A stretch of 35,041 nt of DNA from Deltaproteobacteria bacterium (GCA_024276465.1 JAJRXD010000032.1:1-35041), one strand, 5' to 3'. Numbered from the stretch's first letter, positions 1 through 35,041 are shown. The notes: a model not told the origin generated them from the sequence alone. Made by a program: numbers and translations.

Positions 1-895
1 CGCTCATCAGTTCCGCACCCCTTAATATTTCCTCAGGCTCATCCCCGATACCGGCTATGAGAAAACTGCTTACCTGGTTTCTGCCAAAAACAGACACCGC
101 ATCATCCCAGCTCCTCATGTACTTTTCCAGTCCGACAAAAGCCTTGCAGGGTGCAATATTTTTAAGGCTTTCCATGTTGCAGGTTTCAATATGAACCCCT
201 AAAGTATCAACACCTGCATTTTTTAGCCTGTCAAAAACATGATTACTGCAGGGCGGTGATATCTGCACATGTACAGGAAGGTCTGTCTTAAGTTTTATGC
301 TTTTCACGCATAGCAAAAGATGCTTAATCCCGGATTCTTCATCAGGCCATTTGCCAGTGGTCAAAGTTACATGCCCTGCTTTATCAAGCATCATGGCCTT
401 CTCGGCAGCACACCCAAGATCATCCGGATCCTTTTCAAAAACAGTCGTGCCTGAGTCAAGTGAAACCCCTATGGCACAAAATTTACACTGCAAATCAGTA
501 CCCCGGTACATACAGTCCTGATAAACCGTTGAGGCAAGGCAGTCACGGCCATGCAAAAGTGCGATTTTTTCAAAGGAAACACCTTCCCTGGTTTGCAAAC
601 TGTAATACTGTGGACGGGGTTGTATACCTATTTCAGAAACAGCTTCATCACCTTTAAGCAGAAGAAACGTTTTGCCGTTTTCCTTAATTTCATATGGAGA
701 CGACCTTGCAAACCAGCTGTGTGTGGGAATACTAATAGAATATCCCTGCAAAATAAAAACACAGCCCTCCGAGGGGCCAGCACCCCCATGTCGTCCCGGA
801 AAATTTTCCGGAACCCTGACACCAAAACTTTGAAGTTCTACACTAAGTCTTTTTATATCCATAAGAAATTCTCTGTCCAGGGCAGCAATGCCCAT
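1..895 (-). CDS. Radical SAM protein, 3' end beyond window
   Basis: This is an open frame on the minus strand that leaves the left edge, so the C-terminus is missing. The likely start is the ATG at 895-893 (MGIAALDREFLMDIKRL); a second in-frame ATG lies at 862. A Cys cluster C128-x8-C137-KF-C140 followed by AIG is the putative radical SAM [4Fe-4S] site; the spacing CX8CX2C differs from the canonical CX3CX2C. Upstream comes a conserved-looking block ELQSFGVRVP...RHGGAGPSEG. The downstream part (LPVHVQISPP, GVDTLGVHIET) looks like the TIM-barrel of BioB/MoaA relatives. From memory the arrangement resembles the MSMEG_0568 family found beside nitrilase genes, but I cannot confirm it. The substrate is unknown. 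It has the same orientation as the ABC transporter upstream. Confidence 0.72.
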   Translation of the reverse strand, partial: MGIAALDREFLMDIKRLSVELQSFGVRVPENFPGRHGGAGPSEGCVFILQGYSISIPTHSWFARSSPYEIKENGKTFLLLKGDEAVSEIGIQPRPQYYSLQTREGVSFEKIALLHGRDCLASTVYQDCMYRGTDLQCKFCAIGVSLDSGTTVFEKDPDDLGCAAEKAMMLDKAGHVTLTTGKWPDEESGIKHLLLCVKSIKLKTDLPVHVQISPPCSNHVFDRLKNAGVDTLGVHIETCNMESLKNIAPCKAFVGLEKYMRSWDDAVSVFGRNQVSSFLIAGIGDEPEEILRGAELMS

Positions 896-970
896 CAGGA
901 CACAACAAAGAAACTCCTGTTTATTTAACCTAAATTGAGCGATTCTAAAAAAATATGATTTTACAAACAG

Positions 971-1103
971 CAGCATAGTGTAACAGCTTTGAACGGATTT
1001 AAGCATTACAATAGCTTCACCTGGATGGTGAAGCGTAATGCTTACCTCAGAAGCAGACATGGATGTCTGCTGAGAATAAGTGAAATGCTGTTACACTATG
1101 CTG
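971..1103. repeat. Nested palindrome, three-way-junction element
   Basis: A 17-nt arm (cagcatagtgtaacagc, 971-987) is perfectly complementary to 1087-1103. Inside lie two further hairpins. One pairs 1001-1009 with 1035-1043 and 1014-1021 with 1027-1034. The other pairs 1046-1049 with 1071-1074 and 1053-1060 with 1063-1070. Folded, the 133 nt form a closed stem with two branches. It occupies most of the gap between the transporter ATPase gene and the radical SAM gene. It could be a miniature element with terminal inverted repeats, or a structured leader or terminator RNA read on the minus strand. A stretch resembling the right end (aatgagtgatatgctgtta) occurs at 3661-3679. Confidence 0.75.
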
Positions 1104-1137
1104 TCTTTATCTGAAAAATAGCTCAGATTAAGTTTAA

Positions 1138-1932
1138 TTAGCCTGCGGGTTCAACCTCTATTGCTGAATCCGGCTCAGAAAGCATTTCTGCACTTAAAAA
1201 CTCTATAATTTCTCTTCTATACCTGTTAAATTCATCTTCTGTCACATCTCTCGGATATGGTAATTTTACTGGAAAAGTAAGCTTAACCCTGCCAGGCCTG
1301 GCTGACAAGCATATAACTTTCTGGCTTAAAAATACAGCTTCATCAATATTGTGTGTGACAAAAACAACTGTTTTTTTTGACTGCTGCCACACATGCAGAA
1401 TAAACTTCTGCAAATGGCTCCGCGTGTGTGAATCAAGGGCACCAAAGGGCTCATCCATAAGAACAATACTTGGATTATTGACAAGTGTCCGGGCAATGGC
1501 AACCCTTTGCTTCATACCCCCGGAAATTTCATTGGGGAATTTATCTTCAAAGCCCTTCATTCCAAATCTGTTGATATATTCAAGAGCCCGTTGTCTTTTC
1601 TCCTTTCCCGGAATGTTTTTTATCTCAAGACCGAATTCAATATTTTGGCAAACCGTTCTCCATGGAAAAAGAGCATATTCCTGGAAAACAAAACCAACTT
1701 GTTTCCACGGCTCTTCAGGCCTTTCGCCATTGATCAAAAGCTCACCGGATGTTGGAGATTCAAGCCCTGAAATTATTCGAAGCATTGTTGTCTTGCCGCA
1801 ACCACTTGGACCGATAACTGAAACAAACTGACCATCGTCAACAGATAAGCTGATATCCTGAAGAGCCTTCACAACACCCCGGCCTTTCTCCTCATAAAAT
1901 ATTTTAGATAATTTCTTCAGTTCAAGTGACAT
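1138..1932 (-). CDS. NitT/TauT-type ABC importer, ATPase subunit
   Basis: This 264-aa protein is a full-length cytoplasmic ATPase of the SsuB/TauB/NrtD type, energising import through the adjacent permease. Visible motifs are Walker [10 protein letters not shown] (41-49), the Q-loop FVFQE (81-85), the signature ISGGMKQ (136-142), Walker B IVLMDE (156-161) with a D-loop GALD, and an H-loop FVTHN. The ATG at 1932 lies one base after the TAA of the permease gene, so the two are translationally coupled. The protein is the last member of a three-gene operon read on the minus strand. Family members import sulfonates, taurine, nitrate, thiamine precursors or cyanate; nothing here fixes the substrate. 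Confidence 0.93.
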
Positions 1933-1933
1933 A

Positions 1934-2689
1934 TTATCTCCATCTCAATGATCTGGACTCCATTAACCTGAGGAGTAAATCAAGAACATACCCTATAAGT
2001 CCGATTGTGACCATACCGGCAATTACCAGATCAGGCCTTTGTATGTCACGGGCAGCCATTATCATGTATCCTAAACCAAAGCCACTCCTGACACCCGTGA
2101 ATTCCGCAGCAACAAGAGTCATCCACCCAATACCCATACCTATTCTCAGTCCGGTATAAATGGCTGGAGTAGCCCCGGGAATTAAAATTTTAATCAAAAT
2201 ATCTTTCTCCTTTCCCCCTAATGTCCTGGCAGCATCAATCAGAATTACGTCTACAGAAAGAACTCCTGAAACAGTACTCAGCAGGATCGGGAAAAAACTC
2301 CCAAGAAAAATAATAAACGAAGCTGATTTTATACCAATGCCAAACCATAAAATCGCAAGCGGAATCCAGGCAAGAGGAGGGATTGGCCGAATGGTTTCAA
2401 TGACTGGTGATAAAATTTCCCGTAACTGCTTTGAGCGACCTATTAAAATTCCTGAAGGAACAGCTAAAATCACAGCAAGCGAAAATCCACATATTACCCT
2501 CAGGAGACTGTAAAAACAATGCATTAACAGTGGTTTCCCGGGTGGCAGGCCTTCCGTAAAAAGATCATATACAGCAAAAAATATTTGCAGGGGGGAGGGA
2601 ATTTTATTGCCGGGCAAAAATGTAAAAACAGACAGCATCTGCCAGATAATGAGCAGTAGAAACAGTATCAGGAACTTTTTTTTATTCAT
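1934..2689 (-). CDS. NitT/TauT-type ABC importer, permease subunit
   Basis: This 251-aa integral inner-membrane protein of the SsuC/TauC type has about six hydrophobic segments, the first at residues 5-25. The cytoplasmic coupling-loop region reads [22 protein letters not shown], close to the EAA motif of binding-protein-dependent permeases. The start overlaps the end of the binding-protein gene by 8 bases and the stop is one base before the ATPase start, which indicates a tight operon. It forms the transmembrane channel with the neighbouring ATPase. Confidence 0.93.
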
Positions 2690-3635
2690 AAAAAAACTGA
2701 CTTAAAGTAAATTTTTTATTTTTTTCCTTAACATAGCGTAATTGCTTGAGAAATTCAACAAACTCAAAGCATTTTTCTCTTGCTAAAAAAGGACTGTACT
2801 TTATCTTTGAAATTGCTTTGGAAACTGTTTCCCTGTCCATACCCGTATACTTTATACCGATTTTAATTGCCTCATCTTTATTGCTGCTAATAAACTCACA
2901 GGATTGTTTATTCACTGACTGTATCTTTTTTACAGCTTCAGGATTTTTATTACAAAATTCAGTATCCCCGATAAGAACACAACACGGGTGGTTCTCCCAT
3001 ATGTTTTCAGAAGAAGCAAGAACCCTTCCAACTCCTTTTCTGACTGCCTGCGAAGGATATGGCTCCCAGGCAATAAAAGCATCTATATTACCCTGGCTCA
3101 GGGCCTGAATCATCTCAGGAGGCTTTAAAACCATAATTTTTATTGTGTCAATTTGAATTTTGCTGTTTTTAACAGCTTTTCTGAAAAGAAACTCCTGCAT
3201 GGTTGCATGTCCGGGAATTGCAACTGTTTTACCCTCAAGTTGTGACAGGTTATTAAGCACTGATTCTTTCCTGACCACTATTGAAGATCCTTCAAGGTTT
3301 ACCTGTGCAAGAAATTTAACATCAGCCACCTGGTTTAAAACCGATGCGACAGCAGGAGCCTGTCCAACATATCCTATATCCAGCTCTTTTGCTGCAAATG
3401 CGCTCATCTCTTCAGGGCCGGCACGGAATATCCCGGAAACTTTAACTGTCAGCCCCTTTTCTTTGAAAAAGCCTTTTTCAATAGCAACAAAAAGCGGAAG
3501 CTGGTGCAGGTCATTCTGTAAGTATCCGAGACGTATGGGATCATCCTGGCTTGCTGTTGGGGTACAGGCAAATATAAAGACGCATAGCATCAGCGCTGCT
3601 GCTTGCAGATATGTATACAGAATATTTTTCATCAT
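2682..3635 (-). CDS. NitT/TauT-type ABC importer, substrate-binding lipoprotein
   Basis: This 317-aa protein is predicted to be a membrane-anchored periplasmic substrate-binding protein of the SsuA/NMT1-like family. The N-terminus has a hydrophobic signal followed by a lipobox-like FIFAC, with Cys about residue 24. The body carries the family pattern of two alpha/beta lobes (IRLGYLQND, PLFVAIEKGFFKEKGL, ELDIGYVGQAPAVASVLN, GKTVAIPGHATMQEFLFRKA, IDAFIAWEPYP). The start ATGATG at 3635 was kept as given; the second ATG is equally possible. It is the first gene of the operon, with a 144-bp inverted-repeat element just upstream at 3700-3843. The PxPCC-like HPCC segment (about residue 215) is typical of binding-site edges in this group. 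The ligand is unknown. Confidence 0.9.
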   Translation of the reverse strand: MMKNILYTYLQAAALMLCVFIFACTPTASQDDPIRLGYLQNDLHQLPLFVAIEKGFFKEKGLTVKVSGIFRAGPEEMSAFAAKELDIGYVGQAPAVASVLNQVADVKFLAQVNLEGSSIVVRKESVLNNLSQLEGKTVAIPGHATMQEFLFRKAVKNSKIQIDTIKIMVLKPPEMIQALSQGNIDAFIAWEPYPSQAVRKGVGRVLASSENIWENHPCCVLIGDTEFCNKNPEAVKKIQSVNKQSCEFISSNKDEAIKIGIKYTGMDRETVSKAISKIKYSPFLAREKCFEFVEFLKQLRYVKEKNKKFTLSQFFYE

Positions 3636-3699
3636 AAGGTCTTCTCTTGTTAACGCCTAAAATGAGTGATATGCTGTTAGATTAACTATTTAGATAATA

Positions 3700-3843
3700 T
3701 GAACGGAAAGTCCTGATTCCAAGTTGTCATTGCGAGGAGTGAGGAACGAACGACGAAGCAATCCCTTTGTTTCCAGGAGATTGCTTCGGTCACGGCTTCC
3801 CTCACAATGACAGAAAAAGTGTAATTAATGGACTTTTCGTTCA
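3700..3843. mobile_element. MITE-like inverted-repeat element, copy 1
   Basis: The 144-bp element is bounded by imperfect terminal inverted repeats: tgaacggaaagtcc at 3700-3713 and ggacttttcgttca at 3830-3843 (13 of 14 complementary). Inside lie further palindromic parts containing ttgtcattgcgagg and gaagcaatc. A second copy occurs in opposite orientation at 21803-21943. It has no coding capacity, so it fits a non-autonomous miniature element or a large repetitive palindrome. The tcattgcgagg...gaagcaatc core resembles repeats commonly seen in deltaproteobacterial and related genomes; that comparison is from memory. No clean target-site duplication is seen. Confidence 0.8.
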
Positions 3844-3877
3844 GCCACTATTTATCTGTTAAATCCCCCGGCTACAA

Positions 3878-3938
3878 ATTCAATTTAAAACAAAATTCCC
3901 CGTTCAAAAACGACGGGGAATTTTGTTTTAAATTGAAT
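3878..3938 (-). terminator. Perfect 25-bp hairpin after the Fe-S operon
   Basis: The arms at 3878-3902 and 3914-3938 are exact reverse complements, with an 11-nt loop. The GC part is next to the loop (ttccccg/cggggaa) and the outer part is A/T-rich, so each outer strand includes U-rich stretches after transcription. It begins 18 bases past the stop of the 3956-5371 gene and should end that minus-strand transcript; it could act in both directions. Confidence 0.8.
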
Positions 3939-3955
3939 CCAACTGCAGACTGCTG

Positions 3956-5371
3956 TCAACTTTTATCCCTGTCCTCTGGAGATGGCTCCTCACCGATTGC
4001 CATGCAGACCAGTTCAGTAATATCACGCATTCTGATTTTTGCATCCATTGCCTGTATACCGATCTGGAGTCCCTGATAGCAAAAAGGGCATGCTGAAACA
4101 AGTTCAGTTGCACCGGTTGCAACAGCATCAGCAACGCGCTTCTGGGAAATTTCATTCTGCATATCAGGGTATGCAGACTTCAGGCCACCTCCTGCACCGC
4201 AACAGCGGGAGTTTTCCCTGTTACGCTCCATCTCAACAAATTCAAGGCCTGGAATCAGACTCAAAAGTTCTCTGGGGGCATCAAAACAGCCAGCGTGCCT
4301 GCCTAAGTGACATGGATCATGATATGTCACTTTAGCATTAACATTATTTTTAAGTTCCAGCCTGCCCGCCTTTATCAAATCAACAATATATTCAAGAGTA
4401 TGTTTTACTTCAAAATTCAGTCCCCCGATTTTCTTATAATCCTCACGGACTGTTTTTAAACATCCTGCACAGGAAGTCACAAATGTCTTAAACCCAAGGT
4501 CGTTAAACTGCTGGATATTCTCTTTTGCAATCCGTTCAAAACTTTCACGATCACCCATGCGAAGAAGAACGCTTCCGCAGCATTTCTCCCTGTTTCCCAG
4601 AATACCAAAATCTATACCAGCATGGCTGAGAATATTGACTGTATTGATCCCAACCTCTTCAACATTATTATCATAAGAAGCAGTGCATCCAACAAAGTAA
4701 AGCACTTCTGCTTTCTGCTTGCTTATGTCCCCCGGGATCTCTTTTATTCTTTTTTTCTTCTTTGCTATTTTTCCCCAGCGGGCCCGCGAACTCCGGGGCT
4801 GACCCCAGGGATTATCATATGCCTTGGTTTTTTTCACAAGATCCTTCTGCATCTCAAGCGGCCCGTAACCACTGTCCACAATACACTCTCTTATCCGCTC
4901 CCACAGCTCAACCGTATCAATAAAAACAGGGCATACAAAATGACACTGCATGCATGTGCTGCATGCATAAAGATCTCTGGCAAACTGTTTCATCTCTTCA
5001 ACAGTCACCGGCTTTTTCCCCAGCAACCTTCCCAAAACACTATCCGCACTGAAAACACCATGCTGGCGCGAAACAATATCCTTAAACTGTGTTGCCCTGC
5101 CCCGAGGTGTAAGTGGTTCGCGATTGTCCTGGTCATATGCAGGGCACCAGTTGGAGCACTCGCCGCACCTGGTACATGCATCCAGCTCAAGCAGCTGACG
5201 AGGGGAAAATTTTTCCAGATTGATCTTTTCAGCTGTCTGGCAGGAAACTTCTGTGGGTTCTGGAACTTCAGTAGTTTCTTTAATTTCTGCCGAATCTGCG
5301 GCATCTTTAACTTCTGCTGTTTCTGCAGCCTCAGTTGTTTCTGCAGATCTGGTTTCGTCATTATTATCCAT
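3956..5371 (-). CDS. HdrD/DsrK-like Fe-S oxidoreductase with two CCG domains
   Basis: This 471-aa cytoplasmic or membrane-associated redox subunit is related to HdrD, DsrK and similar proteins. Two [4Fe-4S] motifs are seen: C66-x2-C69-x2-C72-x3-C76-P and C137-x2-C140-x2-C143-x3-C147-P. Two Cys-rich CCG domains follow (C229...CC264-265...C301-x2-C304; C354...CC390-391...C428-x2-C431), the type that binds a special FeS cluster in heterodisulfide reductases. The start is the ATG at 5371, which has AAGGAG seven bases upstream; the longer frame to 5506 would overlap the cytochrome b gene. Residues 5-45 form an odd acidic, Glu/Ala/Thr-rich extension. With the preceding cytochrome b it forms a likely quinone-linked electron-transfer pair; the acceptor is unknown. 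Confidence 0.88.
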   Translation of the reverse strand: MDNNDETRSAETTEAAETAEVKDAADSAEIKETTEVPEPTEVSCQTAEKINLEKFSPRQLLELDACTRCGECSNWCPAYDQDNREPLTPRGRATQFKDIVSRQHGVFSADSVLGRLLGKKPVTVEEMKQFARDLYACSTCMQCHFVCPVFIDTVELWERIRECIVDSGYGPLEMQKDLVKKTKAYDNPWGQPRSSRARWGKIAKKKKRIKEIPGDISKQKAEVLYFVGCTASYDNNVEEVGINTVNILSHAGIDFGILGNREKCCGSVLLRMGDRESFERIAKENIQQFNDLGFKTFVTSCAGCLKTVREDYKKIGGLNFEVKHTLEYIVDLIKAGRLELKNNVNAKVTYHDPCHLGRHAGCFDAPRELLSLIPGLEFVEMERNRENSRCCGAGGGLKSAYPDMQNEISQKRVADAVATGATELVSACPFCYQGLQIGIQAMDAKIRMRDITELVCMAIGEEPSPEDRDKS

Positions 5372-5385
5372 TGATATTTCTCCTT

Positions 5386-6144
5386 TCATGCCCGTTCTGA
5401 TGCATCCAGAACAATCTCTATTGGACTTACAAAAACATGCCATGCTTTGCTGAAAGGTATGAATCCAAGAAAAAACAGCGAGAAAATTACATGAATCCAT
5501 ACCCATGCATTATAATTCATGGGGCCAACACCAGTTGCCCTGAAAATATCTGCGAGAAAATTTCCTGCAAACGAATATACCGCCACTGATGCAAATTTCG
5601 GGTCCAGCAGTCTGAATCCCTCAGCCAGGAACCCTGTGACTGCTATGACAGTAAGAATTGTAATGGATATGCTGTCCTTTAATATTGTTTCAAGCTGTTT
5701 GGACTTTATAACATAGCGCCGTATTATCGCTATTATCAAGCCCAGCAGCAGCATGACGCCAAACAGATCTCCCCAGACATCAAGAACCCTGGCTCCTGCA
5801 CCTTCCTTATAATCAAAACAGGTTTGAGCCAGGAATGAATCCCTTGGAAGCAGATGGCTCATAAAAGCCATAATTGACGTTTGTGCTAAAAGACCTAAAA
5901 ACCCGATAAAAATACAGATATGCATTATCCACCTGACAAAGCTTACCTTGAGAATCTGCAACTGAAGTACTACATCCAGAACAAAAGACTTTAAAATTGC
6001 ACGGACATTCAGCCCGTGGTGAAGGCTTTTTGCTTTCCCTTTATTCCACAGCGCAACACTGACTGATATTCCTGCAAAAAGAAACAGCACAGTAATTACT
6101 GTCAATGTATAAAGTACTGCGGTTGCCTCGAAATATAAGTACAT
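5386..6144 (-). CDS. NarI/DsrM-like membrane cytochrome b subunit
   Basis: This 252-aa inner-membrane protein has about five hydrophobic segments. Histidines in or near membrane segments (WIMHIC, WIHVIF, KAWHVFVSP) are candidate haem b ligands, and the end IPFSKAWHVFVSP is typical of NarI-, DsrM- and HmeC-like subunits. It should pass electrons between the quinone pool and the Fe-S subunit encoded just downstream. The ATG at 6144 is preceded by a perfect AGGAGG, and its TGA at 5386-5388 lies inside the leader of the Fe-S gene, so the two are coupled. No tetrathionate-, nitrate- or sulfite-reductase catalytic subunit is seen nearby. Confidence 0.87.
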   Translation of the reverse strand: MYLYFEATAVLYTLTVITVLFLFAGISVSVALWNKGKAKSLHHGLNVRAILKSFVLDVVLQLQILKVSFVRWIMHICIFIGFLGLLAQTSIMAFMSHLLPRDSFLAQTCFDYKEGAGARVLDVWGDLFGVMLLLGLIIAIIRRYVIKSKQLETILKDSISITILTVIAVTGFLAEGFRLLDPKFASVAVYSFAGNFLADIFRATGVGPMNYNAWVWIHVIFSLFFLGFIPFSKAWHVFVSPIEIVLDASERA

Positions 6145-6488
6145 TCCAACCTCCTTTCAGGTTCTGTTAGGCCATCACGCTTTAATCTGAAATATATTGT
6201 TAAAAACTTTGCTGTCGTCTCTCTTAAAGTAAAAAACAGTGCTGTAGCAACTCCCCCCCCATCATGAGAAGCTTCAGATCTGTTTTTCAGGGTTCGTAAA
6301 TATTTTGTAATTTTCCTGGAAAACTCTGCAAGCAAGTCCAGATCATCCTGAAAAATACAGACATACCCTTGTTCTGAATGTATAAGTCGTGCCCTGTACC
6401 AAATCGTTTCCAGAAATACACGTATCTTCTCAGGGTCATACAGCTTTTTTCCGATAAGCCACCTGTATGACGTTCTTTCCAGAGCCAA
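6102..6488 (-). CDS. Small unknown protein, possible continuation of upstream gene
   Basis: This 128-aa frame starts at a TTG (6488) with GAGG nine bases upstream and ends 43 bases inside the cytochrome b gene. The sequence is amphipathic, largely helical in appearance (KIRVFLETIWYRARLIHSEQ, DLDLLAEFSRKITKYLRTLKNR), without recognisable motifs or signal peptide. The same frame stays open upstream past the T9 run at 6534-6542, inside the 3' end of the BPL_N gene, as ...KKKYSEFLSEISNARIVALALERTS, with no ATG. A -1 shift at that A9 (coding strand) would fuse the two genes. No function can be assigned. Confidence 0.5.
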   Translation of the reverse strand: MALERTSYRWLIGKKLYDPEKIRVFLETIWYRARLIHSEQGYVCIFQDDLDLLAEFSRKITKYLRTLKNRSEASHDGGGVATALFFTLRETTAKFLTIYFRLKRDGLTEPERRLECTYISRQPQYFIH

Positions 6489-6517
6489 AGCAACAATCCT
6501 CGCATTGCTTATCTCAC

Positions 6518-7366
6518 TTAAGAATTCAGAATATTTTTTTTTGCAGATGAGTTCGAAATGGCCGGCAGCACGGCTGTTTGCTGTACGTTCCTGCCAGTAT
6601 GCCTGGCACCCATATTATCTGACAGGATATTAAATAAAAATCTGTTGGCCTCAGGATATTCAGGATGCTCAAAATGGGGCCCAAACAGGTAAAACATTCC
6701 GGCACCATGCCTTTTTCTTGCTGCCGCCACATGGCCTATAATCGTCTGTTGAGAAAACTTTCTGTCAATGATAAACTCTGTTTTTTCCGTAAATGCATCA
6801 TATTCAGCCAGTACCTCAATGTCTTTCGAATGTCGCATGGCAGGACCTCCATACAGAGGCGCATTAATAACAGTGTCCAGCCTGCCAGCACAGCATTGCC
6901 TGAGTCTCAGCTTCACCTCGCCCCTGACAGGATGAAAGACATACCTGCATCCGTATTCAGTACAAAACTTTTCAGGTCTTTTATCCGGTTCGGGCAGGTT
7001 TTTTGTAAGGTTAGTGATTCGGACACTTGCAAAATTGAACATATTAAGGGGTGAAAGTGATGAGTTCAAAGGCAGATATGCACCTGCACAGGAACCCAGA
7101 TATGTACCGCCGTTTCGAACAAACTTTTCTATTTCACAGGCTCCGATGCTGCCCAAACCCTGAGCTATCGCAAATGTATCACCACCGGAAACAAAGAAAA
7201 AATTACAGGTTGATAATTTACCTTTTTTTATATCGTGTTCGTTCAGAAATGAAACCGAATAATAACTGTCACTGTCAAAAATATCTGCAAACCATGTCCA
7301 TGAGTGTGACGCCCCATAGCCGACATAAATGCCAACATCACTGACATCAGAGCTGCTTTTATTCAT
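6518..7366 (-). CDS. BPL_N-domain (GATase1-like) protein
   Basis: This 282-aa protein matches the biotin-protein-ligase N-terminal-like fold of the class-I glutamine amidotransferase/DJ-1 superfamily. The marks are a glycine-rich FFFVSGGDTFAIAQGLG (57-72) and the nucleophile-elbow-like RNGGTYLGSCAGAYL (85-98) with Cys93, and a late FGPHFEHPEYPEANRFLFNILS that ends the domain. There is no ligase domain, so the family role (perhaps a hydrolase or amidotransferase-like activity) is unknown. It is the first gene of the minus-strand group with the cytochrome b/Fe-S pair. Residues after about 250 look unconstrained and the frame ends just after an A9 tract (coding strand), which may be a frameshift site. 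Confidence 0.78.
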   Translation of the reverse strand: MNKSSSDVSDVGIYVGYGASHSWTWFADIFDSDSYYSVSFLNEHDIKKGKLSTCNFFFVSGGDTFAIAQGLGSIGACEIEKFVRNGGTYLGSCAGAYLPLNSSLSPLNMFNFASVRITNLTKNLPEPDKRPEKFCTEYGCRYVFHPVRGEVKLRLRQCCAGRLDTVINAPLYGGPAMRHSKDIEVLAEYDAFTEKTEFIIDRKFSQQTIIGHVAAARKRHGAGMFYLFGPHFEHPEYPEANRFLFNILSDNMGARHTGRNVQQTAVLPAISNSSAKKNILNS

Positions 7367-7556
7367 AATGCAAATTTAAATATATTCAAAATATTATTAA
7401 ATAAAATTATATATTTATACCAAATCTTAAAATTATATTCAAGCAAAAAATAGATACGGGGGCCAGACAATCTGCAACAGGTGGGGGGGACTGGAAAAGA
7501 CAGTGAAAATTGTTCGGGGACTGGATTTCATATTGACACACCAGGTTCTTTGACCT

Positions 7557-7570
7557 ATATTGTCCAATAT
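7557..7570. promoter_or_regulatory. Short palindrome in upstream region
   Basis: The perfect palindrome atattg-tc-caatat lies about 60 bases upstream of the ATG at 7632. The remaining stretch between 7367 and 7631 is A/T-rich with two G-runs (near 7458 and 7482) and no gene. It may be an operator; no protein can be matched to it. Confidence 0.3.
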
Positions 7571-7631
7571 CCAGCCATTAAAATATTTATCTTTATAAAA
7601 TCGATCTTTTAAAGTGAAGGGAGCGATAACT

Positions 7632-8410
7632 ATGAGAAGGAAGAACCCTTTTCCTCAAAAAATTCTTCTGCACCTGTTTTTATTTTTATAATACTCATTG
7701 CATTAACAGTCATTGTTTCCATGACTGGCTGTGACATTCTAACTGTCAACAAACCACCGGTTTCTGCATCTCAAAAAATCTTTGTGGGTATTGACGAACA
7801 GACAGACATAACTCTGGAGGCTGAGGACCCGGAGGATGATCTGCTCACCTATATAATAACGTCACTGCCCCAGAACGGAAGCCTGTTTCAAGAGGATGCG
7901 GTTTTAATTGACACTGTACCTTTCATTCTTCCAGATCAATCAGATACGGTTACTTATGCTCCGGATTCTGGTTACACAGGTCAGGATTCTTTTTCCTTCA
8001 AGGCTGATGATGGTCAGTTAGAAAGCGATGAGGCCACTGTTTCCATTACTGTAGGGTCAGAGGAACCCCAGGACACAATCAGTGAAGACACCACATTTGA
8101 ATCATTAACAGTTACAACTGGAGAAACAACCTTGATTACAAACAACGCTGTTATAACTGTTACAGGAGACGCAACCATAAGTGGCACACTCAAAACAACT
8201 GACGGCAGCCTTACTCTGAAAATCGGCGGCAGCCTTACGGTCGACGGGTCCTTAAGCGCAATTAATTCTGCCATATCTGATTTGGATAATGATACATCCT
8301 TTGATGAGCAGCCAGCAGGCATTTATATAACAGTCAGTGATGAAGAGGTGATGTTTGGAGAGGATTCTGCCCTGGAAACCAATGGCTTTATTGTCATTAC
8401 GGATAATTAA
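7632..8410 (+). pseudogene. Secreted Big_9-like lipoprotein, N-terminal part, frameshifted
   Basis: An ATG at 7632, with gaaggga upstream, opens MRRKNPFPQKILLHLFLFL and then hits TAA. One base added to the T5 run near 7679 restores a signal peptide continuing into IILIALTVIVSMTGC, a lipobox, and the long frame from 7721. Next comes a cadherin/Big_9-like Ig domain (EDDLLTYIITSLPQNGSL, VTYAPDSGYTGQDSFSFKADDG, about 100 residues). A beta-rich segment follows (EDTTFESLTVTTGETTLITNN...TVTGDATISGTLKT). At 8408 a TAA interrupts the frame, and the same frame continues directly in the 8414-10198 ORF. The two pieces are most simply one gene of about 855 codons carrying a frameshift and a nonsense codon. 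Confidence 0.65.
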
Positions 8411-8413
8411 TCA

Positions 8414-10198
8414 GTGCTTCAGGCCACCCCCGAAGAGCTGTTTGATGAGGTTGAAGATCCCAGCGGGGATGATCTGCCGACATTTGTTCCGCTTCCACCT
8501 GACAACGATGCTTTTACAAGAGCATATAATATTAACAAAACATCTTTGAGATCAATTAAAGCTGACGGGCCACCTGTTACAATAGCCGGCACATGGCCGC
8601 CTGCAGGTGCACCGGCTCCTGCAGGAGACAAACCAGTATGGATTTTTAAATTTAAAGGTTCCCGTGATTTAATTCTGAAAAACTGGACAGTAAACAGCCC
8701 TTCAGCTCCTGCTGGTTCTGACTCGGATGAAACCAACAACCCTGGAGACAAGGCTGAAGGGAAAAAGGGCAAGAACGGGCTCAGGTTAAACATATTCAAC
8801 AAGGGGGGGTCCATCCGCATAGAAAAATCTGTGGTCCTTAACCTTGCTGATGGCGGGGACGGTGGCGATGCCGAGGCTGTATGCGCTGATGCAACAGGAG
8901 GGAATGGTGGCAAATCAGGCAATTTCCGCATGACTACTGCTGCTGGTATTGACCTTGCTAAAGGAACATTAACCATTAATCCGGGTATGGGAGGCAATGG
9001 TGGAAGCGCTACGGTTTCAAAGGGAAACGCCGGTACAGCGGGATGCCCTGGTGACAAAGGAAATAATGCTAATGCCACAGGAGGAAATGGAGCAGACAAT
9101 ATTAAGCGTCTTTATGCACGCGGTAATGTAGCCGGGCTGGAGAATGTAACAATTGGACCTGTGCTTGCAGGAGATGGCGGTGAGGCAATTGCAGAAGCAT
9201 GTGATGGGGGGCCAGGCGATGAATGCTGTGACGGTGGAGATGGCGGCAAGGCTACGGCTACCGGCGGACAGGGAGGAAAAGCATCACTAAATATCAATAA
9301 ACTACCAGTAACTTCATCTGAGGTTATCGGTGGAGACGGAGGCGATGCCACTGCTACAGGAGGCAACAGCGGAAACGGTGGAGACTGTAAATTCGAAGAT
9401 GCCGGCAATGGTGGTGCAGGCGGCAATGCTGTTGCTGTTGGCGGAAAAGGCGGGGATACCAGCGGAGGCACCTCTGAAGCTGGCAAAGGCGGGGATGCCA
9501 CTGCTGTAGGTGGTGACGGTGGAAACGGAGGGGACAGCGCATTTGGGGATCCTGGCGCAGGAGGCAATGGTGGTACAGCAACGGCAACTCCAGGTTCTGC
9601 CGGCACAGGTGATACAAGCGCCAAAGACGGTGACCAGGATGAAAGTGACGGTAAAAAAGGCTCGGATGGCGGCACAATGCCATTTTTCTTGTTCTGTTTT
9701 GATTTTTCTTTTGTGACATATACTGATTTCGTAATCTCTCCCGGAGTCCAGACAGGCCCTGTAACCTCGGCTGAGGATAATTCTCAAATCGGAACATTAT
9801 CAGTGGATTTTCGTGAAATTGCCGGCGCTGTTTACCAGAAGGGGCAGGACCCTGTTGAACATATCGGTGTATCAAACAATGGAGAGATTGACTTTCTGGT
9901 TTCCACCCTGCAGCTTGATTCCGGAGAACCAGGCTTAACAGGGGGTATCAGAATTGACCCGCTTTATGGCGAGGGAATAACCGAAAGCAATCCTCTGGTG
10001 GTTCAGGCCCTGGATTCCAACGGTGAGGTAATAGGCAGCCAGTCCTTCTCTTCTGTTCCGAACAACCAGGCCAGTCCTGACAACCCTGAATATATTCAGG
10101 CTCTTTTTAATGTCAGTGTATCCATACATTCTTTCAGGCTGATTTTTCCCGAAAATGCCTTTGTAACTATTGTCAGGATTTATCTGCTTGACCCATAA
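8414..10198 (+). CDS. Glycine-rich repeat secreted protein, C-terminal part
   Basis: This is the in-frame continuation of the preceding piece after one TAA; a GTG at 8414 could in principle start it, but no ribosome site is evident and there is no signal peptide, so it is likely not made alone. About residues 125-395 hold many short GGxGG(N/D)A(T/V)A repeats (for example GGDGGDATATGG, GGNGGTATATPG), alternating with Cys-containing loops such as DGGPGDECCDGGDGG. After a short hydrophobic stretch (FFLFCFDFSFV) there is a C-terminal beta-rich domain of about 150 residues. The repeats resemble PGRS-like or beta-helix surface proteins in composition only. An adhesin or matrix protein is a guess. 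Confidence 0.65.
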   Translation: MLQATPEELFDEVEDPSGDDLPTFVPLPPDNDAFTRAYNINKTSLRSIKADGPPVTIAGTWPPAGAPAPAGDKPVWIFKFKGSRDLILKNWTVNSPSAPAGSDSDETNNPGDKAEGKKGKNGLRLNIFNKGGSIRIEKSVVLNLADGGDGGDAEAVCADATGGNGGKSGNFRMTTAAGIDLAKGTLTINPGMGGNGGSATVSKGNAGTAGCPGDKGNNANATGGNGADNIKRLYARGNVAGLENVTIGPVLAGDGGEAIAEACDGGPGDECCDGGDGGKATATGGQGGKASLNINKLPVTSSEVIGGDGGDATATGGNSGNGGDCKFEDAGNGGAGGNAVAVGGKGGDTSGGTSEAGKGGDATAVGGDGGNGGDSAFGDPGAGGNGGTATATPGSAGTGDTSAKDGDQDESDGKKGSDGGTMPFFLFCFDFSFVTYTDFVISPGVQTGPVTSAEDNSQIGTLSVDFREIAGAVYQKGQDPVEHIGVSNNGEIDFLVSTLQLDSGEPGLTGGIRIDPLYGEGITESNPLVVQALDSNGEVIGSQSFSSVPNNQASPDNPEYIQALFNVSVSIHSFRLIFPENAFVTIVRIYLLDP

Positions 10199-10263
10199 TA
10201 TTTTTTTCAGCCACTGATTGGAATTTCAGGGGGGACATCCCGGGAAACAGCAGGGGGTTCCCT

Positions 10264-11313
10264 TTAAATTTCCAGAGCCTTTATATATTCCTCTCCTATG
10301 CGTACAAATTCCACCCAGCGTTTCATCGGGTATGCATGGAATAAGGTTTGGTTTTTTATGTTTTTCCAGAGACAGGCTACAAGCCACTTTTTAAGATCAT
10401 CCGGCTTGCCCAAAAACATAAAAAGTTCCTGTTCAACTTTGCTGTCCTGTTTATCTGAACCCAACTTGTTGTTCCCTGTCCAGTATTTTTCAAGGATATC
10501 AAGGTATGTCTGTGTAATCTGTCTTCTTCCCCTAATGTTTTCATCCTTTGGCGGCAGGTTTCCCCTCCACTTAAGACATCCTATACTGCTTACCAGTATG
10601 TCTATTCTTCTTATAAACTTAAAATGACACGCGGGTTCAGCACTGCCTCCGACATCACATAAAAAATTCCCGGCTTCATGTCCCATTTGCTTTCTTATCA
10701 TGCTTTCAAGTTCGTCCATTCTTTGATGCCAGTTCTGTGGCAACTGTTGTGCATTACAGGGGCTAAGGGAAACAGGATCTCCCTGTACAATGTTACCCCA
10801 GAATGAGCAGTTAAGAAAACGTGCAGAAAGCCCCAGGTAAGTCCTTTCTGCCAACATGCTTTTCAACGGATCCTTGGCACCAAGAAAATGGTAAACCTTC
10901 TTACAGGTCTGCCCTGCCCCGTCTTCAAGGAGTTTATCCTCCAGCCAGTTTTTTAATGCCTCTGCATAATCCGTAAGCTCCCGGCGCCTGTGGGGACATA
11001 TCTGATAATGAAGCCTCAGTGCAGTATGGGAGCTTCCACCAATAATAGAACATATGTCATAAACCCTTTGTGGATAATCATAGCGCCATATACAGCAGAA
11101 ATCTGCCACCACCCTTAAATCAGCCTGTTCAGGCGACAACCCACCAAGATTTTCTTCCATCTCATTAATTGCCCGCAGATCTTCATTGTCTTCAGGGTAA
11201 TAGTCCAGATTGGCATCATAAAACCGCTGCCCCTTTGACAGGTGCCTGATAATTCGATAGGGAATTCCTTCGGTTAATGCGATGTTGTGCGGTGTTAACA
11301 GGGTATGTTCCAT
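10264..11313 (-). CDS. Unknown 349-aa protein
   Basis: No family is recognised. The protein is soluble-looking, mixed helical, rich in Trp, Cys and His (FCCIWRYDYPQ, HYQICPHRRR, CSFWGNIVQGDP, FLCDVGGSAEPACHFKFIRR), and has no signal peptide or membrane segment. The start ATG at 11313 has GAGG about 14 bases upstream. It stands alone, convergent with the glycine-rich gene to its left and divergent from the AsmA-like gene to its right. The full-length open frame and ordinary composition support a real gene. Confidence 0.7.
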   Translation of the reverse strand: MEHTLLTPHNIALTEGIPYRIIRHLSKGQRFYDANLDYYPEDNEDLRAINEMEENLGGLSPEQADLRVVADFCCIWRYDYPQRVYDICSIIGGSSHTALRLHYQICPHRRRELTDYAEALKNWLEDKLLEDGAGQTCKKVYHFLGAKDPLKSMLAERTYLGLSARFLNCSFWGNIVQGDPVSLSPCNAQQLPQNWHQRMDELESMIRKQMGHEAGNFLCDVGGSAEPACHFKFIRRIDILVSSIGCLKWRGNLPPKDENIRGRRQITQTYLDILEKYWTGNNKLGSDKQDSKVEQELFMFLGKPDDLKKWLVACLWKNIKNQTLFHAYPMKRWVEFVRIGEEYIKALEI

Positions 11314-11435
11314 TTAAAATTTTCAACCTCTGTTTATTTGTCTGTTTTACAAGCTTTATATAATACATTTATTGTGTTATAAATAGTTACCTGAAGCATA
11401 TGAATTAGTTATCAATAAAATCACAAATAACAAAA

Positions 11436-14400
11436 ATGACAAGAAGATTTTTTAACTTCACTTTATACCTCCTTGCATTGACAGCTATAGTCCTGGCAGT
11501 TTTAACGACACTATTATCATATTTCCTCAAAGATCTTACTTACTACACAGAGTTAACTTTAGACCTTCTTAAAGAAAAAACAGGCTGCAACATCAGCATT
11601 TCCGATATTAACTGGGATATTTTACGGGGAACAGGAATTAAAATTGACAACCTGAAAATTATTGATGCAAGCAACCAGAGACTTCTTTGTAAAATAAAAA
11701 GGGTTTACATTCTCAGCGAACTATTACCATTGTTCAGAAAACAGCTGATTGTTTCTAAAATAATCTTAGAGGAGCCAGAGCTGTTTGTTTTCAGGGATGA
11801 GAATGGACAGTGGAAAATATTTACTGTTCCTGATGTAAAGCCTGAACCATTAAGCCAGGATAAAAAAAGTTTTGATTTTTCCATATCACTGAAAAACCTG
11901 TTTATTACAAATGGAAAACTGTTTTACAAAGACTATATTCTCCATAAAACATCAGACTTTGATCATGTTAACCTCAAGCTGAGACTGAACCATAAAACCG
12001 GTAAATATCTTATCTCATTAGCAGCTGAGCATAAACATAAAAAAGGTAAGGGAGTGTTGGCTTTCGATGGAGATTTTTCATTTTTGTCTACTGGATTTAA
12101 TTTTAAAAATCTCTCTGTAAAAGGAACTCTTAACCTTGAAAAAATATCACTTGCCGGATTTTTGCCATATGTAATGCATTCCATCACTTTTCCTGAAGCC
12201 GACACCCTCCTGGATACAAATTTCAGGTTCACCCTGGAACCTGGCTTGAATTTCAAAGCTGACGGTCATCTGAAATCCAGCAGAATAAATGTCTCCCTGA
12301 GTAATGGAAAGCCCTTTACACTTGATAATTGCAGTTTAGGGTTCAGTGTCCAGGCAAATCCCGATTCCCTGGAATTAGAAAAACTTGATTTATCACTTAC
12401 CCGTGGCATCAACATCAATGGCAATCTTTCCGTCACAGGGCTAAGATATCCTTCGCCGTTGTTTGATTTGAAATTCAGCAGCAACCGCTTCAGCATAACA
12501 AGTTTTGTCAAATACGTAAATGATACCAGTTTGCTGACAGACCCCTACAGAAGCATATTAAACAGGGTAACTGGTGGGGAAATAGAACTGAAAAACATTC
12601 ACTGGCAGGGCCATGTTAAAAACCGTACGGCAGAACAAATACCTGTCCTGCATGGGAAACTTGAAATAAAAAACATGTTCGTTGAAACTGCGGATCAAAT
12701 GCCGCCTTTAAGAATTGATGCATCCTGCGAAATACATAATGACACTGTTTTCGGAGTTCTTACCGCTAAGTGCCTTCCAGGTGACACCCACACAGCCCAT
12801 TTTGAATCAACATCACTTTTTAACAACCCCTGCTTTAAAGCTGATATACTGTCAATGTGCCCTTCAAAGTCTCTAAATAAGCTTATCCCATCCACTGACA
12901 ATTCCTCGCGCAAACCCGTTCTTGAAGCTGTTGCCGGAATTACAACTGCAAAAACAAAAATTTCTATCTCTAAGAAATTTGTAATAACATCTGACATTGA
13001 CCTGACCCGGACAGCCTACATGGTTTCAGGCTCGATAATGAAACCTGCTGGCCTCACAAACAAGCTTTATTTGCAAAGCAGCCCTGCAGAAGACACCTCT
13101 CACACTACCTTTTCTTTTCATGTAGTTCTTGGGAGCAACCTTCTGCTTGAGGGTACAATAAAAGGCGGGCTGTCTCCGGTAATAAACAGCAGATATACTC
13201 TGAACTCTTTTGACATCACCTCCTTTAAGTTTCCGGCTCTGCCTCCGGCCATGCAGGTTAAAGGTGCCATCTCAGGAGAGGGCTCGTTTCAGGTTCCCTT
13301 TTCATCCTCTTTTCAACTCCCCTTTAAAGGCTCAATGTCAATCAGCGGATTTGAACTCAGTAAAGCAGAATCAGTAAATACACTTATCTCTGCAAGTATT
13401 GAGACAGAAACGGATGGCAATCAAATATTTATCAAAACATGTTCTGTCCGGCTTGGTGAATCTTCTTTTACTGCATCCGGCAAACTTTCCGGAATTACTC
13501 CACCCCGGGGAAACCTTTCTGTTAATGCAGATTTTTTTGACATAGACGACTGTGTACGCACAATACAGAGTATAGTAAAACTTTCCAAACAACAGGATAA
13601 AAAGATTTCGACTACAGACAATAATTTTTTCACAGGCACCAGTCTGGACATAGACCTTAAACCTGAGAAGACAAATTTTTTAGGTTGGGATTTCGGACGC
13701 GGTTCCACAAGGTTTTCAATAAAAAATGGCGTTATGCTGTGGGATGACATTTCAATTCAGGCAGATAATGGAATTATAAAAGGTGCGGTGTTATATGACC
13801 TCTCAAATCCTCACTCAATGCAACTTAAATTCATGCCAAGGGAGTCGAATATTGATTTTCTCTGGTGTATTCCGACTCTTAAAGAAAGTAAAATTATTAC
13901 TGGAGTTTTAAATTTGTCAGGCGAGTTTTCTTCAACTTTTGAACATGAAGGGGCTATTGTTCCAAACATGCAGGGCGATTTTCATGTCAGTATAACGAAC
14001 GGAAAAATCAGAAAGTTTACAATTTTATCAAAGATCCTGACCATACTCAGCATTAAAAGACTTCTTAAATTAAAAAACCCTGACTTTTTTTCTCAGGGAA
14101 TGCCTTTTGATTCAATTGAAGCTGGTTTTGTAATGGAAAAAGGCTTAATGAAGACCGACAACTTTATCATGAAGGGCCCTGCAATGAACCTTTCTGCTGT
14201 AGGTACCATTAATCTTTTGAGCAATGAGGTTGACCTTACAATTGGCGCTCAGCCTTTGGAAACAATTGGAAAAATAGTTGGTAACATTCCCATTGCAAAA
14301 AACATTTTTACTGGAAAGGACAAATCACTTACAGTAGGCTACTTCCATGTTAAGGGTCCCTATGAAAATGCATCTGTCACCATCATGCCACTCAAATCTC

Positions 14401-14504
14401 TAAGCAGTGCTGTGATAAAGGTTTTTAAATCAATTTTCAACATTCCTCTGAAAATCATCTCTCCCAAAAACGATAACAGCTCAAAAAAAAGATTGACAGA
14501 GTAA
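11436..14504 (+). CDS. AsmA/TamB-superfamily envelope protein
   Basis: This 1022-aa protein has one N-terminal membrane anchor (about 8-30) and a long periplasmic body of repeated beta-strand units. It fits the AsmA/YhdP family, thought to move phospholipids between inner and outer membranes through a repeating-beta-groove structure. The N-terminal AsmA module (KTGCNISISDINWDILRGTGIKIDNLKI, ILEEPELFVFRDENGQWKI) and a C-terminal AsmA_2-like module (about 850-990: GEFSSTFEHEGAIVPNMQGDFHVSITNG, AMNLSAVGTINLLSNEVDLTIGAQPL) are both visible. No good ribosome site precedes the ATG, which follows an A-rich leader. It probably forms its own transcript. Confidence 0.85.
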   Translation: MTRRFFNFTLYLLALTAIVLAVLTTLLSYFLKDLTYYTELTLDLLKEKTGCNISISDINWDILRGTGIKIDNLKIIDASNQRLLCKIKRVYILSELLPLFRKQLIVSKIILEEPELFVFRDENGQWKIFTVPDVKPEPLSQDKKSFDFSISLKNLFITNGKLFYKDYILHKTSDFDHVNLKLRLNHKTGKYLISLAAEHKHKKGKGVLAFDGDFSFLSTGFNFKNLSVKGTLNLEKISLAGFLPYVMHSITFPEADTLLDTNFRFTLEPGLNFKADGHLKSSRINVSLSNGKPFTLDNCSLGFSVQANPDSLELEKLDLSLTRGININGNLSVTGLRYPSPLFDLKFSSNRFSITSFVKYVNDTSLLTDPYRSILNRVTGGEIELKNIHWQGHVKNRTAEQIPVLHGKLEIKNMFVETADQMPPLRIDASCEIHNDTVFGVLTAKCLPGDTHTAHFESTSLFNNPCFKADILSMCPSKSLNKLIPSTDNSSRKPVLEAVAGITTAKTKISISKKFVITSDIDLTRTAYMVSGSIMKPAGLTNKLYLQSSPAEDTSHTTFSFHVVLGSNLLLEGTIKGGLSPVINSRYTLNSFDITSFKFPALPPAMQVKGAISGEGSFQVPFSSSFQLPFKGSMSISGFELSKAESVNTLISASIETETDGNQIFIKTCSVRLGESSFTASGKLSGITPPRGNLSVNADFFDIDDCVRTIQSIVKLSKQQDKKISTTDNNFFTGTSLDIDLKPEKTNFLGWDFGRGSTRFSIKNGVMLWDDISIQADNGIIKGAVLYDLSNPHSMQLKFMPRESNIDFLWCIPTLKESKIITGVLNLSGEFSSTFEHEGAIVPNMQGDFHVSITNGKIRKFTILSKILTILSIKRLLKLKNPDFFSQGMPFDSIEAGFVMEKGLMKTDNFIMKGPAMNLSAVGTINLLSNEVDLTIGAQPLETIGKIVGNIPIAKNIFTGKDKSLTVGYFHVKGPYENASVTIMPLKSLSSAVIKVFKSIFNIPLKIISPKNDNSSKKRLTE

Positions 14505-14816
14505 GGGGGTCCGTGACACAACCTTTATTTAGCTTGACACGTGTGGACTCTTGGGCTATAATTTTCAGCAAACCAATCAATCAAATAATGACGCACACAC
14601 AACAACAAAAATATACAGCTCAGTTTGTTAAAAAAAACTTCAAAGACAATGCCGGTCATGACCCGGCAACGATTGGCACTGGCAAAAAACTGGCCTGTCA
14701 AAATGAACTGTTTTTGATAAACCGGTTCATGACAACAGAAGCACTGAAGGCCAGGCAAAGCCTCAGTAGTACTGATTTTTTATGTTATAATCAATGAGAG
14801 AAAGGGACACTTGACA
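14505..14816 (+). other. Intergenic stretch with doubtful short ORF
   Basis: A 94-codon frame starting at a GTG (14513) after aaggggg is open here, but its composition is unlike its neighbours and it matches nothing I know; I do not call it a gene. A promoter for the next gene lies at the right end. Confidence 0.35.
14783..14791 (+). promoter_or_regulatory. Extended -10 promoter for radical SAM gene
   Basis: TGTTATAAT combines an extended TGn with a perfect TATAAT (14786-14791), about 26 bases before the ATG at 14817. No good -35 is seen at 17 bases, as is common for extended -10 promoters. Confidence 0.5.
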
Positions 14817-16031
14817 ATGAAAAAGGTTCTTTTAAGCACAGTTTGCGGGCCGTTTGCCGCAAACACAGACGACTGTACTGAACATATAATGCCCGAGCTT
14901 TTTCATGCTCAGGTTACACGTGCACAGGGTATTTTCAGCCCCCGGGTAACCTACATATCCTATGGCCTGGAATATATCGCAAAAAACATCAAGGCTCCAA
15001 CCACGGTACTTCAGTACCCGACTATAAAGCAGTTTATCCAGGAGCTTAAGAAAGGTTATGATTATGTAGGTATCAGCTTTGTTATAGCCACATTCGAAAA
15101 GCTTAAAAAAATGTGCAGTGCCGTAAGAGAAGTTTTGCCTGATTCCAAAATAATACTTGGCGGTTATGGCACAATGCTACCCGAATGCGAGAAATACGGC
15201 GACCACATCTGCAAAGAGGAAGGCGTTGACTTTATGAGAAGGCTTCTGGGAGAACCGCTGGACAATTCTCCAAAAAAGCATGTTGTGTATCCCACAAGGG
15301 GACGTGTTGCAGGACTGCCAGCCACAAAAGGAGCAGTGGTTATGGCTGGCCTTGGCTGCCCACACGGTTGCGAGTTCTGTGCCACCTCTCATTTTCACAA
15401 AAAACGTCATATCCCTCTTTTAAAGACAGGGGCTGATCTCTACAATGAGATCAGAAGGATTCACAAAATCCAGAAAGATACAACCCTGCCTATCGGAATT
15501 ATCGAAGAAGATTTTCTTCTGCAGCGCAAACGAGCACAGGAGTATTTTGACTGCGTAAAAAAAGACAACAAAGATCCCATAAAGATCTCATGCTTTGCAA
15601 GCGCCTACTCCATAGCACTGTGGGATCCTGATGATCTGGTCAGGATGGGAATTGAGTCACTCTGGGTCGGTGTAGAATCCCGCCGTGCCAATTATCCCAA
15701 GCTAAAGGGGCTTGATGTAAAAGCAATTTTTGATACTCTTCACGCCCGTGGCATTAACACGCTTGCCTCACTCATAATCGGACATGATTTTCATACAGTT
15801 GACAGCGTGTGGGAGGATTTTGAATATCTCATGTCAATGAAGCCCAGTTTAAGCCAGTTCCTCATTCTGACTCCGGCATGCAGCACACCACTTTTTGAAA
15901 GGTTAGGCAGGGAAGGAAGGCTGCTTGATGTGCCAACCAAAGAGTGGGACGGCTTTCACCTTGTGTTTGATCACCCTCATATTGAAAAACAGAAAATACA
16001 GCAGTTGCTTCTTGACGTATACGATGAGTAA
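14817..16031 (+). CDS. Radical SAM protein, B12-binding type, cut by TAA
   Basis: The ATG at 14817 was chosen because AGGGA lies nine bases upstream; a TTG at 14811 would be too close. The N-terminal third resembles a cobalamin-binding Rossmann domain (YDYVGISFVIATFEKLKKMC, SKIILGGYGTM), without a visible DxHxxG. The radical SAM core has the canonical C-x3-C-x2-C in GCPHGCEFCATSHFH at about residue 183, followed by IIEEDFLL, GIESLWVGVESR and INTLASLIIGHD, as in the methyltransferase/oxidoreductase B12-rSAM group. The frame ends LLLDVYDE-TAA, but the next codons in the same frame read YRRLGPSAIRYIEKK, a family-like continuation. The TAA is therefore probably a recent nonsense change. The substrate is unknown. 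Confidence 0.8.
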   Translation: MKKVLLSTVCGPFAANTDDCTEHIMPELFHAQVTRAQGIFSPRVTYISYGLEYIAKNIKAPTTVLQYPTIKQFIQELKKGYDYVGISFVIATFEKLKKMCSAVREVLPDSKIILGGYGTMLPECEKYGDHICKEEGVDFMRRLLGEPLDNSPKKHVVYPTRGRVAGLPATKGAVVMAGLGCPHGCEFCATSHFHKKRHIPLLKTGADLYNEIRRIHKIQKDTTLPIGIIEEDFLLQRKRAQEYFDCVKKDNKDPIKISCFASAYSIALWDPDDLVRMGIESLWVGVESRRANYPKLKGLDVKAIFDTLHARGINTLASLIIGHDFHTVDSVWEDFEYLMSMKPSLSQFLILTPACSTPLFERLGREGRLLDVPTKEWDGFHLVFDHPHIEKQKIQQLLLDVYDE

Positions 16032-16079
16032 TACCGCAGGCTTGGCCCTTCAGCCATCCGGTACATCGAAAAAAAGCTT

Positions 16080-16775
16080 GTGGGATATCTTCGGTACAGA
16101 AATACAACTGATCCACTTCTCAGGATGCGTGCAGATCAGTACAAAGAGGATTGCCTCAGCGCCCTGCCTCTATTTGCCACTGCTGTGCGGTACTCACCTA
16201 CAAAAGAGGTTGCAGAGTGGGTCAAAAAAATTCACCAGTCCATAATGAACGAGATAGGCGACGGGGGCATTAAAAACAAAATTCTTTCATGTATAGTTCC
16301 AGTGCTTGCATTTGCCGAACAGATCAAGATTAAACACTTTGCATACCCGCAGGCAAAACTCCAGCGCACTGAATACAGGATTTCAGATGCTTTAAAGGAT
16401 TCACCAGGACTTGCAGGGGACGGCCTTCTTACAATAAAGACTCGGCCTCGTAATATTGATCATCATCCACTTGTTGTTGACCTTCAGGGTGTTTTTAACG
16501 GAATAACAGTGACAAAGGCGAAAAAAAGAATTGAAGACTACCTGATGGAAAACCGTGGACACCTTGCTATTAATTTCAAAGGTATAACCAGTTTCGATCA
16601 GGATGCTCTTCTCATTTTTCTCAAGAAGCTGACAGACTACAAGGAGAGAATCAAAATTATAAGCATTGACTCACTGCAGGCAGAGATGGCTGATGTTGTT
16701 ACATATGCGCGGAAGTATTTTGAGGTATTCATGGATGTCGATGGCCTGAATAAAAGCCTGTCAGTGCCAGGATAG
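16080..16775 (+). CDS. STAS-like C-terminal part of the radical SAM protein
   Basis: This is the same reading frame as the preceding gene after its TAA at 16029-16031; codons from 16032 (YRRLGPS) already look coding. The GTG at 16080 is the first usable start, without a clear ribosome site. The C-terminal 100 residues (HHPLVVDLQGVFNGITVTKAKKRIEDYL...HLAINFKGITSFDQDALLIFLKKL...) look like a STAS domain, the anti-sigma-antagonist fold used for protein contacts. Either one protein of about 650 aa has been split by mutation, or two polypeptides are made. A strong terminator follows. Confidence 0.68.
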   Translation: MGYLRYRNTTDPLLRMRADQYKEDCLSALPLFATAVRYSPTKEVAEWVKKIHQSIMNEIGDGGIKNKILSCIVPVLAFAEQIKIKHFAYPQAKLQRTEYRISDALKDSPGLAGDGLLTIKTRPRNIDHHPLVVDLQGVFNGITVTKAKKRIEDYLMENRGHLAINFKGITSFDQDALLIFLKKLTDYKERIKIISIDSLQAEMADVVTYARKYFEVFMDVDGLNKSLSVPG

Positions 16776-16831
16776 TAGATACTGGGAAACAAGCTTAACA
16801 GCAAATCGCACTCCACTAAAGACAGTTATAT

Positions 16832-16870
16832 AAAAAACAACCCCGATGTTGATCTTCGGGGTTGTTTTTT
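16832..16870 (+). terminator. Rho-independent terminator
   Basis: The 15-bp arms aaaaaacaaccccga (16832-16846) and tcggggttgtttttt (16856-16870) are exact complements, ending in six T. It closes the radical SAM/STAS transcript and works in either direction by sequence. Confidence 0.9.
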
Positions 16871-16997
16871 ATGCAAATACCTTGTTTTAAACAGGGACTC
16901 TTCCCGTATTTTACATTAATAATAACTTGCCATGTTAAAGATATTTTCATAAACTAAAATCAATATCAGTATATTTTTAAACAATGGAGAAAAAACT

Positions 16998-17194
16998 ATG
17001 CACATCAATAAAAATATATTGTAGATAAACATGGCAAGCCCAAAGAAGTCGTAATCCTGCTGAAGGACTTTCAAAAAATTGAAGAGCTGTTAGGATTTGA
17101 CCTTGATAGTCAAACTAAAGCTCAGCTTCGTGAAGCCCGCAAGGATAGAGAGCAGGCTAATAAAAAGGCTTACATGGATTTAGACTCAATCTGA
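16998..17194 (+). pseudogene. Phd/YefM-like antitoxin, frameshifted
   Basis: The ATG at 16998 follows a weak ggagaaaaa leader and reads MHINKNIL before TAG. Adding one A to the A-run at about 17010 gives MHINKKYIVDKHGKPKEVVILLKDFQKIEELLGF...YMDLDSI, ending at TGA 17192-17194. The V(D/E)xxGKPKxVVI..xDFxKIEELL pattern is typical of prevent-host-death-type antitoxins. A partner frame overlaps it by one base (ATG 17194, MSKVV) but meets TGA after five codons and does not continue as a recognisable toxin. The module appears dead, next to an intact hicBA pair. Confidence 0.65.
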
Positions 17195-17285
17195 TGAGCA
17201 AAGTTGTCTGAGAGTATTGGCAAAGCTCAATAGAAGACCTGACCCCCCTTGCCATAAAGCATTCTACATTCAACATATGTTATAA

Positions 17286-17304
17286 TTTATCAGTGATTGA
17301 TAAA
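17286..17304 (+). promoter_or_regulatory. hicBA promoter and palindromic operator
   Basis: The palindrome tttatca-gtgat-tgataaa directly follows a TATAAT (17281-17286, within gttataat) and ends before the AAGGAG of hicB. HicB-type antitoxins commonly bind palindromes at their own promoter, so this site is the expected operator. Confidence 0.55.
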
Positions 17305-17320
17305 AAGGAGTGATTAAAAC

Positions 17321-17545
17321 ATGAGCGCCTATAAATTTTCAGTAGTTGTTGAAAAAAACAGTGATGGCTATTTTGCTTTCTGCCCGGATCTGCAGGGGTG
17401 TTATACACAGGGTGATTCTTATGAAGAAGTTATGGAGAACATCAAGGATGCTATTCGACTTCATATAGAAGACAGAATTGAAAGCGGTGAAGATATCCCA
17501 CAATCTGAATCTGTAAGTTTAACCATGATGGAAGTAGCAATATGA
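17321..17545 (+). CDS. hicB: HicB-family antitoxin
   Basis: This 74-aa protein has the partial RNase-H-like HicB fold (YKFSVVVEKNSDGYFAFCPDLQGCYTQGDSYEEVMENIKDAIRLHIE). It has no long C-terminal DNA-binding extension, though the tail SESVSLTMMEVAI may be a dimer strand. It should neutralise the HicA toxin encoded next. The ATG has AAGGAG ten bases upstream and overlaps hicA by four bases (ATGA), giving coupled translation. The order antitoxin-toxin is the reverse of the E. coli hicAB arrangement but is common elsewhere. Confidence 0.9.
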   Translation: MSAYKFSVVVEKNSDGYFAFCPDLQGCYTQGDSYEEVMENIKDAIRLHIEDRIESGEDIPQSESVSLTMMEVAI

Positions 17546-17769
17546 CCGGAAAATTGCCACGAATTACTGCTGGAGAAACAATCAGAGCATTAGAAAAAGC
17601 AGGGTTTTTCTTTTCACGACAGAGTGGGAGTCATAAAATATACAAGAACAAAGAGGGGAAAAGAACAACTATTCCATATCACTCAGGCAGAATTCTCCAC
17701 CCCAAGACCTTAAAAAGTATTTTACAAGACGCAGATCTTTCAATAGATAAGTTTATAGAATTACTGTAA
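17542..17769 (+). CDS. hicA: HicA-family mRNA interferase toxin
   Basis: This 75-aa protein has the double-stranded-RNA-binding-like HicA fold, with the catalytic His31 in RQSGSHKIYKN, the PRITAGETIRALEKAGF start and a HSGRILHPKTLKSILQDADLS helix. HicA toxins cleave mRNA when freed from HicB. The frame is complete and the catalytic residue is present, so the pair looks active. Confidence 0.92.
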   Translation: MTGKLPRITAGETIRALEKAGFFFSRQSGSHKIYKNKEGKRTTIPYHSGRILHPKTLKSILQDADLSIDKFIELL

Positions 17770-17925
17770 ATCTCCTCCTCGGGACATTCGCTTCATGGCA
17801 TCCACCATGAAACTACCAGTCCCGGTTCAGACTTTCCTCTTTGCCGCATGCAAGCAATGCATACGTGCAGGACTGTGTCCGGGTCATCAGGATATTTTTC
17901 TTTGCCATCCAGCACACGGGTCGAG

Positions 17926-17979
17926 GTCTTGATTGGTGATCTAAATATTTTGTGGTATAGCTTAATCACTAATCAAGAC
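17926..17979. repeat. Inverted repeat downstream of hicA
   Basis: gtcttgattggtgat (17926-17940) and atcactaatcaagac (17965-17979) pair at 14 of 15 positions, with a 24-nt A/T-rich loop. On the minus strand a short open stretch (VLDGKEKYPDDPDTVLHVCIACMRQRGKSEPGLVVSWWMP) lies between 17812 and 17945; it may be a relic of a gene but has no clear start. Confidence 0.5.
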
Positions 17980-18027
17980 GTGACACTCTTTCTCCTTAGC
18001 ATTGTGCAGCCTGCATTTGCATTCTGA

Positions 18028-18606
18028 TTATCTCAATGCATCAATGTAGTATTTTTTCTTTTTTGAAATTGAGCCAATACACAATCCACAGAGAAAAACA
18101 GCACCCCCTGCTAAAAACCACCAGAACATTGCCGGTGGTCTGGGAAGTCTGTTTTTCTTTCTCAGCTTCTGCACATCCATTCTGAGATTGTAATTTTTCT
18201 TTTTGAGCAGCTCATTCTCAGCGATCAGTTCTGACAGGTTCCGAGACGTGTCTTCAAGGTTATTAATGCTTGTTTTCAGCCGGGTTACTTCATCCTTCAG
18301 TTCTTTTATAATCCGGGACTTGGGGGTTTTGGTGGCAATGTATTGCCGGGCTACCCAGCCCTCGTTACCAGCCTGCGTATGAACACGAATGAAACGTCCA
18401 TCCTCCTCAATCACCTTCACAGGTGAGTCACTCCGCAAAGTCTCGACATTAGCGCCCGTTCCCCTACCCTCACGAACTTTAATATAAAGCATGTCAGTCA
18501 CATAGCGTGTCTCGGCATAAACAGTTTGTTCACCAGTTCCAACTATAGCAACCAGTGAAGCAAAAAGCATAAATGCCGGTTTTTTGATTGTTGGTATCCA
18601 GTTCAT
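18028..18606 (-). CDS. SH3-domain membrane protein, TIGR04211/YgiM-like
   Basis: This 192-aa protein has a signal peptide (cleavage near VYA-ET, about residue 31) and a bacterial SH3 domain (TRYVTDMLYIKVREGRGTGANVETLRSDSPVKVIEEDGRFIRVHTQAGNEGWVARQYI, about 33-92). A coiled coil follows (about 100-150), then a C-terminal membrane helix (about 163-182) ahead of a KKKKYY tail. The layout matches the YgiM/TIGR04211 envelope proteins, whose role is poorly known. It lies downstream of the MORN lipoprotein gene in the same direction, 169 bases apart. Confidence 0.85.
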   Translation of the reverse strand: MNWIPTIKKPAFMLFASLVAIVGTGEQTVYAETRYVTDMLYIKVREGRGTGANVETLRSDSPVKVIEEDGRFIRVHTQAGNEGWVARQYIATKTPKSRIIKELKDEVTRLKTSINNLEDTSRNLSELIAENELLKKKNYNLRMDVQKLRKKNRLPRPPAMFWWFLAGGAVFLCGLCIGSISKKKKYYIDALR

Positions 18607-18775
18607 ATCAGCGCTCCTGTTTATGTATAGGGTACTACAGTCCTGTCACAGACAAAATGACCTGGGCTGTCATTTCACTACCACTATTGGCTCAGCTTTT
18701 AGATTTACAACCAAATTTTTCAGTCCTGCCAAAACAGGGACTGTGGGGCAAGAACCCCTGCTGCAAAATCCGGGT

Positions 18776-19357
18776 TTAACGTACATTTTTCCTGCTAAGC
18801 TGTTTTCCATTTGAAAATTCCATGCGGCAAACTAATTTGCCGTTCGCATCATAAAACTTACTGGCACCATCCAGCAGGCCATTTTTGTAGTTCCATTCCT
18901 CCATTATTTTTCCATTTTTGTAGTAGGTCCTGACAATACCTTCAGGTTTTCCGTTTTTATAGTAAGCCTCCCTTCTCATCTGACCGTTTTCGTAATAGAC
19001 ACTGGCTAAACCATCAAGCTTACCTTTTTTATTATAATGCATTTCCTTTGCCGGTTTACCGTTTTTGTGGCGTACAATAAGGGTCCCTTCCTTCGCTGTA
19101 TTTTCGTCACGAAAAATATCTTTTTCACTGGAATGGTTTCCTTTCTCAAAACCGTCTCCCTCTTTTAATACAATGGTTTTGGTGCCCTCAATGATTCCAT
19201 TCGTCATTGTTTGATCAGCCGCTGTATCCAGATTTTCAGTTTTGTTGTCTGAGCCGGGTTGAACAGATTTTTCAAAGTTTTTTACAATTTCTTTACCCTG
19301 ACATCCAAAAACCATAAACAAAAAAACAAAAATATATATTTTAATATTTTTATTCAT
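18776..19357 (-). CDS. Lipoprotein with MORN-type (YwqK-like) repeats
   Basis: This 193-aa protein has a hydrophobic signal and lipobox (MVFGC, Cys about 19). A low-complexity linker is followed by at least five MORN_2-type repeats of about 23 residues with the pattern Y(K/E)NGKxxGxxxxYYxNGK (LIVRHKNGKPAKEMHYNKKGK, LASVYYENGQMRREAYYKNGK, VRTYYKNGKIMEEWNYKNGL, SKFYDANGKLVCRMEFSNGK). Such repeats form stacked beta-hairpins and are annotated as YwqK-family antitoxin-like proteins. No cognate toxin is seen nearby, and an envelope role is as likely. Confidence 0.82.
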   Translation of the reverse strand: MNKNIKIYIFVFLFMVFGCQGKEIVKNFEKSVQPGSDNKTENLDTAADQTMTNGIIEGTKTIVLKEGDGFEKGNHSSEKDIFRDENTAKEGTLIVRHKNGKPAKEMHYNKKGKLDGLASVYYENGQMRREAYYKNGKPEGIVRTYYKNGKIMEEWNYKNGLLDGASKFYDANGKLVCRMEFSNGKQLSRKNVR

Positions 19358-19671
19358 GTTTTGCCTCCATTATCTCAATGTATTCTTTTATGTTTTAAAA
19401 TATCCTGCCATGAATGGTAAGAAAACAGATAAGTATTTTGCTACACCACATATATCCCTTTCTTTCATTTTATGCAACCCTCTTAAACCCGGAATTTGCG
19501 CTCACTAATGCAAAACCCGGGTTAAAAACTTTAAGGTATAGAAAAAAATCGTTGACTAAAACTTGTCCTGTACCCCCGCATCATCACACTTGTAAAATCA
19601 GGCATAACGTGATAAGTATTTTAGCTTTATTTTGCTAATGCTCGTGATCATAAAATAACCATTTAGATATC
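19358..19671. other. Intergenic region
   Basis: There is no convincing gene. A weak inverted repeat (ttaaacccgg near 19481 and cccgggttaa near 19515) flanks 23 bases; a related cgggtttaa string occurs at 18773-18781. A possible -35 (ttgact, about 19552) has no matching -10. Confidence 0.4.
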
Positions 19672-20109
19672 ATGTGGGATATTCTGGACAAACTTTACAC
19701 CGTAGCAAAGTCATACATGGGCAGAAAGGACCAGACGTCCGAAGACCGTGAAAGGATTTTTGAAAAAAAGTACCATGACCCTCAGGAATCCTCTTTCAGA
19801 AACACCTGGCAGGATAACAAATTCCGATCATCCAGCGCCCCCCCCGGATATGATCAAAATGATTACACTGATTCAGATACAGGTAAAAACTATCCGGGGG
19901 GGCAATCACAACTGGCAGAAGATCATGCAGTCTTTGGCCTGAAATCTCCCTCATCGCTAAAGGAGGTTAAACACGCACGCAACCGTGAGCTTAAAAAACA
20001 CCATTCTGATCTTCATGTTGACGATGCGGAAAAGTTCAAGGCATCAAATGAGATCATGCGGATCTATAATGCAGCTTATGAACGGCTGAGCAAATATTAC
20101 GACCATTGA
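19672..20109 (+). CDS. J-domain-like protein with HSD in place of HPD
   Basis: In this 145-aa protein, residues 84-142 follow a J-domain outline: AVFGLKSPSSLKEVKHARNRELKKHHSDLHVDDAEKFKASNEIMRIYNAAYERL (helices II and III with KxxNE-IxxIYNAAYE). The invariant HPD loop is H111-S112-D113, so DnaK stimulation is uncertain. The N-terminal 80 residues are hydrophilic and low in complexity, with a short hydrophobic start. It could be a degenerate co-chaperone or a J-like scaffold. No clear ribosome site precedes the ATG. Confidence 0.65.
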   Translation: MWDILDKLYTVAKSYMGRKDQTSEDRERIFEKKYHDPQESSFRNTWQDNKFRSSSAPPGYDQNDYTDSDTGKNYPGGQSQLAEDHAVFGLKSPSSLKEVKHARNRELKKHHSDLHVDDAEKFKASNEIMRIYNAAYERLSKYYDH

Positions 20110-20285
20110 AACAGCTCTGTTTTTATTAATCAAATTATTTCGCTAACCGATAGATAACAGGGCTGTTTTGAAAATACGCCAAACCATGCTATATTTATAG
20201 TAGAAGGCTACAGAGTTCAGCAAAAATCAGGAATCAAAAAAATACGTTCGTTGTTTTGTCCCATTTTATATAGGTTTGGGGCAAT

Positions 20286-20452
20286 AAAAAGGGCAGTCCT
20301 GTGGTCTAGGCACCCAGACTGCCCTAATTATTCTTACGTCCCTTTCAACCCGGCCGAATCAAAAGGAAACCCCAATTTCTATTAAAAAACTTTATTCGAA
20401 GCTACTTCATCTTCATCTCCATATCGTTGCCTGCTGATATATTTTAAATTTA
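20286..20452 (-). ncRNA. Two-hairpin small RNA, copy 1
   Basis: Read on the minus strand, hairpin 1 (20366-20341) has a 10-bp stem with G-U pairs around the loop CGGCCG. Hairpin 2 (20324-20291) has the stem GGGCAGTC/GACTGCCC and is followed by five T, a terminator. A promoter (TTGACC-17-AATAAT, 20487-20459) predicts a transcript of about 165 nt from about 20452. The stems differ in sequence from the two other copies while still pairing, and the loop and GCAGTCT core are kept. The target or function is unknown. Confidence 0.65.
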
Positions 20453-20458
20453 AGAAAA

Positions 20459-20487
20459 ATTATTCTTTTTTCAATAAAACAGGTCAA
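20459..20487 (-). promoter_or_regulatory. Sigma70-like promoter of small RNA copy 1
   Basis: TTGACC (20487-20482) and AATAAT (20464-20459) are 17 bases apart on the minus strand; each matches five of six consensus bases. Confidence 0.6.
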
Positions 20488-20510
20488 ACTAATACAGTCT
20501 GCTAACCCGG

Positions 20511-20846
20511 TCATGTGTAATATTTTATAGTATCTGTTGTGATTTTCTGGCTTTCGTTCACTAATGAGCCATTACACAATTGTGTTTGTATGTTATTTCC
20601 TTCAACTGACAGGCTCTTGAACTGTTGATTATATTGATAGGAGTAAATAAATTGTGCTAATCTTGATTCTATAAAATACAAGCCGGTATCAGGGGTGGAA
20701 GATCCAATAAAAAAAAAGTTGTTTTCCGGATAAATTGGCAGATTGTTACTGATGCCTTTCAGGTCGTTATGGGAGTAAAGAGGGATCACTTGCCTATAAC
20801 GATAATAATGCAGGTTGTGGAATGAGATGGTATTATTTATTCCCAT
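20511..20846 (-). CDS. Unknown 111-aa protein
   Basis: The ATG at 20846 was chosen for the GGAGG seven bases upstream; the longer frame to 20870 has no such site. The sequence is Tyr-, Asn- and Gln-rich (HNLHYYRYRQVIPLYSHND, GLYFIESRLAQFIYSYQYNQQF, EGNNIQTQLCNGSLVNESQ) with no signal peptide and no known motif. It stands alone in an A/T-rich zone, just upstream (same strand) of small-RNA copy 1. The good ribosome site supports translation. Confidence 0.5.
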   Translation of the reverse strand: MGINNTISFHNLHYYRYRQVIPLYSHNDLKGISNNLPIYPENNFFFIGSSTPDTGLYFIESRLAQFIYSYQYNQQFKSLSVEGNNIQTQLCNGSLVNESQKITTDTIKYYT

Positions 20847-21071
20847 TTTTCTCCTCCATTGCAAGAGCATGCATTGTCAACCAAAAACAACATATCAAAT
20901 TACGTGATAGATGCTATATTAAATATAGAATAAACATCTTGCTTTGTCAAGTAAAATTTGATTCGCATCAATTTTTCTGCTTTTTATTTGAAAAACACAT
21001 TACATATTTCACATTAACTGATATAAAGTATATTCTTAAATGAATACCGGATCTAATGAAAACCCCGGTTT

Positions 21072-21449
21072 TTATTTAACAATCACCTGTTTTAAATTAA
21101 ATTTTGCCCTGGATGATAAAATAAATCCATCAAAAATCTGCTGCGATGAATAGCTCATTTCTGTTTTGGCACATCCATAATCCGGGAAATCAATATAACA
21201 CATTGTTTTAGCATCATTTTCATTCACTTTTGTGGGTTCACAACATTTTCCGGATTTAACCCACTATAATAATTTCAGAAGTTTCACAATAATAGATAGG
21301 CTGGGTATTAAATAAATCAATGGTCTAATAATCGATGCTGACTTAATCAATTTTAAAAAACGATTTATTAACAGATCCAGCTTAAATATCTGTTTTGCAT
21401 ACCAAGCATATCGAACAAAACGATACAAATATGTTTTTTTGCTTGACAA
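21072..21449 (-). pseudogene. Remnant of a gene, 5' truncated, in-frame TAG
   Basis: A frame from a TTG (21449) reads YLYRFVRYAWYAKQIFKLDLL...SIIRPLIYLIPSLSIIVKLLKLL, then TAG (21266-21264). In the same frame it continues as WVKSGKCCEPTKVNENDAKTMCYIDFPDYGCAKTEMSYSSQQIFDGFILSSRAKFNLKQVIVK, ending at TAA 21074-21072. The first part is basic and hydrophobic, the second Cys-containing and soluble-looking. There is no ribosome site, and the 5' end runs into the small-RNA promoter on the other strand. It looks like the C-terminal part of a lost larger protein; the family is not recognised. Confidence 0.45.
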
Positions 21450-21471
21450 GCCAAAATTATTATATTATATT
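21443..21471 (+). promoter_or_regulatory. Strong sigma70-like promoter of small RNA copy 2
   Basis: A perfect TTGACA (21443-21448) is followed after 17 bases by TATATT (21466-21471). It is the best promoter in the window and no ORF with a ribosome site follows; transcription should begin near 21478. Confidence 0.75.
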
Positions 21472-21477
21472 GTTACA

Positions 21478-21749
21478 CAAAGACAAAACTTGAGGGTTGA
21501 GATGCTAAACATACAAGTAAAGGCTTAACTCCAGCCCAATCTGAGTGCTCACGCAGGAAACATATCAAGCTAAAGAAGAACGGCGTATAATGACAACTAT
21601 CGGGAAGAATATAATTAGCAACATAGTTTAACAATTGACAGCAACAAAAAATACAGAGTCAGCTTGCTTGATTCGGCCGAATTAAACAAGCTAAAACAGA
21701 AAAGCAAGGCAGTCTAGGTGTCTATAAACACTCGGGCTGCTTTTTTTTT
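21478..21749 (+). ncRNA. Two-hairpin small RNA, copy 2
   Basis: The predicted transcript is about 270 nt, from the strong promoter to a T9 tract (21741-21749). Its 3' part holds hairpin 1 (21661-21692; outer stem agcttg/caagct around a CGGCCG centre) and hairpin 2 (21709-21740; gcagtct/gggctgc with G-U pairs, inner GTGT/ACAC). The first 180 nt are less structured and contain only a very short possible peptide (ATG at 21501, MLNIQVKA). Two further copies lie in this zone. Confidence 0.65.
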
Positions 21750-21802
21750 GCAGAACATGTATTGAAGTAATATATGTCCAAAAGGTCAGCTTAATTAGTG
21801 CC

Positions 21803-21943
21803 TGAACGGAAAGTCCATTAATTACACTTTTTCTGTCATTGCGAGGGAAGCATGACCGAAGCAATCTCCTGGAAACAAAGGGATTGCTTCCCCGATTTTG
21901 ACGGGGCTCGCAATGACAACTCGGAATCAGGACTTTTCGTTCA
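21803..21943. mobile_element. MITE-like inverted-repeat element, copy 2
   Basis: This 141-bp element matches the reverse complement of 3700-3843 along its length, including the ends tgaacggaaagtcc (21803-21816) and ggacttttcgttca (21930-21943) and the inner attgcgagg/gaagcaatctcctggaaac parts. Differences concentrate in the segment near 21890, where the complementary arms also change. It sits between small-RNA copies 2 and 3. It has no ORF. Confidence 0.8.
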
Positions 21944-22057
21944 GCCAGTAATTACAGCAAAATTCGTATTTAATTTCAAGGCTCGAAAACTTATCAGGTG
22001 AAAATGTATTTATTAAAAAACATAAACTAAATTGCAGTTCCAGAAATTACTGGAGAA

Positions 22058-22146
22058 CCCAGCTTGATTCGGCCGGATCAAGCTGGGTAATTGAAACAAA
22101 AGAGGCAGTCTAGGTGTCTATAAACACTCAGACTGCTTTTTTTTTT
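22058..22146 (+). ncRNA. Two-hairpin small RNA element, copy 3
   Basis: Hairpin 1 (22058-22087) has a perfect 11-bp stem cccagcttgat/atcaagctggg and loop tcggccgg. Hairpin 2 (22105-22136) has gcagtct/agactgc, inner gtgt/acac, then T10. Hairpin 2 and its loop are almost identical to copy 2. No convincing promoter was found between the inverted-repeat element and hairpin 1, so the 5' end is undefined; the coordinates cover the conserved part only. Confidence 0.6.
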
Positions 22147-22446
22147 GCATTTTGAAAGATTATAAAAAAATGAATTTAAGCTTAAATCACCCGGACATGA
22201 AAGATCCGATTAAGGGTGCAACACAATTGAAAAAAAGAATTTATTGTTCAAGCAGTGGGGTTAAACAATTCTGCAGGGTGGAAATGTATATATGCAACCT
22301 GCTTTTTGTAAAACCGATGAACAGCATCTTGTGTGACTGTCGAATGTCATGGGGAGAATCTTACATTTGCACATGTAAAACGAGAAAAGAAATTTATAAG
22401 CGTTATAAAATTTAATCTTTCACCAACTTTAGAAAGGAGGATGCAG
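22147..22446 (+). other. Upstream region of the cytochrome cluster
   Basis: An 87-codon frame (22152) is open here but has no ribosome site and reads like non-coding sequence. An inverted repeat ttacat-ttgcac-atgtaa spans 22361-22378. A promoter for the cytochrome genes probably lies in this stretch, but I could not pick one with confidence. Confidence 0.35.
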
Positions 22447-22536
22447 GTGAAAAAACATACTTTATTTACAATGAGCCCTGGGTTTCAAGTAAAAGGGCTT
22501 ATATGTAAGAACAATTCAATTCAAGGAAGGAGGTGA
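22447..22536 (+). CDS. Possible 29-aa leader peptide ahead of cytochrome genes
   Basis: A GTG at 22447 sits six bases after AGGAGG and reads MKKHTLFTMSPGFQVKGLICKNNSIQGRR. The TGA lies within the ribosome site of the first cytochrome gene, whose ATG follows three bases later. That spacing suggests coupled translation or a regulatory leader. The peptide has a basic end but no proper signal sequence, and it may be noise. Confidence 0.35.
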   Translation: MKKHTLFTMSPGFQVKGLICKNNSIQGRR

Positions 22537-22539
22537 AAA

Positions 22540-24588
22540 ATGCATGTAAAAACAAAAATATTTTCATTAATCGTTGCCATAACCGCCATTACTTTTCTGG
22601 TTACAGGCGCTGCCCGGGCAGATATCTCACCACCACCGGCTAATCAGCAGTTTGGCACTGATGATGGAATATTTAACAATCTTGTCGAGATGGATTGCCG
22701 TGCATGCCACGATGACCCCAGCCATATCTGTTCTACTTCAAATATTGACCGGCATCATTTGCTGTATGGAAGTACTCTTCGACAGGGTGAATGTTCTGTC
22801 AATGGCAATGTCTGTCTGTCTGATGCTGGCTGTGATCCCACCATCTGTTCGGATAATAACACAGGTGTACTTTGCAGTGTTGACACTGACTGTCCCGGTT
22901 TTGCTTTAGGCGAAACATGCGGTGAGGTATGTATTGGTGAAACAGCTGCCCCTGTTGTTGATGCTGACCAGGATGGAATTGAGGATACTGTCTATGGGTG
23001 CTTGAACTGCCATGCACAGGATAGCGGCGGTGGGGTTATCTCATTCGTTGTAGAAAGAGATTGCCTGCAGTGCCATGACCAGGTTCCAGGGGAAGGCTCT
23101 GTCCATCACCTGACTGCCACGGCACAAGGACTCAATTCGCCGATAGGGGATCCGAATGTTGGTGACTGCACTCCCTGTCATGGCAGCCTTGTTGACGATA
23201 TCGGAGATGGACATATGATACCTGTCTATACTCCTTCACTGGTAACTCCTTCTCCCAGCAATGGTGATGGTGTTCCACTCAACAGCCGTGGAAACGGTGC
23301 AGGTGCCTGTAATTACTGCCATGACTCTGGCACTGATAATGCCACTGGAGTTCAAGTCTTCACAAATGCTGACACCCATCATAATACGGGTGTCTTCATG
23401 TCTGAAACAGGTGTGCCAAATAACAGTGCATGCTTATGGTGTCACAATATGTTTCAGCCTGAAGAGTATAATATTCGAACGTGTGAGGGCTGCCACGGAT
23501 ATGAGTCACTGCATAACATTGCTGTTGACTCAGATACTGCCTGTTTGCTTGATCCAGGCGACCCATCCTGTGAGGTTGTCATAGGCGGAGAAAATCCAGG
23601 ATACAGCCATGTCGGTCATGATAATGACTGCTGGGGTTGCCATGGATTTGCTCAAACCAGTGCTGCGCTTGGTTCCGGACCTGCAGTACCGTTTATCGAT
23701 AACTCTGATGTACTGGTAATTACTGCAGGTACAGATACTGCGCTTACTCTGACTGGTTCGGCATTTACAAATCTTATTGATACGTTCCAGTGGGTCTCAT
23801 CAGTTGTTCTCACTGCTGAAGATGGTTCATCGATGCTCCTCAGCCCTGACAGCATCACTCAGGGATCATTGACAGTAACTATCCCTGCCACACTGTTACC
23901 CGGAAACTATACACTCCGGGCAGTAAAGGGGAACTATACCTCAAGCAACCCTGTTGTCATCAGTATTAAGCCTGAGGTTGTGATAACTGATGTCATCTAC
24001 GACGACAGTACTGGGATAATAAGGATCAACGGATCCGGGTTTAGTGCTGCACCGCCAGAGGGATCAGAAGAGTACATCAATGTAAAGGTCGATAATACAC
24101 CCGTAGTGACCTCATCCTGGACAGACACCCAGATTACAGCGTCTGTACCAAGCTATGAGGGAAGCGTATTCGTTAATTCTCTATTCTGCTCAGCCAGCAT
24201 TGAGAGCAGTCCTGAAATATGCAGCAATGGATCAGATGATGATGGAGATGGACTTGTGGACTGTTATGACCCTGACTGCTCTGACGACCTGTCATGTCCC
24301 GAGAATTGTGACAATGGAATAGATGATGATGCTGATGGATCTGTTGACTGTGACGATTCAGAGTGTACCGGCAATCCTGTATGTAGTTGTGAAAACTGTA
24401 TTGCTGACATAAATGCAGACGGAATTGTTGATATTTTCGACCTGGCAATATTAAAGAATGAATACACCAGGACTGACTGCAGTATAAATAACCCATGCTC
24501 TTCAGACCTGAATAAGGACAACGTTGTTGATATTTTCGACCTGGCAATAATAAAGAATGAATATTTAAAAGAAAACTGTTGTATATAG
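22540..24588 (+). CDS. Octaheme c-type cytochrome with IPT, MopE-like and dockerin modules
   Basis: This 682-aa exported protein has a signal peptide (cleavage after AARA, about 27) and eight CXXCH haem sites (CRACH 53-57, CLNCH, CLQCH, CTPCH, CNYCH, CLWCH, CEGCH, CWGCH). Between haems 1 and 2 is a disulfide-type Cys-rich insert. Then comes an IPT/TIG-like double beta domain (LVITAGTDTALTLTGSAF..., PEVVITDVIYDD...GSGF). Two MopE-like acidic repeats follow (CSNGSDDDGDGLVDCYDPDC, CDNGIDDDADGSVDCDDSEC), probably calcium sites. The end is a double dockerin type-I repeat (ADINADGIVDIFDLAILKNEY; DLNKDNVVDIFDLAIIKNEY) and a terminal CCI. A perfect AGGAGGTG precedes the ATG. The likely role is extracellular electron transfer. 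Confidence 0.93.
   Translation: MHVKTKIFSLIVAITAITFLVTGAARADISPPPANQQFGTDDGIFNNLVEMDCRACHDDPSHICSTSNIDRHHLLYGSTLRQGECSVNGNVCLSDAGCDPTICSDNNTGVLCSVDTDCPGFALGETCGEVCIGETAAPVVDADQDGIEDTVYGCLNCHAQDSGGGVISFVVERDCLQCHDQVPGEGSVHHLTATAQGLNSPIGDPNVGDCTPCHGSLVDDIGDGHMIPVYTPSLVTPSPSNGDGVPLNSRGNGAGACNYCHDSGTDNATGVQVFTNADTHHNTGVFMSETGVPNNSACLWCHNMFQPEEYNIRTCEGCHGYESLHNIAVDSDTACLLDPGDPSCEVVIGGENPGYSHVGHDNDCWGCHGFAQTSAALGSGPAVPFIDNSDVLVITAGTDTALTLTGSAFTNLIDTFQWVSSVVLTAEDGSSMLLSPDSITQGSLTVTIPATLLPGNYTLRAVKGNYTSSNPVVISIKPEVVITDVIYDDSTGIIRINGSGFSAAPPEGSEEYINVKVDNTPVVTSSWTDTQITASVPSYEGSVFVNSLFCSASIESSPEICSNGSDDDGDGLVDCYDPDCSDDLSCPENCDNGIDDDADGSVDCDDSECTGNPVCSCENCIADINADGIVDIFDLAILKNEYTRTDCSINNPCSSDLNKDNVVDIFDLAIIKNEYLKENCCI
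24427..24563 (+). repeat. DNA direct repeat encoding dockerin loops
   Basis: The 38-nt segments at 24427-24464 and 24526-24563 differ at one position. Close relatives occur in the 3' ends of the three other dockerin genes (near 27690, 27780, 29240, 29335, 30950 and 31045). Such near-identity within one gene points to recent duplication or conversion. Confidence 0.8.
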
Positions 24589-24689
24589 GAAAGTTTTTAA
24601 AGGAGGAGAAAATAAAAAGCATAAATCAGGCAACTTGCTAAAAAGCAAGATATTTTAATAATTTAATCTTCAAATTGAAAGGATTTGTC

Positions 24690-27600
24690 ATGAGTAAAAA
24701 ATTAACATTAATTTCATATGTCATTATGGCTTTCATTGCATTTTTTTCCCTGTCAGCAGGGAATGCAATAGCAGCCATTGATGGCGGATACATTGGAACG
24801 GCTGCCTGCCTCTCCTGTCATCCCGGAGAACATGCAGAGTTCATAGAATCAGGCCACCCGTATAAGTTCAGGCAAACGAACGGCGCTGACTGCGGCGCAG
24901 GAGCCTGCGATCCAATTACGAATCTGCTCCCAACACCGGCAATTGCAAGCATCAGCACATTAACAAACAATGCCCTGATAATCGATGATGGATCAGGATA
25001 TCTTGACTGGTCGGCAATCCAGTATATTATCGGCGGTTGGGGCTGGAAGGCCAGATTCGGCATGCTTGATGCCACAGATGCTGACGGAGATGGAATTGAC
25101 GATACAGGCTATGTCTGGACAGGTTCAGCAGTTCAGAATAATATCCTGGCAGGAGGCACCTGGAGCGGCTACCACGCCGGTGAGGACAAAGCTTACAACT
25201 GCGGTACCTGTCACAACACAAACGGTACAACAGATATGCTGGCAAGCAGGACCGAGCCATGGGCTACAATACCCGGGACAGGCACTGGTTTTACCAGCCA
25301 GTGGACCTTTGACGGTGTCCAGTGCGAGGCATGCCATGGACCTGGCGAGGCACATGAAGCAGCTGAAAACGATCCTTATCCCACAGATACTACAAAGACT
25401 CTCTGTGGTATGTGCCATCATCGCAGTGGAGCTGACGATCACGGTGCAGACACAAAGGGCGGCTACATAAGACACCATGAACAATTCAATGAGTCTGTCG
25501 GAAATTCACTTGAACCTGGAGTACACGCATCCCTGGAATGCATTGAGTGCCACGATCCGCATAAACGCTCGCACACTGTGCCGGATTCAGTTGCAACGGC
25601 TTTAGGCATTACTGACAATGACATGACAGCTGAGGAAAGGGGTGCCGTAGTCTCCTGTGCATCCTGCCACAATAAAAATGTGCGGTATCACAGCAATATC
25701 CAGTGCATTGACTGCCACATGGCAGAGGTTACAAAATCAGCAACTGCTGAAGCAGGGACCTATGGCAAAAAGGGTGATGTAAAGTCTCACATCGTCAAAA
25801 TAAATCCAGATCCTCTGGCAGAAGACACAGCAGCTTCTCCAAACTCTGTGACTGGTACCAACGTTGCACATAACTATGTGACTCTCAACTACGCATGCGG
25901 AAAATGCCATGACTCGAGCATGAGCACCTATGCTGGCGTCCAGCTTAGTATGGCTGAACTTGGAAACTATGCAAATCAAATCCACACGTCACCGGTAAAT
26001 CAGAATCTCGGTTTCCCTGACATCGCATTTAACGCTCTTGCGGAAGCAGACTGTCGCGTGTGTCATGGTGTAGTTGCTGATGATCACCATATGCTGTACG
26101 GCACCTCTATTCCCTATGGAGAGTGCTCTGTTGTTCTCGGAACCTGCGCTAATGGAGATCCCTGCGGTGTAGATGATGACTGTGTTGATAACTCAACCTG
26201 TGTACCTGGTGCTCCTGTTGCCTGTTTAACCGATACTGATTGCGATGTTTCACCGGAAAACGTTTGTACTGTCACGGGACAACTCTGTACACCTGGGGTT
26301 ACTGACTGCGGAAGCCCGTGGACAGGACAAGATTGCGGTCAGCCTCTGTGTGTTGGCGAATCAAAAGTACCTGTACCTGATTCAGACAGCGATGGATCAA
26401 ATGATACAAATTATGCCTGTTTAAGCTGCCATGAACAAACTCTGGTTGGCGGTGTTATTACCTTTACGGTTACCAGAGACTGTACCCAGTGTCATGTTGT
26501 TGACAGCCAGAACGAGGGTTCTGTTCATCACCTGACCGGTGATGCAAAAGCCGGTGTATGCACATCATGCCATGGTGACTTTGTAGATGATAAGGACGAT
26601 GGCCATGCTATCCCGACTTACAGTCCTTCACTGGTAACTCCTGAACCAAGCTCACACGGTGATGCAATGTGTGATGACGGAATAACTCCCTGTCCGAATG
26701 GCTGGGAATGCGGCTCTGGAACCTGTATAGAACCAGCTACCCCGGCTGGAGGGTGTAACTACTGCCATGATACCGGTACAGACACGGGAAGTGGACTGGA
26801 TGTAATAAATAATCACGATACTCACCATAACGCGGGAGTACACAAGAATGAATTGGGCGGCAGTGACAGTGCAATTTGTGCATGGTGTCATAAATCCGGA
26901 AACCCGCATGCTCCTGGAGGAATGGACGCAGACCGTATCAGGGTGTGTGAAAACTGCCACGGATATGAGTCACTCCACAACATCCAGGATGACTCGCCTA
27001 ATCCCGGCAATGTTGGCTCTATTGTCGTGGGTGCTGAAGATGCTGGATTCGGTCATGTGGGAGCAAACAATCCTGGAGGTGGTGACGACTGCTGGGGATG
27101 CCATGGATTTTCTACAGCTAACGTGCTTCCTTCAAGCCCGACAACACCGTATATCAGTGATTCTGACACTGGTACCATCACAGCCGGAACTGACGCGGTA
27201 GTCACACTGACCGGAGCTTCATTTACAAATGATGCCTTCACATCTGATGTTGTTCTTACTGCAGCTAATGGCTCATCAGTCACTATAGCTCCTGACAGCA
27301 TCTCCGTTGGGTCCTTGACAGTGACTATACCGGGCACAACAGCCCCAGGCACCTATAAAGTCCAGGCAGTAAAGAGTGGTGCGGCAAGTAATCCTGTTGT
27401 TATCATCATTACTCCGCAGGTTGTGATTACCTCTACAAACTGCGACGAAGAAGCCGGAACCATGACGATTAACGGATCAGGGTTCGGCGACCCACCACCA
27501 GCTGGAACTGAGGCCTACATTAATGTTATTCTGGACGGCGCATCAGCAGAAATCATCTCCTGGGCAGATACACAAATTACGATTTCTGTCCCCAACTGCG

Positions 27601-27845
27601 GTGAAGCAACAGTCAATACTCTGTTAGGTTCATCCTCTGATGGCGGTTCCTGCACAGCGTGTTCAGCTGACAGTAATAATGATGGCACAATCAATATATT
27701 AGACCTGGTAATAATGAAAAATGAATATAACAGTACTGGTTGCAATCCATGCGAGGCTGACTTCAATGATGACGGTAATGTAAATATATTTGACCTGCTA
27801 ATAATGAAAAAAGAATATTCAAAAAGCAACTGTTGTATTCAGTAG
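24690..27845 (+). CDS. 16-haem c-type cytochrome with IPT and dockerin modules
   Basis: This protein of about 1051 aa starts at the ATG at 24690 (GAAAGGA upstream; the TTG at 24675 overlaps that site). A signal peptide is cleaved near AIA-A. Sixteen CXXCH motifs are counted. The first eight (CLSCH, CGTCH, CEACH, CGMCH, CIECH, CASCH, CIDCH, CGKCH) form a module unlike the others, with HP/HH ligand patterns of cytochrome c554-like proteins. The last eight (CRVCH to CWGCH) are paralogous to the whole octaheme protein upstream, including the Cys-rich insert. An IPT/TIG domain pair, a dockerin double repeat (ADSNNDGTINILDLVIMKNEY; ADFNDDGNVNIFDLLIMKKEY) and terminal CCIQ follow. It looks like a fusion that lengthens a haem wire. 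Confidence 0.93.
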   Translation: MSKKLTLISYVIMAFIAFFSLSAGNAIAAIDGGYIGTAACLSCHPGEHAEFIESGHPYKFRQTNGADCGAGACDPITNLLPTPAIASISTLTNNALIIDDGSGYLDWSAIQYIIGGWGWKARFGMLDATDADGDGIDDTGYVWTGSAVQNNILAGGTWSGYHAGEDKAYNCGTCHNTNGTTDMLASRTEPWATIPGTGTGFTSQWTFDGVQCEACHGPGEAHEAAENDPYPTDTTKTLCGMCHHRSGADDHGADTKGGYIRHHEQFNESVGNSLEPGVHASLECIECHDPHKRSHTVPDSVATALGITDNDMTAEERGAVVSCASCHNKNVRYHSNIQCIDCHMAEVTKSATAEAGTYGKKGDVKSHIVKINPDPLAEDTAASPNSVTGTNVAHNYVTLNYACGKCHDSSMSTYAGVQLSMAELGNYANQIHTSPVNQNLGFPDIAFNALAEADCRVCHGVVADDHHMLYGTSIPYGECSVVLGTCANGDPCGVDDDCVDNSTCVPGAPVACLTDTDCDVSPENVCTVTGQLCTPGVTDCGSPWTGQDCGQPLCVGESKVPVPDSDSDGSNDTNYACLSCHEQTLVGGVITFTVTRDCTQCHVVDSQNEGSVHHLTGDAKAGVCTSCHGDFVDDKDDGHAIPTYSPSLVTPEPSSHGDAMCDDGITPCPNGWECGSGTCIEPATPAGGCNYCHDTGTDTGSGLDVINNHDTHHNAGVHKNELGGSDSAICAWCHKSGNPHAPGGMDADRIRVCENCHGYESLHNIQDDSPNPGNVGSIVVGAEDAGFGHVGANNPGGGDDCWGCHGFSTANVLPSSPTTPYISDSDTGTITAGTDAVVTLTGASFTNDAFTSDVVLTAANGSSVTIAPDSISVGSLTVTIPGTTAPGTYKVQAVKSGAASNPVVIIITPQVVITSTNCDEEAGTMTINGSGFGDPPPAGTEAYINVILDGASAEIISWADTQITISVPNCGEATVNTLLGSSSDGGSCTACSADSNNDGTINILDLVIMKNEYNSTGCNPCEADFNDDGNVNIFDLLIMKKEYSKSNCCIQ

Positions 27846-27862
27846 TAGTTGTTTTAAGTAAG

Positions 27863-27905
27863 AAGGGAAGGGAGCGTGCCTCTTGGCACGTGCCCCTCCC
27901 CTTTT
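27863..27905 (+). terminator. Rho-independent terminator
   Basis: A GC-rich hairpin (gggagcgtgcc-tctt-ggcacgtgcccctccc, with an internal asymmetry) is followed by tttta. It separates the first two cytochrome genes from the protease gene. Confidence 0.75.
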
Positions 27906-28057
27906 AAATAATAATGCATGATAAACTTATTTAGAAACCTATATCGGTTATAATTTATCCCGATCTACTCAACTCAACTGTTCGATTATCCGGTCAGGCC
28001 CGTTAATAAACAAGAGTATCGATGTAAATGATAATCTATATAGAGGAGTTACTGATA

Positions 28058-29404
28058 ATGAAACACAGGTTATTTCTTAGTTTAACAGTAATCATTACCC
28101 TGGTTTTGCCATGCCAGGCCCTTTCTGCAGAGAGATCTGTAATTATAGGTTTCAATAAAAGACCGGGACTTTCTGAAAGAGCACTGATCCATGAAGCAAA
28201 AGGTGTTATCAAGCGCAGCTATCACCTGATCCATGCAATGTCAGTTAATCTTCCTGAAAGGCAGTTGGAAAAGCTAAGAAAAAACAGACGGGTAGCCTAT
28301 ATAGAAAACGACGAAATTATAACATCTGTAGAGCCTCTGCCAGGCGACGAGTACATTAATGACTGGGGGATATGGCATATAGGTGCTTATGAAGCTCATT
28401 CCAGCGGAAACAGAGGCACAGGGGTTAAGATTGCAGTTATTGATACAGGAATAGACTATACTCACGAAGACCTTGATGACAATTACGCAGGCGGTTTTGA
28501 TTTTGTATTTGATGACTTTGATCCTTATGATGATAATACAAACAGCCATGGAACACACGTGTCAGGCATCATTGCTGCTGAAGAAAACGGCACTGGTGTA
28601 ATAGGTGTTGCCCCTGAGGCTGAATTATATGCTCTAAAAGTCTTAGACGGGGCCGGCTTCGGACTGACCAGTTGGGTGATAGCAGCTATTGAGTGGGGTG
28701 TTGATAACGGGATACAAATTGCCAATTTAAGTCTTGAAGGCCCTGACTCACAAGCCCTGCAAAATGCCTGTGACAGTGCTTATAGCGCAGGGGTACTTCT
28801 CATAGCAGCTGGGGGCAATACAATCGGAGGAAGTGTGCGCTATCCTGCAGGATATGATTCGGTAGTAGCGGTTACAGCTACTGATGCAGATGATATAAGT
28901 GCCTGGTTTTCACCAGTCGGGCCCGAGGTTGAACTGTCTGCTCCTGGCATTAGTATCCTGTCCACTGTTACGGGTGGCGGCTATGACTTTTTAAGCGGCA
29001 CCTCACAGGCAGCACCTCATGTAGCTGGAGCTGCAGCCCTGTTTGTCTTGTCAAACACTGACGATTTTAATGGCGATGGGGTTCTTAATAATGAAGATGT
29101 GAGGCTGAAGCTCCAGATAACTGCTGTTGATCTTGGAGAAACCGGTTTAGACAGCAGATATGGCTTTGGACTGGTCAACGCAGCAGCAGTAGCAGATACC
29201 TGTGAGGTGTGCCTTGCTGATTGCGATAATAACACTAAGGTCGATATTTTTGACCTGGCAATAATGAAAAATGAATATAACAGAAGGGATTGCGATATTT
29301 ACTCATGCACTGCAGACTTTGACAACAGCAGCATTGTCGATGTCTATGACCTTAATATTATAAAAAATGAATTTAGTAGAAGGGACTGTTGTCTGCAAAA
29401 ATAA
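28058..29404 (+). CDS. Secreted subtilisin-family (S8) protease with dockerin
   Basis: This 448-aa protein starts at the ATG at 28058 (GAGGAG nine bases upstream) and has a signal peptide (LSA, about 24). An I9-like propeptide follows (about 26-90: RSVIIGFNKRPGLSERALIHE...AYIENDEI). The S8 catalytic domain has Asp129 (AVIDTGIDYTHEDL), His164 (SHGTHVSG), oxyanion Asn254 and Ser316 (SGTSQAAPHVAG), all present. The end is a dockerin double repeat (ADCDNNTKVDIFDLAIMKNEY; ADFDNSSIVDVYDLNIIKNEF) and CCLQK. Lying among multihaem cytochromes, it may mature them, as the subtilisin-like OzpA is reported to do for OmcZ in Geobacter. That role is inference. Confidence 0.93.
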   Translation: MKHRLFLSLTVIITLVLPCQALSAERSVIIGFNKRPGLSERALIHEAKGVIKRSYHLIHAMSVNLPERQLEKLRKNRRVAYIENDEIITSVEPLPGDEYINDWGIWHIGAYEAHSSGNRGTGVKIAVIDTGIDYTHEDLDDNYAGGFDFVFDDFDPYDDNTNSHGTHVSGIIAAEENGTGVIGVAPEAELYALKVLDGAGFGLTSWVIAAIEWGVDNGIQIANLSLEGPDSQALQNACDSAYSAGVLLIAAGGNTIGGSVRYPAGYDSVVAVTATDADDISAWFSPVGPEVELSAPGISILSTVTGGGYDFLSGTSQAAPHVAGAAALFVLSNTDDFNGDGVLNNEDVRLKLQITAVDLGETGLDSRYGFGLVNAAAVADTCEVCLADCDNNTKVDIFDLAIMKNEYNRRDCDIYSCTADFDNSSIVDVYDLNIIKNEFSRRDCCLQK

Positions 29405-29440
29405 ATGCAGGATTTTTATCCATTTCAAAGGAGGTTACCC

Positions 29441-31108
29441 ATGATAAAAATAATATGTGCTTTGGCTGTTATATTATGCACATTAATAATGGTACCCTGT
29501 CAACTTTTCGCTGATATTCCAGCCCCACCAGTAAATCAGACAATTGGAATAAATGATGGTGTATACAGCGACATGACCGAGGCAGACTGTCGCTTGTGTC
29601 ATGAAAATCCTGACCAGTTCCCTGTGGATGATAAAACTGTTCCGGATCGCCACCACCTCCTGTACGGCACTGAAATCCCTGACTCAACAGATGCTCCCAA
29701 TGGATCTCCAGGGGAACTCTTTAACTGCCTTTCCTGTCACGGAATGGATAACAGCACCGGGACTGTACAATTTGTCCTGGAAAGAGACTGCACAATATGC
29801 CACACTCAGGATTCATTTTTTGAATTAACAGTACATCACAGAACAGACCTTGCTCTGGGGAATCTGCCGCAGGGACCTGACTGCAAGTTTTGTCATGGAT
29901 CGATCGTTGATAATATGGAAGATGGCCACTGGATCCCGGATTATGAACCTTCTCTTGTAACACCAAGACCGAGTGGGGGTGATGGATTGCCCCTGAACAT
30001 CGAGGGTAACGGTGCCGGGGCATGCGATTACTGCCATTCTACAGGAACAGGCAACCCGTCTGTTCCCGGCACAGATAATGATACGGGCATATTAGTCTAT
30101 TCAAATGAGGACACGCATCACGAAACCGGATTCTGGGGGGGGCTTGGCGCTCATGGGTTTGTATGTTACTGGTGCCATGACACCAGCTTTCCATCAGGCA
30201 GTGAATCCTACTTGCAGATCCGGGTCTGCGAGAACTGTCACGGACGTGATTCACTGCACAATATCCAGGTGGATTCTGATGGCGACGGCATCATCAGCCC
30301 CGGGGTGGAACTGCCAGGATACGGTCATATTGGCGATCCTGATGAATGCTGGGGCTGCCATGGGTTCAGCATGTCAACAGAACCACCATCTTTTGGCCCC
30401 ATAATACCTGGGATCAGCAGTATCAGCAAGTCTGTTCTGACTGCAGGCGCTAATGAAACAATTACGTTAACCGGTTCTGCTTTTATCAATATTTATCAGG
30501 AATCTGAGTTGACTTCATCCATAAGCCTGTCTGGAGATAATGGATCTTCAATCGACCTGACACCTGTTCTGCTCACTGAGAGTTCGATGACAGTGGTTAT
30601 ACCTGGAACCCTTGATTCCGGAAACTATCTCCTGAGGGCGGTTAAGCTTGACAAGTCAAGCAATCCTGTGGTCATCAGCATCAAGCCTGATGTTATGATT
30701 AATCATGTTAACTGCGATGAAGAGGCTGATATTTTGACGATTTCAGGATCTGGCTTTGGTGATACACCTCCGGAGGAAACAGAAGCGTATATTAACGTTA
30801 AGGTGAATGGTATTTCAGCAGAGATCACATCCTGGACAGATACAGAAATACAGGCTCTTGTCACCAGCTACGAAACTCTTGCTGTCAATGCCCTGTTCGG
30901 ATCATCCAACTGCGAAAAGTGCAATGCAGATTTTGATAATAACACAAAAGTTGATATTTTTGACCTTGTAATAATGAAAAATGAATTTAGCAGTACTGAC
31001 TGCGATGTAAATCCATGCTTCTCTGACTGCAATGAAGACAACAGTGTTGACATATTCGACCTGATGATAATGAAGAATGATTATACAAAAAACAACTGCT
31101 GTCCGTGA
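29441..31108 (+). CDS. Octaheme c-type cytochrome with IPT and dockerin modules
   Basis: This protein of about 555 aa starts at the ATG at 29441 after a perfect AAGGAGG; the frame from 29405 would include that site. A signal peptide ends near LFA-DIP. The eight CXXCH sites (CRLCH, CLSCH, CTICH, CKFCH, CDYCH, CYWCH, CENCH, CWGCH) are in the same order and context as in the first cytochrome (HHLLYGTEIP, VHH, DGHWIPDYEPSLVTPRPS, SLHNIQVDSD). The Cys-rich insert between haems 1 and 2 is short and Cys-free. IPT/TIG domains, a dockerin double repeat (ADFDNNTKVDIFDLVIMKNEF; DCNEDNSVDIFDLMIMKNDY) and CCP follow. Confidence 0.93.
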   Translation: MIKIICALAVILCTLIMVPCQLFADIPAPPVNQTIGINDGVYSDMTEADCRLCHENPDQFPVDDKTVPDRHHLLYGTEIPDSTDAPNGSPGELFNCLSCHGMDNSTGTVQFVLERDCTICHTQDSFFELTVHHRTDLALGNLPQGPDCKFCHGSIVDNMEDGHWIPDYEPSLVTPRPSGGDGLPLNIEGNGAGACDYCHSTGTGNPSVPGTDNDTGILVYSNEDTHHETGFWGGLGAHGFVCYWCHDTSFPSGSESYLQIRVCENCHGRDSLHNIQVDSDGDGIISPGVELPGYGHIGDPDECWGCHGFSMSTEPPSFGPIIPGISSISKSVLTAGANETITLTGSAFINIYQESELTSSISLSGDNGSSIDLTPVLLTESSMTVVIPGTLDSGNYLLRAVKLDKSSNPVVISIKPDVMINHVNCDEEADILTISGSGFGDTPPEETEAYINVKVNGISAEITSWTDTEIQALVTSYETLAVNALFGSSNCEKCNADFDNNTKVDIFDLVIMKNEFSSTDCDVNPCFSDCNEDNSVDIFDLMIMKNDYTKNNCCP

Positions 31109-31218
31109 ACAATATAATAATACATAATAACTTTTCCTGCTGTCATTAAATAACATGAATCGTTCAAACCATGAAAGATAACATTTACCTTATTTAAAAT
31201 ATAACAAAGGAGCTAACA

Positions 31219-33189
31219 ATGACTAAACAAAAAAGAGGGTTAACAATGATAAGGTTCAATATCTTCCAAATACTCCTGACAGGCATTCTGATCCTGCTTC
31301 CAATCAATGCCTTGACAGTGGAATCGCCCCATGAATCAAGCAATGGGGTTAACTGTCAGGACTGCCACCAGTTTATCCTAACAGGTGGCAAGCTGGTCAT
31401 AAACCTTCCAAGAGGTAATGAGCAGGAAACAGTATGTAAAAACTGTCACAATCCTGCCGGGCTGGCATCAGGCATGAGCAGCATCAGCAATCACGTGGTG
31501 AATAACGGGAATACTATCATTGACTGCGGATCGTGTCACGACCCGCACAATCCTGACACAACTCTGGATCCACACACCGGTATAGAGGCAGTAAATTTGA
31601 AGCTCATTCGAGGAAAAGCACGTCACGTCGATACTGCTCTTGATCTTGCAATATTCCAGGAAAGACCCGCCAACTTCGCATTCGATGAAAATAGCCCGCC
31701 GTGGAACGGAATCTGCCAGACCTGTCACACACAGACTGCCCATCACACTAACGACAATTCAACTGACCACCAGCATGAACAGGGTCAGGACTGCACATCC
31801 TGCCACACCCACGAAGACGGATTCATGCCGTCCGGGGGAGATTGCGCCGGCTGTCACAGTAATCCCCAGAATAATGGTGACGGAATTCCGGTTGAAGGCA
31901 GGCGACCAGTTGTTGAGGAATTCCCCACAGGCAGTGCAGGGCTGCATGCCCACTACGGTTCAGAGCTTAATACCGATGGTTGTCTGGTTTGCCACAGTGT
32001 TGGCACTCACATGGACGGGTATGTGGAACTTGTTGACCCCGACAACAGCAGCCTCATTTACCGCTTTATAAGCCCGGGAGACCTGACCTCTGATCCTGAC
32101 CTCTCCAGCTTCTGCTCACACTGCCATGATGATGATGGGGCACAGCGCCTGTCAGATCCAGCTGATCCGTTCGGCAACGGAAATTCACCTGCAAATATTG
32201 CTGTCCGATTCTCAGGCACCCTTCAGTGGGACGAATGGTATGGTGACTGGTGTTTTGGCTCTGAAGGAACACTGCGTCAGGTCAACAGCCATCATGACAT
32301 CAGTGACAGCGATCAGGCCTGGAGCGGTGCCAAGATAGAGTGCCTGAACTGCCACGGTGCTCACAACGCCTCTGCTGACACCCCTATTGCTGACCCCTCC
32401 AACCAGATTCTGACCTGGTCAGGCACCATAAATGAATTCTGTTTAACCTGCCATTACGGTGGCAATGGGCCTCTGGATCCACTTTTTCCAGCTGATGCGT
32501 TAGGCATGAATATTTCCGGACCTGCAGTTGCTATGAGAGGACTTGACGCCGGAGGCAACTGCGGTGCATACAACATGTCACCCTGGTGGGTTGATTACAC
32601 ATGGACGTTTTCGCCCCATGGCAGTGACTCAAAGCGCGGGTGGGAAGGCTACTCAGGTGCTCCAGGCTATGAACTTGACTGCACTGTCTGCCACGACCCT
32701 CATGGGTCATACTCTGACTCCAACACCCTTGGAAATCCGTATATGATTCGTGATTTTGTTGACGGCACACAGTTTGTCGATGACGGAGTTCGCCCCGGAG
32801 GAGCATGGACAGGGCCTCCCTGGGACAACAGCACACTTGGCACTTCGGGTTCAGTAGTTGTAACTATAACCGGTACCGAGGTTGACTGGGGCAGCAGTGG
32901 GAGCCTGTGCATTAAATGTCACGCCAACTGGCTTTCAGCCTATGACTGGCATGCCTACTGCAACGGCTGCATGACCTGTCATGGCCACGGTCAGTCCTGG
33001 GATGGAAATGACTGGGGACAGGCACCTGACAACAGTACAAACTGCTCAGAAATATCAGGTTCCTCGAGCTCAAGTCTGACAACTCAGGAATCTGGTGGCG
33101 TAAAAGCCAGCGGCTCCCAGTCTTCCTGTACATATCAGGAAAATCCTGGAAAGAGCTGCAGCGAATGTCACGATGGACACAGATGGTAG
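31219..33189 (+). CDS. 14-haem secreted c-type cytochrome without dockerin
   Basis: This 656-aa protein starts at the ATG at 31219 (AAAGGAG upstream); a later in-frame ATG (MIRFNIF, 31246) is closer to the hydrophobic signal. Fourteen CXXCH sites are counted, from CQDCH near residue 46 to CSECH near the C-terminus, with long haem-poor loops between about 330 and 500. The CGSCHDPHNP and CTVCHDPHGSYS motifs are typical of doubled-CXXCH and OmcX-type proteins. There is no IPT or dockerin module and no Cys-Cys end, and the C-terminal CHDGHRW is haem-bound. It may be the long-range wire that the docked cytochromes contact. A PPIase gene follows. Confidence 0.92.
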   Translation: MTKQKRGLTMIRFNIFQILLTGILILLPINALTVESPHESSNGVNCQDCHQFILTGGKLVINLPRGNEQETVCKNCHNPAGLASGMSSISNHVVNNGNTIIDCGSCHDPHNPDTTLDPHTGIEAVNLKLIRGKARHVDTALDLAIFQERPANFAFDENSPPWNGICQTCHTQTAHHTNDNSTDHQHEQGQDCTSCHTHEDGFMPSGGDCAGCHSNPQNNGDGIPVEGRRPVVEEFPTGSAGLHAHYGSELNTDGCLVCHSVGTHMDGYVELVDPDNSSLIYRFISPGDLTSDPDLSSFCSHCHDDDGAQRLSDPADPFGNGNSPANIAVRFSGTLQWDEWYGDWCFGSEGTLRQVNSHHDISDSDQAWSGAKIECLNCHGAHNASADTPIADPSNQILTWSGTINEFCLTCHYGGNGPLDPLFPADALGMNISGPAVAMRGLDAGGNCGAYNMSPWWVDYTWTFSPHGSDSKRGWEGYSGAPGYELDCTVCHDPHGSYSDSNTLGNPYMIRDFVDGTQFVDDGVRPGGAWTGPPWDNSTLGTSGSVVVTITGTEVDWGSSGSLCIKCHANWLSAYDWHAYCNGCMTCHGHGQSWDGNDWGQAPDNSTNCSEISGSSSSSLTTQESGGVKASGSQSSCTYQENPGKSCSECHDGHRW

Positions 33190-33348
33190 TTAAAGCCATA
33201 AGAGGAAAATGAAGCCAGCAACAAAACAATAAATCTTTAACTGCCAGCTGTTGTTTGTGAAAAATACTGATTAGGGTTTTAGGGTTATTTGCCATGTATG
33301 CATTAATTTTATAAAACTTGTTACGGAAATAAAAATAAGAGGAATAAA

Positions 33349-34373
33349 ATGGAAAAACTTCGAAAAAAAATTACTTTTTTTCTTTCCTGAGCTGCCTGAC
33401 AATTACTTTCTGTTTATCTGTCTTTACTGCAGGCACGTCACATTCAGTAAATCAGAGCGAAACAAAAAACAGAAAAGTGGTGGCCAGATTAAACGGGAAA
33501 GCAATTTATGAGGACCAGTTAACCCAAAATGTACAAAAGAGCTTAAGGAAGTTTAAAAAGTATGGCATGAGAAAAGATTCCACTGATCTGGTCAAGCGTT
33601 TAAAAAAGAAAGCTTTAAGTAAAGTGATTGACAATGAACTTATATATCAGGAAAGCCGGAAATTGAAGATTGGCGATCTTGATAAAAAGGTTGAGCAACA
33701 GTTCCAGACTGAAAGAAGAAAGCATAAGACTGAGCATCAATTTAAAAGCTACTTAAAAATGAAAAACCTTACTGTAGAAGGCTTGAGAGAGTCTCTAAGA
33801 AAAAAAATTCTTGTTAATGAATATCTCAAAAAAAATGGTATATCTGAACCGGAAATTTCAGAAGATCTTTTGAAACGTTTTTATAACGATAATCCGAATT
33901 CCTATTACAGGGATGAGGCTGTCAAGGTCAGCCATATATTAATAAAAGTGCCCTGGGAGGCAACACGTGAGGAAAGAAAAAATGCCCTGGAAAAAGCAGA
34001 GATGGTCCACAGGGAGATTTTAGATGGCAGGGACTTTGCTGAGATGGCAAAAAAATATTCAGACTGTAACAGTGCCTCCGGGGGTGGGAACTTGAATTAC
34101 ATTAAAAGAGGCTATATGCCAGAAGAGTTTGACAAAACAGCATTTGCCATGAAAAAAAATGCAGTAAGTAACGTGGTGGAAACAAAATTCGGCTACCATA
34201 TAATTAAAGTTTTTGACAAAACACCGGAAGGACCAGCACCATACAATGAAGTAAAAGGTTTTATCAGAAAATATTTTCAAGGTCAGGAATCAAAAAAAAG
34301 GCTTGCTTCTCATATAGCAGAGCTGAAAAAAAAAGCAAAAATAGAAATTTTGTTAGATGAAGCACAAAAGTAA
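33349..34373 (+). CDS. Parvulin-type (PpiC/SurA-like) peptidyl-prolyl isomerase, frameshifted start
   Basis: From about 33477 there is a clean 298-aa frame: a SurA-N-like helical region (VARLNGKAIYEDQL...LIYQESRKL) and a parvulin domain (about 150-250) with VSHILIK, FAEMAKKYSDCNSASGGGNLNYIKRGYMPEEFDKTAF and VVETKFGYHIIKV. The GTG at 33477 gives no signal peptide. Upstream, an ATG at 33349 (aagagga leader) reads MEKLRKKITFFLS-TGA; one extra T in the T7 run near 33380 joins it to FLSCLTITFCLSVFTAGTSHS and then the isomerase, restoring a signal sequence. It probably folds the exported cytochromes; PPIase genes often adjoin nanowire cytochrome genes. Confidence 0.82.
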
Positions 34374-34457
34374 AACAATTATTCTGGAACATGAAACATG
34401 AAACATAAAAACATTAGCTTCAAAAACAGTGTTATTAATTACAATAAAGAATTGACA

Positions 34458-35041
34458 ATGAAAAGAAAACTTTTACCTCGAACCGTCAATATTTTACTGA
34501 TTCTGCTTTTTTTGTTATCAAATACAGCCACTGCTGCTGGGGAAACTGACCATATTAAATTACTACCCCCTGTTTCCGGCACAATCAGTGGTTACTGCTT
34601 TAATGACGTTAATAAGAATGGCATAATAGACGACTCCGAGGGAGCATTAGAAGGAGTCAGGATTTCACTGAAACGTCTCCTTCTGACTGTATTTCCCGTG
34701 AATGCAGGCTCTGTGACAACTGACATGGACGGGAGATTTGAGTTTGCAGGGCTCAGGCCCGGGAATTATTCAATAGGAGCAGAAGTAGAAGATAATGAAA
34801 ATTCAACCACCGCAAACCCTGTTTATATCCGTATAGGAATTATCAGCAAAAGCCTGACAGCAGATTTTGGTATATTTAAAACACCACCCCCGCCATCTCC
34901 TCCGCAACCAGTAAGCACAACAACTGTCATTCCAGCCACAACTACAACTGTTAACAATGCTATTGACGACAGCACAACCACAATCACTACGACCACTCCT
35001 CCTTCTGGTGGAAGCAGTGGCGGAGGATCAGGAGGAAGTAC
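34458..35041 (+). CDS. Secreted SdrD_B-like surface protein, runs off the window
   Basis: The frame from the ATG at 34458 (an in-frame ATG also lies at 34398) is open to the right edge. It has a signal peptide (LLILLFLLSNTATAA, about residue 27). A prealbumin-like SdrD_B/Cna-B domain follows (GTISGYCFNDVNKNGIIDDSEGALEGVRISL...TTDMDGRFEFAGLRPGNYSI) with its calcium-type DVNKNGIIDDSE loop. A Pro/Thr linker and a GGSSGGGSGGS stretch come at the edge. It looks like a multi-domain surface or scaffold protein, and it is a candidate place to look for cohesins just beyond the window. Confidence 0.8.
   Translation, partial: MKRKLLPRTVNILLILLFLLSNTATAAGETDHIKLLPPVSGTISGYCFNDVNKNGIIDDSEGALEGVRISLKRLLLTVFPVNAGSVTTDMDGRFEFAGLRPGNYSIGAEVEDNENSTTANPVYIRIGIISKSLTADFGIFKTPPPPSPPQPVSTTTVIPATTTTVNNAIDDSTTTITTTTPPSGGSSGGGSGGS

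Follow-up and report, generated by a model that had tools for sequence, protein, structure and literature searches.

Why should multihaem cytochromes, and a protease encoded among them, end in dockerins? The question is raised by a locus within the stretch of DNA analysed here (35,041 nucleotides in full, hereafter the window), for which the initial annotation had described four adjacent secreted proteins, namely three cytochromes of 8, 16 and 8 haems and an S8 protease, all carrying type-I dockerin repeats, and had proposed that they form a redox counterpart of the cellulosome.

Gene content of the locus

The four consecutive ORFs, containing 8, 16, 0 and 8 CxxCH motifs, are present where they had been placed, and the ORFs, the CxxCH counts and the Pfam domains all agree with the description of four adjacent secreted proteins (Table 1). 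The last CxxCH lies at nt 23629 in cytochrome 1, at nt 27090 in cytochrome 2 and at nt 30347 in cytochrome 3. The ORF of cytochrome 2 spans 24675-27845, its likely start being the ATG at 24690. In the S8 protease, the catalytic motifs DTGID, HGTH and GTSQAAP were all found. The start listed for the PPIC-type isomerase excludes the signal peptide. The three window cytochromes are paralogues of about 50% identity, and their tags therefore do not represent three independent events. The source genome is a metagenome-assembled genome (MAG) of 4.1 Mb, 95% complete and fragmented into 181 contigs.

Table 1. Genes and C-terminal tags of the locus (positions counted from the first nucleotide of the window)
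Feature	Coordinates	Strand	Description
OmcZ-type octahaem cytochrome 1	22540..24588	+	signal peptide, 8-haem core, TIG/beta domains, acidic double-disulfide repeat, dockerin tag
Dockerin tag, cytochrome 1	24388..24588	+	four-cysteine, type-I-like, window subtype
16-haem cytochrome 2	24690..27845	+	extra N-terminal 8-haem module and OmcZ-type 8-haem core, TIG domains, dockerin tag
Dockerin tag, cytochrome 2	27654..27842	+	four-cysteine, type-I-like, window subtype
OzpA-type subtilisin-like protease	28028..29404	+	Peptidase_S8 and Inhibitor_I9 propeptide, C-terminal dockerin tag
Dockerin tag, S8 protease	29201..29398	+	four-cysteine, type-I-like, window subtype
OmcZ-type octahaem cytochrome 3	29405..31108	+	8-haem core, TIG domains, dockerin tag
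Dockerin tag, cytochrome 3	30911..31105	+	four-cysteine, type-I-like, window subtype
14-haem secreted cytochrome	31219..33189	+	in the cluster, without dockerin
PPIC-type prolyl isomerase	33477..34373	+	conserved third member of omcZ-protease-PPIase clusters
SdrD_B surface protein	34398..35041	+	ends at the contig end, inside an S/T/G linker

Relationship to the OmcZ nanowire system

In phmmer comparisons, cytochrome 3 aligned over residues 27-490 with PDB 8D9M (E=5e-65) and also matched PDB 7LQ5 (E=4e-37), both of which are OmcZ from Geobacter (PMC9473688, PMC11208441). The 8D9M alignment spans the haem core and the C-terminal beta-domains, including the stretch in which the cleavage site has been mapped, and TIG matches (PF01833) over the cut-off indicate that the tandem C-terminal beta-sandwich pro-domains are present. 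As to gene order, 13 foreign loci, whose hosts include Nitrospirota, Thermodesulfobacteriota and Gammaproteobacteria, have omcZ, S8 protease and PPIC isomerase genes one after the other, and the window holds an adjacent subtilase and prolyl isomerase in the same set and order; the prolyl isomerase is a member of the OmcZ gene set (PMC11208441). Homology to OmcZ and conserved gene order together indicate that the window contains the known nanowire cluster and not a group of unrelated cytochromes. The assignment of the three cytochromes as OmcZ paralogues is well supported by these comparisons, as is that of the protease as an OzpA-type maturase.

In Geobacter, the subtilase OzpA cuts the 50 kDa OmcZ precursor after about residue 284; the tandem Ig domains that it removes are absent from the filament, and the octahaem subunit forms the wire (PMC9473688). 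The C-terminal tail of OmcZ has been described as self-inhibitory (PMC11208441). By analogy, the place equivalent to the OmcZ cut would be just after the CWGCHGF motif in the window cytochromes (nt 23629, 27090 and 30347), and the dockerin, which stands beyond the beta-domains, is predicted to belong to the part that is cut off, on the assumption that cleavage proceeds as in Geobacter. A dockerin was found on none of 21 foreign OmcZ homologues (17 from contigs of other genomes and 4 from same-phylum genomes), whose C-termini lie at or close to the second TIG domain or are made up of other repeats. Of the OzpA homologues checked elsewhere, four yielded only a partial, sub-threshold EF-hand-like stretch that overlaps the end of the S8 domain.

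The C-terminal tags

A two-repeat PF00404 match ends each of the four proteins, with scores of 31.4, 38.9, 22.2 and 24.7 bits in gene order and a cut-off of 22.9 bits; the third score, obtained for the protease as a whole protein, lies just below the cut-off and becomes 27.3 bits in the genome search. All eight repeats of the window keep D, N or S at positions 1, 3, 5 and 9 of the calcium loop and D at position 12. The initial annotation had recognised type-I dockerin repeats on all four proteins and suggested a search with the PF00404 model; the matches and the intact calcium residues bear it out, and the dockerin identity of the four tags is well supported. The window tags also constitute a subtype, defined by CxxC at the start of the tag and CC at its end, which all four possess and which is absent from the other 18 aligned tags of the genome. 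The protease thus shares its tag subtype with its presumed substrates, though it is no paralogue of the cytochromes. On a poorly resolved tag tree, built to see if the window's four tags group together as a single clade, 2 changes were counted, and 6 of 500 shuffles gave a value as low.

A profile built from 22 tags of the source genome (A3) detects about 30 tag copies in its 4.1 Mb, nearly all of them at the extreme C-terminus of their protein, which excludes a chance origin of the tags. Loop positions 10 and 11, which are the recognition positions in classical dockerins, read IF in most tag repeats, and this suggests one shared acceptor type. Four near-invariant cysteines are common to the tags and are located immediately before loop 1, after helix 1, before loop 2 and after the last helix. 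Their placement would allow a symmetric pair of disulfides, joining the first cysteine to the fourth and the second to the third, and one of these bonds would close the ends of the tag; other dockerins close their ends by a stacking "intramolecular clasp" (PMC5934362).

Dockerin-tagged multihaem cytochromes number five in the genome, across three contigs: those elsewhere than in the window are an 8-haem MtrC-like cytochrome (contig C171) and a protein in which a metallophosphatase-like part is joined to a 4-haem cytochrome (contig C102). Among the other carriers are a subtilase, a calcineurin-like phosphatase, an LRR protein, an Lcl_C (DUF1566-type) protein and TSP3 proteins. Phosphatases, proteases, LRR and TSP3 proteins make up most of the carriers, and the tag is thus not specific to redox proteins.

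Candidate acceptors of the tags

The genome was also searched with the cohesin model PF00963, as had been suggested at the outset. No match was obtained at E<=0.001, the weak ones at E<=10 include two within dockerin-bearing proteins, and the best match of the genome (18.7 bits) stays under the gathering cut-off of 24.1 bits; nothing thus passes the Pfam threshold, but divergent cohesin-like modules are found by other means. The conclusion that PF00963 alone would impose, namely that the genome has no cohesin, was rejected because profile-profile comparison and the cohesins of relatives reveal such divergent modules. Two families were distinguished, coh1 with 10 copies in the genome and coh2 with about 15. 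When compared by hhalign with ten PF00963-positive cohesins of relatives, coh1 reached a probability of 95% and coh2 one of 86%, which became 94% with more coh2 members, while the controls (TIG domains and dockerins) gave 0.1-7.5%. The best match of the genome to a profile of relatives' cohesins (A6) is on contig C10 (E=5.7e-11). Profile searches with coh1 and coh2 retrieved no cohesin from among the PDB sequences, and AlphaFold models of the two, made from shallow 3-row alignments, had pLDDT values of 45 and 47. The coh2 family is nearly private to the source genome, with two others among 297 genomes searched.

The architecture of the cohesin-like proteins varies. Some have a C-terminal transmembrane segment followed by a basic tail (C31 and C61:1126-2700), in others the module is doubled (C61, C87 and C35), and in others again it is fused to a dockerin (C85, C60, C24 and C61); modules that share their protein with a dockerin may be structural only. 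The dockerin-tagged 8-haem cytochrome of C171 has a coh1 gene directly beside it, in divergent orientation. The closest paralogue of the SdrD_B gene at the end of the window is the N-terminus of the C10 protein, in which SdrD_B sequence and a similar linker precede the C10 cohesin-like domain. In relatives, cohesins and four-cysteine dockerins occur together: a cohesin with a PEP-CTERM anchor is followed by four-cysteine dockerin proteins in one genome of the same phylum (G053), and in a second relative (G148) a cohesin-dockerin fusion stands within a four-cysteine dockerin cluster. Both the pairing of the window tags with cohesin-like modules and the role of the tag are inferred.

A proposed model for docking and maturation

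The reading that I tentatively favour, with slightly less than even confidence, is that pro-OmcZ and the OzpA-type maturase dock by their dockerins on a shared surface scaffold, where cleavage frees the wire subunit. After secretion, the precursors and the protease would plug by their dockerins into common cohesin-like surface proteins, some of them membrane-anchored. The cut made by the protease would then fall directly behind the eighth haem, in the manner of OzpA in Geobacter; the TIG-TIG-dockerin tail would remain docked, and the octahaem subunit would be released to polymerise. The dockerin would thereby concentrate substrate and maturase and determine where wire assembly begins. That such a cohesin-dockerin platform co-localises precursor and protease on its scaffold, decides both where and when filaments start and is left with the docked tail is possible, with the balance of probability against it. 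Since the tail that bears the dockerin is, by analogy with OmcZ, the part that OzpA removes, its task is more likely to be the organisation of maturation or placement than the retention of the mature electron carriers.

A somewhat unlikely alternative is that the tail is kept, and that the mature cytochromes remain attached to cohesin-like scaffolds, forming a fixed extracellular electron-transfer complex or a conductive matrix. In its favour are the genome's five tagged multihaem cytochromes, spread over three contigs, and the presence of multi-module and anchored cohesin-like proteins. Moreover, judged by their Pfam domains the cytochromes of C171 and C102 do not belong to the OmcZ type. Tail removal is therefore not expected there, and it is above all for these two that docked, working electron carriers are possible. 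Against this alternative, as regards the window proteins, stand the nearest known system, in which precisely this C-terminus is removed, and the presence of the maturase gene within the cluster. Neither of the two findings named at the outset as contrary to the initial annotation was made, since the dockerin match keeps its calcium residues and the genome has cohesin-like modules, although all of them score below the Pfam threshold. The redox counterpart of the cellulosome is nevertheless not supported in its simple form: the window cytochromes are OmcZ-type precursors accompanied by an OzpA-type maturase, which is a known system, their tail is by analogy removed, and the tag is present on many non-redox proteins.

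That last distribution makes a general localisation tag an equally economical explanation. The dockerin-like module would be a C-terminal signal for surface localisation or export, the cytochromes its passengers and its receptor something other than a cohesin. The extreme C-terminal position, the about 30 unrelated carriers and the near-invariant cysteines are in keeping with such a role, and so is the rarity of the tag among relatives: the tag profile, run against 197 genomes (own included), found its own genome and, weakly, two of another family, no more. I nevertheless regard this explanation as unlikely, given that the tags have no hydrophobic or basic tail of the CTERM-signal kind, that they keep both calcium loops and the pseudo-twofold recognition positions, and that the genome also has expanded cohesin-like families. 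Finally, the tag could have been spliced onto one OmcZ gene and spread by tandem duplication and gene conversion with no role in the nanowire, as the paralogy of the three cytochromes (about 50% identity) and a tag tree compatible with local copying would allow, but this is highly improbable because a non-paralogous protease carries the tag subtype of its presumed substrates, unlike the other 18 aligned tags, and all calcium ligands are kept in 8/8 repeats.

How OmcZ precursors avoid early polymerisation and where OzpA acts are open questions in nanowire biology. With substrate and protease bearing the same plug, they can be addressed directly with small recombinant parts. If precursor and maturase do dock on a common scaffold, the abundant and unexplained non-cellulosomal dockerins of ANME archaea and their bacterial partners would acquire a role in extracellular electron transfer, and a ready-made part would be available for positioning conductive protein wires on surfaces.

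Comparison with known systems

The closest system is that of OmcZ and OzpA, known from G. sulfurreducens and, through homologues, from bacteria, ANME archaea and Borgs (PMC9473688, PMC9012536, PMC11208441). The window shares with it the octahaem core, the tandem beta-sandwich domains, the adjacent subtilase and prolyl isomerase and the conserved gene order. It differs in having three omcZ paralogues, one of which has a second 8-haem module joined to it, and in the C-terminal dockerins of the cytochromes and the protease, which 0/21 foreign OmcZ homologues possess.

The tags themselves resemble cellulosomal type-I dockerins: they have two F-hand calcium loops whose ligands are intact, are internally symmetrical and match PF00404 and PDB dockerins. 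Unlike cellulosomal dockerins, they have four near-invariant cysteines and IF at the recognition positions, no cellulase was seen among their carriers, and only divergent cohesin-like modules are candidate acceptors. Among those tagged or cohesin-like proteins that were scanned, none was seen to have a glycoside hydrolase or CBM; the set is not a cellulosome in the sense of dockerin-bearing polysaccharide enzymes on a multi-cohesin scaffoldin with a CBM.

Non-cellulosomal sets from ANME archaea and syntrophic sulfate reducers (PMC9012536, PMC10553843, PMC5244752) offer a third comparison, in that cohesins and dockerins occur there, too, in anaerobes that exchange electrons. The cited passages describe dockerins on adhesins and on the binding proteins of ABC transporters, and neither on cytochromes nor on nanowire maturases, and one of the papers speculates on a role of cohesin and dockerin in multihaem-cytochrome adhesion (PMC5244752). 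No description of a dockerin on OmcZ-type cytochromes or their protease was found in the open-licence literature searched. The OmcZ/OzpA system and the non-cellulosomal cohesin/dockerin sets of ANME archaea and their partners are thus known; what is new at this locus is the presence of dockerins on OmcZ-type cytochromes and on the protease encoded with them.

Cohesin-like and dockerin-tagged proteins elsewhere in the genome

Secreted proteins carrying one or two modules apiece of the divergent cohesin-like family coh2 follow one another in an uninterrupted series on contig C87 of the window's own genome (G000:C87:1-24803; loci L018 and L161), and several of them share a C-terminal domain that ends like 'DNPFxExIxAGFEI'. 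This series is possibly a scaffold cluster. On contig C171, a 211-aa protein of the other cohesin-like family, coh1 (L092:6050-6685), adjoins a dockerin-tagged 8-haem cytochrome. Its C-terminal end is an amphipathic-looking stretch, GIFGKIKGFFKGLWK, which might serve as a membrane-binding anchor. The dockerin tag is also found on two proteins of contig C98 that are built mostly from an irregular cysteine-proline repeat, 'CPxxxTxCPxxPTxCP'.

Dockerin-tagged proteins of locus L019 (G000:C98)
Protein	Coordinates
Dockerin-tagged Cys-Pro repeat protein	L019:7872-10574
Dockerin-tagged Cys-Pro repeat protein	L019:5702-7099

Other genes of the window

The prolyl isomerase ORF begins with a GTG and has no signal peptide. 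Upstream of it, around homopolymer runs, there is an ATG start as well as a segment resembling a signal peptide, in two separate reading frames; the gene therefore looks frameshifted at 33190-33620, either truly or through assembly. At 17321-17769, two small genes overlapping by ATGA, the putative antitoxin preceding the putative toxin, resemble a HicB/HicA pair.

Comparison with foreign OmcZ loci

A Nitrospiraceae contig (L074:1-3030) carries two omcZ genes in tandem, followed by the protease and isomerase genes; tandem omcZ is therefore not unique to the window. In two OmcZ homologues (L083:9950-11605 and L088:3932-5521), thrombospondin-3-like or left-handed-beta-helix-like repeats take the place of the C-terminal pro-region with its TIG domains. 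Untagged OmcZ homologues frequently end in a short Lys/Arg-rich tail such as KKPSTRR, RRPRR or KKRRRRR (L075, L076, L077, L078, L079, L080, L165, L166). This tail may be a different retention signal, for which the dockerin has been substituted in the window copies.
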